A DNA stretch of 64,000 nucleotides from the NCBI GenBank assembly GCA_022820505.1, contig JAJEFK010000021.1, positions 62,001 through 126,000 on the forward strand, written 5' to 3'. Below are positions 1-64,000 of the stretch, piece by piece. The first letter of the stretch is position 1. Each line of letters opens with the position of its first letter. The notes under the pieces were generated by a model that saw only the letters and a list, made by a program, of their open reading frames with translations, did not search any database and was not told where the DNA came from. Source of the DNA: Acidimicrobiia bacterium (lineage in GTDB: Bacteria > Actinomycetota > Acidimicrobiia > Acidimicrobiales > Poriferisodalaceae). A program made the position numbers and the translations under genes.

Positions 1-28
1 CGGCTACGACGCTGCGCCGCGCCGCATC

Positions 29-706
29 ATGACCCTGTCGCTCAGCCCGGCGTGGGCGTGGCTCGATGAGCGGCTGAGCGCCGTGGCCGTGGCGGCGCTT
101 GTTCCCACGCTCCTCGGCGTGCTGTTGGCCGCCGCAGCGCTGCGCAGGCGAGCGGTGCTCGGCGAGGATGAAACCTCTCCGCCCCCTATATCTGACATGG
201 ATCGCCGGGATACTCGCCAGCGCACGGCGAAGATCCCCGACGTCGCGCTGGTTGCACTTGTTGCGGCAGTGCTCGTGCTCGGAGCGGTCGCGACGGTCTC
301 GAATCACCGCCACCTGGCCGATGTCGGTGCCGTCGCCCGAGACCAGGTCGTCTCGGCAGGCACTGTGTCCGAGGCCGTCGACGACGGCCTGACGTGTCTT
401 GCCCACGACCGGACGTCGGTGCCCGAGTACGCACTGTGGCTGTACCGCCTCGAGCTGCCCGAGATCGCTCACGAACGGGTGCGGCTCGACGCCGGCGACC
501 GACCGTGCTCCGAGCTGGTCATTGCCCACGATGACCTGGCACAGCGCTGCACGAATGCGCGGCACCTCGTCGACGAACCGGCCGCTTCGTGGGCGCTGTG
601 GCATCTGCCCGAGCGCACCTGCATCGCCGCCCTGAACATGGAGGCGCGAACGGCCGGAGTAGCGTCGCACGATGGCTCTCACGACAGCGGCATCCGTACC
701 GGCTGA
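29..706 (+). CDS. Membrane protein of unknown function, possibly 5'-truncated
   Basis: I do not recognise this 225-residue protein. Two hydrophobic segments are visible, at about residues 18-40 and 70-92, separated by a basic, Arg-rich loop (residues 39-68). The C-terminal 130 residues are soluble and contain several Cys (for example in TCLAH, PCSEL, RTCIAAL), which would fit an exported domain with disulphides. The reading frame stays open to the left edge of the window, so the ATG at 29 may be internal and the true gene may begin upstream. The end overlaps the DUF3179 gene by 35 bases in another frame, suggesting translational coupling. Confidence 0.6.
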   Translation: MTLSLSPAWAWLDERLSAVAVAALVPTLLGVLLAAAALRRRAVLGEDETSPPPISDMDRRDTRQRTAKIPDVALVALVAAVLVLGAVATVSNHRHLADVGAVARDQVVSAGTVSEAVDDGLTCLAHDRTSVPEYALWLYRLELPEIAHERVRLDAGDRPCSELVIAHDDLAQRCTNARHLVDEPAASWALWHLPERTCIAALNMEARTAGVASHDGSHDSGIRTG

Positions 707-2075
707 AGTCCGCGCCGGTACGGATGCCTGCGGCCGCCGGGATCGGTTCCTGCCGAAGTTCGCGGCCGTGCGAGGGCCCGGCGCCCGCGGGGTACTGGTG
801 CTGCTGGCCGCAGCGCTCATGCTCATCGCACTGGGGTGTGCCGACAATTCGTCCGAAGACGAGCAGACCCAGCCGGACACCACCGAATCGGCGAGCGCCG
901 ACGCCGCACCGGCGACCACCCCCACAGCACCGCCATCGACCGCGCCCGCCGAAGTGATCGTGGACATCCGGGTCACCCAGATCCCCGGCGGCCCGCGCGA
1001 GTCCACCGTCTCGGCGCTGCGCGAGGGCATGACCGCACCCCTGCTGCCCGAACCGCTGGTGTCGCCCCTCGATGTCCTCTCCGGCGGGCCGCCGCCCGAC
1101 GGCATCCCCTCCATCGACGCACCGGAGTTCGAGCGGGCCACCGACGTCGGCTTCCTGCAGCCGCAGGAGGCCGTCGTCACGCTCACGCTCAACGGCGATG
1201 CCCGCGCCTACCCGGTGCAGGTGCTGCTGTGGCACGAGATCGTCAACGACACCGTCGGCGGCGAGCCGGTCACCATCACCTTCTGCCCGCTGTGCAACAC
1301 GGCCATCGGGTACTACCGCCAGCTCGACGATCGCATCTTCGACTTCGGCACCTCAGGCCGGCTCTACAACTCGGCACTCGTCATGTACGACCGACAGACC
1401 GAGAGCCTGTGGGCCCACTACACGGGGCAGGCCATCGCAGGCGCGCTCACCGGTTCGCAGCTCGAGCTGATCCCGATGGCCACCGTGGCCTTCGAGACCT
1501 TCCTCGACGAGCACCCCAACGGCCTCGTGATGACACGTCCCGGCGGTTTCGGGCGCTCATACGGCACCAATCCCTACGTCAACTACGACACCCCCAACGG
1601 GAGCCCGACCTTCTTCGGCGGCACGCCCGACGATCGCCTGCCGCCGCAGACCCGCGTGCTGGTCATCCGCCACGGCGGCGCCTCGGTGGCAGTGCAGCTC
1701 GACACGCTGAGCTCAGCCGGCGTGCTGCCGCTGGACCTGGGCGGCACGCCGGTCGTCGCCTTCCATCTCCCCGGCACGGCCACACCGATCCAGAACCAGC
1801 AGGTGGCCTTCGGTCGCGACGTGGGCGCTACCGGCGTGTTCGACCCCATCGTCGACGGTCAGGCCCTGACGTTCAGCCGCATGCCCGGCGCTGCGAGCTC
1901 GGCCGGACCGGGAGCATTCACCGACGACCAGACCGGCTCCACCTGGTCGATACTCGGCCGGGCGCTCGACGGCCCCTTGGCGGGAGCCCAGCTGCAGCCC
2001 ATCGAGCACATCGACACGTTCTGGTTCGCAGCCGCCGCCTACGACCCAGACATCGACCTTCTCGACGCCTCGTAG
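672..2075 (+). CDS. DUF3179 domain lipoprotein
   Basis: Secreted lipoprotein of the DUF3179 family, whose function is unknown. A hydrophobic stretch (residues 41-55) ends in a lipobox with Cys56 (LIALGC), followed by a Ser/Thr/Ala/Pro-rich linker to about residue 95. The DUF3179 body follows, with the family hallmark TFCPLCNTAIGYY near residues 203-215 and a WHEIVND motif just before it; the paired Cys could bind metal or form a disulphide. GTG at 768 would give a more compact signal peptide, so the start is uncertain. The next gene, a sterol methyltransferase, begins 30 bases after the stop on the same strand. Confidence 0.88.
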   Translation: MALTTAASVPAEVRAGTDACGRRDRFLPKFAAVRGPGARGVLVLLAAALMLIALGCADNSSEDEQTQPDTTESASADAAPATTPTAPPSTAPAEVIVDIRVTQIPGGPRESTVSALREGMTAPLLPEPLVSPLDVLSGGPPPDGIPSIDAPEFERATDVGFLQPQEAVVTLTLNGDARAYPVQVLLWHEIVNDTVGGEPVTITFCPLCNTAIGYYRQLDDRIFDFGTSGRLYNSALVMYDRQTESLWAHYTGQAIAGALTGSQLELIPMATVAFETFLDEHPNGLVMTRPGGFGRSYGTNPYVNYDTPNGSPTFFGGTPDDRLPPQTRVLVIRHGGASVAVQLDTLSSAGVLPLDLGGTPVVAFHLPGTATPIQNQQVAFGRDVGATGVFDPIVDGQALTFSRMPGAASSAGPGAFTDDQTGSTWSILGRALDGPLAGAQLQPIEHIDTFWFAAAAYDPDIDLLDAS

Positions 2076-2105
2076 CAAAGCACGTACCGCACAGAGACCA
2101 CCGCC

Positions 2106-3131
2106 ATGCCGATCCGGCTCTCACAGATACTCAGACGGTCCTTGGATCCCGAAGACGTCGAGTCGAGCGTCGGTGCGCACGAACGCAGTTTCGACTTCGG
2201 GCGCCGCAAGGGTCGCGACCGGCGCGCCACCGATCATCGGGACTTCGTCGAGAACTACTACGACCTTGCGACCGATCTGTACGAGTACGGCTGGGGCGAG
2301 TCGTTTCACTTTGCCCCGCGGGTTCCCGGCGAGAGCCGTCGTGCGTCGATTGCGCGACAAGAGCACCTCTTTGCACTCAAGCTCGGCCTGCAGCCCGGCA
2401 TGCGCGTCGCCGACTTCGGCTGCGGCATCGGCGGCCCGCTGCGGGAGATCGCCCGCTTCTCGGGGTCGCAGATCGTGGGAATCAACGTCAGCGCGTACCA
2501 GATCAGGCGCGCGGTTGCCTATACCGAGGAGGCAGGGCTCAGCCATCTCGGGACCTACCTCGAATCGGACTTCACCGACATCGACGAAGCGGACGAGTCA
2601 TTCGATGCCATCTACGCGCTCGAGTCGACGTGCCATGTGCCCGACCGCGTGGACGTCTTCGCCGAAGCGTTCCGCCTGCTCAAGCCGGGCGGCTGCTTCG
2701 CGTCGCACGAGTGGTGTCTCACGGATCGATTCGACACGGGCAACTCGCATCACCGGCAGCTCAAGCACGACATCGAACTCGGCGCCGGGCTGCAGGACAT
2801 CATCGCGCTGCACGAGGTGGATGCCGCCTTGGACAAGGTCGGCTTTGAGGTGCTCGAAGCACTCGACATGGCCGATCAAGCCGGGCCGTCGATTCCGTGG
2901 TACGAGCCCCTAGCCGGTCCCAAGCTGTCGCTGACAGGCCTCAGGAGCTCCCGTGCCGGGCGATCGGCGACCCACACGATCCTCCGGGCGCTCGAAGCGC
3001 TTCGGGTCGTCCCGCGCGGCACATCGGGAGCATCGCGAATTCTGAACATCGGCGGGGCTGCGCTCGCAGAATCGGGGCAGCTGCAGATCTTTACCCCGCT
3101 GTACTTCGTGCTCGTGCGGAAGCCGGCGTAG
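2106..3131 (+). CDS. Sterol 24-C-methyltransferase family protein (ERG6/SMT-like)
   Basis: SAM-dependent methyltransferase of 341 residues with all signatures of the ERG6/SMT family, which methylates C-24 of the sterol side chain. Visible are the sterol-binding YEYGWG box (residues 59-64), the SAM-binding FGCGIGGP loop (104-111), the family motif YALESTCHVP (170-179) and the C-terminal sterol-methyltransferase domain (about 270-341), ending in the typical IFTPLYFVLVRKP. The C-terminal domain separates it from generic small-molecule methyltransferases. The gene follows the DUF3179 gene and converges with the membrane-protein gene, overlapping it by 41 bases. No squalene epoxidase or oxidosqualene cyclase is visible here, so the substrate may be imported or made elsewhere. 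Confidence 0.85.
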   Translation: MPIRLSQILRRSLDPEDVESSVGAHERSFDFGRRKGRDRRATDHRDFVENYYDLATDLYEYGWGESFHFAPRVPGESRRASIARQEHLFALKLGLQPGMRVADFGCGIGGPLREIARFSGSQIVGINVSAYQIRRAVAYTEEAGLSHLGTYLESDFTDIDEADESFDAIYALESTCHVPDRVDVFAEAFRLLKPGGCFASHEWCLTDRFDTGNSHHRQLKHDIELGAGLQDIIALHEVDAALDKVGFEVLEALDMADQAGPSIPWYEPLAGPKLSLTGLRSSRAGRSATHTILRALEALRVVPRGTSGASRILNIGGAALAESGQLQIFTPLYFVLVRKPA

Positions 3132-4284
3132 CCGGTCGCCCGGCGCTGCCGCCCAGAGCGCCGAATACGGCGTACAGGGCGGCGATTCCCGCGAGCACCA
3201 GACCGCTGACGACGGCGACGTAGGCCGGGTAGTTCGAGTGCTCCTTGCCGCAGACGGTGTACCACTGCACGTCATGCGCAGGAGGCGTGGTGCACGCAAA
3301 CGTGAAGTCCTCCGCGTAGTCCTCCACGCAGAGGTACTTGTCGCGCGTGTTGCCGGTGATGTCCGATTCTTCGACACCGCAGGGGCCGGGCACCTGGTGC
3401 AAACCGCTGCTCACGTGGGTCTCCGGCGCGAAGAACGCCATGCAGATGACCAGGGCGATCAAGTAGGCGGCAGCTCCGCGCCCCAGCCAATCCACCGGTT
3501 GCCCCTCCACACGCGCAGTGCGGCGCCCGAAGTACGACACCGCGCCGTAGATGACCACCCCGGTGCAGAACGCGACCAGTCCAGGCGTTCCCCCGTCGAG
3601 CAGCTGCAGAACGAACATCTGCGCCATCATCAACGGCGTCGTGATGCACGCAGTCAGCACGATGCCGGCGACGAAGCGCCGCCTGGTGACAAAGCTCTGC
3701 TCGGTGCCATCGTGGCCGCGCAGGACCAGATCGAGCAGCAGGGCGAATGATCCGGTGAACGTGAGCACCCACAGGCTGCTGCTGAGCGGCGCCCCGAGGA
3801 GCCGATCCGCTATGGCGGGATCGGTGTCATGCCATGTCCACCAGAGGAACTTGGCGCCGACGATGTCGTAGGGCGCGTACAGCACCACCGCCACCAGTCC
3901 GGTGAGCGCCGCGGCCGGCCACCGCCCCAGCCCGAGACGACGGATGCCGACCGTCGGCCAGTACAGGAAGACGATGTACACGCACGGGATGTACAGCGGC
4001 AGGCGCGGGGTGATCATGATGGTCGCCTGGGCCTGCCAGAAGGTGTCGACGACCGGCAGCGCCATGAAGATCACGTCGTTGGCTGTGCCGGCGATGAGCG
4101 CGGCAACCCAGGCGAGCCGGTTTCTGCGCCCGGCGCGGACAGCGTGAATCAGCGCCAGCGCTGCGCAAACGATGATGACGTACTCGCCGATCAGGAAAGT
4201 CGGCTGGTTGGCCCACTGCTCGGCGGGGTTGGTGAACGTCTTCCAGGGAAGGTCTGGCGACACCTCCCACGGCAGCGTTCTCAC
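3091..4284 (-). CDS. Multi-pass membrane protein of unknown function
   Basis: Unrecognised 397-residue protein with about eight to nine hydrophobic helices. A luminal or periplasmic-looking loop (about residues 295-350) carries at least five Cys (GPCGVEE, KYLCVED, TFACTT, YTVCGKE), suggesting disulphides outside the membrane. A GTG start is used. The gene starts 15 bases after the stop of the fatty-acid-hydroxylase gene, so the two are almost certainly co-transcribed and may act on the same lipid. The 3' end overlaps the convergent sterol methyltransferase gene by 41 bases, allowing antisense interference. I assign no reaction. Confidence 0.75.
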   Translation of the reverse strand: MRTLPWEVSPDLPWKTFTNPAEQWANQPTFLIGEYVIIVCAALALIHAVRAGRRNRLAWVAALIAGTANDVIFMALPVVDTFWQAQATIMITPRLPLYIPCVYIVFLYWPTVGIRRLGLGRWPAAALTGLVAVVLYAPYDIVGAKFLWWTWHDTDPAIADRLLGAPLSSSLWVLTFTGSFALLLDLVLRGHDGTEQSFVTRRRFVAGIVLTACITTPLMMAQMFVLQLLDGGTPGLVAFCTGVVIYGAVSYFGRRTARVEGQPVDWLGRGAAAYLIALVICMAFFAPETHVSSGLHQVPGPCGVEESDITGNTRDKYLCVEDYAEDFTFACTTPPAHDVQWYTVCGKEHSNYPAYVAVVSGLVLAGIAALYAVFGALGGSAGRPATPASARARSTAG

Positions 4285-4299
4285 TGTCGGAACGTCCGC

Positions 4300-5124
4300 T
4301 CAGTACCTGACGAACGGTTCGAGTTCGCGCCCGGCGACGGCATCGCCGAGGTCTCGCTGGCCGCGCCCGCCGAAGACCTCTGGGCCGTAGTGCCTGCCGT
4401 GCCTGCGCAGGGTGCCGTGCAGGCGGTCCCAGATCAGCAGATGCTGTCCGAAGTTCACATGGACGTGGGCGTGATGGTCATCGTGGAACTGCGCCGGCGG
4501 CTGCCACGGCAGCGCCGACTCCAGCCTGACGCCGGAATGACCGGCCACGTTGAACACAACGATGTACAGCAGCACACCGACGACAGACAGTGCGTGGAAG
4601 GGAATGACGAGCAGCGGTGCCAATGTGGCGGCTTGCAGCATCAGCAGTTCCGCCGGGTGCATTGCCATCGTCACGTAGGGATTCGTCGCGACGAACCGAT
4701 GGTGAAATCGGTGCACGTGGCGGAACATGAACCGTGTGTGCAGCAGGCGGTGCACCAGGTAGGCGGTGTATTCGGCCAGCAGGAACCACACGACAGTGGA
4801 GCCGACGGTGTACGCCCAACCGCCCCAGCCCGCCACATCGGTGTAGATGGGCGCGTCGAGGCTGCCGCTCGCGATGGCGTAGATCAGAGCGCCGCTCAGC
4901 AGGCCGCTCAGCAACATGTTGCGGGTGCCGGCCCAAACGGCGAGGCGGTGAAGCTCCGGCGACAGGAAACGGTCAGGCTGCAGCTTCCACGATTGCGCTG
5001 TCGAGCGCCGCCGGATGTAGTGGCGGCAATAGAAGTAGCCGGCGACCGCGTGATACGTGACAATGCCCGCGAGGCTGGCACCGCCGATGCACGCAATGAG
5101 GAGGCTCCAGTCGACCCCTCCCAT
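4300..5124 (-). CDS. Fatty acid hydroxylase / sterol desaturase family protein
   Basis: Integral-membrane di-iron oxygenase of the FA_hydroxylase superfamily, which includes C-5 sterol desaturase, C-4 methyl oxidase and fatty-acid hydroxylases. The 274-residue protein has about five hydrophobic helices and the expected histidine clusters: H125-x3-H129 (HRLLH), H138-x2-HH (HRFHH) and H214-x2-HH (HDDHH) followed by HVNFGQH. Substrate cannot be read from sequence. The neighbourhood is suggestive: a sterol methyltransferase lies 1.2 kb away, and bacterioferritin ends 33 bases upstream on the same strand, which would suit an iron enzyme expressed with iron-storage genes. Confidence 0.85.
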   Translation of the reverse strand: MGGVDWSLLIACIGGASLAGIVTYHAVAGYFYCRHYIRRRSTAQSWKLQPDRFLSPELHRLAVWAGTRNMLLSGLLSGALIYAIASGSLDAPIYTDVAGWGGWAYTVGSTVVWFLLAEYTAYLVHRLLHTRFMFRHVHRFHHRFVATNPYVTMAMHPAELLMLQAATLAPLLVIPFHALSVVGVLLYIVVFNVAGHSGVRLESALPWQPPAQFHDDHHAHVHVNFGQHLLIWDRLHGTLRRHGRHYGPEVFGGRGQRDLGDAVAGRELEPFVRY

Positions 5125-5157
5125 GTCGATCGCTCCGTCCCGCGCCGATCCTCGGCC

Positions 5158-5631
5158 CTAGTCGTCGCCGATCTGGCTCTGTAGGTAACGCTCGATGCCG
5201 ATGTCCTCGATGAGACTCTGCTGGGTCTCGATCCAGTCGAGATGCGCTTCCTCGCCGACCAGCAGGTGCTCGAGCAACTCGCGGGTGCCGGCGTCGCCGT
5301 GGTCGAGGCACAGGCGCACACCGCTGCGGTACCGATCGATGGCGTGCTCCTCGAGCTGCCGGTCGAGCGCGAGCTGCTCGGGCACGGTCTCGCCGATCAT
5401 CACCGTTCCCAGCCGCTGCATATTGGGCAGCGCATCCAGCAGCAGAATGCGCTCCATCAGCTTCTCGGCGTCGCGCATCTCCTCGACGGACTCCTCGTGG
5501 TACCTGGAGGCCAGCCGGTCATAACCCCAGTTGCTGGCGATCTTGGAGGCGGCGAAGTACTGGTTGATGGCCGTCAGCTCGGCCGTCAGCGCTTCGTTCA
5601 AGAACTCGATGACCTCGGGCGATCCCTGCAT
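5158..5631 (-). CDS. bfr: Bacterioferritin
   Basis: Iron-storage protein of 157 residues, the usual family length, with a four-helix ferritin fold. Ferroxidase ligands are found at family positions E18, E51, E94, E127 and H130, and Met52 for haem binding is present. The remaining ligand, normally His54, is Asp54 here (EMRDAEK where EMRHAE is usual); the codon is GAC at 5470-5472. The gene starts 10 bases after the bacterioferritin-associated ferredoxin gene and precedes the fatty-acid hydroxylase, in what looks like one iron-regulated operon running leftward from the metal box at 5940. Confidence 0.95.
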   Translation of the reverse strand: MQGSPEVIEFLNEALTAELTAINQYFAASKIASNWGYDRLASRYHEESVEEMRDAEKLMERILLLDALPNMQRLGTVMIGETVPEQLALDRQLEEHAIDRYRSGVRLCLDHGDAGTRELLEHLLVGEEAHLDWIETQQSLIEDIGIERYLQSQIGDD

Positions 5632-5641
5632 GAACTCCAGC

Positions 5642-5872
5642 TTATGCGCCCACCGCGATCGCTTCGAAGGCGATCGAGTGGACAGGATGATGCTCGGGAT
5701 CGATGCCGTCGAGCACGCACTGGTCGAGCACGGCCTGGATCATGGCGACGCAGCTGCCGCAGTCGGTCCCGGCACCGCATGCCATCGACACGTCGCGGAC
5801 CGTGGTGCCGCCGTGCGCGGCGAGCCGCCGGATGGCGGTCTCATTCGTCGCAAGACATTGGCAGACGATCAT
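5642..5872 (-). CDS. bfd: Bacterioferritin-associated ferredoxin (BFD-like [2Fe-2S] protein)
   Basis: Small [2Fe-2S] protein of 76 residues with the BFD cysteine pattern C4-x-C6-x31-C38-x2-C41. BFD proteins pass electrons to the bacterioferritin haem to release stored iron as Fe(II). I chose the ATG at 5872 because the Cys motif then sits at the N-terminus as in the family; an in-frame ATG at 5905 would add 11 residues not typical of BFD. It lies 10 bases upstream of bfr, and a candidate metal-regulator box and a second palindrome lie upstream of its start. Confidence 0.9.
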   Translation of the reverse strand: MIVCQCLATNETAIRRLAAHGGTTVRDVSMACGAGTDCGSCVAMIQAVLDQCVLDGIDPEHHPVHSIAFEAIAVGA

Positions 5873-5904
5873 GGATGCAGCGGGCTCCGGCGGGCAGCGG
5901 CGCA

Positions 5905-5921
5905 TGCACCAACGTGGTGCA
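5905..5921. promoter_or_regulatory. 17-bp palindrome in the bfd 5' leader
   Basis: Perfect inverted repeat TGCACCA-N3-TGGTGCA, 33 bases upstream of the chosen bfd start and downstream of the metal box. It could be a second operator or an mRNA hairpin near the start. No factor is assigned. Confidence 0.4.
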
Positions 5922-5939
5922 CGACTCCTTATGGCCCAT

Positions 5940-5955
5940 GTTAGGCACTGCTAAC
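5940..5955. promoter_or_regulatory. Candidate DtxR/IdeR-type metal operator
   Basis: Inverted repeat GTTAG-N6-CTAAC, containing TTAGGC and GCTAA, which resembles DtxR-family boxes (TTAGG/CCTAA half sites). It lies between the regulator gene (ending at 5973) and bfd, about 70 bases upstream of the bfd start, where an operator for bfd-bfr is expected. On the minus strand the right end of the repeat gives TAACAT, a possible -10 element, so binding could block transcription. The spacing differs from the standard 19-bp IdeR box, so this is inference. Confidence 0.5.
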
Positions 5956-5972
5956 GCACAATGCGCAACTGC

Positions 5973-6650
5973 TCAGTCGCCTGCGGTGACGAGGATGCGC
6001 GCAGCGGTGTAGGCGCTGACGCCCACCGTGCCCTCGTCCATCTCCACAGTGGCGGTGCCGTCTGGCGAAACCGACATGACGGTTCCCGAGCGGCCCGGCA
6101 TGAGCCCGGATTGCTCCAAGAACTCAAGCTGGCCGGGTGCGAATTCGAGCTCTTCAGGAATGCGCTGCACTATGAAGCCACCGGTCTGCCCGACATCTGC
6201 GAGCGGCATCGCGTCGGTCGGCGCGGTGTAGTCGGAGCCGGGGATGGGGTTGCCGTGCGGGCAGGTATTCGGATCGTGGAGCAGTTTCATCATCGCCCGC
6301 TCCACGACTGGCGAGATCACGTGCTCCCAGCGGCCGGCCTCGTGGTGGGCGTCGGCCCAGCTCAGCTTCAGGACGTCGGTCAGGAACCGCTCGGCCAGCC
6401 GGTGCCGGCGCACCACGGTCGTGGCGATCTGCTCGCCCTCGTCGGTCAGGCTGATGTGCGCGTCTTCGCCCACATTGACCAAGCCCTCGCGCTGCATGCG
6501 GCGGATCATCTCTGACACTGCTGGACGCGAGACCTCCAGCCGTTCGGCGATGCGCGCCTGGATGACCTCGACGCCGTCCTCCGCTAGCTCGTACACCGTC
6601 TCGGAGTACTCCTCGAATGCGGGGTGGTACTCCGTCGGCTCGTACCCCAT
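5973..6650 (-). CDS. DtxR-family metal-dependent transcriptional regulator
   Basis: DNA-binding regulator of 225 residues: winged helix (about 1-70, recognition helix near SRPAVSEMIRRMQ), DtxR dimerisation/metal domain (about 75-150, RRHRLAERFL and AGRWEHVIS) and a C-terminal FeoA/SH3-like domain (about 155-225). Metal ligands matching DtxR H79, E83, H98, E105 and H106 are H83, E87, H102, E109 and H110. The primary-site residues Met10 and Cys102 of DtxR are Glu14 and Gly106 here, so metal choice may be unusual. The ATG at 6650 is preceded by GGTGG and starts the family-like N-terminus; upstream in-frame starts exist. It probably controls bfd-bfr through the box at 5940. Confidence 0.9.
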   Translation of the reverse strand: MGYEPTEYHPAFEEYSETVYELAEDGVEVIQARIAERLEVSRPAVSEMIRRMQREGLVNVGEDAHISLTDEGEQIATTVVRRHRLAERFLTDVLKLSWADAHHEAGRWEHVISPVVERAMMKLLHDPNTCPHGNPIPGSDYTAPTDAMPLADVGQTGGFIVQRIPEELEFAPGQLEFLEQSGLMPGRSGTVMSVSPDGTATVEMDEGTVGVSAYTAARILVTAGD

Positions 6651-6843
6651 GGCCGCCACCATAGCGGCAGCCTGCCGACCGGCTGTGCCGGATTTCGAAA
6701 CCCGGTTTCGAGGGCGCACAAGCGAACATGACGGTTGCGCTCACCGCCGTCGCAGTGATCTGGCGCAGGGTTTCGCGGGCACACCGGCTCGGGGCAGACT
6801 GAGGGAGTCCCATGCGGCCGACGCCAACGAATCGGAGAGTGCG

Positions 6844-7611
6844 ATGGATCTGCAGCTGGCGGGAAAGAATGTCCTTGTGACAGGAGCGGGCCAGGGACTC
6901 GGTCTGGCTATTGCTGCGGCGTTCGCTGATGAGGGTGCGAATGTGGCCTTCGCCTACAACGCTTCGAGCGAGGGTGCGGAGAAGGGCGCAGCCGCAGCCC
7001 AAGAAGCTGGCCGCGCGGCGTTCGCAATCCGCTGCGACGTCACCAGCGGCCATGACGTGCAGCGCACGGTCGATGAGGTGATCCGCCAGCTCGGCAGCAT
7101 CGATGTGCTGGTCAACAATGCGGCCTACACCGACACCGGGCCGTTCCTCGACATCGACGCCGACGATCTGCAACGGATGGTGGACGTGACGGTGATGGGC
7201 AGCCTGCGGGTGACCCAGGCCGTCGTGCGGCACATGGTCGATGTCGGCATCGAAGGCTCGATCGTGTCGCTCATGGGCGACTCCGGCCGCGTGGGTGAGA
7301 GCCGCTTGGCGGGTGTGGCCGCAACCCGGGCATCCACCATGGGCCTGATGAAGTCGGTCGCCAAGGAATTCGGCCGAAACGGCATTCGCGCCAACACCGT
7401 GTCGCTCGGGCTGGTGCGCTCGGAGCGGTTCGCCCACCACACCGGCAATGCCGACGACGAGCGCATGGCCCGCATCGCCAAGATGTACCCGCTGCGCCGT
7501 GTCGGCGTGCCCGACGATGTGCCGCCGATGGTGCTGCTGCTGGCCTCGCCTCTGTCGGGATGGACGACGGGCCAGACCGTCTCCGTCAACGGCGGCTACT
7601 CGATGGTGTGA
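6844..7611 (+). CDS. Short-chain dehydrogenase/reductase family protein lacking the YxxxK motif
   Basis: Classical-length SDR (255 residues) with the Rossmann NAD(P) motif TGAGQGLG (about 14-21), the NNAA motif and the C-terminal GQTVSVNGG. Where active SDRs carry Tyr-x3-Lys, this protein reads VAATRAS, so both catalytic Tyr and Lys appear to be replaced. It may bind cofactor without acting as a normal dehydrogenase. ATG 6844 follows GGAGA with five bases of spacing. Its stop lies 3 bases before the GTG of the molybdenum hydroxylase gene, so the two are translationally coupled. Confidence 0.88.
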   Translation: MDLQLAGKNVLVTGAGQGLGLAIAAAFADEGANVAFAYNASSEGAEKGAAAAQEAGRAAFAIRCDVTSGHDVQRTVDEVIRQLGSIDVLVNNAAYTDTGPFLDIDADDLQRMVDVTVMGSLRVTQAVVRHMVDVGIEGSIVSLMGDSGRVGESRLAGVAATRASTMGLMKSVAKEFGRNGIRANTVSLGLVRSERFAHHTGNADDERMARIAKMYPLRRVGVPDDVPPMVLLLASPLSGWTTGQTVSVNGGYSMV

Positions 7612-7614
7612 GAC

Positions 7615-10044
7615 GTGTTCCAACTTGACGAGACGGTTCCGACGAGCGGCGGGCCGTTCGGCGAGCCGGTCCCCCGACGCGAGGACGCCCGACTGCTGAG
7701 AGGCCGGGGGAGCTACATCGCGAACATCCGCTACGACGGGCAGCTTGCCGTGGCGTTCGTGCGAAGCCCTGTCGCTCATGGGCGCATCGTCTCGGTCGAC
7801 GCATCTGCCGCCCAGCAGGCCCCTGGCGTGGTCGATGTCGCGACCGGCGCCGATCCGGATTTCGCCGGCTTGGCGCTCATTGCCGAGTCGGCGTTGCCGA
7901 CCCATGTCGCCACCCCTCAGCCGGCGCTTGCCGCCGACAAGGTGCGCTATCAAGGCGAGGCGGTGGCGGCGGTCGTGGCTATCAGCCCGTCAGCCGCTGC
8001 CGACGCAGCCGAGCTCGTGGAGGTGACCTACGAAGAGCTGGGTGCCCATGTCGACGCTGTGGCTGCAGCAGCGCAGCCTGCCGACCCGGTGCATGACGCC
8101 GCACCCGGCAACCTCCTCGTCACACGGACCTTCGATGCGGGCAATGTCGATGCGGCCCTCGACAGCGCTCACTTCGTTATCGAGCGCGCCTTCCGCACCA
8201 ACCGGCACGGTGCTGTGCCGATGGAGGGCCGCGGCGCCGTGGCTGTCTGGGACGCCAGTCGAGCCAAGCTCACGCTGCACTCAGTCTCGCAAGTGCCGTA
8301 CCTGCACCGCAGCAGCCTCGCGACCGCGTTGGGCCTGCCCGAGAGTGCAGTGCGCCTGGAGGTCGGCGATGTCGGCGGCGGCTTCGGCACCAAGGCCGCG
8401 CTGTATCCCGAGGATGCTGCGGTGTGCCAGCTGTCTCGCCGCGTGGGCCGCCCGGTGGGATGGGTCGAGACCCGATCCGAGCACATGGCCACGGCCCTGC
8501 AGGCGCGTGACCATCACTACCGGGTTCGAGCCGGCTTCGAGGCCGACGGCACGCTGGTGGCCGTCGACGCTGTGCTGCACGCGAATGTCGGGGCGTACAG
8601 CTCGCCGCCGTGGACGGCCGGCATCGAGCCGCTCATGGCCGGCGGCCTGCTGACAGGCCCCTACAAGCTCTCCCACTATCGCTGCGAGGTGCTCGGCGTG
8701 GCCACCAACACCGCGCCGACCGGCCCGTACCGGGGTGTGGCCCGGCCGGCGACAGTATTCGTCATGGAACGCCTGCTCGACGATGCAGCCGCTGCGCTCG
8801 GGCTCGCCCCGGTCGACATCCGCCGTCGCAACCTGGTAGCGCCCGAAGATGTTCCTTACACCGCTCCTACTCGACTGGTGCATGACTCGCGCACCTACCT
8901 CGACTGCCTCGACCAGGCCGTCGAACTCATCGACTACGAGGGATTCCGTGCCGGCCAACGCGGCGCCCGTGCTGCCGCGTCGAGCATCGACGTTCCGGAC
9001 GGCGATGGCGTCGCCAACGACGGAGGCGCCGGGCGAGACCGTCTCATCGGGATCGGCTTCGCTTGTTACAACGAACTGACCGGGCTCGGGCAGAAAGCGT
9101 CGGCCGGGCCGCGGCTGCCGTTCCGCACCGGTCACGAATCCGCCGAGGTCCGCATCGATCCGTCGGGCGCTGTGACCGCAGCGATGGGCGTGACGGCCCA
9201 GGGTCAAGGCATCGAGACCACCATGGCCCAGGTGGTCGCGGCCGAGCTCGGGGTCGGCGTCGATGACGTGGCCGTGGAGATGGGCGACACCGATCGCCTC
9301 GCCTTCGGCTTGGGGGCATTCGCCAGTCGCCAGGGCGTCATCGGTTCGGGCGCTGCGACGCTCGCAGCGCGCACGGTGCGAGCCAAAGCGCTCGTCATTG
9401 CGGCACACCTGCTCGAAGCCGAACCCGAGTGGCTGAGCATCGACGACGGCTTCATCCACACGCAGGACGCCCCATCGGTCGGCGTCACGCTCGCTGAGGT
9501 GGCGCGCTTGGCCTACTTCGAGCCGCACCGGCTCCCGCCCGGGCTTGAGCCCGGCTTGGAGGCCATGCGCTTCTACGACCCGATGACCGGCACGTTCGCG
9601 GCGGGCGCCCAGGCAGCAGTGGTTGCCGTGGACCTCGAAACCGGCGAGGTGGACCTGCAGCGCATCGTGTGCGTGGAGGACACCGGCCGCGTGATCAACC
9701 CGATGATCGTGGAGGGCCAGATGCACGGCGCCATCGCCCAAGGAGTCGGCGGCGCGCTGTACGAGCACTTCGTCTACGACGCCGACGGCCAGCTGCAATC
9801 GGGCACGTTCATGGACTACCTGGCCATCACTGCGGACCGGATGCCTTCGATCGAGCTGGGCCATGTGGCCGATCCGGCGCACAATCTGAACCAGATCCGC
9901 GGCGTGGGCGAGGGCGGCACACTCGGCCCGTATGCCGCCATCGCAAATGCCGTATGCGATGCCCTTGCGCCGCTGGGCGTCACCGTCGACGAGCTGCCGC
10001 TCAGCCCCGCCCGCATCCACGCCGCAATCGCCGCTGCCTCATAA
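7615..10044 (+). CDS. Xanthine dehydrogenase/CO dehydrogenase-family molybdopterin-binding subunit
   Basis: Large, molybdenum-cofactor subunit of the xanthine oxidase family (809 residues). Aldehyde-oxidase/xanthine-dehydrogenase a/b hammerhead domain about 20-135, Mo-binding domain beyond. Recognisable motifs are GGGFGTK (about 257-263), GPYRGVARP in the active-site loop (about 367-375), QGQGIETTMAQV and the near-C-terminal GVGEGGTLGPYAAIANA, which contains the base-catalyst Glu. The loop is not the CO-dehydrogenase form I sequence, so an aldehyde or N-heterocycle hydroxylase is likelier. The FAD and [2Fe-2S] subunits that normally accompany it are absent nearby; an SDR-like gene lies directly upstream instead. 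GTG start. Confidence 0.92.
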   Translation: MFQLDETVPTSGGPFGEPVPRREDARLLRGRGSYIANIRYDGQLAVAFVRSPVAHGRIVSVDASAAQQAPGVVDVATGADPDFAGLALIAESALPTHVATPQPALAADKVRYQGEAVAAVVAISPSAAADAAELVEVTYEELGAHVDAVAAAAQPADPVHDAAPGNLLVTRTFDAGNVDAALDSAHFVIERAFRTNRHGAVPMEGRGAVAVWDASRAKLTLHSVSQVPYLHRSSLATALGLPESAVRLEVGDVGGGFGTKAALYPEDAAVCQLSRRVGRPVGWVETRSEHMATALQARDHHYRVRAGFEADGTLVAVDAVLHANVGAYSSPPWTAGIEPLMAGGLLTGPYKLSHYRCEVLGVATNTAPTGPYRGVARPATVFVMERLLDDAAAALGLAPVDIRRRNLVAPEDVPYTAPTRLVHDSRTYLDCLDQAVELIDYEGFRAGQRGARAAASSIDVPDGDGVANDGGAGRDRLIGIGFACYNELTGLGQKASAGPRLPFRTGHESAEVRIDPSGAVTAAMGVTAQGQGIETTMAQVVAAELGVGVDDVAVEMGDTDRLAFGLGAFASRQGVIGSGAATLAARTVRAKALVIAAHLLEAEPEWLSIDDGFIHTQDAPSVGVTLAEVARLAYFEPHRLPPGLEPGLEAMRFYDPMTGTFAAGAQAAVVAVDLETGEVDLQRIVCVEDTGRVINPMIVEGQMHGAIAQGVGGALYEHFVYDADGQLQSGTFMDYLAITADRMPSIELGHVADPAHNLNQIRGVGEGGTLGPYAAIANAVCDALAPLGVTVDELPLSPARIHAAIAAAS

Positions 10045-10184
10045 CACCCCTTCTCTATGTTCATCGCATGTCTAAGCCATGCATTGAGCGCAGCGCTCCC
10101 ACACGAGAATTGCTGTACCGGCCCCACGATCGCTTCGGCGCGGGTGCCAGCTCGTCCAGCGAGAGTCTGAGTATCCACCCGACA

Positions 10185-10200
10185 AGACGTCGAGACGTCT
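10185..10200. promoter_or_regulatory. Palindrome abutting the restriction-modification operon start
   Basis: Inverted repeat AGACGTC-GA-GACGTCT ending immediately before the ATG at 10201; it contains the hexamer GACGTC twice. It occupies the place of a ribosome-binding site, so it could be an operator that silences the R-M genes or an occluding hairpin. No Shine-Dalgarno is visible, so the true start may be GTG 10213 or ATG 10225. Confidence 0.4.
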
Positions 10201-10449
10201 ATGGTCGCTGCCGTGAACGAAGCGATGCTGCACGAACGTCGTCGCCGCCCCGGCGAAGTTCGCGATGCCATCGAAGACGTGCTCGCTTGTGCAGACGGGC
10301 CCTTGCCGGTGGACGTAATCCATGCACGAGTTGAAGCTCGACTTGGCGCCGATGTCGCCGCCTCGTCGGTTCGCAGCTACTTGCGACTCAACGCCGACGG
10401 AGACGGACAGTTCTCCAGAGTCCGCCGCGGTGTCTACGTCCTTCGCTGA
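10201..10449 (+). CDS. Small winged-helix protein of the R-M locus (HARE-HTH-like)
   Basis: 82-residue protein that reads like a HARE-HTH/winged-helix domain: helices around RPGEVRDAIEDVLAC and PVDVIHARVEARLG, a helix SSVRSYLRLN, then the wing FSRVRRGVYVLR. Such domains are often fused to the N-terminus of DNA methyltransferases or restriction enzymes, where they probably contact DNA. Here the domain ends in a stop, and the methyltransferase starts 20 bases earlier in another frame. It may therefore be a split-off DNA-binding module or the victim of a frameshift. It could also act as a regulator of the locus. Confidence 0.6.
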   Translation: MVAAVNEAMLHERRRRPGEVRDAIEDVLACADGPLPVDVIHARVEARLGADVAASSVRSYLRLNADGDGQFSRVRRGVYVLR

Positions 10450-11341
10450 GCCGTTCGCGGTCGTCGGCAACGCGGCTCTGTACCACGCCGACTGTCTGGA
10501 CTGGATGGCTGCGCAGCCGCTGGCCTCGATCCAAGGCGTCGTCACCGACCCTCCATACGGCCTGGTGGAATACTCGCCGTCGCAGCAGGAGAAGCTGCGA
10601 AACGGCCGTGGCGGTGTCTGGCGGCTGCCACCGAGTTTCGATGGGCATCGGCGAGCCCCTGTGCCGCGCTTCACCACGCTGGGTCGCGATGACCTTGATC
10701 GCCTGAGCTGCTTCTTCAGCCGCTGGACGGCTGCCCTGATGCCGGTGCTTGTTCCCGGCGCCCATGTGCTCGTCGCGTCGAATCCGCTGGTGTCTCATCT
10801 CGTTGCAAATGCCATCTGCATGGCAGGGCTCGAGCGCCGGGGCGAGGTTGTGCGACTTGTCATGACGATGAGAGGCGGTGATCGCCCCAAGAACGCGCAT
10901 CACGAATTCCCCGATGTGACGGTCATGCCACGTTCAGGGTGGGAACCTTGGCTGCTCTTTCGCAAGCCGCTCGATGGTCGCGTGCAGGACAACCTTCGGA
11001 TATGGGGCACCGGGGGCCTGCGACGCCATTCGCCTGAGCGCCCGTTTGCCGATGTGATCAAGTCAGCCCCGACGCAGCCCGCGGAGCGGCAACTGGCGCC
11101 GCACCCCAGCCTGAAGCCGCAGTCGTTCCTTCGTGAGGTGGTCCGAGCCGTCCTGCCTCTTGGCGAGGGAACTGTGCTCGACCCATTTGCGGGCTCAGGC
11201 TCGACGTTGGCCGCAGCCGAGTGGCTCGGCTATCGCAGCATCGGCGTAGAGAGCGACATGACCTACGCCGACATGGCAGTGAGCGCCATCAAGCGCCTGC
11301 GCGACTACGAAGTTCCCTCATCGAGCGCGTCATCGAGGTAG
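10430..11341 (+). CDS. Site-specific DNA methyltransferase (type II, N6-A or N4-C)
   Basis: DNA amino-methyltransferase of about 303 residues in beta-class order: catalytic motif IV TDPPYG comes first (about residues 46-51) and the SAM-binding motif DPFAGSGSTLAAAEWLGY follows near the C-terminus (about 246-263). DPPY methylases modify adenine N6 or cytosine N4; the target sequence cannot be read. The frame is open back to an ATG at 10322, but that stretch is the out-of-frame shadow of the small HTH gene. GTG 10430, inside the end of that gene, is the likely start. The 3' end overlaps the convergent nuclease gene by 37 bases. Confidence 0.88.
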   Translation: MSTSFAEPFAVVGNAALYHADCLDWMAAQPLASIQGVVTDPPYGLVEYSPSQQEKLRNGRGGVWRLPPSFDGHRRAPVPRFTTLGRDDLDRLSCFFSRWTAALMPVLVPGAHVLVASNPLVSHLVANAICMAGLERRGEVVRLVMTMRGGDRPKNAHHEFPDVTVMPRSGWEPWLLFRKPLDGRVQDNLRIWGTGGLRRHSPERPFADVIKSAPTQPAERQLAPHPSLKPQSFLREVVRAVLPLGEGTVLDPFAGSGSTLAAAEWLGYRSIGVESDMTYADMAVSAIKRLRDYEVPSSSASSR

Positions 11342-11964
11342 ACCCAACTCTGGCGCAGCTTGGCGATGCCGTCGCGATGCAGCGTCGCCGTCCGCGTGCC
11401 GAGTTCGCCCCGCTCGTTGCGGCGGAAGTCGTGCGTGGTGACATGGGCCAGATATACCTCGGTGAAGCGCAGCGGAGTCCGGGCCGTCATGGGCTGGGTG
11501 GTGCGGTCGACGGTGTAGACGAAGACGCAGAACCACTGGTCTCGGGCACCGTGGGTGTCCACCGCTCCGCCGCGTTTGGTTGTGGCCTTGACCTCGACGC
11601 CGCGTTCGCCGGCTTTCACGGCATTGTCGGGATAGGCGCCTGCAACCACGAGGTCGGGATGACCGTTGTGGTAGTTGTTCGGCACGAGCGTTCGAGAATG
11701 CGCTGACAGATAGGCCGTCAACATGTCGGAGACGACGCCGGACAGAATCGCTCCCCGCACGGTGTCTTCGAGGCGTCCGAGTCCCTTGCCGGCAAGGTGT
11801 TGGTTGACGTCGTAGAAGAAGTCGTAGACGTCCTGCATAGCCGATTCGAAGTCGAGCAGGCGAAGCTCGTAAGGCAGTGCGATGGCGGCGTTGAGGCGCT
11901 CCCGACGGACGATTCGGCGCTCTGTCTCCACATCGCGGCAGCATAGGTCGGGCCATCTCAGCAC
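11305..11964 (-). CDS. Putative type II restriction endonuclease (PD-(D/E)XK fold)
   Basis: 219-residue protein, convergent with and overlapping the methyltransferase gene by 37 bases, a common type II R-M arrangement. A PD-(D/E)XK-like catalytic centre is visible: HPDLVV (near residue 105), then about 20 residues later GVEVKATTK, giving D...ExK. The N-terminal part, rich in helix (ESAMQDVYDFFYDVNQHLAGKGL), may be the DNA-recognition portion. No family with known specificity is recognised. GTG 11964 is the longest start; an internal GTG giving VETERR is an alternative. Function is inferred from fold and context. Confidence 0.72.
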   Translation of the reverse strand: MLRWPDLCCRDVETERRIVRRERLNAAIALPYELRLLDFESAMQDVYDFFYDVNQHLAGKGLGRLEDTVRGAILSGVVSDMLTAYLSAHSRTLVPNNYHNGHPDLVVAGAYPDNAVKAGERGVEVKATTKRGGAVDTHGARDQWFCVFVYTVDRTTQPMTARTPLRFTEVYLAHVTTHDFRRNERGELGTRTATLHRDGIAKLRQSWVYLDDALDEGTS

Positions 11965-12036
11965 ACCGTGCGTGCTGCAACGAAGACGATTCTTGGCGGC
12001 TCGGTCTTGAGGGGAAGGACTGGCCGACTGGTGTGC

Positions 12037-14874
12037 TCAGGTGTGAGCGCCCGAGCCCAGGTAGGCATCGACCACGGTCTCGTTGGCCCGGATCTCCGCT
12101 GACGTGCCCTCGGCGATGATCTTGCCGAAGTTGAGCACATAGATGTGGTCGCAGATGTCGAGCACGAGATTCATGTCGTGGTCGATCAGCAAGATCGACA
12201 CTCCCTCAGATGCCACGTCCAGCAGACGCACGCCCAGCGCGATGCTCTCCGCAGTGGTCAATCCTGCGGCCGGCTCGTCAGCGAGCATCACCCGGGGTTC
12301 CGACGCCAGCGCGCGTGCAACACCAACCAGCTTCTGGCGGCCGAGCGGGAGGTTGGCTGGTCGTGTATCGGTGTCACCGACCAAGCCGACAATTTGCATC
12401 GCTGCATCAACCCGCGAGGTGTCCGCTGGCCGCTCGGGTACAACGAGATCGGCGAGCACCGAGCGCATCGAAGACCGCTCGGCGGCAACCTGCACGTTCT
12501 CCCGCACCGTCAGGTCACCGAATAGCTCCAGCGACTGCCATGTGCGCGCCAGCCCCCGCTGGGCGCGTACATGAGGTGGTTCACGGGAGAGCCGTTCCTC
12601 GCAGAACGTCACATGCCCACGGGACGGCACGAAACCAGTCAGCGCGTCGATCAGGGTCGTCTTGCCGGCGCCGTTCGGCCCGATCAATCCCACGATCTCG
12701 CCCTCGCGGACCCGCAGCGACACCTGGTCCAGTGCTTTGAGCCCGCCGAACCGCACCGTGAGGTCCTCGACTGCCAGCACGACCGGCTCACCCTCGAAGC
12801 TCCTCTGGCGCTCCGTGCGCCGATACTCCGACAGGCGGACCGACTCGCCCGCTGTCCCGGGGCCGGGCTCGGCGGGCATCGCTCCGAGATCGCTGCGTTC
12901 GCGCGCCTCTGCCCGGGCCCGCCTGCGTGACCGGAATGCTCGCAGGCGTGCGAGATTCTGGCGGTACGCGCCGGCCACACCTTCGGGGAAGAAGATCGCA
13001 GTGGCCACCAGGGCGACACCAGCCACCAATTGGTACCACCGGCCCAGTTCGGCGATCCGGTCTGCGGTGATGTAGACGATGCCGAGCGGGGCGAACAGCC
13101 CCGCGATGATCGCGCCGGGAACGCTCGTGATGCCGCACAGGTAGGCCAGCGCCAAGAAGCTCAGGCCGATGAGCACGGCGAAGCTCTCCGCGGAGAGCTG
13201 TCCCCGGCTGTAGCCGATGAACGCACCGCCCACACCGGCCAGGAACGACGCAAGCGCGAATGCCAGCATCTTCGTGCCCGCGACATTGATGCCGACCGAC
13301 GCGCCCGCCCGCTCGTTGGAACGAACGGCCAGGAAACGGCGCCCTGTCGCACTTCGGGCCAGGTTGCCCACGGCAATGGCGCACACGGTCACCACGGCCA
13401 GCACCAGGAATCCGAATTCCATGCGAGCAAAGTTCCTGCCCTCGCGAATGCTGAGGTTCGCCCCGAAGAACGAAGGACCTGTAATGGGATTGCCGTACAG
13501 GCCGGTGATGGCGGAGTTGCGAAACACGAACTCCTCGAGCGCGACCGCACCGGCCAAGGTGACGACCGCGAGCTGCGCACCGCGGATGCGGAGGGCCGAG
13601 ACGCCCACCACGAGTCCGAAGGCGGTGGCCATGAGCGCTGCCAGCAGCAGCGAGATGGGAAACGGGATGCCAACCGAATCGCCCAGCTTGCTGAGCGCGA
13701 AGCCAGCCGCTCCCGCGATGGCGGCCTGGGCCAGCGAGATCTGGCCGACGAGGCCGGTCAGCACCACCAGCGACAGCATGACGATCGTCATGATCATGCT
13801 GGTCATGATCCCGATGCGGTAGCTGCCCTGTGCCACCGCGGTCAGCACTCCGGCCGCTACCACGGCCGATGCGACCACGCTCGGCCGCATCTTCGGCCGA
13901 ACGACCTCGGGCAGGGCATCGGCTTCGACGGCGCCACGGGTCGGCAGGTTGTGGCCCAAGCCGAACAGTGCGATCACGATGACCCCGAACGGCAGTGCGT
14001 CGGGTATGCCGGTGATCGCCCAGTCGGGCCACCACGGATTGGTGGTCTGGTACACGACGATCGACTGGAAGATGCCGAGCCCGAACGCGGCCGCCACGGT
14101 GACGGCGATCGACAGCAACCGACCGATGACCGCCGCGGCGAGCGCCGGAACGATCGCGAGGTAGGTCCACGGGCTGAGGGAGACGACCGGCGAGGCCATG
14201 ATCAGCAGGAAGCCGACGAGGGTGCTCGACAGCACCCACGTCGAGCCGGCCAGCACTTGCGGCGAGTAGCGGGCCAGGCTGACCGCCCGCTCATTCTCGG
14301 TCGAGGCCCGCGTGGCGAGCCCCAAGCGCGTGAAGCGGAACCACGCCCATGCCGCGGCGGCGGTCAGCAGCACGACGGCCGTGAGCCAGAGTCGATCACG
14401 AGAGAAGCTGACCCCGGCGAAGCTCACCGGCTCGTTGGGCAGGATCGGAGCGACGACGCGGGCGCTGCTCATGAAGTGCATCACGATCAGGGCTTGGAGG
14501 ACCAGCAGCACGCCCACCGACGCGACCACGCGGGCCAGGATCGGGGCTCGCCGGAGCGGCCGGAAGACCAGGAAGTGCACCATCAGCCCGATGAGGCTGC
14601 ACGACAGCACTGCAAGGATGATGGCCACCCCGAAGGGCACGCTGCCCGAACTGCCTCCGAGGCTGATGCGGCTGCGAATGATCACCAGCGGCAGCACGAG
14701 ATCGCCGGTGTCGCTGAGTTCGTCGTAGACGTACGCCCCCCACATCGCCATCGCCCCGGTGGCGAAGTTGATGATGCCGGTGCCGCGGTAGGTGATGACC
14801 AGGCCCATCGACAGCGCCGCGTAGAGGCAGCCCGATCCCAAGCCGATGATCGCGAAGAGCAGGTACTGATCCAC
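12037..14874 (-). CDS. LivH-LivM-LivG fusion: ABC transporter permeases and ATPase in one chain
   Basis: 945-residue fusion of three normally separate parts of a branched-chain amino acid/amide ABC importer. Residues about 1-300 are a LivH-type permease (GCLYAALSMGLVITYRGTG), 330-630 a LivM-type permease (LTGLVGQISLAQAAIAGAAG) and 690-945 a LivG-type ATPase. The ATPase has Walker [10 protein letters not shown] (about 730), signature LPLGRQ (about 843), Walker B VMLADEPAAG and the LivG tail VVDAYLGSGAHT. A charged linker (Arg/Glu/Pro rich, about 630-690) joins permease to ATPase. It starts 6 bases after the binding-protein gene; LivF is first in the operon, so the complex would be this chain, LivF and the lipoprotein. 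Confidence 0.93.
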   Translation of the reverse strand: MDQYLLFAIIGLGSGCLYAALSMGLVITYRGTGIINFATGAMAMWGAYVYDELSDTGDLVLPLVIIRSRISLGGSSGSVPFGVAIILAVLSCSLIGLMVHFLVFRPLRRAPILARVVASVGVLLVLQALIVMHFMSSARVVAPILPNEPVSFAGVSFSRDRLWLTAVVLLTAAAAWAWFRFTRLGLATRASTENERAVSLARYSPQVLAGSTWVLSSTLVGFLLIMASPVVSLSPWTYLAIVPALAAAVIGRLLSIAVTVAAAFGLGIFQSIVVYQTTNPWWPDWAITGIPDALPFGVIVIALFGLGHNLPTRGAVEADALPEVVRPKMRPSVVASAVVAAGVLTAVAQGSYRIGIMTSMIMTIVMLSLVVLTGLVGQISLAQAAIAGAAGFALSKLGDSVGIPFPISLLLAALMATAFGLVVGVSALRIRGAQLAVVTLAGAVALEEFVFRNSAITGLYGNPITGPSFFGANLSIREGRNFARMEFGFLVLAVVTVCAIAVGNLARSATGRRFLAVRSNERAGASVGINVAGTKMLAFALASFLAGVGGAFIGYSRGQLSAESFAVLIGLSFLALAYLCGITSVPGAIIAGLFAPLGIVYITADRIAELGRWYQLVAGVALVATAIFFPEGVAGAYRQNLARLRAFRSRRRARAEARERSDLGAMPAEPGPGTAGESVRLSEYRRTERQRSFEGEPVVLAVEDLTVRFGGLKALDQVSLRVREGEIVGLIGPNGAGKTTLIDALTGFVPSRGHVTFCEERLSREPPHVRAQRGLARTWQSLELFGDLTVRENVQVAAERSSMRSVLADLVVPERPADTSRVDAAMQIVGLVGDTDTRPANLPLGRQKLVGVARALASEPRVMLADEPAAGLTTAESIALGVRLLDVASEGVSILLIDHDMNLVLDICDHIYVLNFGKIIAEGTSAEIRANETVVDAYLGSGAHT

Positions 14875-14880
14875 GCTCCC

Positions 14881-16230
14881 CTACAGCCCGCTCAGTTCGT
14901 ACGCGTCGAAGAGCCCGTCGCCGATCACGATCCGGCGCAGCGATCCGTCGTCGGCCTCGACCACCTGCCACACCATGATGTGCGACATGCAGTGCGAGGA
15001 CTCCGGCGGCCACGGCGCCTGCCCGCAGCGCAGGTTGGGTCCGAACCATCCGGGTGTCTCGCCGGCGGTCGCGAACGCCTCGGTGATCGAATCGGAGGTG
15101 ATCGGGCCCTCGATGGTCTCGAGAATGAACTTGATCTCGCGCCATGCTCCGTAGGGGGCGATGGCGAAACCCTCGATGAGTTTCTCGTGCCCGGCAGCGG
15201 TCATGTGGTCGGCGTATTGCGCGAGGCGTTCTTGGATCTCGGGCGGCGCGAATTCGGCAACCCACGGGACCCACTGGTCGCCCTGGGTGTAGGTGCCGAG
15301 AGCGGCAGGCCCGAGCACGTCGATGTACAGGGTGCAGGAGCCGGCGAAGATCGGCTTGTCGAAGCCGCTGGCGGCGGCCGATCCCACCATGCCGATGCAG
15401 CCGAACTCGTCGAGCTGGCCCATCATCCCGTCGACGCCAGCGGACTGCGCCGCCGCGATGGCGGCGGTCCAATCGGGCGCCGCGATGTCGACCACGACGC
15501 GCTCCATCTCGATGCCGTAGTGCTCGAGCACCGGGGCGATGATGTTGTCCATGAAGTCCAGGGCGGTGGAGGAGTCCTGGACGACGACAGCGATGTGGTC
15601 GATGCCGAGCTCGGAGAAGGTCTTGGCAGGACCCACGGCAAAAGCCCCGGTCGCCACGTGGAGCAGGAAGGAGCCGGGACTGTTCCGCTCGGTCTGGCCC
15701 CACGAGTGGGACGAGACGTAGGGAATGCCGGCGTCGACCCACAGTCCGAAAGCCGCTTCTGAGCCCAGCTCGACGCCCATGTACGCCATGTCGACGTCTT
15801 GTTCGATCAACTTGATCGCGCAGTTGATGGCGCTTTCGGGCGTGCCGTCGGAGAGGCAGACGACCGGCTCGATCATGGCGCCGTGGATACCGCCCGTGTC
15901 GTTGATCACCTTGATGGCCACTTCGCCGCCGATGCGCAGCTCGGGCAGCGAGATGTTGCCGCCTTCGTTGTTGACATAGCCAACCCGGATGACCTCGCCG
16001 GTGCGGTCGATCGGCGCCGCATCGCCCGACGCGTCGTCGCCTCCCGCTGCAACACCGGCAGCGCCGTCGCCGGTCGTGTCATCGGTCGCCGTGCCGGTGC
16101 CGGTGGCAGCGCCGCTCGAGGCTGTGGTGGTCCGGGTGTCGTCGCCAGTGTCGTCTGAACCGCCGCACGCAGCTGCCAGAAGACAGAACGCAACGAGCAG
16201 CGCCAATGATCGTGCACGTAGATGTCTCAT
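14881..16230 (-). CDS. ABC transporter substrate-binding lipoprotein (LivK-like)
   Basis: Periplasmic-binding-fold type I lipoprotein of about 449 residues. The signal peptide ends in the lipobox LAAACGG (Cys about 22), followed by a Thr/Gly/Asp-rich linker of about 55 residues and then the binding domain starting at VIRVGYVNNEGG. Family features include acceptor-like segments with NDTGGIHG and SAINCAIKLI. The frame extends to 16386, but ATG 16230 gives a proper signal peptide. Flanked by livF (13-base gap) and the fused permease-ATPase (6-base gap) in one operon. The ligand is not deducible; amino acids, amides or other small organics are all possible. Confidence 0.92.
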   Translation of the reverse strand: MRHLRARSLALLVAFCLLAAACGGSDDTGDDTRTTTASSGAATGTGTATDDTTGDGAAGVAAGGDDASGDAAPIDRTGEVIRVGYVNNEGGNISLPELRIGGEVAIKVINDTGGIHGAMIEPVVCLSDGTPESAINCAIKLIEQDVDMAYMGVELGSEAAFGLWVDAGIPYVSSHSWGQTERNSPGSFLLHVATGAFAVGPAKTFSELGIDHIAVVVQDSSTALDFMDNIIAPVLEHYGIEMERVVVDIAAPDWTAAIAAAQSAGVDGMMGQLDEFGCIGMVGSAAASGFDKPIFAGSCTLYIDVLGPAALGTYTQGDQWVPWVAEFAPPEIQERLAQYADHMTAAGHEKLIEGFAIAPYGAWREIKFILETIEGPITSDSITEAFATAGETPGWFGPNLRCGQAPWPPESSHCMSHIMVWQVVEADDGSLRRIVIGDGLFDAYELSGL

Positions 16231-16243
16231 GGAGTCCCCGACG

Positions 16244-17010
<767 letters not shown>

Positions 17011-17014
<4 letters not shown>

Positions 17015-17088
17015 GCGTGTGCCTCGGAACCAAGGTAGGCGTCGATGATCGCATCGTCGGAGCGAATGTCAACGGATTCGCCGGACGG
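17011..17088 (-). pseudogene. Orphan C-terminal tail of a LivG ATPase
   Basis: On the minus strand an open stretch of about 25 codons reads [20 protein letters not shown] then AHA and stop. This lines up with the tail of the LivG domain in the fused transporter (EIRANETVVDAYLGSGAHT). Nothing upstream resembles the rest of the ATPase. The stop codon overlaps the livF ATG as ATGA, the coupling typical of intact livG-livF pairs. It is therefore a remnant left by a deletion or rearrangement whose breakpoint lies at about 17085-17130, next to the sigma-factor gene. Confidence 0.72.
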
Positions 17089-17129
17089 CATGCGTGACGA
17101 CGCCGCGAAAGAGTCAGGCGTGAGCGGAC

Positions 17130-17687
17130 ATGACAGCCATGATGGCTGTCTGCATGCTCGCCGCTCACGACGAGGCCTGGTTCCGGCACCTCTATGCCGA
17201 GGCGTACCGGCCGCTGCTGGCGTATGCCCGCCGCAGGGTCGATGCCGCAACTGCCGACGAGGTTGTCGCTGACACGTTCCTGACAGCGTGGCGCCGTCGC
17301 GACGACGTTCCCGAAGGCTCCGAACGTCTGTGGCTGTTCGGCGTGGCCAGGAACATGATCCGCAACGCCACACGCTCCAGTCGCCGGCGCCAGACGGCGC
17401 ACGATCGGTTGCGACTGGTCCGCCCCGCCGCGGCAGACGAAGCGGTCGCGCCTGAGGTCAGCGAGCGCTCGACGCTGATCACAGCGGCCCTCGCTGCCCT
17501 GTCTGAAGCCGACCGGGAAGTGCTCATGCTCGTGGCGTGGGAGGAGCTCAGCCATGCCGAGATCGGCCAGGTGCTCGGCATCTCGGCGAACGCCTCGGCC
17601 ATCCGTGTTCATCGGGCCCGCAAACGACTCGCTGCGCGCCTGGATCGTCTTGATGACGCAAGCGGCGGCGAAGGGAGTGCTTCATGA
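17130..17687 (+). CDS. ECF-family RNA polymerase sigma factor
   Basis: 185-residue sigma-70-like factor of the extracytoplasmic-function type: region 2 (about 12-80, with FRHLYAEAYRPLLAYARRRV and the WLFGVARNMIRN segment) and region 4 (about 125-178, with LSEADREVLMLVAWEELSHAEIGQVLGIS and VHRARKRL), with no regions 1 or 3. It would direct transcription of a small stress or envelope regulon. The stop overlaps the next start as ATGA, so the downstream membrane protein is its likely partner. Several start codons are clustered at 17130-17160; I kept the longest. It faces away from the liv operon. Confidence 0.9.
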   Translation: MTAMMAVCMLAAHDEAWFRHLYAEAYRPLLAYARRRVDAATADEVVADTFLTAWRRRDDVPEGSERLWLFGVARNMIRNATRSSRRRQTAHDRLRLVRPAAADEAVAPEVSERSTLITAALAALSEADREVLMLVAWEELSHAEIGQVLGISANASAIRVHRARKRLAARLDRLDDASGGEGSAS

Positions 17688-18655
17688 CTGGTAGCGGCAT
17701 CGAAGACGAACTGCTCGCCGATCTGCGCCGGGCGAACCCGGTCGACGTCGATGCGCTCGCCTCGGCGACGGACCCGGAGCCGGCCCAGTTGCTGGATTCG
17801 ATCCTGGCGGACAGCGCGGACGCATCTCCGCGGCTTCGAGTGGTTCACGGGCCGAAGAGATCGTCATCAGTCGGCGCGCCCGCTCGTCGACGCTGGATCA
17901 GCGCAGCGGCCGCGGCGGCGGTGATCGCCGTCGTCGCGGCTGCGACGATCGTGGTGTACGACACCGGCACCGGTCGCGATGCAACCGCTGCCGTGCACGA
18001 GGCCGTCCAGACCACGATCGGCGTGAGCAGCTCGGCCACCACATCCACGACGGTCACATTCGACTTCGATGTCTTGGCCGAGCCGTGGGAAATGACGATC
18101 GAAGGCGTGTTCTCGGACCGCAGCTTCGAGTACCGGCTGACATCCGGACCTGCAGTGCCCGAGGCAGGCATCCCGGATCTGGGCTCCTACGCCGAAGTGG
18201 TCATCGGCGATCAGGCGTATCGAGCGACCGGTGACGGACCGTGGGAGGGCCCCCATCCATATGTCTGGGCTCCGGAATCCGAGGATTCGAGCGCACCCGT
18301 CAGGTCGAATCTGACGTTCGGCGTCACCATCGACGATCTCGGTGCCGTGTTCGACTTCGTCGAGGTGGGCGACACCAGTCTCGACGGCGTGACGGTCGCC
18401 CACTACCGCACGCACTCCCTGCCTGCTGGCGCAGGGGCCGGCTTCCTCATGTCGCTCGGCATGTTCATGACCATGACGAATCAGGAGCCGCCTCAGCGAC
18501 TGGACAACGTCCAGCTCGACGTGTGGGTGGATCGCGACGACCTGATCAGGCGGGTCAGCTACACCGCCGTCATCGACGGCGCCGGATCATTCAGCGTCGT
18601 CACGGATTGGGCTGACTTCGGCACAGCACCGCCGATCACGGCGCCGACCACCTGA
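17684..18655 (+). CDS. Membrane-anchored partner of the ECF sigma factor (putative anti-sigma or lipid-binding-like)
   Basis: 323 residues: a short cytoplasmic part (about 1-65), one membrane helix (about 70-90, ISAAAAAAVIAVVAAATIVV) and a large extracellular domain. That domain reads like LppX/LprG-type or CU044_5270-type beta-rich proteins (repeated beta segments such as VTFDFDVLAEPWEMTIEGVF, LDVWVDRDDLIRRVSYTAVI). No zinc-binding anti-sigma motif (HxxxCxxC) is present. The ATGA overlap with the sigma gene argues for a functional pair in which this protein holds or senses for the sigma factor. The role is inferred from position. Confidence 0.7.
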   Translation: MTGSGIEDELLADLRRANPVDVDALASATDPEPAQLLDSILADSADASPRLRVVHGPKRSSSVGAPARRRWISAAAAAAVIAVVAAATIVVYDTGTGRDATAAVHEAVQTTIGVSSSATTSTTVTFDFDVLAEPWEMTIEGVFSDRSFEYRLTSGPAVPEAGIPDLGSYAEVVIGDQAYRATGDGPWEGPHPYVWAPESEDSSAPVRSNLTFGVTIDDLGAVFDFVEVGDTSLDGVTVAHYRTHSLPAGAGAGFLMSLGMFMTMTNQEPPQRLDNVQLDVWVDRDDLIRRVSYTAVIDGAGSFSVVTDWADFGTAPPITAPTT

Positions 18656-18786
18656 GCGCGGAAGTCACCCACGGCCGCGCGGCGTCCTGTAGGGACACCG
18701 TCGGCATGGGCGAGTGCATGCAGCTACTGCCATGATGAGCCCCGAATTGGCGGCCGTGTGGGCCGGCATGGCACGAAGGGCAGGTC

Positions 18787-19938
18787 ATGGAGATACACGG
18801 CACGTGCAAGGAAGGATTCGAGGCAGTCCGCGACGCCTTCGAGCGGAACTTCGGCGAAGGCCTCGAAGTTGGTGCGGCGGCGGCGGTGACCGTCGACGGC
18901 GAGTCTGTCGTGGATATCTGGGCTGGAGACGCCGATACGAACGGCACCCCGTGGGACCGGGACACGATCGTGAACGTGTACTCCACCACCAAGACCATGG
19001 CGGCGACGTGCATGCTCGCGTTGGCCGATCGGGGCGAGCTGGATTTCGATGCGCCGGTGTGCGAGTACTGGCCCGAGTTCGCACAGAACGGCAAGGAGGG
19101 CGTGCTGGTGCGGCACGTCATGTCGCACACGGCGGGCCTGCCCGGATTCGTGCCGCCGGTATCGGCCGAGGATCTGTACGACCTCGACGCGATCGCCGAA
19201 CAGCTCGCTGCTCAGGAACTGTGGTGGGAGCCAGGAACCAAGTCGGGTTACCACGCCGTCACCCAGGGCAACCTCGAGGGCGAGATTTTCTACCGCATCA
19301 CCGGCCAGCGCATGGCGGATTGGTTCCGCACCGAAATCGCCGAGCCGCTCGGCGCGGACTTCTGGATGAGCCTGCCCGCGTCGGAAGACCACCGCGTCGG
19401 CGAGCTGCTTCCGCCCCCGTCCCTGCTGGAGGTTCTCGAAGCGAGCGGGGTGCCGATTGACCCTGATTCGATTGCCGTCCGCACCTTGGCGAGCTGCTCG
19501 CTTGACGCCACCGAGCCCCGGACGCGTGCGTGGCGAGCAGCCGAAATCCCGGCGGCGGGCGGGATCGGAAATGCCCGCGCGGTTGCACGGATCCATTCGA
19601 TGCTGGCCTGCGGCGGAGAAGTGGACGGCGTCCGGATCATGTCCGAGGCCGGGGCGCGCAAGGGCCTCGAGGAGCAGGTCGACAACATCGACGAGGTGCT
19701 GATGCTGCGACTGCGGCACGGCCTGGGCTTCGCCCGCCAGCTCGACGGCTGGGTGACCAGCCCGAATCCGAACCACATGTACTGGGGTGGCTGGGGCGGA
19801 TCCATCGCCGTCGTCGACTTCGACGTGCGCACGTCGGTGGCCTACGTGATGAATCGGATGGATGCCGCCATCACCGGCGACCCGCGGGGCGGTCGCATCG
19901 TGGATGCCGCCTTTGCCAGCATCGCTGCGATGGACTGA
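18787..19938 (+). CDS. Serine hydrolase of the beta-lactamase/EstB family
   Basis: 383-residue penicillin-binding-protein-like esterase (class C beta-lactamase fold). The nucleophile motif S66-T-T-K69 and a Tyr motif at Y155-H-A are in the expected places; a glycine-rich WGGWGGS near the C-terminus takes the place of the KTG box. No signal peptide is seen, so it is probably cytoplasmic, like EstB-type carboxylesterases; it could act on short-chain esters or lactones. It precedes an LLM flavin oxidoreductase on the same strand. A second family member lies at 44961. Confidence 0.9.
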   Translation: MEIHGTCKEGFEAVRDAFERNFGEGLEVGAAAAVTVDGESVVDIWAGDADTNGTPWDRDTIVNVYSTTKTMAATCMLALADRGELDFDAPVCEYWPEFAQNGKEGVLVRHVMSHTAGLPGFVPPVSAEDLYDLDAIAEQLAAQELWWEPGTKSGYHAVTQGNLEGEIFYRITGQRMADWFRTEIAEPLGADFWMSLPASEDHRVGELLPPPSLLEVLEASGVPIDPDSIAVRTLASCSLDATEPRTRAWRAAEIPAAGGIGNARAVARIHSMLACGGEVDGVRIMSEAGARKGLEEQVDNIDEVLMLRLRHGLGFARQLDGWVTSPNPNHMYWGGWGGSIAVVDFDVRTSVAYVMNRMDAAITGDPRGGRIVDAAFASIAAMD

Positions 19939-20034
19939 GCGCAACGAGCTCGCCGCCGCCCACTGGCGGGCGCGCCGAGTCGCGCCAGTTACGGCACACT
20001 ACGAACCGCTCATCGCCGCTCGAAGGGAAACGGC

Positions 20035-21294
20035 ATGCGCTTCAGCATCTTCTACGAACACCAACTGCCGCGCCCGTGGGACGACGGGGCCGAGGCCCGC
20101 GTCGTGCACGAGGCACTCGAACAGGTGCAGCTCGCCGACAAGCTGGGTTTCAGCACTGTGTGGGAAGTGGAGCACCACTTCCTGGAGGAGTATTCGCACT
20201 CCTCGGCACCCGAAGTGTTCCTGTCGGCATGCGCCGCAACCACCCAGAACATCCGCATCGGGCACGGCATCGTGCCGGTGCTGCCGGGCTACAACCACCC
20301 GGCTCGGGTGGCTGAGCGCATCGGCACGCTCGACATCATCTCGAACGGCCGGGTCGAGTTCGGCACCGGCGAGACGTCGAGCGACATGGAGCTTGGTGGT
20401 TTCGAGATCGCCCGCGCCGACAAGCGGGCGATGTGGGAAGAGGCCGTCCCCGAGATCGCCAAGATGATGGCGCAGTCGCCGTACGAGGGGCACACCGGCA
20501 AGTTCTTCTCGATGCCGGCGCGCAATGTGGTGCCCAAGCCATTGCAACGCCCGCACCCGCCGATGTGGGTGGCGTGCAGCCAGCGCGACACGATCCTGAT
20601 GGCGGGCCAGCGAGGCCTCGGCGCGCTGAGCTTCTCGTTCATCGATCCTGACGAGGCCCGCCAGTGGGTGTCGGACTACTACGAGGCCTTCGAGGCCTGC
20701 ACCGACCCGGTGGGCCTCGCGCCGAACCCCAACCTCGCGGTGACGACGGGCTTCATGTGCCACCCCGATGAGCAGACGGCGATCGACCGGGGCCTCGACG
20801 GCTTCCACTTCTTCGCCTACTCGCTGCTGCACTACTACGCGTTCGGAACTCACACGCCGGGCGCCACCGACATCTGGACCCAGTTCGAGGAGAACCGCGA
20901 GGAGATGGGCTTTGCGAAGCTGACCGCCACCGTGCAGGCGGCCGTCGGCTCGGAGGGCGCGGAGAACCTGGTATCGGCTGGCGGCCTCGACTCGCTGCGC
21001 GGCTGCATCGGCACGCCCGACCAGATCCGTGAGTTCGTGCGGGCGTACGAGGACGCTGGCGTCGATGAGCTGATCTTCGTGAGCCAGGCGGGCCGCAATC
21101 GCCACGAGGACATCTGCGAGTCAATGGAGCTGTTTGCCCGCGAGGTCATGCCCGAGTTCGCCGAGCGTGCCCCCGAGCGGGAGGCCGCAAAGCGCGAGCG
21201 CTACGCCGAGACCATCGAGCGGCTCCAGAACTTCCACGATCTCGACTTGGCGCCCGAAGTCACCACCACCGTGCAGGCTGCCGCTAGCGCCTGA
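20035..21294 (+). CDS. LLM-class flavin-dependent oxidoreductase (long form)
   Basis: Luciferase-like TIM-barrel monooxygenase or dehydrogenase of 419 residues using FMN or F420. The family core is clear: N-terminal [65 protein letters not shown] and the substrate-lid region to about 300, with an extra C-terminal helix-rich extension (about 345-419). It closely parallels the protein at 35558, with which it shares the long form and many identical segments, so the two are paralogues. The substrate is unknown; such enzymes often attack xenobiotics or isoprenoids. It converges with the fused CoA transferase gene. Confidence 0.92.
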   Translation: MRFSIFYEHQLPRPWDDGAEARVVHEALEQVQLADKLGFSTVWEVEHHFLEEYSHSSAPEVFLSACAATTQNIRIGHGIVPVLPGYNHPARVAERIGTLDIISNGRVEFGTGETSSDMELGGFEIARADKRAMWEEAVPEIAKMMAQSPYEGHTGKFFSMPARNVVPKPLQRPHPPMWVACSQRDTILMAGQRGLGALSFSFIDPDEARQWVSDYYEAFEACTDPVGLAPNPNLAVTTGFMCHPDEQTAIDRGLDGFHFFAYSLLHYYAFGTHTPGATDIWTQFEENREEMGFAKLTATVQAAVGSEGAENLVSAGGLDSLRGCIGTPDQIREFVRAYEDAGVDELIFVSQAGRNRHEDICESMELFAREVMPEFAERAPEREAAKRERYAETIERLQNFHDLDLAPEVTTTVQAAASA

Positions 21295-21329
21295 GGCACC
21301 GCGCCTGCACGCGGCCTACGCGCGTGCTC

Positions 21330-23729
21330 TCAGTCGGTGTGAGCCGTGGCGGGTTCTCGAACGACCCCTCGGGCGATCAGCTCGCCCACCGCATCGGGCG
21401 CGTACCCCAGCACGTCGGCCAGGACCTCGACGGTGTGCTGGCCGAGCAGCGGCGCCGGGCGTCGCAGCCCGTTGGGGCCGTCGCTCAAGCGCCAGGGGAC
21501 GCCGGGCACCACCCGGTCGCCGGTGAGTGGATGGTGAGGCCGCTCGAGCATGCCGATGGCTTCGAAGTGGGGGTCGCCGGTCCACAGCTCGTGCGATGAG
21601 AGCGAGGGAAAGGCGGTGACGCCGACCGCCTGCAGCTCGTCGGTGATCTGCCAGCGGTCCCGCGTTTGCGTCCACGCCGAGATTGCGGCATCGAGCTCTG
21701 CCTCGTTCCGCTTGCGATTCGCGGCGCCGGCGAACTCCGGGCGGGCCGCGAGGCCGGGGTCGATGACCGTGCACAGCGATTGCCACATGTCCTCGTCGGT
21801 GCAGGCGATCGTGACCCATTGATCGTCTCCGCGCGCCGGGTAGCAGTTGTGAGGCGACCAGAACGGGTCGTGGTTGCCGATGGGAGCCGGCGACTGGCCG
21901 CTTTGCTGGTACTGCATCCAGCCCTCGCCGACCGTGGCGGCAACGGCTTCGGCCATCGCGACATCGATGGTGGCGGCGATGCCGCCGCGACGGCGAGCGG
22001 CGAGCGATGCCACCACCGCCCACGCGGCGGTGATTCCTGTGCATGGATCGCCGATCGCCACGCCGGTCTCGTACGCCGGGCCGCCTTCGTAGCCGTTGGA
22101 GGCGTACAGGCCCGCGAACGCCCCGCCGGCAGGTCCGTACGCCACATACTGCGCGCAGGGGCCCGTGCTGCCGTAGCCGGACAGCGAGGCGATGACGACA
22201 TCCGGGTTGATCGCACGCAATTGCTCGACGCCGAATCCGAGTCGATCCATGACGCCGACGCCGAAGTTGTCGACCACCACGTCGCTGATGGCGACCAGTC
22301 GTGCGACGACCGCCGCGGCATCCGGATGGGACAGGTCGATGCCGAGGCTGCGCTTGTCGCTGTTGTAGAGCTGAAACAGGCCGGAGGTGTCATGCGACGG
22401 CGGGCTGTCGGGCGGGCTCAGCGGCAGTCGCCGGAACATGCACAGATGATCGGGAGATTCGAGCTTGATGACGTCGGCGCCGAGGTGGGCCAAGATCTGC
22501 GTGCAGAACGGACCGGCCCAGATCCACGTGAAGTCGCAGACCCGCACGCCCTCGAGCGGGCGGCCTCCTGCAGCTGCGGGCGTTGTGCTGCTGGCGCTCG
22601 CGGCGGCTCCGGCGCCCTCAGCGGCAACCGTCCTGTGCCGCCAGCTTTCCCCTTCGTGAGCCCCGGCGTCAGGCGCTTCGGCGGCGAGATTCCACCACGG
22701 CTGATCGATCTGGAACCCCGGACCCGGCAGCTTCAGCCCGTCAGGCGTCATGGCAAAGAACCCGCGCTCGGCGAAGTGCCCATCGGCTTCGAGCTGGGCC
22801 ATCGTGTTCACCGGCGTCACGGCAATCCGAGCAGCTTGGGCGGCGTGGTAGATCTCGTCGGCCCGTTGTTCGGCGAACCACTCGGCCAGGTACATGTTGA
22901 CGACATCGGAGTTCTGGGTGCGGTCGGGACCGGTGGCGAACACGTCGAGTGATGCCCACTCGGGGGAGCCCATGAGCTCCACGAACGACTCCCACTGGGA
23001 CTGCTCGGGGCAGATGAGCTGCAGCAGCCCGTCGACGCACTGGAAGATGCGCCACGGCACCACCGTGCGCGTGCCCAGCCGGGAGGCCTCCACGCCCAGG
23101 AACGAGACCGACGCAGGAGCGACCTCGGTGAGCTTGGCCGCTGCGGCGACAGCCGAGAAGTCGACGTGCTCGCCGTAGCCGCTCATGGCGGCACGCTCGG
23201 TTGCCGCGAGGGCCACGATCGCGGCAACCGAGGCCACGTTGATGTTGGCGTGATGCCCCGGTGCCTTCAGCGGCGGGAGGTCGGGATCGGTGGCGCCCCC
23301 GGGTGACAGGTTGCCCCAGCTCGACCCGTGGATGACATTGATCTCGGCGGCGTCGTAGTGCGCGTAGGGCCCCGTGAGCCCGAACGGGGTGATGGACAGC
23401 ACAACAAGCCGGCTGTTCTGCTGTGTCAGATCGGCCAGGTCACGACGATCGTGAATCACCAGGTCGGCGCCGGCGATCAGCTCGTCGCTCACTGACCAGA
23501 CGGAGCGCTTGTTGGAGTTCAGCCAGCGGTGGACATCGTGGGGCCGCGACCGGACCAGATCGTGGTCGTCCTCGATGCGTATGACGTCAGCGCCCAGGTC
23601 GGCGAAGAGCTTCGCCGCCCAGGCAACTCCCACGCTGCCGGCCAGCTCCAGCACCCGAACATGGGACAGTCCGGCTTCGGGCGCAACTGGCGGCGGGCGG
23701 CGGGACGGCATCGGCGCTGCTTCGGCCAT
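21330..23729 (-). CDS. Tandem-fused CaiB/BaiF (family III) CoA transferase
   Basis: 799 residues holding two family III CoA-transferase domains in series: domain 1 about 20-350 (LSHVRVLELAGSVGVAWAAKLFADLGADVIRIE), domain 2 about 385-790 (LEGVRVCDFTWIWAGPFCTQILAHLGADVIKLE). Family III enzymes move CoA between acids through an aspartyl-CoA intermediate and normally dimerise as interlocked rings, so the fusion probably makes an internal heterodimer. The region between them (GAGAAASASSTTPAAAGG) is a flexible linker. A second fusion of the same plan lies at 51187. The stop nearly meets the convergent LLM gene. Confidence 0.92.
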   Translation of the reverse strand: MAEAAPMPSRRPPPVAPEAGLSHVRVLELAGSVGVAWAAKLFADLGADVIRIEDDHDLVRSRPHDVHRWLNSNKRSVWSVSDELIAGADLVIHDRRDLADLTQQNSRLVVLSITPFGLTGPYAHYDAAEINVIHGSSWGNLSPGGATDPDLPPLKAPGHHANINVASVAAIVALAATERAAMSGYGEHVDFSAVAAAAKLTEVAPASVSFLGVEASRLGTRTVVPWRIFQCVDGLLQLICPEQSQWESFVELMGSPEWASLDVFATGPDRTQNSDVVNMYLAEWFAEQRADEIYHAAQAARIAVTPVNTMAQLEADGHFAERGFFAMTPDGLKLPGPGFQIDQPWWNLAAEAPDAGAHEGESWRHRTVAAEGAGAAASASSTTPAAAGGRPLEGVRVCDFTWIWAGPFCTQILAHLGADVIKLESPDHLCMFRRLPLSPPDSPPSHDTSGLFQLYNSDKRSLGIDLSHPDAAAVVARLVAISDVVVDNFGVGVMDRLGFGVEQLRAINPDVVIASLSGYGSTGPCAQYVAYGPAGGAFAGLYASNGYEGGPAYETGVAIGDPCTGITAAWAVVASLAARRRGGIAATIDVAMAEAVAATVGEGWMQYQQSGQSPAPIGNHDPFWSPHNCYPARGDDQWVTIACTDEDMWQSLCTVIDPGLAARPEFAGAANRKRNEAELDAAISAWTQTRDRWQITDELQAVGVTAFPSLSSHELWTGDPHFEAIGMLERPHHPLTGDRVVPGVPWRLSDGPNGLRRPAPLLGQHTVEVLADVLGYAPDAVGELIARGVVREPATAHTD

Positions 23730-23880
23730 GACTGCCCCCGTTCGTCGCGCGGCGATGGTAGGCGCGAGCGATTGCGCTCTGGGCTGGAGCGCTATCGCCC
23801 GGACCCCTCCGACGACCGCGAAGTAGCGTGCGGGGGCTCAGAGGCTGAGCCGTGAGGCGAAGCCGTGGCCCGAGCGGCCC

Positions 23881-25119
23881 GTGAGCGTCAGCGAACAAGA
23901 GCGGGAAACGACAGGTGCGACAACCAGTAGGCGCACCTCTCCGCGCGACTGCTCTCGGGGGACGGCGGTGAACGGCGAGTGGCGCCGGGTGCTGCTTTAC
24001 CTCGGCGGGATGATGGGCCCGCTCGGCACGTTCGTGATGCTGCCGATGATCCCCGAGCTGCGCGACGCGTTCTCGGTCAGCACGAGCCAGATCGGCTGGG
24101 CGCTCAACGTCTACCTGGTGCCCTTCGCCGGCCTCCTGCTGGTGTCGGGCACACTCGGCGACAAGTGGGGACGGGCACGCACGCTGCGCAGCGCCGTTGC
24201 GCTGTATGCCGTCGCGACGCTCGGGTGTGCCCTGGCGCCGAACTACGGGTGGTTTCTCGCGGCCCGTGCCGGCCAGGGCGCCATGAATGCGTTCATCACG
24301 CCGCTGCTGCTGGCGACACTTACCGAGACCGCGCCGACCGGGGGAATCGGCCGCATCGTGGGCCGTTACGCGGCATGCCAGGCACTGGGACAGCTCTCCG
24401 CTCCGATGCTGGGCGGGATCGGAGCCGACACGAACTGGCGCATCGCATATGTGGTGACGGCCGCCGTCGGTGCTGCGATTGCACTCCTGTTGCCGGCCAG
24501 CACAGCCCGACCCGAGCCGGACGCTCGCCAGCAGGCAGGTTCTCCGCCCCGATTCCAGTCCTTGATGCGCCGCCCGACGCTGCTGATAGCAGCCACGGCA
24601 TCGCTGTGCGCGATGGGCCCCATCGGGGCCAGGATCCTCGTGAGCTTGAGCGGCCGCGATGTGGTGGGACTGTCGGGTTCGCAGGTGGGAGTGCTGCTGC
24701 TCGCCGGCGGCTTGGCCGGCATGGCTGCGGCTCCGCTGTGGGGGATCGCGCTCGACCGCTTGGGAGGGCGGCGGGCGGCCACTATTGCCATCGCCGTGTG
24801 CTCGGGACTGGTGGCCCTGCTGTCAGCCGCGGACGCGGTATGGCTGCTCGCCGTTCTCTGGTTCGTCACTGGCGCGGCAACGCAGGCCGTCGTGGTCAGC
24901 TTCCAATCGCTCGCCTCCATTGCGACACCCGCCAATCGCGCGGGAGCGCTGTCGTTCACGCTCTCGCTCCGATTCAGCGGCCATGCGCTCGGTGCGGTGA
25001 TCTGGTTGCCCGTGTTCACCTTCAGCCCGACGTGGGCCTATCTCGGCTCTGCGGTGGCAGGCGCGTTCGCCATCGTCGCCGTTCTGGCCAGCCGGATCGA
25101 CACTGCTGGCCCATCCTGA
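23881..25119 (+). CDS. Major facilitator superfamily transporter
   Basis: 412-residue membrane protein with about 12 hydrophobic helices and the MFS motif A-like loop GDKWGRARTLR between helices 2 and 3. Drug:H+ antiporter-like features occur at the start (LPMIPELRDAFSVSTSQIGW). The first 35 residues are polar; a GTG at 23968 (VNGEWRR) would trim most of them and may be the true start. It lies divergent to the fused CoA transferase with about 150 bases between, and could export a substrate or product of that pathway. Cargo is unknown. Confidence 0.88.
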   Translation: MSVSEQERETTGATTSRRTSPRDCSRGTAVNGEWRRVLLYLGGMMGPLGTFVMLPMIPELRDAFSVSTSQIGWALNVYLVPFAGLLLVSGTLGDKWGRARTLRSAVALYAVATLGCALAPNYGWFLAARAGQGAMNAFITPLLLATLTETAPTGGIGRIVGRYAACQALGQLSAPMLGGIGADTNWRIAYVVTAAVGAAIALLLPASTARPEPDARQQAGSPPRFQSLMRRPTLLIAATASLCAMGPIGARILVSLSGRDVVGLSGSQVGVLLLAGGLAGMAAAPLWGIALDRLGGRRAATIAIAVCSGLVALLSAADAVWLLAVLWFVTGAATQAVVVSFQSLASIATPANRAGALSFTLSLRFSGHALGAVIWLPVFTFSPTWAYLGSAVAGAFAIVAVLASRIDTAGPS

Positions 25120-25155
25120 GACAGCGGTGCAGCGGTCGTCCTGGAACCTCAGATG

Positions 25156-25575
25156 TCAGGCCAAGTCAACCCACAGGTAGGCGAATTCTTCGCCCCGAGG
25201 TTCCACCGAGACACGCACCGGCTGCCCGAGGCCGGCCTCGCCGGGCTGCACGTCGCGCAGCGAGCCGACCACGCGGGGGCCCTCGTCGAGCTCCACGACG
25301 GCGGTGATGTACGGGAGCTCGTCGGCCCAGCCGCGATCCACCGTGAAGTGGTTGACCGCCATCGAGTAGATCCGCCCGCTGCCTGAGACGGGGGCGAAGT
25401 CGTAGTTGCGGCTGTGGCACGACGGGCAGTACCAGCGCTGCGGGTGGCGGAACTGGCCGCAGTCGGTGCACCGCTGGATGCGCAGCGTGCCCGCTTCCAG
25501 GCACGCCAGGTGGAATTCGAGGTTGAGCCCCTCGGGCTTGGGCACGTACTTGCGGGCCGATTTGGCTGTGCTCAT
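25156..25575 (-). CDS. DUF35 zinc-ribbon/OB-fold protein
   Basis: 139-residue protein with an N-terminal rubredoxin-like zinc ribbon (CTDCGQFRHPQRWYCPSC, two CxxC pairs, about 36-53) and an OB-fold domain. DUF35 proteins pair with thiolase-like partners to form acyl-CoA acyltransferases or the ChsH2-Ltp2 steroid side-chain aldolase. It lies 24 bases downstream of a thiolase-like gene, so the two should form one complex. The operon runs leftward from the monooxygenase gene at 28548. Confidence 0.92.
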   Translation of the reverse strand: MSTAKSARKYVPKPEGLNLEFHLACLEAGTLRIQRCTDCGQFRHPQRWYCPSCHSRNYDFAPVSGSGRIYSMAVNHFTVDRGWADELPYITAVVELDEGPRVVGSLRDVQPGEAGLGQPVRVSVEPRGEEFAYLWVDLA

Positions 25576-25599
25576 GGCATCAATCTCATCCGCACCGGC

Positions 25600-26772
25600 T
25601 CAGCCTCGGGCGAGCACGGCGATGCTGCCGTCGCCGAGGTCGCCGTAGCCGGTCACCACGCCCAGCTCGGCGTCGCGCACCTGCGCGTCGCCGGCCTCGT
25701 GCCGAAGCTGGCGCGCCGCTTCCACCACGTGGTTGAGGCCCCATGCGTGGCCCTGCGACAGCAGGCCGCCGTGGGTGTTCATGGGGTAGCGACCGCTGAG
25801 CGAGATGTTCCCGTCGGCCACGAACTCCTTGGCGGCGCCCTTGGGGCACATGCCGATGGCTTCGAGCTCCATCATCACGACGTAGGTGAAGCAGTCGTAG
25901 ATCTGCAGGAAGTCCATGTCGGCCGGCCGCACACCGGCCATCGCGAACGCCCGCGGCGCTGCGGAGTCGAGTCCGAGCTTCAGCATGTCGGGCCGGTTGG
26001 TGATCTCATCGGCGGGGTAGGGGTGCCCTTCGGCACCGCCGAGCCACAGCACCGGCGCGTGGGGCAGATCCTTCGCCCGCTCGGGCGATGTCAGCACCAC
26101 TGCGGCCGCGCAATCGGTCTCCAGACAGCAGTCGAACTTGCGCATCGGCTCGGTGATGAGCGGCGAGGCCAGGTAGTCGTCCATGGTCATCGGCCGGCCG
26201 CCCATGAGAGCCTTGTCGTTGAGGTGCGCGTGCTCGCGACAGGTCAGCGCGACCTGGGCGGCGTCGGTGGGCTCCACGTCGTACAGGTCGACATAGCGCT
26301 GGATGTACATCGAGTACCACTGCACCGCCGAGCGCACGCCGTAGGGCGCGTAGAAGTTGCGGCTCACGTCCACGAACGGGCCCGGCTCGAGGCGTCGCTT
26401 GGTGGGGCGGGCATCGGGACGGGGCCGCATTGCCGAGTAGCCGTTCCAGCCCACGGTGATCACGACATTGGTGGCGATGCCTGCCGCAATCGCCATGGTG
26501 GCCGACTGCAGCGCCGCGACCGGGCTGGCGCCGCCCATGTGCACGGTGACCGCGTAGCGGATGTCGTCAGCGCCGAGGTTGGCGGCGATCTCCTCCGACG
26601 AGATGAACCCCGGCGGCGGCAGGATGCCGTCGATCTCGCTGGGGTCGAGCCCGGCGTCGGCAATGGCGGCCATGGTCGCTTCCAGCACCAGCTCGGGCAC
26701 GCTCAGCGAGGTGCCCCGCATGTAGTCGGTCTCGGCGACGCCGACGATGGCAGCGGCTCCGGATATGTCCAC
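25600..26772 (-). CDS. Thiolase-fold protein (SCP-x/Ltp2-like) without the nucleophilic Cys
   Basis: 390-residue thiolase-superfamily protein, similar to lipid-transfer (SCP-x) thiolases, with the C-terminal HGGLLSQGHAWG motif. Where a thiolase has its acyl-accepting Cys (NCSTG), this one reads VHMGGASPVAAL, so no nucleophile is present. That fits Ltp2-type aldolases, which with a DUF35 partner cleave steroid side-chain beta-hydroxyacyl-CoA, rather than a true thiolase. The DUF35 gene follows after 24 bases and the flavin monooxygenase precedes it by 78 bases. Confidence 0.88.
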   Translation of the reverse strand: MDISGAAAIVGVAETDYMRGTSLSVPELVLEATMAAIADAGLDPSEIDGILPPPGFISSEEIAANLGADDIRYAVTVHMGGASPVAALQSATMAIAAGIATNVVITVGWNGYSAMRPRPDARPTKRRLEPGPFVDVSRNFYAPYGVRSAVQWYSMYIQRYVDLYDVEPTDAAQVALTCREHAHLNDKALMGGRPMTMDDYLASPLITEPMRKFDCCLETDCAAAVVLTSPERAKDLPHAPVLWLGGAEGHPYPADEITNRPDMLKLGLDSAAPRAFAMAGVRPADMDFLQIYDCFTYVVMMELEAIGMCPKGAAKEFVADGNISLSGRYPMNTHGGLLSQGHAWGLNHVVEAARQLRHEAGDAQVRDAELGVVTGYGDLGDGSIAVLARG

Positions 26773-26850
26773 GGTTCACCTCATCGGGAAGCGGTCACGT
26801 CAGCGCGTGGGTCACAGGTCGCGGCCCTGTTTCGGTTGTGCCGATCCGGT

Positions 26851-28548
26851 TCAGCCGACGCCGACGGCCGTGCGCTCGGTGGCGAAGTCGACTTCCTGGT
26901 AGCTGCCGTCGGCGACCTCGTCGATGCGGCGCTTGTACTTGGGGGCGCCGCCGTTGTACACGAAGTACCGGATGGTGCCCGCCTCATGGCCGTCGATGTT
27001 CGAGTTGTACCCGGTGAACCAGCCTTGCGCCTTGCGCATCAGCATCATGCTGTACATCTCGATGACGTGGTTGGTCCACTCCCGCTCAGCGTCCGCGTCG
27101 GCCTCGAAGCGGGTGTAGCCGTTCTCCCAGACGAAGTCCATCAGGCCGGTGATCCATTCGACGCCGATCTCGATGCCCCGCGGGTAGTTGGTGGAGGCTG
27201 AGCCGCTCTGCGGGCCGGCGATCGTGAGCAGGTTCGGGAAGCCGTTGACCATCATGCCCAAGAACGTGACGGGGCCGTCCTTCCACTTGTCAGCCAGCCT
27301 CTGACCGCCGCTGCCCCGGAAGTCGATGCGGTCGAACGCGCCGGTCATGGCGTCGAATCCGGTGGCGTACACGATCAAGTCGAACTCGTAGTGCTGATCG
27401 GAGGTCTGGATGCCGGTGGGGGTGATCCGCTCGATCGGGGTCTCCTGCAGGTCGACCAGCGAGACATTCGGCCGGTTGTACGTCTCGTAGTACCTCGTCT
27501 CGAGCGGAACCCGCTGCACGCCGAAGCCGTGATCCTTGGGGATGAGCTTCTCGGCGATGACGGGGTCGTCGACCCGCTCGCGGATCTTGTCGGCGATGAA
27601 TGCAGACAGCTCGGCGTTGGCCTCCTCGTCGAAGAAGATCTCGCGGTAGTTGGCCATCCAGATCCCGAAGCCGGGCTCGCCGTACAGCTTCTCCCACATC
27701 GCGCGGCGCTCCTCGGCAGAGACGTTGTGGAAGCCGGTACGGATCGGCTCGTGCTCGAAGCCGCCCGGTGTGCGAGCGCACAGGTCGAAGATGTCGTCGT
27801 AGCGGGCGCGGATGGTGGACATCTCCTCGGGGGAGATCTCGCTGTTGTGCAGCGGGGCGCACCAGTTGGGGCGCCGCTGGAATACCGTCAGGTGCTCAGC
27901 CTGCTCGCCGATGGCGGCGATGGCCTGCACGCCGGTGGCACCGGTGCCGATGACCGCCACCCGCTTGCCCTCGATCTCGACTGGTTCGGCGGGCCAGTGG
28001 TAGGTGTGGAACGACGGGCCCTCGAACACGTCGGTGCCGTCGAAGCTGACGCCCTCGATGCGGGGATAGGTGGGCGCGGACAGCAGGCCCAGTGCGGTCA
28101 ATAGGAAGCGGCAGCTCAGGTCGCGGCCGTCGCCGAGGTGCAGCCGCCAGAGACCGGCATCGTCGTCGAAGTGCGCCGTCTCGACGGTGCAGTTGAACTG
28201 CATGTACTTGCGCAGGTCGAACTTCTCGGCCACGTAGTTGAGGTAGCGCAGGTTCTCGGGCTGGCCAGAGAAGCGCTCCTTCCAGTGCCACTCCTCGAGC
28301 AGCTCGTCGGAGAACGAGTAGCCGTAGGTGTAGCTCTCCGAGTCGAAGCGGCAGCCGGGGTAGCGGTTCCAGAACCAGGTGCCGCCGAGATCGCTGCCCA
28401 TCTCGAGCACGGTCGCATGCACGCCCCGCTCGGCCAGCCGGTACATCTGGTAGATGCCGGCCACGCCCGCGCCGATGATGATGACCTCGTATTCGTTGGT
28501 GCCGTCGGCGCTGCCGTTTGAGGTTCCGTTGGTCGCTGTTGCTGCCAT
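26851..28548 (-). CDS. Flavin monooxygenase of the Baeyer-Villiger type
   Basis: 565-residue FAD- and NADPH-dependent monooxygenase. The N-terminal FAD site IIIGAGVAGIYQMYRL (about 22-37), the NADPH site VAVIGTGATG (about 192) and between them the Baeyer-Villiger fingerprint FEGPSFHTYHWP (FxGxxxHxxxW) are all visible. It should insert oxygen next to a ketone to make an ester or lactone. The open frame extends to 28743, but ATG 28548 is preceded by GGGAGA and places the FAD motif correctly. First gene of an operon with the thiolase-like and DUF35 genes; divergent from an LLM oxidoreductase gene. Confidence 0.92.
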   Translation of the reverse strand: MAATATNGTSNGSADGTNEYEVIIIGAGVAGIYQMYRLAERGVHATVLEMGSDLGGTWFWNRYPGCRFDSESYTYGYSFSDELLEEWHWKERFSGQPENLRYLNYVAEKFDLRKYMQFNCTVETAHFDDDAGLWRLHLGDGRDLSCRFLLTALGLLSAPTYPRIEGVSFDGTDVFEGPSFHTYHWPAEPVEIEGKRVAVIGTGATGVQAIAAIGEQAEHLTVFQRRPNWCAPLHNSEISPEEMSTIRARYDDIFDLCARTPGGFEHEPIRTGFHNVSAEERRAMWEKLYGEPGFGIWMANYREIFFDEEANAELSAFIADKIRERVDDPVIAEKLIPKDHGFGVQRVPLETRYYETYNRPNVSLVDLQETPIERITPTGIQTSDQHYEFDLIVYATGFDAMTGAFDRIDFRGSGGQRLADKWKDGPVTFLGMMVNGFPNLLTIAGPQSGSASTNYPRGIEIGVEWITGLMDFVWENGYTRFEADADAEREWTNHVIEMYSMMLMRKAQGWFTGYNSNIDGHEAGTIRYFVYNGGAPKYKRRIDEVADGSYQEVDFATERTAVGVG

Positions 28549-28730
28549 GTCTGGTCTCCCCCAATTGAGATCGTACGGCGCATCGCCGGATCGAGCGGCT
28601 GCGAATTCGCCAGAGTCGACGCCGACGCTCCGGACCCGTCTCTTCACAATAGTCGAACGCCCATTAGGAAATTTCGTGGGGGCCCAGCGTCGAACGGTCG
28701 GCTCGGCTGGCCTGGCCCTAGTCTCCGGCC

Positions 28731-29750
28731 ATGGCTCAACCACTGCGCTTCGGGGTCGTCCACGATCTGCGGAGCCCGCCCGGCAGCGATGTGCCGCTGC
28801 CCGAGATGTACGCGCAGGCGCTCGACCAGCTCGAGATGGCCGACGAGCTGGGGTTCGACCTGGCGTGGTTCACCGAGCATCACTTCCTCGACGACGGCCA
28901 CCTGCCGAACTTCGTGCCGGTGGCCGGGGCGGTGGCTGCTCGTACGTCGAGGATCCGCCTGTCCACCGACATTTTGCTGGCGCCGTTCGCGCATCCGATC
29001 CGGCTGGCGGAGGAGCTGGCGATTCTCGACAACATCTCGGGCGGGCGCATCGAGCTGGGCATCGGCATGGGCTACGCGGCGCATGAGTTCCGTGGCTTCG
29101 GGATCCCCCAATCCCGCCGGGTGTCGCTTACCGAGGAGTTGGTGCAGATCCTGCGCCTGGCGTGGAAGGGCGAGCCGTTCAGCTTCCACGGCAAGCGCCA
29201 TCGCTTCGACGATCTGCTGGTGACGCCGGCGCCGGTGCAGCGGGGAGGTCCGCCGCTGTGGATCGCTGGCATGAGCGCCAACGCCGCGGTGCGGGCTGCC
29301 CGCTTCGACACGCACCTGCTGCCGCAGGGTGCGCCCGAGGTGGTGATGGATCCGTGGAAGGACGAGCTGCGGGCGACCGGGCGTGATCCCGACGACTACC
29401 GGGTGGGCATCATCCGCTCGGTGTTCGTCACCGACGATGTCGAGCGCGAGTGGAACCCCATCAAGGCCGCAGAGCGCTACCGGCTCGGCGTGTACGCCAA
29501 GTTCTTCGCCGAGACGCCCGACGAGTTCACCGCATTCGACCCTTCGAAGGGTGCGATTCCCCAGAACTGGATCGTCGGCGATGAGGACCACTGCGTCGCC
29601 GAGCTGACTGGGTTCATTCAGCAGTACGGCTTCACCGACGTGTGCACCTGGGGTGCCTCGCCCGGCATAGCCCCGTCGCTGTTCAACACGTCCCTCGAAC
29701 GGCTCGCTCGAAACGTCATCCCGCGGGTGCGAGCCGCCGTCGAGGGCTGA
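28731..29750 (+). CDS. LLM-class flavin-dependent oxidoreductase
   Basis: 339-residue luciferase-like monooxygenase family protein: WFTEHHFLDDGHLPN (about 46-60), HPIRLAEELAILDNISGGRIELGIGMGY and PVQRGGPPLWIAGMS are typical. Either FMNH2-dependent oxygenation or F420-dependent redox chemistry is possible. It is divergently transcribed from the Baeyer-Villiger-type monooxygenase with 182 bases between, suggesting shared regulation and perhaps supply of reduced flavin to the same pathway. Confidence 0.92.
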   Translation: MAQPLRFGVVHDLRSPPGSDVPLPEMYAQALDQLEMADELGFDLAWFTEHHFLDDGHLPNFVPVAGAVAARTSRIRLSTDILLAPFAHPIRLAEELAILDNISGGRIELGIGMGYAAHEFRGFGIPQSRRVSLTEELVQILRLAWKGEPFSFHGKRHRFDDLLVTPAPVQRGGPPLWIAGMSANAAVRAARFDTHLLPQGAPEVVMDPWKDELRATGRDPDDYRVGIIRSVFVTDDVEREWNPIKAAERYRLGVYAKFFAETPDEFTAFDPSKGAIPQNWIVGDEDHCVAELTGFIQQYGFTDVCTWGASPGIAPSLFNTSLERLARNVIPRVRAAVEG

Positions 29751-29813
29751 CCGTTCGGTTCGTAGCGGTGTGGCGGACGGTGCAGGCGTAGCTGGCGAGC
29801 GCCGCCGCCGTGA

Positions 29814-30638
29814 TCAGGTGCTGGCGTTGTCGACGAGCCAGCGGAAGCAGGGGTCGGCGAGTGCCCCGGTCATCAGCTCGGGATGCCACTGCACGGCCAG
29901 GATCGGCAGCTCCGCGTGCTCGATGCCCTCGATGATCCCGTCGGGGGAATGCGCCGTCGCGATGTAGCCGTCACCGAGCTGATCCACCGCTTGGTGATGC
30001 AGCGAGTTCACCGCCACCTCCGGGCCGTACATCTCGCGCAGCTGGCTGCCTTCGACGGTGATGACGGTGTGGGGGGTGGCGTCGGGCGGCCCGTCGGTGG
30101 CTGCGTGCTCGGGAAGGTGCTGGTGCAGGGTGCCTCCGGCGGCGATGTTGATGAGCTGCGGGCCGCGGCAGATGCCCAGCACCGGCAGGCCGCTGTTGAC
30201 GGCGGCGTCGAGCAACGCGATCTCGAACGCATCGCGCAGCGGCACGCGGTCGGCGGCGGGTGAGTTGCTGTGCTCGCCGTCGCTGCGAGCGAGCATCGGA
30301 ACCGCGTCGACGGCGCTGACGGTGTCGTTGTCGAATCCTGCGGCGCGCTCGGCAAACGGGTCGATGCCGTCGTACACCTGCTCGTGCAGGCGATCGGCGT
30401 ACAGGCACGCGGCCACGTCCTCACCGCCCGTGAGCAGCACGGCGTCGAGGCGCGGCACCACCTCGGCCGGGTCGGCGTCGAGCGGCACGTGCACCGCGAT
30501 GGCCCCAGCAGCGTGCACCGCCTGGGCGTAGTGAGCGATGTACAGATCGACTTCGACGTCGACGAACACCGGCGGGAAGCCGCGGATGCGAGCGCCGGCG
30601 CGGCGCCGTCCCGACAGTCCGATCAGCGGCTTGGGCAC
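29814..30638 (-). CDS. Gamma-glutamyl-gamma-aminobutyrate hydrolase-family (peptidase C26) protein
   Basis: 274-residue class I glutamine-amidotransferase-like hydrolase of the PuuD group. The nucleophile elbow GICRGPQLINIAAGG carries the catalytic Cys (about residue 156), and the His/Glu pair is in VQWHPEL near the C-terminus. PuuD enzymes release glutamate from gamma-glutamyl-GABA during putrescine use. No polyamine genes flank it, so the actual gamma-glutamyl substrate is open. Confidence 0.9.
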   Translation of the reverse strand: MPKPLIGLSGRRRAGARIRGFPPVFVDVEVDLYIAHYAQAVHAAGAIAVHVPLDADPAEVVPRLDAVLLTGGEDVAACLYADRLHEQVYDGIDPFAERAAGFDNDTVSAVDAVPMLARSDGEHSNSPAADRVPLRDAFEIALLDAAVNSGLPVLGICRGPQLINIAAGGTLHQHLPEHAATDGPPDATPHTVITVEGSQLREMYGPEVAVNSLHHQAVDQLGDGYIATAHSPDGIIEGIEHAELPILAVQWHPELMTGALADPCFRWLVDNAST

Positions 30639-30714
30639 CGGGCCACCCTAGAGAATCCGCTTCGCGCGTCCTCTGACCGACTGTGCGCAATCGGTTGCAA
30701 GTACGGTCGCGCGC

Positions 30715-32004
30715 ATGGTGGTGTCGAGCTCAGGCCGCCGCGGTCCTGATCAGCCTCGAACGCGATGGTGGCTGGTCGCTGCCGTCGCTGGCGTACTGCT
30801 CGTTGCTGCTGCCGCCGTCAGTTCGCAGCTGGGTTCGAATGGGGCCGCCGACGACGCCGAGCCCGCAGAAGCGGCCCCGGAAACGAGCGCAGACGCTGTT
30901 GCGCCCGAGGACGATGCCGCGCCGGTGACGACTGCTGCCGCTGCCGAGGCACCGGTGGATTCGGAGCCTCCCCAACCTGAAGACGAACCAACTGACACAA
31001 CCGACGCATCGGGCTCGGAGCTGTCGGAGGCATTCGGCGAACCGGAGCACCCGGTGTCGGGCGTCGAGCCGTACATCCCCAGCCGCATCCGACTCGACGA
31101 GCCTGGCCCGCCCGCCGCCGTCTGCAGGGGAGTGCTGCCCGCCCAGCGGGTGCAACTCCCCCTGAGCTTCGCGAGCACCAAGCCCGAAGGCGTCGATCAT
31201 CTGTCGTGGTCGCCCGACTGCCGGCGCATGGTGTTCCGGGTCGGCAGCACCCTGTGGGTTGCGAACGGCGACGGAACCAGCGACCTGCCGTTCCTCACTG
31301 CCCAGTACGGCCTGAATGCTCCGGTGTGGTCACCCGACAGCCAGTGGATCGCGTTCTCGCAGGGCGCAGTCGTGGAGGGAGAACGAGCCAGTCACATTTT
31401 CATGATCTTGCCCAACGGTCTGGGCCTTGCTCAGATCACGCAAGGGAGCGTGTTGGATCAAGACCCCACCTGGTCTCCCGACGAGGGCCGCATTGCGTTC
31501 GCCCGCCGAATGCGGGTGACTGAGGCCGATGGGACCAGCCGCTTCGAGCACCGCATCGTCGTGGTGGATCTGCTGGACGGCGCCGAACAGGTGGTTGCGG
31601 CCAGTGGCGGGTGGTTGTCAGCGCCGTCGTGGTCTCCTGATGGCAGCGCCATCGCCTACCGGATCGGCGACGAGCTGAGAACGGTGCAACTCGACGACCT
31701 GTCCGAGTCGCTGTTGTTGACAGGCGTTATTGGCGGCCGCGGCACGTGGTCGGCCGACGGATCGGCAATCGCGGTGATGCGCGAGTGGTCGGACGGCCAG
31801 GCGACCGCCGCGATCCGCTCGCTGCAAGATCCGACCGCCACCGAGGACTTCAGCCTCACCGTGAATGCGCCGGGCGAGATCGCTTCAGGCAGCACGCCGA
31901 CACTGCGATGGAGCGAGACCGGCGAACACCTGCTGTTCCACGCGATCGACCCAAGAGGTGGCCACTGGATCTACCGCCTCCCCACGCCTCACCCAGACGG
32001 CTAG
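30715..32004 (+). CDS. Membrane-anchored WD40-like (PD40/TolB-type) beta-propeller protein
   Basis: 429-residue protein with a short cytoplasmic N-terminus, one membrane helix (about 19-38), an Ala/Glu/Pro-rich linker (about 40-110) and then a beta-propeller. At least five PD40 repeats are visible, each with a W-S-x-D core: LSWSPDCRRMVF, PVWSPDSQWIAF, PTWSPDEGRIAF, PSWSPDGSAIAY and GTWSADGSAIAV. Such propellers act as extracellular binding or scaffold domains. The precise role is unknown. It stands alone between divergent and unrelated neighbours. Confidence 0.85.
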   Translation: MVVSSSGRRGPDQPRTRWWLVAAVAGVLLVAAAAVSSQLGSNGAADDAEPAEAAPETSADAVAPEDDAAPVTTAAAAEAPVDSEPPQPEDEPTDTTDASGSELSEAFGEPEHPVSGVEPYIPSRIRLDEPGPPAAVCRGVLPAQRVQLPLSFASTKPEGVDHLSWSPDCRRMVFRVGSTLWVANGDGTSDLPFLTAQYGLNAPVWSPDSQWIAFSQGAVVEGERASHIFMILPNGLGLAQITQGSVLDQDPTWSPDEGRIAFARRMRVTEADGTSRFEHRIVVVDLLDGAEQVVAASGGWLSAPSWSPDGSAIAYRIGDELRTVQLDDLSESLLLTGVIGGRGTWSADGSAIAVMREWSDGQATAAIRSLQDPTATEDFSLTVNAPGEIASGSTPTLRWSETGEHLLFHAIDPRGGHWIYRLPTPHPDG

Positions 32005-32115
32005 CGCCAACATCCGCTCAACGTCGACATCTCGCATAGGGCTGGCAAGGCAGGCCGGGGTGTCATGGGACAATCACAGCCTTGCGGTTTGGGGGCGAGA
32101 GTTCGGAGCATTGTC

Positions 32116-32553
32116 ATGAGCGAGATCGACCAGCCTTCGTCCGGACCGGCGGCTTCGGGTCACTGCTTGTGTGGTGCCGTGAGCTACGAGGTGCACGGGC
32201 CGATCCGGCATGTGTGGAACTGTCACTGCTGGCGCTGTCGGCGGTGGACGGGGCACTTCATGGCAGCGACGGGCTGCAAGACCGCCGATCTCCGGCTGAT
32301 CTCGGATGCCTCCCTGGCGTGGCACCACCCGGCCGACGACCCCAACGTGGCCTACGGGTTCTGCCGAGAGTGCGGCGCGTCGCTCTTCTGGAAGGTGGCC
32401 GAGGGCAAGTCGCACCAGGTCGACACCATTGCCATCTGTGCTGGCACGCTCGACCTTCCCTCGGGCCTGCACACTGAACGGGCCATCTTCGTGGACGATG
32501 CCGCCGACTACCACACGCTCGACCTGGCAGTCCCCAGCGAGAACCGCGAGTGA
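32116..32553 (+). CDS. GFA-domain (glutathione-dependent formaldehyde-activating family) protein
   Basis: 145-residue zinc-binding protein of the GFA/CENP-V fold, with the Cys pattern HCLCGAVSYE, NCHCWRCRRWTG and GFCRECGASLF. The family includes glutathione-dependent formaldehyde-activating proteins, though most members have no proven reaction. ATG 32116 is preceded by GGAG with seven bases of spacing; an upstream ATG at 32065 adds an unrelated N-terminus. Monocistronic as far as can be seen. Confidence 0.9.
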   Translation: MSEIDQPSSGPAASGHCLCGAVSYEVHGPIRHVWNCHCWRCRRWTGHFMAATGCKTADLRLISDASLAWHHPADDPNVAYGFCRECGASLFWKVAEGKSHQVDTIAICAGTLDLPSGLHTERAIFVDDAADYHTLDLAVPSENRE

Positions 32554-32649
32554 GCGGATGGCGGGCAACCTTCACGTGCCGTAGATGGCCTCGTCGATCT
32601 CGCTAGGTTCCGCGCTCAATCCCTGCGGCCCGAAACCAGCTTCGGTTCT

Positions 32650-33369
32650 TCAAGGATCATCAACAGTCCGTGATGCGTTGAGTCTGGTGTCAGGCGTGCG
32701 GTGGGCGAGGTTCGCGACGGCAGTGGGCGTGGTGATGCCCTCGGTGAGGTCGGCGGCGGGGGTGGGCAGTTCGAAGCGGGTGGTGAGGGGGACGACGCCG
32801 GCCCACCAGTTGCCAGCCATGTCTTCGGCGTCGTCGACGGGATCGCCGGCCCGGACCTTGGCAGAGGCCTCGGCCAGCGGCAGTTCCAGCACGAGCGTCG
32901 CCCGCAGGTCCTCCGCGGTCGGTGGCCGGGAGGTGTCCCAGTTGGCGACGATGTGGTCGGTCACCAGTTTCAGTGCCCGTTCCTTGGCCGCGGCGTCGGT
33001 GACCCGGTGAGCGAGGCCGCGCACCACGACGCAGCGGAAGTTCATGGAGTTGTGGAACGGCGTGCGCGCCATCACCAGACCGTCGAGGTGGGTCACCGTC
33101 ACGCAGATCTCAGTGTCCTCGCCGGAGTTCAGCAGGTGATTCGCCAACGCTCCGTGCAGGTACAGGTTCTCGTCGTCGCGGCCGTAGGCCATCGGCAGCA
33201 CCAGCGGGCCGTCAGGTGTGTCGACTCCGACGTGGGCGATCAGCCCGGCGTCGAGGATCTCCCGCACGTCGTCACTGCCGTAGCGGCCCCGCTCAGCCAT
33301 CCGCCGCAACCTGGTGCGCGCCGAGGGCGCTTGGGTGCCGTTCTGTTCTGCTTCGCCTGATTTGCTCAC
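32650..33369 (-). CDS. Pyridoxamine 5'-phosphate oxidase-family flavoprotein (NimA-like)
   Basis: About 239-residue FMN-binding split-barrel protein. The N-terminal segment SARTRLRRMAERGRYGSDDVREILDAG and the VLPMAYGRDDENLYLHGALANHLL core match the NimA/PNPOx-like group, which includes nitroreductase-like and F420-binding proteins. GTG 33369 includes the typical RTRLRR leader; the longer frame to 33576 does not look coding. Last of three leftward genes after the HIBADH-type dehydrogenase and the 2-oxoglutarate oxygenase, but with a 67-base gap. Confidence 0.85.
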   Translation of the reverse strand: MSKSGEAEQNGTQAPSARTRLRRMAERGRYGSDDVREILDAGLIAHVGVDTPDGPLVLPMAYGRDDENLYLHGALANHLLNSGEDTEICVTVTHLDGLVMARTPFHNSMNFRCVVVRGLAHRVTDAAAKERALKLVTDHIVANWDTSRPPTAEDLRATLVLELPLAEASAKVRAGDPVDDAEDMAGNWWAGVVPLTTRFELPTPAADLTEGITTPTAVANLAHRTPDTRLNASRTVDDP

Positions 33370-33436
33370 GCCCGCACCGTACGCGGCACACGTACTGCGG
33401 TCACGGTGATTTTCCGACGGCGATGCAGCCGCCCCG

Positions 33437-34360
33437 TCAGTCGAGCAGGTCGTCCTCGCGCACGCGGCTGCGCTCAGCCTCCTCGTGCTCGGCCAGGACG
33501 CGGCCGAACAACTGGTGGGTTCGCTCGACTCGCCCGATGACACCTGGCTGGTGGGTATAGGCGAAGATCGCCGCATGGCGGGGCTGCGAGCTCGCAGCCA
33601 CCCGGGTCACCCGGTGCAGCGAGAAGCGTCCGCGGAAGATCTGCAGGTCGCCCGGCTGCAGATCCAGCGTGTGAACGCCGTCGCGCCCGCCGGCCAGCAG
33701 CCCGCCGATCGCCTCGAAGCCCTCGTCATCGGCAGACCGCACTGCAGGCGCGTATTCGAACAATCCGCCCTCATCGGCGGGCTGCACCAGCACCGTCACG
33801 GCGAAGTCGTTGGTATCGAAGTGCCACGGGAACTGCTGACCTGGATCCAGGATGTTCGCCGTCAGGCCAGCTAAGGGATCGGCGTAGCAGTGCAGATCGT
33901 CGATCTCGAGGCAGTCAGCCAGCAGCCGGCACAGCTGCGGCGCACGGAACACAGCGTCAATGGCGCACACCGACGGCCACGCGTCACCCGGAATGAAGCC
34001 GCTCGAACGTTCGGTGAACGTGTTGACCGGGTGGTCGTCGCTGAACTCGGGATTGACCTGGGTGTGGAAGTAGGGATTGATGACCTGCGTCGAGAAGTGC
34101 GTCTGCGGTTTCGCAGCGACTATCTCGTCGTTGAGCTGCCTCACACCGTGAGGCGTCACGAATCGCTTCAGCACTGCACAGCCGTCGGACCGCAGCCCGC
34201 TGCGAGCGTGCTCGACCACGTTCCAGTAGGCCGCGTGACTGGGGTTGGCCGCGGGCAGGTCGCGTCCGTCCAGCGGATAGCGGTCGACATCGATCAGTCG
34301 CCCCAATTCGGCTGCTTTTCTGTCGTCTAGGCCCGACGTCACAGCGGATGTGGTGCTCAT
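33437..34360 (-). CDS. Fe(II)/2-oxoglutarate-dependent oxygenase
   Basis: 307-residue cupin-fold oxygenase. The iron-binding facial triad is visible as H180-F-D182 (QFPWHFDTNDFAVTVLVQ) and H249 (RGRFSLHRVTRV), with R261 a candidate 2-oxoglutarate-binding residue. The layout resembles ArpA- and BesD/HalD-like oxygenases, which act on free amino acids; the Asp of the triad is present, so hydroxylation rather than halogenation is expected. The start lies 4 bases after the stop of the 3-hydroxyisobutyrate-dehydrogenase-like gene, so the two enzymes are probably consecutive in one pathway. Confidence 0.82.
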   Translation of the reverse strand: MSTTSAVTSGLDDRKAAELGRLIDVDRYPLDGRDLPAANPSHAAYWNVVEHARSGLRSDGCAVLKRFVTPHGVRQLNDEIVAAKPQTHFSTQVINPYFHTQVNPEFSDDHPVNTFTERSSGFIPGDAWPSVCAIDAVFRAPQLCRLLADCLEIDDLHCYADPLAGLTANILDPGQQFPWHFDTNDFAVTVLVQPADEGGLFEYAPAVRSADDEGFEAIGGLLAGGRDGVHTLDLQPGDLQIFRGRFSLHRVTRVAASSQPRHAAIFAYTHQPGVIGRVERTHQLFGRVLAEHEEAERSRVREDDLLD

Positions 34361-34364
34361 CTCG

Positions 34365-35279
34365 CTACGCCTCCCAGTGCGGAACCCAGTCGCCGTCGAG
34401 CCGCAGCGACAGGCCGGCGTCGTCCTCGATGCGGCGGGCCACGCTCAGCTCGGGTCCGTCCACGCCGTAGCGCTCGGCCGCTCGTTCGAAGGCAGCCCGC
34501 GCTGCGGCGGTCATCGGCAGCTCGGCGCCCACGATGGTCTCCAACTCGCCCAGCAACCCGAGGTCCTTCACGCACAAGCCCAGCGAGAATGACGGGTCGT
34601 AGTGCCCGGCGAAGATGCTGGGCGCGTCGTGGCGGGCAACGAAGCTGTCGGCGACGCTGCCCTTGATCGCCTCCCAGAGGTCGCCGAGCTCAACCCCATT
34701 GCGCACTCCGACCGCCAGCCCCTCGGCCAGTGCGGCAGCGCCCACGAACCACAGCTGATTGGTCACCAGCTTCGTCACGCACCCCGTGCCCAAAGCCCCG
34801 CACACAATGACCAGCCCCAAGCGTTCGAGCAGCGGTTGCACCCGCTCGACGACCGTCGACTCACCGCCTGCAAACAAGGTGAGCGTGCCGTTGCGGGCAC
34901 CATCCACAGCACCTGTGACCGGCGAGTCCACCACCGCGACGCCCTCGGGAGCCTCGCCCGCCAGACGCCGGATCAGCTCAGGACGGCTCGTAGTCAAATC
35001 CACCCACACCGACCCCGCCGACAGCGCCCCGAGCGCTCCTGCATCGCACATCACCGCCTCGACATGCTGAGGAGCGGGCAGCGATGTCAGAAAGACGTCG
35101 GCCCCAGAAGCCGCTTCCGCAGCCGAACCAGCCGCGATCGCGCCTGCTGCCACCGCGGCATCGAGCGCGTCAGCATTCAGGTCGAAGGCCGTGACCGGGT
35201 AGCCGGCGCCGACCAAGCGAGCGCACATCGGCCCGCCCATCGTGCCCAGCCCCACGAATCCAACGGTGTTCACGCTCAT
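34365..35279 (-). CDS. NAD(P)-dependent beta-hydroxyacid dehydrogenase (3-hydroxyisobutyrate dehydrogenase family)
   Basis: 304-residue dehydrogenase with the Rossmann motif VGFVGLGTMGGPMCARL (residues 6-22), the substrate segment DSPVTGAVDGARNGTLTLFAGG and the catalytic-Lys region GALGTGCVTKLVTNQL. It would oxidise a beta-hydroxy acid or reduce a semialdehyde or imine. ATG 35279 starts right at the Rossmann fold; the longer frame to 35387 is unlikely. Coupled by a 4-base gap to the downstream oxygenase and divergent from the LLM gene at 35558. Confidence 0.9.
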   Translation of the reverse strand: MSVNTVGFVGLGTMGGPMCARLVGAGYPVTAFDLNADALDAAVAAGAIAAGSAAEAASGADVFLTSLPAPQHVEAVMCDAGALGALSAGSVWVDLTTSRPELIRRLAGEAPEGVAVVDSPVTGAVDGARNGTLTLFAGGESTVVERVQPLLERLGLVIVCGALGTGCVTKLVTNQLWFVGAAALAEGLAVGVRNGVELGDLWEAIKGSVADSFVARHDAPSIFAGHYDPSFSLGLCVKDLGLLGELETIVGAELPMTAAARAAFERAAERYGVDGPELSVARRIEDDAGLSLRLDGDWVPHWEA

Positions 35280-35440
35280 ATCTTCGCACCGCCCCCATTC
35301 CCGTCCAAACACCCCTGTATGTACGGCCGCCAGACAGCGAAACTCAGATGCACTCGGCCAGCACCAAGCGGTCCAATACAACGGCACCCGCGAGGGTCCG
35401 TGCGCGCGCCAGCGGAGGGGTGGGTGGCAGCGAACGGGGC

Positions 35441-35473
35441 CCCCGCAGCCCGCAGCTTGCGAGGACTGCGGGG
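35441..35473. promoter_or_regulatory. Inverted repeat in the divergent promoter region
   Basis: CCCCGCAG and CTGCGGGG, perfect 8-base arms 17 bases apart, in the 278-base gap between the divergent dehydrogenase and LLM genes. It could be an operator or an RNA hairpin in a 5' leader. Nothing else is recognised in this gap except the AGGGAG ribosome-binding site at 35545-35550. Confidence 0.35.
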
Positions 35474-35557
35474 TGTTCGCTGACAGGACCCGCCCCGGTC
35501 AGCCCCGGGAGCGCCCACCTAGGATGACCGGCGGTCCAGCGCACAGGGAGACACAAC

Positions 35558-36790
35558 ATGAAGTTCGGGATCTTCTACGAGCTGCAGCTGCCGAGGCCGT
35601 GGAACGACGACTCCGAGTTCGTGTTGTTCCAGCAGGCGCTCGACCAGATCGAGCTCGCCGACAAGCTCGGCTACGACTACGCGTGGGAGGTCGAGCACCA
35701 CTTCCTCGAGGAGTACAGCCACAGCTCAGCACCCGAGGTGTTCCTGGCGGCAGCCAGCCAGCGCACCAAGAACATCCGGCTCGGGCACGGCATCGTGCAG
35801 CTGCCCACCAACCATCCGGCCCGCGTCGCCGAGCGGGTCTCCACGCTCGACATCGTGAGCGGCGGCCGGGTCGAGCTGGGCATCGGCGAGGGATCGTCGG
35901 TCACCGAACTGCACCCCTTCGACCGCCGTTTCCGCGACAAGCGCGTCGTGTGGGAAGACGCAGTGCGCTGCCTCATGCCGATGTTCCAAGAGGTCAACCA
36001 CAGCTACGACGGCGAGATCTTCAAGTTCCCCGCCCGAAACGTGGTGCCCAAGCCCTACCAGAAGCCGCACCCGCCCCTGTGGGTGGCATGCAGCCAGCTC
36101 GACACGATCGTCATGGCGGCCCAGCGGGGCATGGGAGCGCTGGGCTTCTCATTCGTGTCGGCCGACGCTGCCCGGGCCTGGGTGAACGCCTACTACAACA
36201 ACTACCTCAACCACCTCGACCTGCTCTGCGGCTACCAGACCAACCCCGGCGTGGCAGTGGTGAGCCCGTTCATGTGCGCCGAGACCGACGAGGAGGCCCA
36301 GGCCAAGGCGGAAGGCTGGACGTTCTTCCAGTTCTCGCTGGTCTTCTACAACTCCCACGGACCCGTCGAGCCGGGCTCGGTCAACCTGTGGGACGAGTAC
36401 CAGGAGTGGAAGAAGTCGCCGAAGGGCCAGAAGGCCAGTAACAACGTCGGCCTTGTGGGCTCACCTGAGACCATCCGCCGCAAGCTGGAGATGTACGAGG
36501 ACGCCCACGTCGATCAGCTCATCCTGCTGAACCAGGCCGGCAAGAACACCCACGAGGACATCTGCTCCAGCCTCGAGCTATTCGCTGCGGAAGTCATGCC
36601 GGAATTCCACGAGCGCGACGCCGAGCACCAGGACTGGAAGTCAGCAGTGCTGGCCGGCGATGTCGTCCTCGACGACATCGACACCGACCTGTACCAGGTG
36701 ATCACCAACCAGACGCCTGTGGAGAAGCGCGAGGAGATCGAGCGCAAGCAGCGCGAGGCCCGCGCCCGCCAAGCAGTCGGGCTCGGCTAG
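35558..36790 (+). CDS. LLM-class flavin-dependent oxidoreductase (long form)
   Basis: 410-residue paralogue of the enzyme at 20035: both begin with M(K/R)F(G/S)IFYE(L/H)QLPRPW and share [21 protein letters not shown] and a C-terminal extension beyond the barrel. The usual family motifs [23 protein letters not shown] and [16 protein letters not shown] are present. A good ribosome-binding site (AGGGAG, seven bases before ATG) fixes the start. The last 4 bases overlap the end of the convergent haloalkane dehalogenase gene. Confidence 0.93.
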
Positions 36791-37665
36791 CGGTTCTGGA
36801 GCCAGTCGGCGATCGCTTGTCCGATCTCGTCGGGGCTGTCTTCCTGGCAGAAGTGATTGCCCGCGACGGTTACCTCGGTCTGGTTCGGCCAGGTGCGGCA
36901 GTACTCGAGCTGCGGGCCGTTGAGAATCGCGCCCGGATCGGCGTTGACCAGCAGCTTCGGCACGTCTGAGCCCGACAGCCACTCGCCGTAGTCGGTCACG
37001 ATCTGGGTGACGTCGGCAGGCTCGCCCTCGATCGGGATCTGTCGCGGCCATGTGAGGGTGGGACGCCGGTGCTTGGGCTCGACGAACGGGCGCCGGTACT
37101 CGTTCATCTCCTCGTCGGACAGCTTGCGCTGGATCGAGCCGGGCAGCACCGCTTCCACGAACAGGTTCTTGGTGATGACCATCTCTTCACCGGCCGGCGA
37201 CCGGAAGCCTTGGAAGATGCCGGCTGCCGCCTCGGGCCACTCCGCCCAGCTCATCGGCCGCACGATGGCTTCCATGTAGCAGAGACCCGCCACGCGGTCG
37301 CGGTGCCGATTGGCCCAGTCGAAGCCGAGGGCCGATCCCCAGTCGTGGATCACGAACGTGATGTTGTCGCCCAGGTCGAGCTGGTCGAGCAAGCCGTCGA
37401 GGTACTCGCGGTGCTCCACGAAGCGATACGAGTCGGGCCCGGTGTCGTCCAGCTTGTCGGAGTCGCCCTGGCCGATCAGGTCGGGCACCACGACCCGGGC
37501 ATGCGGCCGCACGTGGGGTACGATGTTGCGCCACAGGTACGACGACGTCGGGTTGCCGTGCAGGAACACCACCGGATCGCCCGAGCCGGAGTCGTGGTAC
37601 GCCATCTGCTTGCCGTTGACGGTGGCGTACGACTTGGACAGCGGTTCCGCAGAGAGGGTGGCCAT
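36787..37665 (-). CDS. Haloalkane dehalogenase (HLD-II type)
   Basis: 292-residue alpha/beta hydrolase that cuts carbon-halogen bonds by hydrolysis. All key residues of the DhaA/LinB group are seen: nucleophile D108 with adjacent W109 ([10 protein letters not shown]), halide-binding N38 ([11 protein letters not shown]), catalytic acid E132 (YMEAIVRPM) and base H271 ([14 protein letters not shown]). The Asp-His-Glu triad and Asn-Trp halide clamp are the HLD-II pattern. Haloacid or haloalcohol genes are not nearby, so the halogenated substrate is unknown. It follows the DUF4015 gene by 87 bases. Confidence 0.93.
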
Positions 37666-37752
37666 GGATGCTCCTCGGGGTTATGGGGGTGCGCCGGATC
37701 GGCGCCACATGATGCCCGCCCCGCAGGGGCAATGCACAGGCTGCCCTCGTCG

Positions 37753-39741
37753 CTAGCGGTACGAGACGGGGATGCCCTCATTGGTGTAGGTGACCTGGGG
37801 ATCCCACAGCAGCCAGTCGCTGATGCCGAGGTCGGCGGCGGCATCGATCTGGGCGCGCACCTCGGCGGGGCCGTAGTTCACCCGCATCGAGAAATCCTGC
37901 AGCCACGGCACCACCGCCGTGTTGGTGCCCGCGAGCACGCGCTGGAATTGGGCCAGTGACGCCTTGGTGATGTCGTAGGGCTGTGCCTCTGGGTGCACCA
38001 CGCCGTACTCGCCGCGCCCCCAGTGCGACGGATACACCATGGGCGCCACATAGTTGACGTGATCGGACATGGCGCCGATGTCCTGCGCCACCCACTCGCC
38101 GCGGTCTGCCGCGATGCCGAACACCGAGACTCCGTGGAACACCTGCGCTTCGCGCAGCATGGAATTCGCCTCAGCCAGGAAGCTCACGATGACCGGCGAC
38201 GGATCGCCGCCGTCCCAGCCGGGAATCCGCATGCCGCTCAGGTCGCCTTCCGGCCGGCGCATGTAATCCCACAAGATGTCGTCGATGCCGGCCGCAGCGG
38301 CCTCGGCGGCGATATCCAGGTTGTACTGCCGCACGACCGGATGGTTGAAGTTGGTGAACCCGCCGTACTTCGCCAGCGGGCGCCCGTCGGGCGTCTGCAC
38401 CACCCAGTCCAGATCGCCGTTCGCCGTGGCATATCGAGTGAGCGTCGGGTCGTTGAATGCCACGATGCGCCCGATCACCCGCACACCGAGGTCATGCAGC
38501 TCGTCGATGGCTTCCCGCAGGTCGTAGAGCTCTCTCGACGCACCTGTCAGCTGAGCCAGCCGGACCTCTGTCCGGTGGCCGATTCGGCCATCCTCGTCCT
38601 TCAGATCGAGCTGCACCGCGTTGATGCGACCTTGCTCGATGAGCTCCACTACCGACTCGCGCAGCCCGTCGTGGTCCCATGCCGCGGCCGTGACGTGAAC
38701 TCCCGTGGTGTGCGGGTAGCCGATGGGCACGATGACGTCGAATTCGGTGCTGTTGCCCGCGGCATCCGTAGCGATCACCGGCACTGGGCCGCCGGGCGGA
38801 CTCGGCAGGGTGAGGCTGAACGAGCCCGATGCCGTGTCGACGCGCTGATCCCCGATCTGCAGCGACACGCCCGGCTCGACCGACCCGGCCAAGACCACGG
38901 GCTCGTCCAGTGCCACCGGATCGAAGACCCTCGGCAGCTCCACCGCTGGGGGCGTCCCGTCGACCGTGAACGTGACCGCTGCCGTTGCCGTGCCGAAGAA
39001 GCGTCGATCGACATCGAGCGTCACGATGTGCGCGCCTTCGGTCAGTTCCGGCACCGGCCACACGATCCGGTTGTCGTAGCGCTGCACTCCGCTCACCGGG
39101 AAGCCGTCGAGCAGCATCTGTGCGGAGGTGACATCACCGCCGTCGATGCTGAACTCCAGGACGGTCCCGGCCAGCCCAGCCGGGCGCACCATCGCGCCGT
39201 CGTTGATGCCCGAGACGGTGATTTCGGTGACGCGCAGCGCGTTCATGGCCACGAAGCCCACACCGATGGTGGCGGCGATCAGCAGGATCGCGACGATCGC
39301 ACGGCCGCGGCCACGGCGCCTGGGCGGCGGTCCCGCGATGCCGATGACGGCGCGGTCGGCCGCTCGGCGCGCACGCCGGCTCAGGCCGGTCGCATAGAGC
39401 GGCGCTTCGGGCTTGGGCGGACGCCACGGAAAACCCCAGCCCTCGGCCGGGTCGGCCGGACCGGCCGCCTCGTGGCCATCGGGGCCGCCGGCGAGGTCGC
39501 TGCCGACCAGCGACGGCCCCACTTCATGGCCATGGCGGGTGAGCGACCAGCGTGCGCCCCGCAGGCCCGGCACGGAGCCGGCCTGCACCACGATGCCCGA
39601 TTCCTGCAGGGTGTTGAGCGACATCTGCACGGTCTGGTTGTCCAGCGCCACGGCCGCGCTGATCTCACCGATCTCGGCCGTCCCCCCCCGGCTGAGCAGC
39701 TCGCGCAGAATGCGCCTGTCGGCGGGCGCCAACAATGGCAT
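37753..39741 (-). CDS. Winged-helix/transmembrane/DUF4015 glycoside-hydrolase-like protein
   Basis: 662-residue protein of unusual build. Residues 1-75 are a MarR/ArsR-like winged helix (LAPADRRILRELLSRGGTAEIGEI); a basic linker leads to one membrane helix (about 147-168); two beta-sandwich regions follow (about 175-335, the second Big/Ig-like); the C-terminal half (about 340-660) is a DUF4015 putative glycoside hydrolase TIM barrel (YPHTTGVHVTAAAW, QLDLKDEDGRIG, DDILWDYMRRPEGD, SDHVNYVAPMVYPSHWGRGEYG). DUF4015 proteins are thought to act on cell-surface glycans. A cytoplasmic DNA-binding-like domain joined to an outside glycan enzyme suggests a one-component sensor, or that the winged helix has a scaffold role. 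Confidence 0.85.
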   Translation of the reverse strand: MPLLAPADRRILRELLSRGGTAEIGEISAAVALDNQTVQMSLNTLQESGIVVQAGSVPGLRGARWSLTRHGHEVGPSLVGSDLAGGPDGHEAAGPADPAEGWGFPWRPPKPEAPLYATGLSRRARRAADRAVIGIAGPPPRRRGRGRAIVAILLIAATIGVGFVAMNALRVTEITVSGINDGAMVRPAGLAGTVLEFSIDGGDVTSAQMLLDGFPVSGVQRYDNRIVWPVPELTEGAHIVTLDVDRRFFGTATAAVTFTVDGTPPAVELPRVFDPVALDEPVVLAGSVEPGVSLQIGDQRVDTASGSFSLTLPSPPGGPVPVIATDAAGNSTEFDVIVPIGYPHTTGVHVTAAAWDHDGLRESVVELIEQGRINAVQLDLKDEDGRIGHRTEVRLAQLTGASRELYDLREAIDELHDLGVRVIGRIVAFNDPTLTRYATANGDLDWVVQTPDGRPLAKYGGFTNFNHPVVRQYNLDIAAEAAAAGIDDILWDYMRRPEGDLSGMRIPGWDGGDPSPVIVSFLAEANSMLREAQVFHGVSVFGIAADRGEWVAQDIGAMSDHVNYVAPMVYPSHWGRGEYGVVHPEAQPYDITKASLAQFQRVLAGTNTAVVPWLQDFSMRVNYGPAEVRAQIDAAADLGISDWLLWDPQVTYTNEGIPVSYR

Positions 39742-39795
39742 CGGATCGAGTGTATTGAGGCCGCCAGACGGCCTTCGGTCAGGCGTGCCGCCGCT

Positions 39796-40164
39796 TCAGC
39801 CCAGCGATGCCTGGGCCGGATGGCGAGCTGTGACTGTCGTGGTGATGCCGCCTCGCACCAGCCAGCGCGTCTCCACCGTGGCCTGCTTGGGTGCGACCGC
39901 CGCGACCAGGTCGTCGAGGATGCGGTTGGTGATGGCTTCGTGATGGACCGGCTCGTCCCGGAAGCTCCACAGGTAGAGCTTGAGCGACTTCAGCTCGACG
40001 ATGCGACGATCGGGGATGTACGCGATGTCGACTGTGGCGTAGTCGGGCTGCCCGGTCACGGGGCACACGCACGTGAGCTCCGGCGTGGTGCAGCGCACCT
40101 CGTAGTCGCGGTCGGGGTAGGGGTCGTCGAGCGCGATCAGGTCTCTGGACGGTTCGCTTCCCAT
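39796..40164 (-). CDS. queF: NADPH-dependent 7-cyano-7-deazaguanine reductase QueF
   Basis: 122-residue type I QueF, the enzyme that reduces preQ0 to preQ1 for queuosine in tRNA. The catalytic Cys lies in C32-V-C34-PVTGQPD with D41, and the signature ELKSLKLYLWSFRDE (residues 57-71) marks the substrate and NADPH site; the length is typical of the unimodular form. No queC, queD, queE or tgt is in the window. It follows the IMPDH-family gene by 35 bases on the same strand. Confidence 0.95.
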   Translation of the reverse strand: MGSEPSRDLIALDDPYPDRDYEVRCTTPELTCVCPVTGQPDYATVDIAYIPDRRIVELKSLKLYLWSFRDEPVHHEAITNRILDDLVAAVAPKQATVETRWLVRGGITTTVTARHPAQASLG

Positions 40165-40199
40165 GTCGGACCTCCTCGACTGGCGGGCAGAGGTGCCCG

Positions 40200-41279
40200 T
40201 CAGTACGACAGGGTGGCGTGCGGGGTGTTCTCCGCCAACCCGAGCGGCGTCACGGCGACAAACTCTGTGCGCTCGGTGAACTCGGCCAGGTTGCGGGCGT
40301 TGGTGTAGCTCATGGCGCTGCGCAGGCCTGCCATCAGCTCGCCGACCAGCTTGCCCGCCTCGCCCCGGTAGGGCACGGTGCCTTCGACGCCCTCAGGCGC
40401 GCGCTGCTCGAAATACTCGTCGTCGACTTCCTCGCCGTGGCGCTCAGCCCGGGCCTCGATGGCTTCGAAGCTGGCCATGCCGCGGATGCGTTTGCGCAGC
40501 CCGTGCGGGCCCTGCTCGACTTCGCCGGGACTCTCCTTTGTGCCGGCGAGCATGCTGCCGATCATCACTGTCTCGGCACCGACGGCCAGCGCCTTCGCGA
40601 TGTCGCCCGATGTCCTGATGCCGCCGTCGGCGATGACCGGCACGTCGAACCCCGCATCGGCCAGCCCGTTGACCACGCTGTCGGTCGCAGACAACTGCGG
40701 CACGCCGACGCCGGCCACCAGCCTCGTGGTGCAGACGCCGCCCGGTCCGACGCCCACCTTGATCGCGTCGGCGCCGGCTTCGGCCATGTCGATCGCGCCG
40801 TCGATGGTGGCCACGTTGCCGGCGATGACGTCGGTGTCGGCGAAGTGGTCCTTCAGGCGGCGCACCCCGTCGATGGCGTGGTCGGCGTGACCGTGCGCTA
40901 TGTCGAGCACCAGCACATCGGCTCCTGCTGCCACCAGCGCCTTGGCCCGGTCGCCCATGTCGTGGTCGGTGCCTACCGCGCCGCCGGCTACCAGTGAGCC
41001 GTCGTCGGCGTTCTTGATGGCGGCGATCTGGGCCGCTTGCGCGTCGATGGGCATGAACCGGTGGACGATGCCCGCACCGCCCAGACGGCCCATGGCAATT
41101 GCCATCTCGTGCTCGCAGACCGTGTCCATGTTGGCCGCAATCACTGGCAGATCCAGCGGGATGTTGCGGGAAAGGCGGGTGCGCACCGACACGTCGCTGC
41201 GGCTGCGGATCGACGACCGCTGCGGCACGATCAGTACGTCGTCGAAGGTCAGTCCGGTTCTCAGGTCGCGCAGTTTCAT
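40200..41279 (-). CDS. IMP dehydrogenase/GMP reductase family protein without CBS domains
   Basis: 359-residue TIM-barrel enzyme with [11 protein letters not shown] at the start and the catalytic loop [12 protein letters not shown] (Cys183). No CBS (Bateman) module is inserted, so it is shorter than usual IMPDH and close to GMP reductase in size. The flap region [13 protein letters not shown] followed by [14 protein letters not shown] does not settle IMPDH versus GMPR. ATG 41279 fits the family N-terminus; the frame extends upstream but is the antisense shadow of the YceI gene. Only 28 bases separate it from the divergent YceI start, so their promoters must overlap coding DNA. Confidence 0.9.
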
Positions 41280-41307
41280 GAGCGGCCCCAAGCTACCGTG
41301 AGCCGCC

Positions 41308-42213
41308 ATGAGCCCCCGGCGCCGGACGGTTGTGACGGTGGTCGTACTGCTCGTGATCGTCGCGGCCGCAGCGGCCGTCGGCGTCTGGCGAGTGCTAGGC
41401 GACGCCCCCGAAGAGGTCAGCCTGGCCGGAGCGGTCGAAGTCGCCGAACAGGCGCAAGAAAACCCAGATCCCCCGGCGTCGCCGACCACGGCAGCAGCGA
41501 GCGGTGATGTCGCGGGGAACGATGACGCTGCCCCCGATGCCGCAGGCGGCGACGGTGGGGGCGTGGACGACGGCGACAGCGCTGGTGTCTCGGGAGCAAG
41601 CGACGGCGACACCGACGAGTCTGAAGCACCCGCCGCCGCAATGACTTCGACGGCGGAGTTGGACGGCACGTGGGCCGTGGATGCCGAGACCGGCGAGTTC
41701 ACGCTGGAGGACGCCACTGGCTCGTTCGCTGGCTTCCGCGTCGACGAGGAGCTGGCGCGCATCGGCGCATTCACCGCCGTAGGCCGCACCGGCGATGTCA
41801 GCGGCACGTTGGTGATCGCCGAGGAATCGGTGACCTCCGTGGAGATCGAGGTCGACCTGACCACGCTGCGCACCGACGACAGCCGCCGCGACGGCGCGGT
41901 CCAGCGAGCGCTGGGGACCTCTCAGCACCCCACGGCCACGTTCTCGCTCAGCGAGGAATTGCACATCGAGGGCGCCGTGGAACTCGGCGAGTCCATCAGC
42001 CTCATGGCATCGGGCGACCTGACGGTCAACGGCATCACCCAGCCAGTGACCATCGACATCGAAGCCCAGCTCGTCGGCAGCGTCATCGCCGTCGTCGGCT
42101 CGGTCGAGATCACCTTCGCCGACTTCGACGTGACCGTGCCGCAGGTGCCCATCGTGCTGTCCGCCGAAGACCACGGAATCATGGAGTTCCAGCTGCTGTT
42201 CCGACGCTCTTGA
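41308..42213 (+). CDS. Membrane-anchored YceI-family protein
   Basis: 301-residue protein with an N-terminal membrane helix (about 7-29), a long acidic Asp/Gly/Ala linker (about 35-115) and a C-terminal YceI lipocalin-like domain (about 118-301). The YceI hallmarks GTWAVDAETGEFTLED, SSQ-like ALGTSQHPTATF, SGDLTVNGITQPVTI and VEITFADFDV are seen. YceI domains bind polyisoprenoid lipids or amphiphiles, so it may carry lipids at the outer face of the membrane. The stop codon sits in the loop of a strong hairpin. Confidence 0.9.
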   Translation: MSPRRRTVVTVVVLLVIVAAAAAVGVWRVLGDAPEEVSLAGAVEVAEQAQENPDPPASPTTAAASGDVAGNDDAAPDAAGGDGGGVDDGDSAGVSGASDGDTDESEAPAAAMTSTAELDGTWAVDAETGEFTLEDATGSFAGFRVDEELARIGAFTAVGRTGDVSGTLVIAEESVTSVEIEVDLTTLRTDDSRRDGAVQRALGTSQHPTATFSLSEELHIEGAVELGESISLMASGDLTVNGITQPVTIDIEAQLVGSVIAVVGSVEITFADFDVTVPQVPIVLSAEDHGIMEFQLLFRRS

Positions 42214-42223
42214 GCGTCGGAAC
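42198..42223. terminator. Hairpin across the YceI stop codon
   Basis: Perfect 12-bp inverted repeat GTTCCGACGCTC / GAGCGTCGGAAC with a 2-base centre; the TGA of the YceI gene starts in the loop. No U-run follows. It lies between two convergent genes and probably works as a bidirectional terminator or mRNA end protector. Confidence 0.6.
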
Positions 42224-42243
42224 CATCAGATACAGCGACGCAG

Positions 42244-43938
42244 TTAGTCGAAGCGTTCGCGCAGCCGGTACTTCTGGATCTTGCCGCTCGGCGTCATCGG
42301 GAACTCGTCGACGATGACGAGTTCCTCGGGCCAGAACTGCCGTGTCACCTGCTGGTGGTCGAGAAACTCTGTGAGCTCCGCCAGGGTCGGCGCCTCGCCG
42401 ATGGCTTGAACGAACGCGCAGCCGATCTCGCCGAGGCGTTCATGAGGCTTGGCGACGATTGCGGCAACACCGACGGCGGGGTGCCTCAGCAGGACGTCTT
42501 CGACTTCCTTGACCGGGACGTTCTCGCCGCCGCGGATCACCAAGTCCTTCGTACGGCCCGCGATGCTGATGTAGCCGTCGCTGTTCATGACCGCACGGTC
42601 GCCGGTGTCGAACCAGCCGTCTGTCCAGAACTGCTCCGTGAACTCCCGCCCGGCCATGTAGCCGGCGAACAGCGCGCTGCCGCGACATTGCAGGTCGCCC
42701 TCGGCGTCGGTCACTGCCTGTCCGGATTCGTCGATCACCCGGACTTCGTTGTCGTCCACGGCCCGGCCGTCGGTCAGCCGGCGCTCGAGCGGGTCGCTGG
42801 GCCAGCCCACGGTCAGCAGGCCGGTTTCGGTCATGCCCCAGCCAGGCATCACCACGCAATCGGGCAGCAACTCGAGCGCACGTTCGAGCACCGGGCGAGG
42901 GATCGCTGCACCCGCACACAGGAATCGCTGCCACGTGGACAGGTCGTAGCCGGCCAGATCGTCCACATTGAGCACATCGGCCAGGAACGGCGTCGCACCC
43001 ATCGACAGCTGGATGCGGTGCCTGCCGATGAGCCCCACGAACTCCACCGGATCCCACACGTCCTGCATGACGACATGGCCGCCCGTGTACAGCGGCAGCC
43101 GCATCCCGTAGAGGTAGCCGGTCTGGTGGCCCAGGGTGGAGGCCATGTGGGTGACGTACGCCTGTGGCGCGCCGGCGCCAGGGTGCGGATCGAGCCCCTC
43201 GCACACCGTGTCGAGGAAGGCATCGACGGCCACCGACAGGATGTTGTGGGTGTGCATGACGCCCTTGGGCAGGCCGGTGGTGCCCGAGGTGAACATCATC
43301 TCGCACACGTCGTTGGGCCCCGGCCGGCACAGGTCGACGGCGGCGCGGTCGTACGACGAGAACCGGCCTTCCTCGACCAGGTCCTCCCAGGTGATCGCGC
43401 CTTCCGGCAGCCACGACTCGTCGCCGTCGGCATCCGACTGCAGGGTCTCGGGCGATGGCACCACCACCAGCTCGGTGACCCATTCGCATTGCTCGCGCAG
43501 CTCCGCGTGCATCTCGGCGAGCTTGAAGCCCCGGTAGCTGTCGGCGGTCACCACCACCATCGGCCGGCCGAGTTCGCTCATCACCGTGAGCTCGTTGTGC
43601 CGGAAGATCGGTGCCACCGGGTTCACCACTGCTCCGATGCGGTCGCACGCCACTGCTGTCACCACGAAATGGCGCCAATTCGGCAGTTGCAATTGCACGA
43701 CCGTGCCGGGGCGGACGCCGATCTCCAGCAGGCCCTTGCTGACAGCGTCCACGTCGTCGCCGAGCTCGCCCCAGGTCATGGTGCCGAAGCGATCGGTGAT
43801 GACCGGCTCGCCGGCCCGCTCGACAGTCCACCTGTCGATCCGATCGTCGAGCAGCCGGTTCGGCCACGCTCCCGAAGCGCTCAGCTCGTCGATGCGCTCC
43901 GCTGCCAGCGTCGTCTCGAAGAATCGCTTTGCCGACAT
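42244..43938 (-). CDS. AMP-binding acyl-CoA synthetase
   Basis: 564-residue acyl/aryl-CoA ligase of the ANL superfamily: P-loop MMFTSGTTGLPKGVMHTHN (about 208-226), the A5 motif GWGMTETG, the hinge TGDRAVMNSDGYISIAGRTKDLVIRGGENV and the C-terminal adenylation Lys in MTPSGKIQKYRL. It activates a carboxylic acid as an acyl-adenylate and then as CoA thioester; chain or ring preference is not readable. It follows the LLM gene by 17 bases, so the two are co-transcribed. Confidence 0.92.
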   Translation of the reverse strand: MSAKRFFETTLAAERIDELSASGAWPNRLLDDRIDRWTVERAGEPVITDRFGTMTWGELGDDVDAVSKGLLEIGVRPGTVVQLQLPNWRHFVVTAVACDRIGAVVNPVAPIFRHNELTVMSELGRPMVVVTADSYRGFKLAEMHAELREQCEWVTELVVVPSPETLQSDADGDESWLPEGAITWEDLVEEGRFSSYDRAAVDLCRPGPNDVCEMMFTSGTTGLPKGVMHTHNILSVAVDAFLDTVCEGLDPHPGAGAPQAYVTHMASTLGHQTGYLYGMRLPLYTGGHVVMQDVWDPVEFVGLIGRHRIQLSMGATPFLADVLNVDDLAGYDLSTWQRFLCAGAAIPRPVLERALELLPDCVVMPGWGMTETGLLTVGWPSDPLERRLTDGRAVDDNEVRVIDESGQAVTDAEGDLQCRGSALFAGYMAGREFTEQFWTDGWFDTGDRAVMNSDGYISIAGRTKDLVIRGGENVPVKEVEDVLLRHPAVGVAAIVAKPHERLGEIGCAFVQAIGEAPTLAELTEFLDHQQVTRQFWPEELVIVDEFPMTPSGKIQKYRLRERFD

Positions 43939-43955
43939 CGGGTCCCTTCCGGCGA

Positions 43956-44894
43956 CTAGGCCTGCCCCTCACGGAAGCGTGGAAGCACCTCCGCTGCCCA
44001 GAACCGTTCGCTTTCTTCGATATAGCTCATCGGCGAGGCAGCGCTCAATACGACAGTGCGCGCACCGGCGTCGATGTACTCGCGCAGCCGCGCTTCGCAG
44101 CGGTCGGGATCGCCGGCGATGGCGAATTTGTGGACGAGCTGGGAGAAGTCCTGCGCGTACTGCTTGGACAGCCGCTCGGCGGCGTACTGGACGGCTGTGT
44201 CGTTGTCTTCGTGACAGCAGAAGAACACGAACAGGCCGGGCTCCACCGGAGTCGGGTTGCCCTCCTCCTCCCGGTAGCCGGCGATGGCCTCGATCGACTG
44301 CGCGAGCCGCTCGGGCGTGTACATGTACGGCAGCCAGCCGTCGCCGTAGCGTGCTGCCCGTCGCCACGCGGCGTCCTGCCTGCCCGATACCCACACCGGC
44401 GGCGGCGATGCCGGCTTGGGTGCGAGCGTGACGCCGTTCAAGGTGTTGAAGCGGCCCTCGAAGGTGACGTCGTCTTCGGTGAACAACCGCCGCATGATCT
44501 CGAGCGCCTCATTGGTGCGAGCGCCGCGCTCGCGCACCGGCACCCCGCAGGCCTCGAACTCCGACGGCATCTCGCCGCCCACGCCCACGCCGAGGTGGAA
44601 GCGCCCGCCGGAGGCCACGTCGAGCGAGGCCGCGAGCTTTGCGCACAGCGCCGCCGGGTAGAGCGGGATGAGCGTGATCGACGTCATCAGCTTGAGCGTG
44701 GTGGTGGCGCCCGCTGCCACCGCCAGCGAGATGAAGCCGTTCGAGGTGGGCACGTGGAAGAAGACGTGCTCGCCGGTGGTGGCGTAGTCGTAGCCGAGCG
44801 CTTCGATCTCACGCGCGGCCCCGGCGATGTCGTCGCTGCGACGAATTGCCAGCCCGAACTCGATCTTGCCGTTGGCCGGTGTGCTGTCGCTCAT
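43956..44894 (-). CDS. LLM-class flavin-dependent oxidoreductase
   Basis: 312-residue luciferase-like protein, of the F420-dependent-looking subgroup (TTGEHVFFHVPTSNGFISLAVAAGATTTLKLMTSI, HLGVGVGGEMPSEFEACGV, KPASPPPVWVSGRQDAAWRRAARYGDGWLPYMYTPE). ATG 44894 is preceded by a GGGGGA ribosome-binding site; the longer open frame is the antisense of the neighbouring hydrolase. It leads the two-gene operon with the acyl-CoA synthetase, suggesting oxidation and CoA activation of one substrate class. Confidence 0.92.
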   Translation of the reverse strand: MSDSTPANGKIEFGLAIRRSDDIAGAAREIEALGYDYATTGEHVFFHVPTSNGFISLAVAAGATTTLKLMTSITLIPLYPAALCAKLAASLDVASGGRFHLGVGVGGEMPSEFEACGVPVRERGARTNEALEIMRRLFTEDDVTFEGRFNTLNGVTLAPKPASPPPVWVSGRQDAAWRRAARYGDGWLPYMYTPERLAQSIEAIAGYREEEGNPTPVEPGLFVFFCCHEDNDTAVQYAAERLSKQYAQDFSQLVHKFAIAGDPDRCEARLREYIDAGARTVVLSAASPMSYIEESERFWAAEVLPRFREGQA

Positions 44895-44960
44895 TGGGTC
44901 CCCCTGTCCTTGCCCGCTCTTGTGGAGCGAGACGGTAGCCGCGGGTGCTAGGCCAAGGCC

Positions 44961-46100
44961 GTGAGCACAACAACTGACGCTGCACCCACTGTCCAACCGT
45001 CCCGCATCGATGCGCTGCTCGACCGCTGCAAGCGCGAGGTGGAATCGGGTCTCCTGCCGAGCTGCCAGGTGGCTGTCGGATTCGAAGGCGAGATCGTTGC
45101 GCAGGCCACCTACGGCGATGCCACCGACGAGACCCGCTACTGCATCTTCTCGGCTACCAAGCCGTTCGTGGCGTCGGCGATGTGGCAGCTCATCAGCGAA
45201 GGGGTGGTGGAGCTCGACGCCACCGCAGCCAGCTACGTGCCGGCATTCGGCGAGAACGGCAAGGACCAGATCACGGTGGAGCAGGTGATGCTGCACACGT
45301 CGGGTTTTCCGCACGCTCCGCTGAAGCCGCCGCAGTGGGACACGTCGGAGTCGCGGCTGGTCGCCATGGCGAACTGGCGGCTCAACTGGGAGCCGGGCAC
45401 CCGGTACGAGTACCACCCGACGTCGGCGCACTGGGTGCTGGCCGAGATCATCAACGCAGTCACCGGCAACGACTTCCGCGACGAAGTGCACGACCGTGTC
45501 ACCGGCCCGCTCGGGCTGCACCGCCTGCTGGGCTTGGCACCCGACGACCAGGACGGCATTGCGGAGCTGATCCTGGTGGGCGAGCCGGCCACGCCCGACG
45601 AGCTCGAGGCGACGTTCGGCGTGCGGGAACTGCCCATGACCGAGGTCACCAACGAGGCAATCCTGCGCTTCAACGAGCCGACGGTGCGCGAGGTAGGCGT
45701 GCCCGGCGGCGGCGGGTTCGGCACTGCGGTCGACCTGGCGCTCTTCTACCAGGCCCTGCTCCACAACCCCGACGATCTGTGGGACCCCGGCATGCTGGCC
45801 ACCGGCACGGGCGAGGTGCGCAACACGATGCCCGACCCGATGGGCATGCCCGCCAATCGCTCGATCGGGCTGTTTCTGGCGGGCGACGACGGGCTGTCGA
45901 ACATGCGCGGGCTGGGCCGCACCGTGTCGCCGATGGCGTTCGGCCACAACGGCGCCGGCGGGCAGCTCGCCTGGGGCGACCCGGCCACCGGCCTGTCGCT
46001 CGGCTACACCACCAACGGCTACGACGAGCACGAGGTTCGCCAGCCCCGGCGTGACACTGCGATCGGCAGTCTCGCCGGGCTCTGCACCACCCCCGGCTAA
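44961..46100 (+). CDS. Serine hydrolase of the beta-lactamase family
   Basis: 379-residue PBP-like hydrolase: nucleophile S64-A-T-K67 (FSATKPF), second motif Tyr151 (YHPTSAH) and a C-terminal FGHNGAGGQLAWGD block replacing the KTG box. No signal peptide, so probably an intracellular esterase or amidase. Second member of this family in the window but only distantly similar to the one at 18787. GTG start; divergent from the LLM-ligase operon with 66 bases between. Confidence 0.9.
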   Translation: MSTTTDAAPTVQPSRIDALLDRCKREVESGLLPSCQVAVGFEGEIVAQATYGDATDETRYCIFSATKPFVASAMWQLISEGVVELDATAASYVPAFGENGKDQITVEQVMLHTSGFPHAPLKPPQWDTSESRLVAMANWRLNWEPGTRYEYHPTSAHWVLAEIINAVTGNDFRDEVHDRVTGPLGLHRLLGLAPDDQDGIAELILVGEPATPDELEATFGVRELPMTEVTNEAILRFNEPTVREVGVPGGGGFGTAVDLALFYQALLHNPDDLWDPGMLATGTGEVRNTMPDPMGMPANRSIGLFLAGDDGLSNMRGLGRTVSPMAFGHNGAGGQLAWGDPATGLSLGYTTNGYDEHEVRQPRRDTAIGSLAGLCTTPG

Positions 46101-46146
46101 TCGCCCCTGACCGACCGCGATCGCCAACGTGGTAGCAACGGGGGCG

Positions 46147-46863
46147 ATGCGGCTCCTCGTCCTTCAGCACATCGACTGCGAGCATCCCGGCCGGCTGCGC
46201 GACTTCCTGCGTTCCGACGGCGTGGAGTGGACCGCGGTGGAGCTCGACGAGGGCGAGCCCATCCCGCCGCTCGAGGACTACGACGCCATGTGGGTGATGG
46301 GCGGCCCGATGGACGTATGGGACGTGGAGGACTGCCCCTGGCTGGTACCCGAGAAGCGTGCCATCCGCCGCTGGGTGCGCGAGCTGCAGCGGCCGTTCCT
46401 CGGGCTGTGCCTGGGGCACCAGCTGCTGGCCGACGCGCTGGGTGGAACCTGCGGGCCCCAGCGCCCGCCCGAGATCGGCGTGCTGGCCGTCGATCTCACG
46501 CCAGAGGGCCGCAGCGACCCGATCTTCCGCCAGATGAGCGACCGCCAGCACGCGCTGCAGTGGCACTCAGTGCAGGTGGCGCAGCCGCCCGACGATGCGG
46601 TCGTTCTGGCCAGCTCGCCTGAGTGCCGGGTGCAGGCGATGCGGGTCGGCCCACGGGCGTGGTCGATGCAGTACCACGTGGAGGTGGAGGACGACACAGT
46701 GCGCAACTGGGGCGCCATCGACGCCTACCGCGACGCCCTGGAGTCGACGCTCGGCCCCGGCTCGCTGGACGCCCTCGCCGCCGACGCCGACCGCGCCATG
46801 GTCGGCTTCGCTGCCGACGCCGAGCAGCTGTACCGCAACTTCATGGCGGCTTCGTTCGACTAG
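46147..46863 (+). CDS. Class I glutamine amidotransferase-like protein
   Basis: 238-residue GATase domain protein with the nucleophile elbow GLCLGHQLLADALGG (Cys about 94) and the His/Glu pair in MQYHVEVE. It resembles stand-alone GMP-synthase-like amidotransferases but has no ATP-pyrophosphatase domain. Such proteins hydrolyse gamma-glutamyl compounds or serve an unknown synthetase. ATG 46147 follows a GGGGG stretch; an in-frame start at 46129 is also possible. The gene for the NACHT protein follows after 55 bases on the same strand. Confidence 0.88.
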   Translation: MRLLVLQHIDCEHPGRLRDFLRSDGVEWTAVELDEGEPIPPLEDYDAMWVMGGPMDVWDVEDCPWLVPEKRAIRRWVRELQRPFLGLCLGHQLLADALGGTCGPQRPPEIGVLAVDLTPEGRSDPIFRQMSDRQHALQWHSVQVAQPPDDAVVLASSPECRVQAMRVGPRAWSMQYHVEVEDDTVRNWGAIDAYRDALESTLGPGSLDALAADADRAMVGFAADAEQLYRNFMAASFD

Positions 46864-46918
46864 CGGGCGGGAGGCCGGCAAGTACGCTCCCTCTCTCCGC
46901 CCAGCGAAGGAGACAGCC

Positions 46919-49267
46919 GTGGAGAACGAACTCTTGAACTTGGCTCGGGGCTACCTCGGAGCCGAGGGTTGGGATGTGAGAACCCGTGGCCGTGATCTCT
47001 TGGTCGGAGACCGCGCCGGCAGAGGCAGTGACGACGAGAAGGACCACATCTACGTGTGGGTCCCACCCGGTGTCGGGACCGACTTCGAGAGCCGCGAGGG
47101 TCCCTACCTGCGGCGCTTCGAGGAGGCCAAAGCGGAGCATCCCTTCGCGGAGAAGTTCTTTCTCATGCACAGAGTTGCGGGGTTGAGCAGTGAGTTCAGG
47201 ACGGGTGCTAAGCGCTGGCACCAAGTGAAAATCCTCGCTGCTGCTCAATTCTTCGACACCCCCATGCGATGGGAAGCCGATGCACGTGCCGCGTCCGCGA
47301 GCAAAGATCTCCGAGATCGAGGTGCCCAGAAGGCGGCGACACGAATCGAGCAACCGTTCCACGTCGTCCGTGCCGATGGCGCACACAACGGCCACACCGG
47401 CGCAGACCTCTTGGACGTGCTTCGGGGCGAACTACAGAATGCCCGGAGCCTGGACGATCGCCCGACCATCCACATCGTCGTCGGGCCAGCCGGCATGGGC
47501 AAGTCCGTGCTCTTCGAGTCGCTCTACGCTCGCCTGTACGACGAGTTCCAAGAGGACAAGCGTGCTCAGCATTTCTCAGCTAGGCCCTTCGCACTCCTTC
47601 GTGAGTACTTGGAAGACGCAGCCACCTCGACAGTGACCTCGCTGCTCGACGCATACCTGCGCACCGAGTTTGCGAGGAGGCTGGACCGCGAGATGTTCAA
47701 CTGGAAGCTCATCCACGGAAACGGCACCTGGATGTTGGATGGCTTAGACGAGGTCCTCGAACGCGACCCGCGGTTCTTCGACTATCTCGAGGAACTGATG
47801 ACAACGCCACTCGGCCAGATCACGCCCTCAGTTGTCATCTGTGTCCGCGACTCGCTTTTTGCAACCCATCGCGGTTTGAAGGATTTCTGCGAGGAATACG
47901 CGCGCAACGTCACCGTGTACCGGCTGGATGGCTGGCAGCAGCAGTCGAAAGTCGATTTTGCAGGCGTCAAGCTGCAATCGGCCAAGGCGGCAGACGAGTT
48001 TGCGAAGCGGCTCAGCGGCCATCCGGCAATCGACGAGCTCGCTGCAACGCCGTATTACTGCGATCTGCTCATCGACGAGTTTGCCGACGGCCAACAATGG
48101 ACCGCTGACTCGGAAATCGCCATTCTTGAGAACGGGCTGCGTCGCATCATCGCCCGCGAGCGCGAGAAAGACCTGCTAGTGGAGGTACCGGACGATGGCA
48201 TCCGTGAGTTCATTGAGTCGTGCGCGATAACAAGCCTCGTCGAGGGAGGCGTTCTTGTCGAGGACGTGCGTGAACTCGCTGAGGTGATCATTCCTGGGGG
48301 AATATCGGACGATGAGCTCGACACGCTTTCGACGCAGATGCGGCAGATCGCCGTGCTCGCCCACGGCTCCGACGGACGGCTGAGGTTCGCACAAGAACCA
48401 CTAGAGCACTACTTGGCGGCGCGATACCTAGCTCAGAACTTCGACTCGTTGCCTATGAATCTTGGCGCAGCTGATCTTCCGGCGAACGTCATGAGGCTCA
48501 TGCTCCTGTGCATCGAACCCGGTGCACAGTCATCTGTCTGGAATCTGCTGGTCGACAAGATGCACCAGAGCTCTATCGCCGGTAGGAATGCATTGCGGTT
48601 GGCGATACGAATGTCCGCTGGCACAGACCGCCTAGCTGGCACTCAGTTTGCAGAGCTTGACCTCTCGGGCGTGCAATTCGACTGCCATAACCTGCGCGAC
48701 ATCACCTTCAGCCGTGTCGATCTGACGAATACAGATTTCCGCGGAGCCGATCTCACCGGTGTCAATCTTGACAACTGCATCGTCAAGGGCACCCGATTTG
48801 ACGCGGACGTGCAGATGCTGGCCGGCGTCGGATTCGGGGAGATGCGCAGATTCCACTCGGCCTACGTCGGTGACAGATTCATTGATGACGCTGGTGAGTT
48901 TGTTGCGTTTATCGGTGAATCAGGCAAGAAGTCGGGTGAGGCTCTGGTCGCCTGTGCCGCTGCGAAACAGCTTCGTCAGTTCTTCGGAAAGTTCGTGGAA
49001 GAAACAGGCGACCCCCGGCGGAAGGACCTGGGCAAGCGTGCGGTGCTTAGCGGCAAGCAATTTGCTCCGTACCGGGAGGACATCCTGGATGAAGCGATCC
49101 GCGCGAAGTACCTGGTGGATACTGCGCATCGGGAGAAGATCCGGCGTGCCGAGGGTGACTTGTACGGCGAGCTTGTGCGATTCCGAACCGACCTCCAGAT
49201 GTCGCCGGGCATCCGAGCACTGCTCGACGACACTTGCAAGGAAAGCAACTGTCCGCACGTCTGGTGA
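46919..49267 (+). CDS. NACHT-type STAND NTPase with pentapeptide repeats
   Basis: 782-residue putative defence ATPase. The N-terminal ~150 residues (FLMHRVAGLSSEF, QVKILAAAQFFDTP) form a domain I do not recognise. Then comes a NACHT-like P-loop: Walker A GPAGMGKS (189-196) and Walker B WMLDGLDEVL (271-280, the DGxDE form). A helical region (about 400-560) follows, then pentapeptide repeats (about 577-625, such as FAELDLSGVQF, FRGADLTGVNL) and an alpha-helical C-terminus. Bacterial NACHT proteins defend against phage by sensing a viral component through the C-terminal part and firing an N-terminal effector. GTG 46919 has an ideal AAGGAG at six bases. A hairpin follows the stop. Confidence 0.85.
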   Translation: MENELLNLARGYLGAEGWDVRTRGRDLLVGDRAGRGSDDEKDHIYVWVPPGVGTDFESREGPYLRRFEEAKAEHPFAEKFFLMHRVAGLSSEFRTGAKRWHQVKILAAAQFFDTPMRWEADARAASASKDLRDRGAQKAATRIEQPFHVVRADGAHNGHTGADLLDVLRGELQNARSLDDRPTIHIVVGPAGMGKSVLFESLYARLYDEFQEDKRAQHFSARPFALLREYLEDAATSTVTSLLDAYLRTEFARRLDREMFNWKLIHGNGTWMLDGLDEVLERDPRFFDYLEELMTTPLGQITPSVVICVRDSLFATHRGLKDFCEEYARNVTVYRLDGWQQQSKVDFAGVKLQSAKAADEFAKRLSGHPAIDELAATPYYCDLLIDEFADGQQWTADSEIAILENGLRRIIAREREKDLLVEVPDDGIREFIESCAITSLVEGGVLVEDVRELAEVIIPGGISDDELDTLSTQMRQIAVLAHGSDGRLRFAQEPLEHYLAARYLAQNFDSLPMNLGAADLPANVMRLMLLCIEPGAQSSVWNLLVDKMHQSSIAGRNALRLAIRMSAGTDRLAGTQFAELDLSGVQFDCHNLRDITFSRVDLTNTDFRGADLTGVNLDNCIVKGTRFDADVQMLAGVGFGEMRRFHSAYVGDRFIDDAGEFVAFIGESGKKSGEALVACAAAKQLRQFFGKFVEETGDPRRKDLGKRAVLSGKQFAPYREDILDEAIRAKYLVDTAHREKIRRAEGDLYGELVRFRTDLQMSPGIRALLDDTCKESNCPHVW

Positions 49268-49271
49268 CCAA

Positions 49272-49299
49272 CTCGCCCCGATCGATCCCCCGGGGCGAG
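49272..49299. terminator. Hairpin terminator after the NACHT gene
   Basis: Perfect 9-bp stem CTCGCCCCG / CGGGGCGAG with a 10-base loop, 5 bases after the NACHT stop. No U-tract, as is usual in high-GC actinobacteria. The rest of the 277-base gap up to the convergent alkB gene shows nothing recognisable. Confidence 0.6.
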
Positions 49300-49544
49300 G
49301 AGCGCGACGCGTGGCACGCCAAGGGGTGCCTGCGAGTCATCTGCCGTGTTCCCGGCCGCCAGGATCGCCGTCTGCGCGCTTGATGAGCTCACCGGCGACC
49401 TGTGCGATGACACTTGGGCATGCCCCTGAATTGGGAGAGTCAGGCGCACTCGGACCTAAGTGCCAAGCAGCAACCGGGCCGAGCGTTTTCTATGGACCGG
49501 CGTCGGCTGCCGCAGAGGTCTCCGGTGCTGCGCTTTCAGAGAAG

Positions 49545-50177
49545 TCAGACTTGCGCGGGTTTCAGATCAGCAATGGTGCGAAACGTGATCGAGACGCGCC
49601 GCTCGCGCCTGAACTTCTGGCCGTTCCAGATATCAGACTTCCGCTTGGCAATGCTGTGTCGCCAGTCGGTGCGTGCCTCTCCGCGCAGCACGAGCAGGCT
49701 GCGGCGCGCCAGCCGTTCGCCATGCTCTTCGCCAGTGGCCTCGCAGCGAAAGTCCATGTTGATTGCCGCTCCCAAGCTCACCGTCGCGACAACGGGGCCG
49801 AAGCAGTCTCGGTCCACATGAGGCGCGATCCCTTGTCCTGGCAGATACTCGTTGATAATCGCCTGTTCGAAGGGTTGCTTCGGGTTGAGTAATCGCTGCA
49901 CGTCTTCGGAAGCGCTGCCGTAGGCCTTGCATGCGAGTTCAGCCAGCCAGTCAGGCAGCGACCCGATGCGGGCGGTCTCGTCAAGCCGACGATTCGAGTA
50001 GTCGTACTTGAACCCGAAGTGCTGTACGCGGCGCGAGATGTCGGAGAGCCACCCTGAGGCATCGGCGCACCTGAGCAGGTCCAGCTCCTCAGATGCCGTC
50101 AGGAATTCCTCGTGGTATTCCAGCCCGGGGGGCGCGGCCACTGTGTCGTCGGCGAATAGCGGTAGCCGCATGCTCAT
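49545..50177 (-). CDS. AlkB-family alpha-ketoglutarate-dependent dioxygenase
   Basis: 210-residue Fe(II)/2-oxoglutarate oxygenase of the AlkB family, which removes methyl groups from nucleic-acid bases or proteins by oxidation. Iron ligands H120-V-D122 (NEYLPGQGIAPHVDRD) and H174 (TDWRHSIAKR), with the co-substrate and base-binding Arg pair in RRVSITFR (about 193-200), are in place. ATG 50177 overlaps the stop of the methyltransferase gene as ATGA. Sequence style (NEYxxGxGxxxHxD, SLG) is nearer to ALKBH8/ALKBH4-like proteins than to E. coli AlkB. Confidence 0.88.
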   Translation of the reverse strand: MSMRLPLFADDTVAAPPGLEYHEEFLTASEELDLLRCADASGWLSDISRRVQHFGFKYDYSNRRLDETARIGSLPDWLAELACKAYGSASEDVQRLLNPKQPFEQAIINEYLPGQGIAPHVDRDCFGPVVATVSLGAAINMDFRCEATGEEHGERLARRSLLVLRGEARTDWRHSIAKRKSDIWNGQKFRRERRVSITFRTIADLKPAQV

Positions 50178-50965
50178 GGCCGCAGGATCCAGCGTTCTGC
50201 CTCCACCTTCCACAGGCGGGGACTTGGCTTCCACTGTACGCGCCCTTCGCTGCTGTCCGGCTCCGGGAATCTCCGTGGGACTCTGACACTGATGGGCTCA
50301 ATCTGCCGCTTGAATCCCGCTTGATCAAGTCTCTGACCAAGCAGCGGGATCCTGGGTTCGATGCTGTGGATGTTGCTAGCCGTCGTGTAGATCAGCTCGA
50401 CAGCGTGATCAGACCGGCCGACTGCTCGGTCGATCAAGGTGGCCCACTGGTCGATGTCCGCTGGCGATACCGCTTCCTGGTGTGACACGTAGCTGAACGT
50501 GAAGAGCAGCCGGTCCGAGCTCGTGAAGTTGAGTGCGTCGAGCGACTCGATGTATGCAGCAGACCTGAAGCCGGCACCAAGGCGGTCAAGAACTCGCTCG
50601 CCAAGGTCTTGCATCATCGGGTTCGGGTCGAACGCCAGGTAGTCGATGCGCCGCCGTGCCTTTCGGCCGAGAGCTTCGTTGATTGCGATGGCAACTGTGG
50701 CTGCCCCGGCCCCTATGTCAACCACCAGCAACCGCTGACCTTTTGCAGGTGGAACATGGAGAGCAGACTTGTAGACCTCGCGAAAGACGTCAGCGTGCCC
50801 GCGCTGGTAGTTGAGGGTGTCGTGTAGGGCGTAAGCATCGGGTTCATCGCCAGCCAGCTGACCTTGGCGGTCCGAGAGCACGGCGGCATCCTGTTGCTCC
50901 TGCGGAAGTTCGGTCCACGGCCGTTGAACAACTGATTCAAATGCAGCGTCGTAGTCAATTCCCAC
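50174..50965 (-). CDS. SAM-dependent methyltransferase-like protein coupled to AlkB
   Basis: 263-residue protein with a class I methyltransferase-like motif I, LLVVDIGAGAATVAIAINEAL (about 79-99), and a following acidic strand end YLAFDPNPMM. No family-specific catalytic motif (DPPY, PC) is present, so the substrate is unknown; small molecules, RNA or protein are possible. The stop overlaps the AlkB start as ATGA, so the two are translated together. A methyl-writing and a methyl-erasing enzyme in one transcript next to a NACHT gene is an attractive but unproven pairing. Confidence 0.72.
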   Translation of the reverse strand: MGIDYDAAFESVVQRPWTELPQEQQDAAVLSDRQGQLAGDEPDAYALHDTLNYQRGHADVFREVYKSALHVPPAKGQRLLVVDIGAGAATVAIAINEALGRKARRRIDYLAFDPNPMMQDLGERVLDRLGAGFRSAAYIESLDALNFTSSDRLLFTFSYVSHQEAVSPADIDQWATLIDRAVGRSDHAVELIYTTASNIHSIEPRIPLLGQRLDQAGFKRQIEPISVRVPRRFPEPDSSEGRVQWKPSPRLWKVEAERWILRP

Positions 50966-51042
50966 GGGGCTTCCTCTTGCGCAACTGACGCTGCTAGAAG
51001 CCGAGCCAGCTGAACGGCAGCGCGTCAGGTAGAGAGTGTGTC

Positions 51043-51069
51043 ATGAGCTGCGCTCATTCACGTGCGTGA
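51043..51069. promoter_or_regulatory. Adjacent inverted repeats upstream of the fused CoA transferase
   Basis: ATGAGC-TGC-GCTCAT directly followed by TCACG-TG-CGTGA, in the 221-base region between the divergent methyltransferase and CoA-transferase genes. The tandem palindromes look like an operator, for example of a TetR-type repressor. No regulator gene is adjacent, so this is speculative. Confidence 0.35.
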
Positions 51070-51186
51070 TTTGGCACAGCTGAGGCCGCGCCGCAGCCTC
51101 GGTCCGCGTCCTCGCAAATTGACTATCGGAGTACGGCAAGCGCGGCTCGGTTCCGTCCGCCGCGCCGGGGCTAGCTTCGGGCCGTC

Positions 51187-53700
51187 ATGAATCAGCCCGC
51201 CAAGCCTCGCAGTCGCGACTCCTCGACAGTCCACGGGGCGCTGTCGGGACTGCGTGTCGTTGACCTGACTGGAGACGCAGGCCGGTTCGCGACGAAGCTG
51301 CTGACCGAGATGGGTGCCGACGTGGTGAGAGTCGGCACCGGAGCGCCGGGCCTGCCGCTGGCCGATCCGGCTGCAGCAGCGCTCGGCGGGGTCGCCGACT
51401 GGTGGTACGACGGCGGCAAGCGCCGCTGCCCGGTGGACCTGAGCACCCCTGAGGGTCAAGACGCTTACCGTCGATTGGCTCTCGCGGCCGACGTGGTCGT
51501 GGAGACCGAGCGCCCTGGCCGGCTGGCCGAAGCGGGCATCGACTACCCCGACATCAGCGCAGTCAACCCGGCGCTGGTGCAGGTGTCGATCACGCCATTC
51601 GGGCGCACAGGCCCGCGGGCGCATTGGCTCGGCTCGGACCTGGTGGCCGCTGCGATGGGCGGGATGATGGCGTTGACGGGCCTCGCCGACCGCCCGCTCA
51701 ACGTGTGGGGCCGCCAGGCGTACAACTACGCGGGTTTCGTGGCGGCGACCTCGGGCGTTGCGGCGGCATTGTCGGCCCGCTCGACGGGCCGCGGCGCACA
51801 CCTCGACCTGTCCATCCACGAGACGGTCACCGGTTCGATCGAGAACCTGTTCATGCAGTACTTCTTCGACGACCTGCTGCCGCTGCCCAAGGTGGCCCCG
51901 CGCCAGGGCGCCCTGCACTGGCTGGGCGCATACGACCTCGCAGAGTGCCGGGGCGGCGACGGCGGCTACGTCATGATCACGCCCACGCCGACGCCGGATC
52001 TGCTGTTCGAGTGGATGATCGAGGCCGGTCCCGACGAATCCGGCCGCGAGGTGAAGCGATGGCTCGGCGTCGATCCGGCTGACATGCTGCTCGACGTCGT
52101 TGAGGTCATGGATGCCGTCCGGCGCTGGATCGCTCCGCAGGATGCGCACGAGGTCTGGTGGGAAGCGCAAGAGCGGCACGTGGCCTTCGGCGGTGTGCTC
52201 GACATCGCCGAAGTCTGCGCGAACCCGCAGTTCGCGCATCGTGGGTTCTTCGCCGATGTCCTGCCGCCCGGCGCGGCGGCTGCGAACGGCTCGCGAGTGC
52301 CCGACCGAGCTGCATCTGGCCAGCCGGGCCCGGTGCGAGTGCCGAGCCGGCTGGTTCGCTGGAGCGACGCCGGCCGCTCGGGCACCGTCCCGTCGAGTCC
52401 GCCGGCCAGCATCGACACGCCGCTCGACGAGGTGCTCGCGTCGTGGGCGGCACCGCCAACCGAGGCTCGCAATGGCGGCACTGGCAGCCTGTCTGGGGCA
52501 GTGTCGACCGTGAACGAAGGCGACCGGCGCCCGCTCGACGGCATCCGTGTGGCCGACTTCACCTGGGTGCTGGCCGGGCCGTCGGCCACGAAGCTGCTCG
52601 GCGACCTCGGCGCCGACGTGATCCGCATCCAGAGCGAGGAGCGATCCACCCTCGTCAACTCGCCGGACTTCCCCTATTACTTCGTGTGGAACCGCTCCAA
52701 GCGCAGCGCCACGCTCGACATGAAGCATCCCGACGCCCTTGCGGCAGCGCGGCGGCTGATCGAGACGTGCGATGTGCTCATCGAGAACTTCAGCGCCGGT
52801 GTGCTCGACTCGTGGGGTCTCGACTGGGAGACGGTGCATGAATGGAACCCGCGGCTGGTCTACGTGACGATGTCGGGTTGCGGCCACGACGGGCCGTGGC
52901 GCCATGTCATCTCGTACGCGCCGACGGTGCATGCGGTGTGTGGCATCACCCACCTGACCAACTTCGCCGACCGCGGCGACGTGGGCCCGGGCTTCTCGCT
53001 CAATGATCACTTGGCCGGATTCGCTGCGGCGGTCTCGACCGTCGGCGCGCTGTACGCCCGCGAGCGCACCGGCGAGGGGCAGCGCATCGACATGGCCCAG
53101 CTCGAGGTGGGCACCTACGCGATCGGCGCCGCGATCATCCGCCAATCGGCCGGCGTGCTGCCGCCGCGGCCCGAGGGCAATCGCGACGGCATTGCCGACC
53201 AGGTGCCCAACGAGGTGTATGCGACGGGCGACGGTTTCGTGGCCGTGACGGTGACTGAGCCGGCGCAGTGGCTCGGGCTCGTCGGCCTGCTCGCCGATCC
53301 CCGGCTCGACGATCCGTCGCTGGTCACCGAAGCGGCCCGCCGAGACCGCAGGTCGATGATCGATGCGGTGCTGGGGGAGTGGGCCGCCGGCCGCACCGCA
53401 GCTGAAGCAGCCGATGCCCTGCAGGGTGCCGGCGTGCCGGCGGGCCCGGTGCAGAGCTCACACCAGCTGTTCGCCGACGATCCCCAGCATGCCGAGCGGG
53501 GATTCTGGCAACCGGTCGACCATGCGGTATTCGGCGAGCGGACCGTCGACGCGTTCGCGGGGCTGTGGAACGGCCTGCGCTGGACGCCCCGCTACCTCAG
53601 CCCCGCCTACTTGGGCGAGCACAACTTCGATGTCTGGGCCGATGCCGGCTACTCGCCAGAGGAGATCGCCGAGGGCATCGGCGACGGCCTGTTCCGCTAA
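51187..53700 (+). CDS. Tandem-fused CaiB/BaiF (family III) CoA transferase
   Basis: 837 residues with two CaiB/BaiF domains: domain 1 about 15-400 (LSGLRVVDLTGDAGRFATKLLTEMGADVVRV), domain 2 about 445-830 (LDGIRVADFTWVLAGPSATKLLGDLGADVIRIQ). In domain 2 the GQRIDMAQLEVG and C-terminal PAYLGEHNFDV segments are typical. It has the same plan as the fusion at 21330 but differs in sequence and strand, so the pair are old paralogues. It is the last ordinary metabolic gene before the CinA-like gene and the accessory region. Confidence 0.92.
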   Translation: MNQPAKPRSRDSSTVHGALSGLRVVDLTGDAGRFATKLLTEMGADVVRVGTGAPGLPLADPAAAALGGVADWWYDGGKRRCPVDLSTPEGQDAYRRLALAADVVVETERPGRLAEAGIDYPDISAVNPALVQVSITPFGRTGPRAHWLGSDLVAAAMGGMMALTGLADRPLNVWGRQAYNYAGFVAATSGVAAALSARSTGRGAHLDLSIHETVTGSIENLFMQYFFDDLLPLPKVAPRQGALHWLGAYDLAECRGGDGGYVMITPTPTPDLLFEWMIEAGPDESGREVKRWLGVDPADMLLDVVEVMDAVRRWIAPQDAHEVWWEAQERHVAFGGVLDIAEVCANPQFAHRGFFADVLPPGAAAANGSRVPDRAASGQPGPVRVPSRLVRWSDAGRSGTVPSSPPASIDTPLDEVLASWAAPPTEARNGGTGSLSGAVSTVNEGDRRPLDGIRVADFTWVLAGPSATKLLGDLGADVIRIQSEERSTLVNSPDFPYYFVWNRSKRSATLDMKHPDALAAARRLIETCDVLIENFSAGVLDSWGLDWETVHEWNPRLVYVTMSGCGHDGPWRHVISYAPTVHAVCGITHLTNFADRGDVGPGFSLNDHLAGFAAAVSTVGALYARERTGEGQRIDMAQLEVGTYAIGAAIIRQSAGVLPPRPEGNRDGIADQVPNEVYATGDGFVAVTVTEPAQWLGLVGLLADPRLDDPSLVTEAARRDRRSMIDAVLGEWAAGRTAAEAADALQGAGVPAGPVQSSHQLFADDPQHAERGFWQPVDHAVFGERTVDAFAGLWNGLRWTPRYLSPAYLGEHNFDVWADAGYSPEEIAEGIGDGLFR

Positions 53701-53757
53701 GCCGCCGCGCCTGCAGGCGGGTCACCAAGCAGCCGTCGAAGCTGAACCAGCCGGTCT

Positions 53758-54258
53758 TCAGCCAGCGGCGATCTCCGCGATAAGCGAGAGAATCGCGTCG
53801 GAGGTCTCACGGTCCTGTTCGATGCGGTCGTCAGTGTCGTAGGTGATCTTGCGGGCGATGCGCGAGCCCGAGTCGCTGACGGCGGCGATGTGCGCGCGGT
53901 CCTCGCCTCGCCGGGGCGGATCGGTCACCAGCGCGGCTGTGCAGGAGATGCCCGCCAGCGGCCACGGCTCAGTGCCCGGCTTGGGCGTCGAGACCAGGTA
54001 CTTCGCCCGCGCCAGGCAGCCGTCGGCCATCGCCAAAGCGGCCTCATCGGACACGTGCGGCTCCAGCTCCGAGCCCATCAGCTCGTAGAGCGACTTCACC
54101 GAATACGGCACGCCGGCTTCGAGGATCGTGCGCGAGCCGCCTGGAACCGTCAGCAGGTCGCTGAGTGCCAGCATCCCGCCCCCGGTCACCGACAGCACGA
54201 TGCGCAGCGGCGAGTCATGGATCGCCCGGATCGTCGCCAAACGCTCGTCAGCGTTCAT
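53758..54258 (-). CDS. CinA C-terminal-like protein
   Basis: 166-residue protein resembling the CinA C-terminal (nicotinamide-mononucleotide amidohydrolase-type) domain: VLSVTGGGMLALSDLLTVPGGSRTILEAGVPYSVKSL near the start and GISCTAALVTDPPRRGEDRAHIA in the middle. Plant and bacterial stand-alone members have no proven reaction. ATG 54258 follows AAAGGA at eight bases. It probably once followed a CoA-transferase gene, of which only the tail remains 32 bases upstream. Confidence 0.8.
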   Translation of the reverse strand: MNADERLATIRAIHDSPLRIVLSVTGGGMLALSDLLTVPGGSRTILEAGVPYSVKSLYELMGSELEPHVSDEAALAMADGCLARAKYLVSTPKPGTEPWPLAGISCTAALVTDPPRRGEDRAHIAAVSDSGSRIARKITYDTDDRIEQDRETSDAILSLIAEIAAG

Positions 54259-54290
54259 GTACTGGGTCCTTTCGCAATGCAGATCGGCGT

Positions 54291-54395
54291 TCAGCCGATG
54301 GCGCCGGCTACGGCGAGCTCGACAACGCGATCGTCGTCGTAGCCGAGGATGTCCGGCAGGACCAGATCGTTGTGCTCGCCCAGGCTGGGTCCTGA
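54291..54395 (-). pseudogene. C-terminal stub of a CaiB/BaiF CoA transferase
   Basis: Minus-strand reading gives SGPSLGEHNDLVLPDILGYD, continuing DDRVVELAVAGAIG and stop. This is the standard tail of family III CoA transferases (compare PAYLGEHNFDVWADAGYSPEE and LLGQHTVEVLADVLGYAPD in the two intact proteins here). Nothing homologous lies upstream, where a GIY-YIG gene begins within 31 bases. The stub marks a recombination or insertion breakpoint at about 54400-54425, the probable left edge of an accessory island. Confidence 0.7.
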
Positions 54396-54425
54396 CCTGG
54401 TGACAGCATGGGGGCGGTCCTACTG

Positions 54426-54740
54426 TCAGGCGGGACGGCGCTGATTCAGACGGGGTCTGTACCCGTCGTACACCGCTCGTTCCAACCGAGCACGATCTTG
54501 GGCGTACTGGCCGCGGCATGTGTGCACGTGCGTAGCACCGTGCTGTGCTGCTTGGGGCCACACGTCGTGGTTGGGCATTCGGTCGGCGAGCGACCCGGTT
54601 CTGCCTACGTACAAGGCGACCCACTGCCCTTGTGCGTTGCGTTTGGCGAAGATGTAGACAGCTGCCACGTCGTACCAGTTGGTGGAGTCCATCCGGTAGA
54701 CGTTGAATTTCCGGTTTGCCCAAGTGACTTGATCGGCCAT
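54426..54740 (-). CDS. GIY-YIG-like nuclease-fold protein
   Basis: 104-residue protein reading like a single GIY-YIG domain: AAVYIFAKRNAQGQWVALYV then GRTGSLADRMPNH (GIY and YIG equivalents YIF and YVG, followed by GRT and an Arg) and the downstream Glu in RLERAVYDGYRPRLNQ. Stand-alone domains of this size occur in mobile and defence regions and may cut DNA or be inert. It sits immediately beyond the truncated CoA-transferase tail, as expected for incoming DNA. Confidence 0.65.
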   Translation of the reverse strand: MADQVTWANRKFNVYRMDSTNWYDVAAVYIFAKRNAQGQWVALYVGRTGSLADRMPNHDVWPQAAQHGATHVHTCRGQYAQDRARLERAVYDGYRPRLNQRRPA

Positions 54741-54799
54741 GAGCTACACGCTATGGGCGACCGCACGCAGGTAAAGGGTGGGACGCACAATCCCGGCGA

Positions 54800-55147
54800 C
54801 TAGTCGGTGAGACGCTGGGCGAGCGCGTCGATGGCGTCAAGCACCCGGTCGGTAGGTGTGGGCCGCAGCTTGCGCTGGATCGCATCAGCCAAGTCCAATA
54901 GTTGCCGCTCCGACGCCGCTAGCGCAGTCACGGTGATTGGGTCACCGTGGAACTGGCTCGCTGTGGTGACTGCCAGCACGGCCGCGTTGAACCCGCGACC
55001 ATCGGCTGAGATCGTCGCAGCGGGCACAACCTCGAACTCCAGAACTGCGCCGGGCGAGTTGTGCTCGGGCGACTGCCACACCTGCATGGCAGTCATTCCG
55101 GCAATCCGGTCACATAGCGAGGGATTCGGGCTTGAGTCATCTGCCAT
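54800..55147 (-). CDS. Small protein of unknown function
   Basis: 115-residue protein, not recognised. It has a beta-rich centre (AVLEFEVVPAATISADGRGFNAAVLAVTTA) and a C-terminal helix with Leu/Ala heptads (ERQLLDLADAIQRKLRPTPTDRVLDAIDAL). No signal or membrane segment. It lies 59 bases upstream of the GIY-YIG gene on the same strand, possibly in one transcript. Confidence 0.55.
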   Translation of the reverse strand: MADDSSPNPSLCDRIAGMTAMQVWQSPEHNSPGAVLEFEVVPAATISADGRGFNAAVLAVTTASQFHGDPITVTALAASERQLLDLADAIQRKLRPTPTDRVLDAIDALAQRLTD

Positions 55148-55295
55148 GGCGGCAGGCTAAGGGTGGTTGACGCGAACCCGGAGCGAAGTGCGCTTACTCC
55201 CACGCGTGGGAACTCCACGCCGGTGCTCGCGGGGCAGTCTCCGGTTGAGCGGATTGCTCAATAGAAATTGCGTTCGCTTGCCGAACTGAGAGATT

Positions 55296-55356
55296 GCAGG
55301 TTCGAGTTTCGCTCCGCGTCACTAGAACCTGCACGAATCGCGCGCTGCGCGCGATT
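55296..55356. repeat. Two strong palindromes beside the tRNA-like gene
   Basis: First repeat: GCAGGTTC at 55296-55303 and GAACCTGC at 55325-55332, 21 bases between. Second: AATCGCGCG-CTG-CGCGCGATT at 55336-55356, a 9-bp stem with a 3-base loop. They could be terminators, an att-site core or folded RNA. Otherwise the span 55148-55431 holds nothing I recognise. Confidence 0.5.
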
Positions 55357-55431
55357 GTTCGGGTATCTTTTGGGCTGCTGGCCGTGCGTCAGCAGGGGGT
55401 GCACGGCACTGGTAGTGTCTGGCACTTCTAG

Positions 55432-55504
55432 TGGACCTGACGGGACTTGAACCCGCAACGAACCGGTACAAATCGGCTTGCTCGACCTATTGAGCTACAG
55501 GCCC
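55432..55504 (-). tRNA. tRNA-like gene with an irregular anticodon arm (possibly Thr, UGU)
   Basis: On the minus strand the acceptor arms GGGCCTG/CAGGTCC pair over seven bases. D stem GCTC/GAGC and T arm GCGGG-TTCAAGT-CCCGT are also intact, and the discriminator is A without an encoded CCA. The anticodon stem AGCCG/CGGTT encloses eight bases (ATTTGTAC) rather than seven, so the anticodon is ambiguous; UGU is the best guess. It may be a mobile-element tRNA, a frameshift-reading tRNA or a decayed copy. tRNA genes often mark island insertion sites. Confidence 0.7.
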
Positions 55505-55744
55505 ACAACGGGGGCGTCTCGGTGGTAGCCGGGGCGCCCCTCGCTGTCTCGGATCGTAGCACTTAGCACTCAGCGAACGTGAGTGCTAAACACCCGTTTG
55601 ATCTGTCAAGCTTCGCTGTACCACTGACATCGCTTACCACGGCCCCAGCCAGTCCGATTCTGCAATGGTGCCGGGCAGGCTGTGGCCGACCAGCTTGGTG
55701 TACGGCAGTCTGTGCCCGTCCATGCTTTGCACCATCGCACTCAT

Positions 55745-55875
55745 CTAGTCGAGTGTGTCGAGTGGGCGGTCGTCGAGCCATCCGGTGAAGTCGATGACGT
55801 AGCGGTGTAGGTGCCGGTGCTCCTCTGGTGGTAAGTGCCGGTGTAGCCGCGATTGAACAGCGCCCACTCCGTTAC
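55745..55875 (-). pseudogene. Remnant of an ISXO2/IS1595-like transposase
   Basis: Minus-strand frames read VTEWALFNRGYTGTYH and then, shifted by one base, PEEHRHLHRYVIDFTGWLDD, RPLDTLD and stop. Together they match the C-terminal pattern of ISXO2-type transposases (W-x5-RGY-GTYH, HLxRYV-EF-GR, LDTxD). The frameshift and the lack of the catalytic N-terminal part make it a dead fragment. It lies between the tRNA-like gene and the helicase gene; the rest of 55505-55922 shows nothing else recognisable. Confidence 0.55.
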
Positions 55876-55922
55876 GGCCGGTTCCAGGTCTTGGGTCTTA
55901 GAGCGATAGCTAGGGTCTGCTG

Positions 55923-58900
55923 ATGCCCGTTGGGGAAGCGACGCTGGATGACGAGGGCGCTCTCCATGGTCCGCAATCTGTAGAGCTCGAGGACGTCGGC
56001 GCGGGGGCAGAGTTGGTCGGGGTGGAGCCTGGTGGTGCGGTCACGGTGTTGGCGGTCCAGTGGCACGGATCGCAGGCGGTAACGCTGACTTATCGTCGAG
56101 GGGATGGCTCGCTGGGCGAGCGGGTGCTGTTTCGGGACGACGAAGCCGCGCTGCGGATGGTGGCGCCGGAGATGCGGGGGTCGTTCACGTTTGACGGGGA
56201 CGGGTGGCTGTTTCGGTTGGCGGCTGAGGCTCGGCGTATTCGGTTGGCGCACCTATTCGACCCGTACTTGGCGCTGGATGCGAGCCGGGTGCGGCCATTG
56301 CCACATCAGATCGAGGCGGTGTACGGGCACATGCTGCCGCGTCAACCGCTGCGCTTCTTGCTCGCTGATGACCCTGGCGCAGGTAAGACCGTCATGGCTG
56401 GGCTCTACATGAAGGAGTTGATGCTGCGCGGAGCGCTGGAGCGAGCGCTGGTGGTGGTGCCCGGCAACCTCACAGCCCAGTGGCAAGAAGAACTGCGGGA
56501 CAAGTTCGACCTGCACTTCGACATCGTGACCAAGGACGACCTCGACGGCGTTGCCAGCGTCAACCCGTTCGAGCGAAAGCGGCTGCTGATCGCCCGCGTC
56601 GACCAGATCGCTCGGCGACAAGAGGAGCTTGGGCCCTACCTGCGTCGTGGCGAGTGGGATTTGGTGGTGGTCGACGAGGCGCATCGCATGGCGGCGCACT
56701 TCTGGGGTGACGAGATTCGCAAGACGCTGCGGTACCAGCTTGGCGAATTGCTCGGCGAGGCGGCGCAGCATTTGTTGTTGATGACCGCAACTCCGCACAA
56801 CGGCAAGGAGGAGGACTTCCAGTTGTTCTGCGCTCTGCTCGACGGCGACCAGTTCGCTGGCCGGTTCCGCGACGGCGTCCATGCGACGGACCCATCGGCA
56901 TTCATGCGTCGCATGACCAAGGAGCGGCTGCTGACCTTCGAGGGACGACCGTTGTTTCCGGAACGCCGCTCCACGACGGTTCGGTACCACCTGTCCGACG
57001 CAGAGATGGCGCTGTACGACGAAGTGACTTCGTACGTGCGCGAGCAGATGAATGCGGCGGATCGACTGCGCGAAGGCGGTGACGGCCGACGGGGCAATAC
57101 CGTGGGGTTCGCGCTGACCGTGCTGCAGCGGCGGCTGGCATCCTCGCCAGAAGCGATCTACCAATCGCTGCGTCGCCGTCGCCGTCGGCTGGAGGCCCGG
57201 ATAGCTGAAGAACGGCAAGCGGTTCGGTCCGCCCGGCTGGGAATGTCGGGCCGCGAAGAACGCCTGTCACGACTGCTCGCTGACGACGGCGACGCATCGA
57301 CGCTGGACCCCGATGCCTACGACGAACTCGATGAATCCGAACAGGCGGAAGTAGATGCCGAGGTGGTGGACGCCGCTACCGCCGCGGCCACCATCGCCGA
57401 ACTCGAGGCCGAAGTCGACACACTGCGTCAGCTGGAGGAACTGGCGCTGCGGCTGCGCTCCGAGGGCACCGACACCAAATGGGCGCAGCTGTCGCGCACG
57501 CTCAGCGACTCCCCGCACATGCGCTCGTCCACAGGCGACCGGCGCAAGCTGATCGTGTTCACCGAGCACCGTGACACCCTCAACTATCTCGTTGACCGGC
57601 TGCGGACGTTCTTGGGCTCCGATGAGGCAGTTGTCCACATCTCCGGCGGCACGGGCCGTGACGAGCGTCGCCGCCTTCAGCACCGGTTCACCCAAGACCC
57701 CGACGTGCTGGTGCTGGTGGCCACCGATGCCGCAGGCGAGGGCATCAACCTCCAGCAGGCACACCTAGTCGTCAACTACGACCTGCCGTGGAACCCGAAC
57801 CGCATCGAGCAGCGCTTCGGGCGAGTCCACCGGATCGGCCAAACCGAGGTGTGCCACATGTGGAACCTCGTGGCCGAAGACACCCGCGAAGCGCAGGTGT
57901 ACGTGCGCTTGCTGGAAAAGATCGAGCAGATGCGTGAGACCTTCGACGGGCAGGTGTACGACGTGCTCGGCGAAGTGCTGTCGGGCCGCGAGCTGCGCGG
58001 CCTGCTGCTCGAGGCCATCCGCTACGGCGACCGTCCCGACGTACGACGCCGACTCGACGAAGTCATCGACGCCGACGTGCCTGCCCGCGTCGAGGCGGCC
58101 ATCACCGACCCGGTGCTGGCATCAGAGGTGATCGGCTACTCCGATCTGGACCGCATCCGGCGAGACATGGACGAAGCAGCACTGCGGCGCATCCAGCCCC
58201 ACTATGTGCGAGCGTTCTTCGAGGCAGCGCTGGGCGACTTGGGCGGCACCATGCAGGAGAAGGAGCCGGGCCGGTTCCAGATTCGCCGGGTGCCGCTATC
58301 GGTTCGCCAGCACAGTCGATCAGTCGCGTCTCGGGGCGCCACCGCCGTTCTGGAGCGCTACACGCGCGTCACCTTCGACAAGGAGCTGACCGAGGCCACC
58401 GGCGTGCCGGACGCCGACCTGCTGGCGCCTGGCCATCCGTTGCTCGAAGCCGTGGTCGACCTGACTCTGGAACACCACAGTGACCAGATCCGCCGAGGCG
58501 CGGTGCTGGTGGACGACGCTGACTCGGGGACCGTTCCCAGAGTCATGGTGATGCTCGAACACGAGGTGGCCGATGCCCGCCCCACTGCGAGGGCGCCGCA
58601 CACGGTGGTGAGCCGCCGCTTCGAGTTCGTGGAGATTCCGGAGACGGGCGAGCCGTCGGCCAGTTCGCACGCTCGCTACCTGGACTACCGCCCGGCCACT
58701 GAGGCCGAAGCCGCAGCAGTGGCCCATCTGGTGGAGCGGCAGCAGTCCGAGGGCCGCGGCGCGGAAACGCTCGGCATGGACCACGCCGTCAACGTGTCAG
58801 CACCCGATCACTTGGCCTCTATCCGGGCGCGCACGCTGGCTCGGGTGGAGCACACCCGTGAAGCAGTGCATCAGCGGCTGACGAAAGAGATCAACCACTG

Positions 58901-59630
58901 GGACAACCGAGCAGCGCAGTTGCAACTCGATGTGGATGCCGGCCGAGTACCCAAGATGAACGTCGACACCGCCCGCCGGCGTGCCGACGAGTACGAAGCG
59001 CGCCTCAAAGAGCGGCTGGCAGCGCTGGAGCAGGAACGAGCCGTCAGCGCCCTGCCGCCGCGGGTGGCGGGCGGTGCCTTCGTGGTGCCCGCCGGCCTGC
59101 TGGCAGAGCTGCTGGTGGCTGATTCCGATGTGCTCGACGGTGCTGAGCCTGAGGTTGCGGTCGGCGACCAGCTGTCGAAGCGGGAGACTGAGCGCCGGGC
59201 CATAGCGGCGGTGCTGGCCGCCGAGACGGATGCGGGGTGGGACGCGGTTGATCTCAACGAAGAGCGTCCTAACCATCCCGGCTTCGACATCCGGTCGAGC
59301 CGCACCGAAGGCACCGTGACCAGCTTCCGCTACCTAGAGGTCAAGGGTCGGCTGGCCGGCGCAACCACGGTCACCGTCAGCCGCAATGAGATCCTCACCA
59401 GCCTCAACGAACCCGACCGTTGGATTCTTGCCTTGGTCGAAGTGGCGACCGACGGCAACGGAGACCGTGACCGGGTGCGGTACGTGCAGGGTCCACTCGA
59501 TGTGGGCTCGGAAGACCATCTGTTCGAGGTGACCAGCGTCAACTTCAACTGGGCGTCGCTGTGGGCACGCGGCGTGACGCCCGGCGACCTCCCCTTCGCG
59601 GACAACGTGCAGACTGCGAGCGATGAGTGA
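55923..59630 (+). CDS. SNF2-family helicase with C-terminal DUF3883 domain (DrmD-like)
   Basis: 1235-residue defence-type helicase. RecA lobe 1 has Walker A DDPGAGKT (about 150-157), VVVDEAHR (about 248) and TATPHNG. Lobe 2 (about 540-640) has KLIVFTEHRDTLNYLVDRL, the ATDAAGEGINLQQAH motif V and QRFGRVHRIGQ motif VI. A coiled, acidic insert (about 395-530) separates the lobes. The C-terminus (about 1085-1210) is DUF3883-like with NHPGFDIRS...YLEVKGR, a PD-(D/E)xK-type arrangement. This type matches DrmD of class 1 DISARM and the helicase found with DUF1156 and DUF499 proteins. The stop lies 15 bases before the methylase start. Confidence 0.88.
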   Translation: MPVGEATLDDEGALHGPQSVELEDVGAGAELVGVEPGGAVTVLAVQWHGSQAVTLTYRRGDGSLGERVLFRDDEAALRMVAPEMRGSFTFDGDGWLFRLAAEARRIRLAHLFDPYLALDASRVRPLPHQIEAVYGHMLPRQPLRFLLADDPGAGKTVMAGLYMKELMLRGALERALVVVPGNLTAQWQEELRDKFDLHFDIVTKDDLDGVASVNPFERKRLLIARVDQIARRQEELGPYLRRGEWDLVVVDEAHRMAAHFWGDEIRKTLRYQLGELLGEAAQHLLLMTATPHNGKEEDFQLFCALLDGDQFAGRFRDGVHATDPSAFMRRMTKERLLTFEGRPLFPERRSTTVRYHLSDAEMALYDEVTSYVREQMNAADRLREGGDGRRGNTVGFALTVLQRRLASSPEAIYQSLRRRRRRLEARIAEERQAVRSARLGMSGREERLSRLLADDGDASTLDPDAYDELDESEQAEVDAEVVDAATAAATIAELEAEVDTLRQLEELALRLRSEGTDTKWAQLSRTLSDSPHMRSSTGDRRKLIVFTEHRDTLNYLVDRLRTFLGSDEAVVHISGGTGRDERRRLQHRFTQDPDVLVLVATDAAGEGINLQQAHLVVNYDLPWNPNRIEQRFGRVHRIGQTEVCHMWNLVAEDTREAQVYVRLLEKIEQMRETFDGQVYDVLGEVLSGRELRGLLLEAIRYGDRPDVRRRLDEVIDADVPARVEAAITDPVLASEVIGYSDLDRIRRDMDEAALRRIQPHYVRAFFEAALGDLGGTMQEKEPGRFQIRRVPLSVRQHSRSVASRGATAVLERYTRVTFDKELTEATGVPDADLLAPGHPLLEAVVDLTLEHHSDQIRRGAVLVDDADSGTVPRVMVMLEHEVADARPTARAPHTVVSRRFEFVEIPETGEPSASSHARYLDYRPATEAEAAAVAHLVERQQSEGRGAETLGMDHAVNVSAPDHLASIRARTLARVEHTREAVHQRLTKEINHWDNRAAQLQLDVDAGRVPKMNVDTARRRADEYEARLKERLAALEQERAVSALPPRVAGGAFVVPAGLLAELLVADSDVLDGAEPEVAVGDQLSKRETERRAIAAVLAAETDAGWDAVDLNEERPNHPGFDIRSSRTEGTVTSFRYLEVKGRLAGATTVTVSRNEILTSLNEPDRWILALVEVATDGNGDRDRVRYVQGPLDVGSEDHLFEVTSVNFNWASLWARGVTPGDLPFADNVQTASDE

Positions 59631-59645
59631 GATGAGGTCTCTCGA

Positions 59646-62456
59646 GTGAAGAAGAAGCTGATCGAGGTCGCGTTGCCGCTCGATGCCATCAATGCAGCCT
59701 CAGCAAAGGAGAAATCCATCCGCCACGGCCACCCATCCACGCTGCACCTGTGGTGGGCACGCCGGCCGCTGGCTGCATGTCGGGCTGTGCTGTTCGCACA
59801 GCTCGTGGACGATCCATCCGCACACCCGGACCGCTTCCCGACTGACGAGGACCAGGAGGAAGAGCGGAACCGCCTGTTCAAGATCATCGCGGACATGGTG
59901 CAGTGGAAGAACACGTCTGACGAAGATGTGCTCGCTGCCGCTCGAGCCAAGATCGCCGAATCCTGCGACGGTGAATTGCCCGCAGTGCTTGACCCGTTCG
60001 CGGGCGGTGGCAGCATCCCGCTGGAGGCCCAACGGCTCGGGTTGGAGGCACACGCCAGCGACCTCAACCCGGTGGCCGTGCTGATCAACAAGGCGCTGAT
60101 CGAGATTCCGCCCAAGTTCGCCGGCCGGACACCGATCAGCGATCAGCTTGCGTCGTTGGAAGCCGACAGCGGCGTGTTCGAGACGACTGACCCATCGGAA
60201 TGGTCCGGTGCCCAGTGGCGCCAAGCGCTCAACGTCGACGACGACTGGCCGGGCGCTAGCGGCTTGGCCGAGGACGTACGGCACTACGGAGGTGTGCTGA
60301 GGGAACTCGCTCGCGATCGCGTGGGCAAGCACTACCCGACGGTGGAAATCCCCGGCGACGAAGCTGCCACCGTGATCGCATGGATATGGGCCCGCACGGT
60401 CCCGTGCAGCAACCCAGCGTGCGAGGCGCAGATGCCGCTGCTGAACTCCTACGCCCTATCGCGGCGCCGCAACCGCGAGGCGTGGTTGGAACCCGAGGTC
60501 AGGACGGCGACCTCGCACGTGCGTTTCCGGGTTCGCCACGGTGCAGGGTGCCCGTCGGGCGGCACCGTCACTCGCCAGGGTGCGACTTGTCTCGTGTGCG
60601 GCACTGCGGTGCCACTGAAGGAAGTCCGCAAACTGGCGCAGGCGGGCGGTCTCGGGTCGCAACTGCTGTGCATCGTGGCCGAAGGCAAGCGGGGTCGCGT
60701 CTATGCCGAGGCCGCGGAGGAGCATGTCGAGGCGTCACGTGTGTCGGCCCCCGATGACGTGCCCGTCGGCGATCTGCCGCACAACCCCCGTGCCGTGACG
60801 ACACCGAACTACGGCCTGCGTGCATGGCCCGATCTATTCACGCCGCGCCAGCTGATCGCCATGTGCGCCTTCACCGAGCTCCTACCGCAGGTTCGCGACC
60901 AAATCGTCACCGACGCCGAGACAGTGGGCATCGAAGGCGACGCTCTGCGGCTCCAGGAAGGCGGCACCGGCCCGGTTGCTTATGCGGATGCTGTGACTCA
61001 CTACTTGGCCCTCGCCCTCGGCCGGTTGGCAAATCGAACATCGTCGCAATGCTTCTGGGACGCCGGGGGCGAGAATGTCCAGCAGGTATTCGCTCGGCCC
61101 GCCCTACCGATGATCTGGACATACGCCGAAGGCAATCCCTTCTCGGCGTCATCTGGCAATTTCTTGGGCCAACTCGACTACACGGTTGAAGTTCTCAGTC
61201 GAACACCTGCCTCAGCGAATGGCAAAGCGGTTCAGCGCGATGCTCGAGACATCAGCGACCGCAGTGGTGACGTGGTGGTCTGCACCGATCCGCCGTACTA
61301 CGACAACATCCCGTACGCCGATCTGTCCGACTTCTTCTACATCTGGCTGCGGAAGAGCCTGGCTGATGTCCATCCCGACCTGTTCCGCACGCTGCAGGTG
61401 CCCAAGGCGCAGGAGCTGATTGCGGAGCCCGCCCGCCACGACGGCTGGGATGCAGCCGCCGAGTTCTTCGAGCGCGGCTTGCGGCAAGCTTTCGCTGCGA
61501 TCGGCAGCGTTCAGGACGACCGCTTTCCCTACACCGTTTTCTACGCGTTCAAGCAGTCCGAGACTGACGCCTCCGGCACGGCGTCCACAGGCTGGGAGAC
61601 GATGTTGGAAGGGCTGCTCGACAGCGGGGCATCAATCGTGCGGACCTGGCCGGTGCGCACTGAGCAGCCCGGAGGCTTGCGTGAGGTCGGCCGAGCGGCG
61701 CTGGCGTCGTCGATCATCTTGGTTTGCCGCCGTCGGCCTGACGACGCTCCGGTGGTCAGCCGCCGCGACTTCCTCACTGCGCTGCGCAACGAGTTGCCGG
61801 AGGCGCTTGCTGAACTGCAAGCCGAGAACATCGCACCGGTTGACTTGGCGCAGTCGTCCATCGGCCCGGGCATGGCCGTGTTCTCCCGCTATTCGCGAGT
61901 GGTGGAGCTCGACGGCAGCACGATGAGGGTCCGTGATGCACTGGCCGAGATCAACCGTGCCCTCGACGCCGTGCTCGAAGAGCAAGACGCTGACCTCGAT
62001 GCCGACACCCGCTGGGCGCTGGCGTGGTACGCCCAGCACGGCCACAACAACGGCCCTGCTGGTGATGCAGACACGCTGTGCAAGGCCAAGAACACCTCCA
62101 TCGCGGGCCTCGTGGAGGCGGGCATCCTGTGGCAGCAGGGCAACGAGTGCCGCCTGCTGACCGTCGACGAACTCGACGAGGACTGGGACCCGGCCACCGA
62201 CCGGCGCCTGACCGTCTGGGAAACCACTCTTCACCTGCGCCGCAAGCTGATGAGCGACGGCGAGCAGGCAGCGTCTGCACTCCTGGCCCAAGGCGGCGTC
62301 ATCGACGATGCCCCGCGCGATCTCGCCTACCGCCTGTTCCACATCTGCGAGCGCCAAGGCTGGCAGCCCGAAGCGGTGGCCTACAACGCCCTCGTCACCT
62401 CCTGGCCCGAGATCATCCGCCAAGCCACAGCCCCCACCGACCTCACCCTCATCTGA
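59646..62456 (+). CDS. DUF1156-containing adenine-specific DNA methylase (DrmMI-like)
   Basis: 936-residue DNA methyltransferase typical of anti-phage loci. DUF1156 lies at the N-terminus (about 5-70, IRHGHPSTLHLWWARRPLA), the SAM motif is DPFAGGGSIPLEAQRLG (about 115-131) and the catalytic motif is TDPPYYDNIPYADLSDFFYIWL (about 546-567), both in one chain with a long middle section containing CxxC pairs (PCSNPAC, TCLVC) that may bind zinc. It should methylate adenine in host DNA, marking self. GTG 59646 lies 15 bases after the helicase stop, so the two are one transcript. Confidence 0.9.
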   Translation: MKKKLIEVALPLDAINAASAKEKSIRHGHPSTLHLWWARRPLAACRAVLFAQLVDDPSAHPDRFPTDEDQEEERNRLFKIIADMVQWKNTSDEDVLAAARAKIAESCDGELPAVLDPFAGGGSIPLEAQRLGLEAHASDLNPVAVLINKALIEIPPKFAGRTPISDQLASLEADSGVFETTDPSEWSGAQWRQALNVDDDWPGASGLAEDVRHYGGVLRELARDRVGKHYPTVEIPGDEAATVIAWIWARTVPCSNPACEAQMPLLNSYALSRRRNREAWLEPEVRTATSHVRFRVRHGAGCPSGGTVTRQGATCLVCGTAVPLKEVRKLAQAGGLGSQLLCIVAEGKRGRVYAEAAEEHVEASRVSAPDDVPVGDLPHNPRAVTTPNYGLRAWPDLFTPRQLIAMCAFTELLPQVRDQIVTDAETVGIEGDALRLQEGGTGPVAYADAVTHYLALALGRLANRTSSQCFWDAGGENVQQVFARPALPMIWTYAEGNPFSASSGNFLGQLDYTVEVLSRTPASANGKAVQRDARDISDRSGDVVVCTDPPYYDNIPYADLSDFFYIWLRKSLADVHPDLFRTLQVPKAQELIAEPARHDGWDAAAEFFERGLRQAFAAIGSVQDDRFPYTVFYAFKQSETDASGTASTGWETMLEGLLDSGASIVRTWPVRTEQPGGLREVGRAALASSIILVCRRRPDDAPVVSRRDFLTALRNELPEALAELQAENIAPVDLAQSSIGPGMAVFSRYSRVVELDGSTMRVRDALAEINRALDAVLEEQDADLDADTRWALAWYAQHGHNNGPAGDADTLCKAKNTSIAGLVEAGILWQQGNECRLLTVDELDEDWDPATDRRLTVWETTLHLRRKLMSDGEQAASALLAQGGVIDDAPRDLAYRLFHICERQGWQPEAVAYNALVTSWPEIIRQATAPTDLTLI

Positions 62457-62625
62457 CCCGCACCCGTGGGCGTCGCTCCCGACGTCGGCCGCCATCCTTG
62501 ACGACGTGCGGAAGTTGGGTCACACCCCCCTCGTAGTCTGTAGACCATGGCCTACGGTCCCCATGCGACCGGTGGCACCCTGTCTGACCCCAACCGACCC
62601 CACAGCGCCAGCGAAGGAGCGACCC

Positions 62626-62862
62626 ATGAGTTACAACCCACCCTTCATCCCGGAGTCCCGCCGCAACGACGAGTCCCTGCACGGGCAAATCGCGCGTGCA
62701 CGAAGAGCGCGCGAAGACACTGCCGATCGAGTTCGCAAACGCAGGTCCGGACCCGACCCTAATGGTCGCCCACATCGCACAGGGGAACCATGGAAGACAG
62801 GCAGGTGGCGTGCGAATGGCGGCCAAGTCATCCTGCCGATGGACCGCCCGCGTGTCCTCTGA
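62626..62862 (+). CDS. Small basic protein of unknown function in the defence operon
   Basis: 78-residue protein, very basic and Arg-rich (ARRAREDTADRVRKRRSG), with a Pro-rich start and end; no known domain. An excellent AAGGAG ribosome-binding site lies six bases before ATG 62626, strong support for translation. Its last 11 bases overlap the GTG of the protease gene, implying translational coupling. It could be a nucleic-acid-binding cofactor or the substrate or adaptor of the protease. Confidence 0.65.
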   Translation: MSYNPPFIPESRRNDESLHGQIARARRAREDTADRVRKRRSGPDPNGRPHRTGEPWKTGRWRANGGQVILPMDRPRVL

Positions 62863-63712
62863 GCAACCTCCGAAGGTGGCCGCGGAGCAGTCGCCCTACT
62901 TTCGGGCGCTTCAGGCACCTCGCTATGAACGTCAAGCCCAGATTCGTAGCTACGAGGACAAATTTGAACGGGGCTTGATCGTAGTCAACGGACCCATACA
63001 CCCCGATGTGGTAGCACCCTTTGCGGACGCAATTGGCGATCTTGAGTCAGATGAGAGCCTCGATCTCATGCTTACGTCGATTGGCGGCGATGGCGAGATC
63101 GCTTACAGACTCGCGTCAATGTGTCACGGAGGTAGAGCCGACTTTAGAGTGATTGTCGTTGACTTGGCGGCATCGGCGGCAACGCTTCTCGCACTCGGCG
63201 CCGAGTCAATAGTGATGAGCGATGTTTCGGCCTTGGGTCCCGTAGATCCGCAGATATATGTCGAAGGATGGGGTGACTACTACCCGGCGAAGGACATCAT
63301 CGAGATTGTCGAGAGCCTTGAAGGACGAGCCAATCAGAATCCTCAAGTCTTCGAATACTATGTCGCGCTACTTGGTGAAATCGACGCCTTACTATACCAG
63401 TCTGCTGTGTCGGCTACCCGACGCACACAGGAATTGGTGCCTCAGTTAGTCTCATTGAGACAAGTCGCTCCGAGTGCTGACATCGTAGACAATTTAACGA
63501 AGGAATTGCAGAGCCACGCGGAACACTCAGCAACTATTGGATATAACCGTGCACGTGAAATCGGACTCGAAGTCGAATACTTGCCGCCCAACTCTCAGCA
63601 ATGGAGCATGTTGTGGAGGCTTCATGCGCATTATATGGCGTTGTCTGGTGCGTATTCCGGCGTAGGGGTAACAGTAGAAGGACGACGAGTATCGTTCCAT
63701 TTTCACGTGTAG
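62852..63712 (+). CDS. SDH-type Clp-fold serine protease
   Basis: 286-residue protein of the serine dehydrogenase proteinase (SDH)/ClpP-crotonase fold. The oxyanion-like segment LTSIGGDGEIAYRLA (about 75-89) is followed by the nucleophile elbow DLAASAATLLALGAESI (Ser108) and SALGPVDPQI (Asp132 next). No signal peptide, so cytoplasmic. GTG 62852 overlaps the small gene; longer in-frame starts exist. The gene is visibly richer in A+T than its neighbours (for example GACAATTTAACGAAGGAATT), a sign of separate origin. Placed between a DUF1156 methylase and a probable DUF499 gene, it is unexpected and may be an effector. Confidence 0.82.
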   Translation: MSSEQPPKVAAEQSPYFRALQAPRYERQAQIRSYEDKFERGLIVVNGPIHPDVVAPFADAIGDLESDESLDLMLTSIGGDGEIAYRLASMCHGGRADFRVIVVDLAASAATLLALGAESIVMSDVSALGPVDPQIYVEGWGDYYPAKDIIEIVESLEGRANQNPQVFEYYVALLGEIDALLYQSAVSATRRTQELVPQLVSLRQVAPSADIVDNLTKELQSHAEHSATIGYNRAREIGLEVEYLPPNSQQWSMLWRLHAHYMALSGAYSGVGVTVEGRRVSFHFHV

Positions 63713-63954
63713 GCGGACGCTGACTCTGGCGGATGGAGTGCCCAGGCGGCGCGTGCAAGATGAAACAGATTTTGGCCGTCTATGAGAACAAGAGTGCGCA
63801 TAATGGAAACACCCGCCCGGGGGCCGTCCGTGTGGTCGGCCCAGCGGGCGGGGATCAGATGCGCCAAGGATATCAGTGACGGGCGTATGACGACATCCTG
63901 GAGAGCAGAATTCCGCTCGCCGCGCGTCTTGGTTCGACTGAGTGGAGGCAGACA

Positions 63955-64000
63955 ATGGCGGAGATGAGCAATCGGGCGCGGGTGGGGGAGGCGTTCGAGG
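63955..64000 (+). CDS. 5' end of a probable Swt1-HEPN/DUF499 ATPase gene
   Basis: Only 15 codons lie in the window: MAEMSNRARVGEAFE. GGAGG six bases before the ATG supports the start. The segment SNRARVGEAFE resembles the opening of Swt1-like HEPN domains that begin DUF499 ATPases (SNRERVGRALELL pattern), the usual partner of DUF1156 methylases. The assignment rests on a dozen residues plus context. The 242 bases before it (63713-63954) show nothing recognisable. Confidence 0.5.
   Translation, partial: MAEMSNRARVGEAFE

Follow-up and report, generated by a model that had tools for sequence, protein, structure and literature searches.

A bacterial ERG6-type sterol methyltransferase gene in a sponge-associated acidimicrobial genus without known sterol synthesis

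Introduction

What would a sterol C-24 methyltransferase (SMT) do in a bacterium that cannot make a sterol by known routes? The question is raised by a gene in a 64,000-nucleotide stretch of DNA (the window, meaning the whole stretch analysed) from a metagenome-assembled genome (MAG) of the Acidimicrobiia. The answer favoured here, with a probability of roughly two in three, is that the gene encodes a functional, SAM-dependent enzyme of the ERG6 family, which would methylate acquired sterols at C-24 in a sponge-associated bacterium without known sterol synthesis.

Bacterial SMTs, including those of sponge symbionts, are active in vitro according to work published in 2023; most of those assayed act on desmosterol, and one active SMT was taken from a Chlamydiae MAG in which no other sterol genes are present (Brown 2023, PMC10070321). 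A preliminary description of the locus held that bacterial cases are few, a view that this work and the present data have overtaken: a single scan across genome contigs returned 264 SMT-encoding stretches, of which the best 80 are all from MAGs and span many phyla. Most of these 80 loci from other genomes carry names that we take to be those of sponge projects (RHO, COS, IRC and others).

The window gene and its product

The gene is an intact open reading frame of 341 amino acids with an ATG start, which fits window positions 2106-3131 (+) exactly. Its predicted product, a sterol C-24 methyltransferase of the ERG6-like clade (clade A, see below), is assigned from the frame itself, two Pfam domains, trees and an AlphaFold2 model. 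Methyltransf_11 (PF08241) scores 69.3 bits, and Sterol_MT_C (PF08498) scores 69.1 bits (cut-off 21.7) over residues 277-340 (2934-3125, +); in a search of the genome the latter domain reaches 72.6 bits, and it matched none of 14 control genomes. Region I, the sterol-binding aromatic motif YEYGWG (residues 59-64; 2280-2297, +), is followed by the SAM-binding loop FGCGIGGP (residues 104-111; 2415-2438, +) and by region II, YALESTCHVP (residues 170-179; 2613-2642, +). These three motifs and the C-terminal domain had been named in the preliminary description, and Pfam and alignments find every one of them in place.

In the alignment, regions I to III read DLYEYGWGESFHF, IYALESTCHVP and HEWCLTD, and two further motifs are PWY (264-266) and IFTP (328-331); YEYGWG, the SAM loop, ExTCHxP and PWY are conserved in yeast Erg6 and Arabidopsis SMT1. 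D103/FGCGIGGP represents the GxGxG-type loop of class I SAM enzymes, and Tyr59 corresponds to Tyr81 of yeast. The protein shares with ERG6/SMT1 (EC 2.1.1.41) the order of domains, regions I-III and about 40-45% identity over its full length (about 40% end to end with yeast Erg6 and 45% with Arabidopsis SMT1, these two reference sequences being of limited authority). It differs from them in being bacterial, in grouping with bacterial SMTs (97/95, subject to a long-branch caveat) and in belonging to a host without sterol synthesis.

The AlphaFold2 model, built from relatives derived from the loci, has a mean pLDDT of 85.9. The solved structures closest to it in fold are class I methyltransferases of small molecules, among them MitM, RebM and a GPP C-methyltransferase; solved chains that match by sequence score at most 98 bits and leave the sterol C-terminal domain uncovered. 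An NCBIfam search gave no SMT-specific model, only generic methyltransferases far below their cut-offs. The modelled closeness to natural-product methyltransferases and to a GPP C-methyltransferase may point to an unlikely alternative, that of an ERG6 descendant now methylating a non-sterol isoprenoid (a sponge sesterterpene, a prenyl quinone or a polyprenol), with the oxygenases described below tailoring the same compound. Against this, clade A retains both the C-terminal sterol domain and the region I motif.

Two clades of sterol methyltransferases

A tree of 120 SMT rows from the same genome, its order and other MAGs splits into two clades, A and B. Clade A contains the window gene, the yeast and plant SMTs and, from Nitrospira and an alphaproteobacterium, those SMTs that adjoin a fusion of squalene epoxidase and cyclase. 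Clade B includes a second, diverged SMT of the same genome (L003:8426-9760, on contig C52 of genome G000). The position equivalent to Tyr81 is Tyr in 89% of clade A and Met in 100% of clade B (84/84 rows), and clade B also differs at other fixed positions.

A rooted tree used partial sequences of four non-sterol methyltransferases (MitM, RebM and two PMTs) as outgroup and eukaryotic rows of limited authority; tocopherol methyltransferases, sponge SMTs and the SMTs of Brown et al. 2023 were left out. All SMTs, with the yeast, plant and window sequences, form one group (98/99) against these four outgroup methyltransferases, which is not the placement with non-sterol methyltransferases (tocopherol methyltransferases being its example) that the preliminary description had named as refuting its claim. 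The bacterial SMTs form a set separate from the yeast and plant rows (97/95; the yeast row raised a long-branch warning). The window gene falls within a bacterial subclade of 16 (100/99) drawn from Acidimicrobiia, Chloroflexi, Nitrospinae, Acidobacteria and alphaproteobacterial symbionts, and clade B emerges from among the bacterial SMTs on a long branch.

Domains, motifs and trees therefore agree with the original claim of a genuine ERG6-type SMT: the gene product is supported as a convincing bacterial member of this type and is predicted to be catalytically active. Taken alone, the enzyme is a further member of a family whose activity in bacteria has been demonstrated before.

Genome, lineage and neighbourhood

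The window lies on a contig of 264,822 bases in a MAG of 3.29 Mb (61 contigs, 95.5% complete). At least seven further MAG contigs from this lineage carry orthologues of the gene with 86-99% identity, and on every contig of sufficient length the neighbours are the same. The long contig, these orthologues with their shared neighbours and the dN/dS ratio given below mean that the gene is neither a chance find nor contamination. The orthologues with 93-99% identity belong to MAGs of the jk18x and p16x series; the former come from a study of Caribbean Ircinia sponges (PMC9531527), and the latter share their accession series. The host genus is thus sponge-associated, its nearest named relatives being Ircinia-sponge MAGs.

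The dN/dS ratio between the window gene and its lineage orthologues is 0.07-0.19, which indicates purifying selection and a function that has been kept. A gene that is vestigial, or was acquired by chance, and now serves no function would fit the lack of conserved sterol neighbours at the locus, yet this reading is hardly credible given this ratio across the lineage, the intact catalytic motifs and the presence of an SMT in 5/5 genomes of the genus.

No sterol-gene neighbour of the window SMT is conserved beyond the genus. The upstream DUF3179 gene was rejected as a partner, as it does not recur beyond the genus. Two genes converge on the SMT gene from downstream, one for a DUF7802 membrane protein (3091-4284, -) and one of the fatty-acid hydroxylase/sterol desaturase superfamily (4300-5124, -), whose product has no PDB match. 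Both were likewise rejected, since they do not recur beyond the genus and are absent beside the SMT of locus L039, so that their linkage is a feature of the lineage only. Farther along, a ferritin-like gene, a small frame and a gene for an iron-dependent DtxR-type repressor stand in a row (5158-6719, -), an iron-storage and regulation group that adjoins the SMT locus. A gene for an N6/N4 DNA methylase (10322-11341, +) overlaps tail to tail with a frame of 219 amino acids without Pfam match (11305-11964, -); the two are possibly a restriction-modification pair.

Known sterol-forming enzymes are missing from the host genus

The preliminary description had also suggested a search for squalene epoxidase and oxidosqualene cyclase. 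Five genomes of the genus and three of genus g40, all MAGs of 93-98% completeness, contain neither squalene epoxidase (0/5 and 0/3) nor a squalene-hopene, oxidosqualene or any other triterpene cyclase (0/5 and 0/3). They also lack SQS_PSY, the family of squalene/phytoene synthases that covers squalene synthase and HpnCDE (0/5 and 0/3), which is present in 16 of 30 compared genomes.

In other genera of the order these searches do recover such genes. Genus g41, with a cyclase and squalene synthases and no epoxidase, has a hopanoid-like set; in g62 and g150, likely sterol producers by gene content, squalene epoxidase and cyclase are joined in single open frames and accompanied by an SMT. SMTs occur in all five genera (the host genus, g40, g41, g62 and g150) and the sterol-forming set is incomplete in three, which makes the SMT an orphan in three of the five. 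De novo synthesis, with early genes missing from the assembly or belonging to unknown families, could appeal to the incompleteness of the MAG (95.5%) and to the fused enzymes of g62 and g150. It is nevertheless very improbable, as three independent families are absent from every genome of the two genera while being detected by the same means in other genomes of the order.

What the genus does keep is a series of enzymes from sterol-modifying families. An SMT is retained in all five genomes and two copies in four of them (the host genus and g40 have one or two each), and every genome has three to four ERG4/ERG24 sterol reductases. The genome of the window has three such PF01222 reductases, one on contig C38 and a tandem pair on C39. 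Without squalene synthase, epoxidase or cyclase, the window SMT is an orphan, outside any de novo pathway. The absence of the sterol-forming enzymes is also compatible with a non-sterol isoprenoid as substrate, a reading against which the co-occurrence of three sterol reductases may be set.

A recurrent set of partner genes

The genus also has in common a fusion of GPP34 (Golgi phosphoprotein 3) with a cytochrome P450, about 675 amino acids long, and a KshA-type Rieske oxygenase; an amine-oxidase-like flavoprotein occurs in four of its five genomes. Among 298 genomes of the order, 24 have an SMT, 25 the fusion and 23 both, and carriers of either are confined to the same five genera of 172. A naive Fisher test gives p = 5e-31 for this co-occurrence, a value that ignores relatedness, the genomes not being phylogenetically independent. 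Of 26 carrier genomes, 21 have the Rieske gene and 20 the flavoprotein gene; neither gene is present in any of 20 genomes that lack SMT and fusion. In the same family, six genomes that represent five sister genera are devoid of SMT, fusion, Rieske and flavoprotein genes and of PF01222 genes.

Neighbour analyses used heuristic gene calls, with a GC-frame gene caller after the first round, in which several recurrent clusters of open reading frames turned out to be antisense artefacts of high-G+C DNA. The fusion is the commonest neighbour of the SMT. It lies within 10 kb in 42 of the 80 loci taken from other genomes and other phyla, and in only five of these 42 is a cyclase also near. Other neighbours are KshA_C Rieske genes (25 loci), an AcrB-type RND pump (21), the flavoprotein (14) and MMPL proteins (9), one scanned example of which has a sterol-sensing domain. 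A squalene epoxidase-cyclase is near the SMT in only 7/80 loci, five of which also have the fusion.

In the genome of the window, the fusion gene (17185-19227, -, of contig C53 and locus L153) lies back to back with the single Rieske gene (G000:C53:19397-20437, +), and the single flavoprotein gene is at C15:4004-5368. Across the genus, fusion and Rieske genes are inserted at the replication origin, between yidC and parA-parB and beside dnaA-dnaN-recF-gyrB-gyrA. The large conserved frames near the fusion proved to be gyrA/gyrB, dnaA, dnaN and recF of this origin region. In this genus the genes are spread across several contigs, and the case for a joint pathway therefore rests on co-occurrence.

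The Rieske protein has a KshA_C domain and, among PDB entries, matches KshA, the 3-ketosteroid 9alpha-hydroxylase, best (1.4e-23). Actinobacteria are often sterol degraders, and steroid catabolism, with a true KshA and with SMT and reductases merely channelling or detoxifying substrates toward degradation, would account for this match. It is an improbable reading, since methylation at C-24 would be expected to hinder removal of the side chain and since the same Rieske family stands beside SMTs and transporters in biosynthetic-looking loci of Chloroflexi, Nitrospira and Gemmatimonadota. The closeness to a steroid hydroxylase also argues against a non-sterol isoprenoid, as does the occurrence elsewhere of the same families next to sterol clusters of SMO-OSC, P450 and ERG24. 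The P450 and the flavoprotein, whose link to sterols is putative, would fit that alternative.

In other phyla of sponge symbionts the same partner genes are clustered with SMT-B, the clade B enzyme. The flavoproteins of a Chloroflexi and an Acidimicrobiia locus are 83% identical, which suggests horizontal transfer. Genus g40, itself without sterol synthesis, has the fusion, MMPL, flavoprotein and Rieske genes as a compact cassette (L162:12145-16120, L159:5924-9874 and L166:6248-10208), within which the SMT-B of its genome G118 is located. Orthologues of the MMPL/sterol-sensing protein are found in g40, g62 and g150 and not in the host genus, for which a dedicated uptake system for sterols was likewise not found.

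Several variants of the set were also seen. In a genus mate (G059:C9, locus L184), a second, divergent fusion (5469-7478) is followed directly by an ERG4/ERG24-type reductase gene (7506-8645), with a long-branch SMT gene (16295-17410) 8 kb away; a divergent fusion resembling it occurs on G184:C43. On G100:C9, a gene for a 3beta-HSD-like dehydrogenase, of which the end of locus L183 (19351-19901) covers the start, lies beside an ERG4/ERG24-type reductase gene and is about 84% identical to its counterpart in Nitrospira sterol clusters, likely a single-gene transfer. In two g41 genomes (G263:C14:8575-9603 and G224:C11:6222-7247) the frame of the Rieske gene is interrupted by a single TAG codon, a sign of either a pseudogene or an assembly error.

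Discussion

The favoured reading, methylation of acquired sterols, builds on the integrity of the gene, its family by sequence, purifying selection, the absence of three enzymes and the co-occurrence of partners, from which we infer catalysis, substrate, order of steps and sterol source. As established for ERG6, the methyl group of SAM would be transferred to the delta-24 double bond of a sterol side chain to give a 24-methyl(ene) product. Since the host cannot make this sterol by known routes, it would be acquired from the sponge, from the diet of the sponge or from co-resident sterol-making symbionts. The SMT would then be one step of a "sterol-editing" set, together with SMT-B, the three ERG4/ERG24-type reductases, the fusion, the Rieske protein and the flavoprotein. 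The reductases could reduce double bonds, and P450, Rieske protein and flavoprotein could oxidise or isomerise the sterol; given its change from Tyr81 to Met, SMT-B might, speculatively, act on a different state of the side chain. Counted against the acquired-sterol reading are the failure to find a dedicated uptake system in the genus, the lack of a sterol neighbour conserved beyond it, the scattered genes and the incompleteness of the MAG.

Parts of this arrangement have parallels. The SMTs of Brown et al. 2023 (PMC10070321) are also bacterial and come from sponges and other habitats, that of the Chlamydiae MAG likewise standing without a sterol pathway. The genus described here adds, to its SMT-A (the clade A enzyme), often SMT-B, reductases and GPP34-P450 without squalene synthase, a pattern not found in the text of that paper. 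In Ircinia MAGs, SMT1 is enriched and clusters of ERG24-CYP51-ERG7 occur with SMT1 or FDFT1 (PMC9531527). The sponge system and some of the MAGs are the same, but those clusters hold a cyclase, whereas the set described here has none and instead has GPP34-P450, Rieske protein and flavoprotein. Coxiella burnetii, too, makes no sterol and yet keeps the orphan sterol reductases Stmp1 and CBU1158, which modify sterols (PMC8787468); it is an intracellular pathogen without SMT, in contrast to the SMT-bearing sponge symbiont. The partner set of GPP34-P450, Rieske protein and flavoprotein appears so far undescribed: an open-access search found no paper that joins GPP34, cytochrome P450 and sterol, and neither a set centred on GPP34-P450 nor a whole genus with SMTs and reductases minus squalene synthase, which is weak evidence of novelty.

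A broader proposal is put forward tentatively, at somewhat less than even odds. Sponge symbionts of several phyla may share a horizontally spread sterol-editing cassette of SMT-B, GPP34-P450, KshA-type Rieske protein and flavoprotein with an MMPL/sterol-sensing or RND transporter, and sterol-less genera, the host genus among them, would employ it alongside SMT-A to alkylate the side chains of sterols from sponge or neighbouring symbionts. If so, part of the unusual sterols of sponges would be a joint product of host and symbiont. Side-chain-alkylated sterols give rise to 24-alkyl steranes, which serve as biomarkers of algae and of the earliest sponges. Were sterol-less symbionts to alkylate acquired sterols, searches of bacterial genomes for cyclases would underestimate the bacterial contribution, sponge sterol profiles may be products of the holobiont, and the fusion and its partners would be testable candidates for unknown sterol-tailoring steps in sponges.
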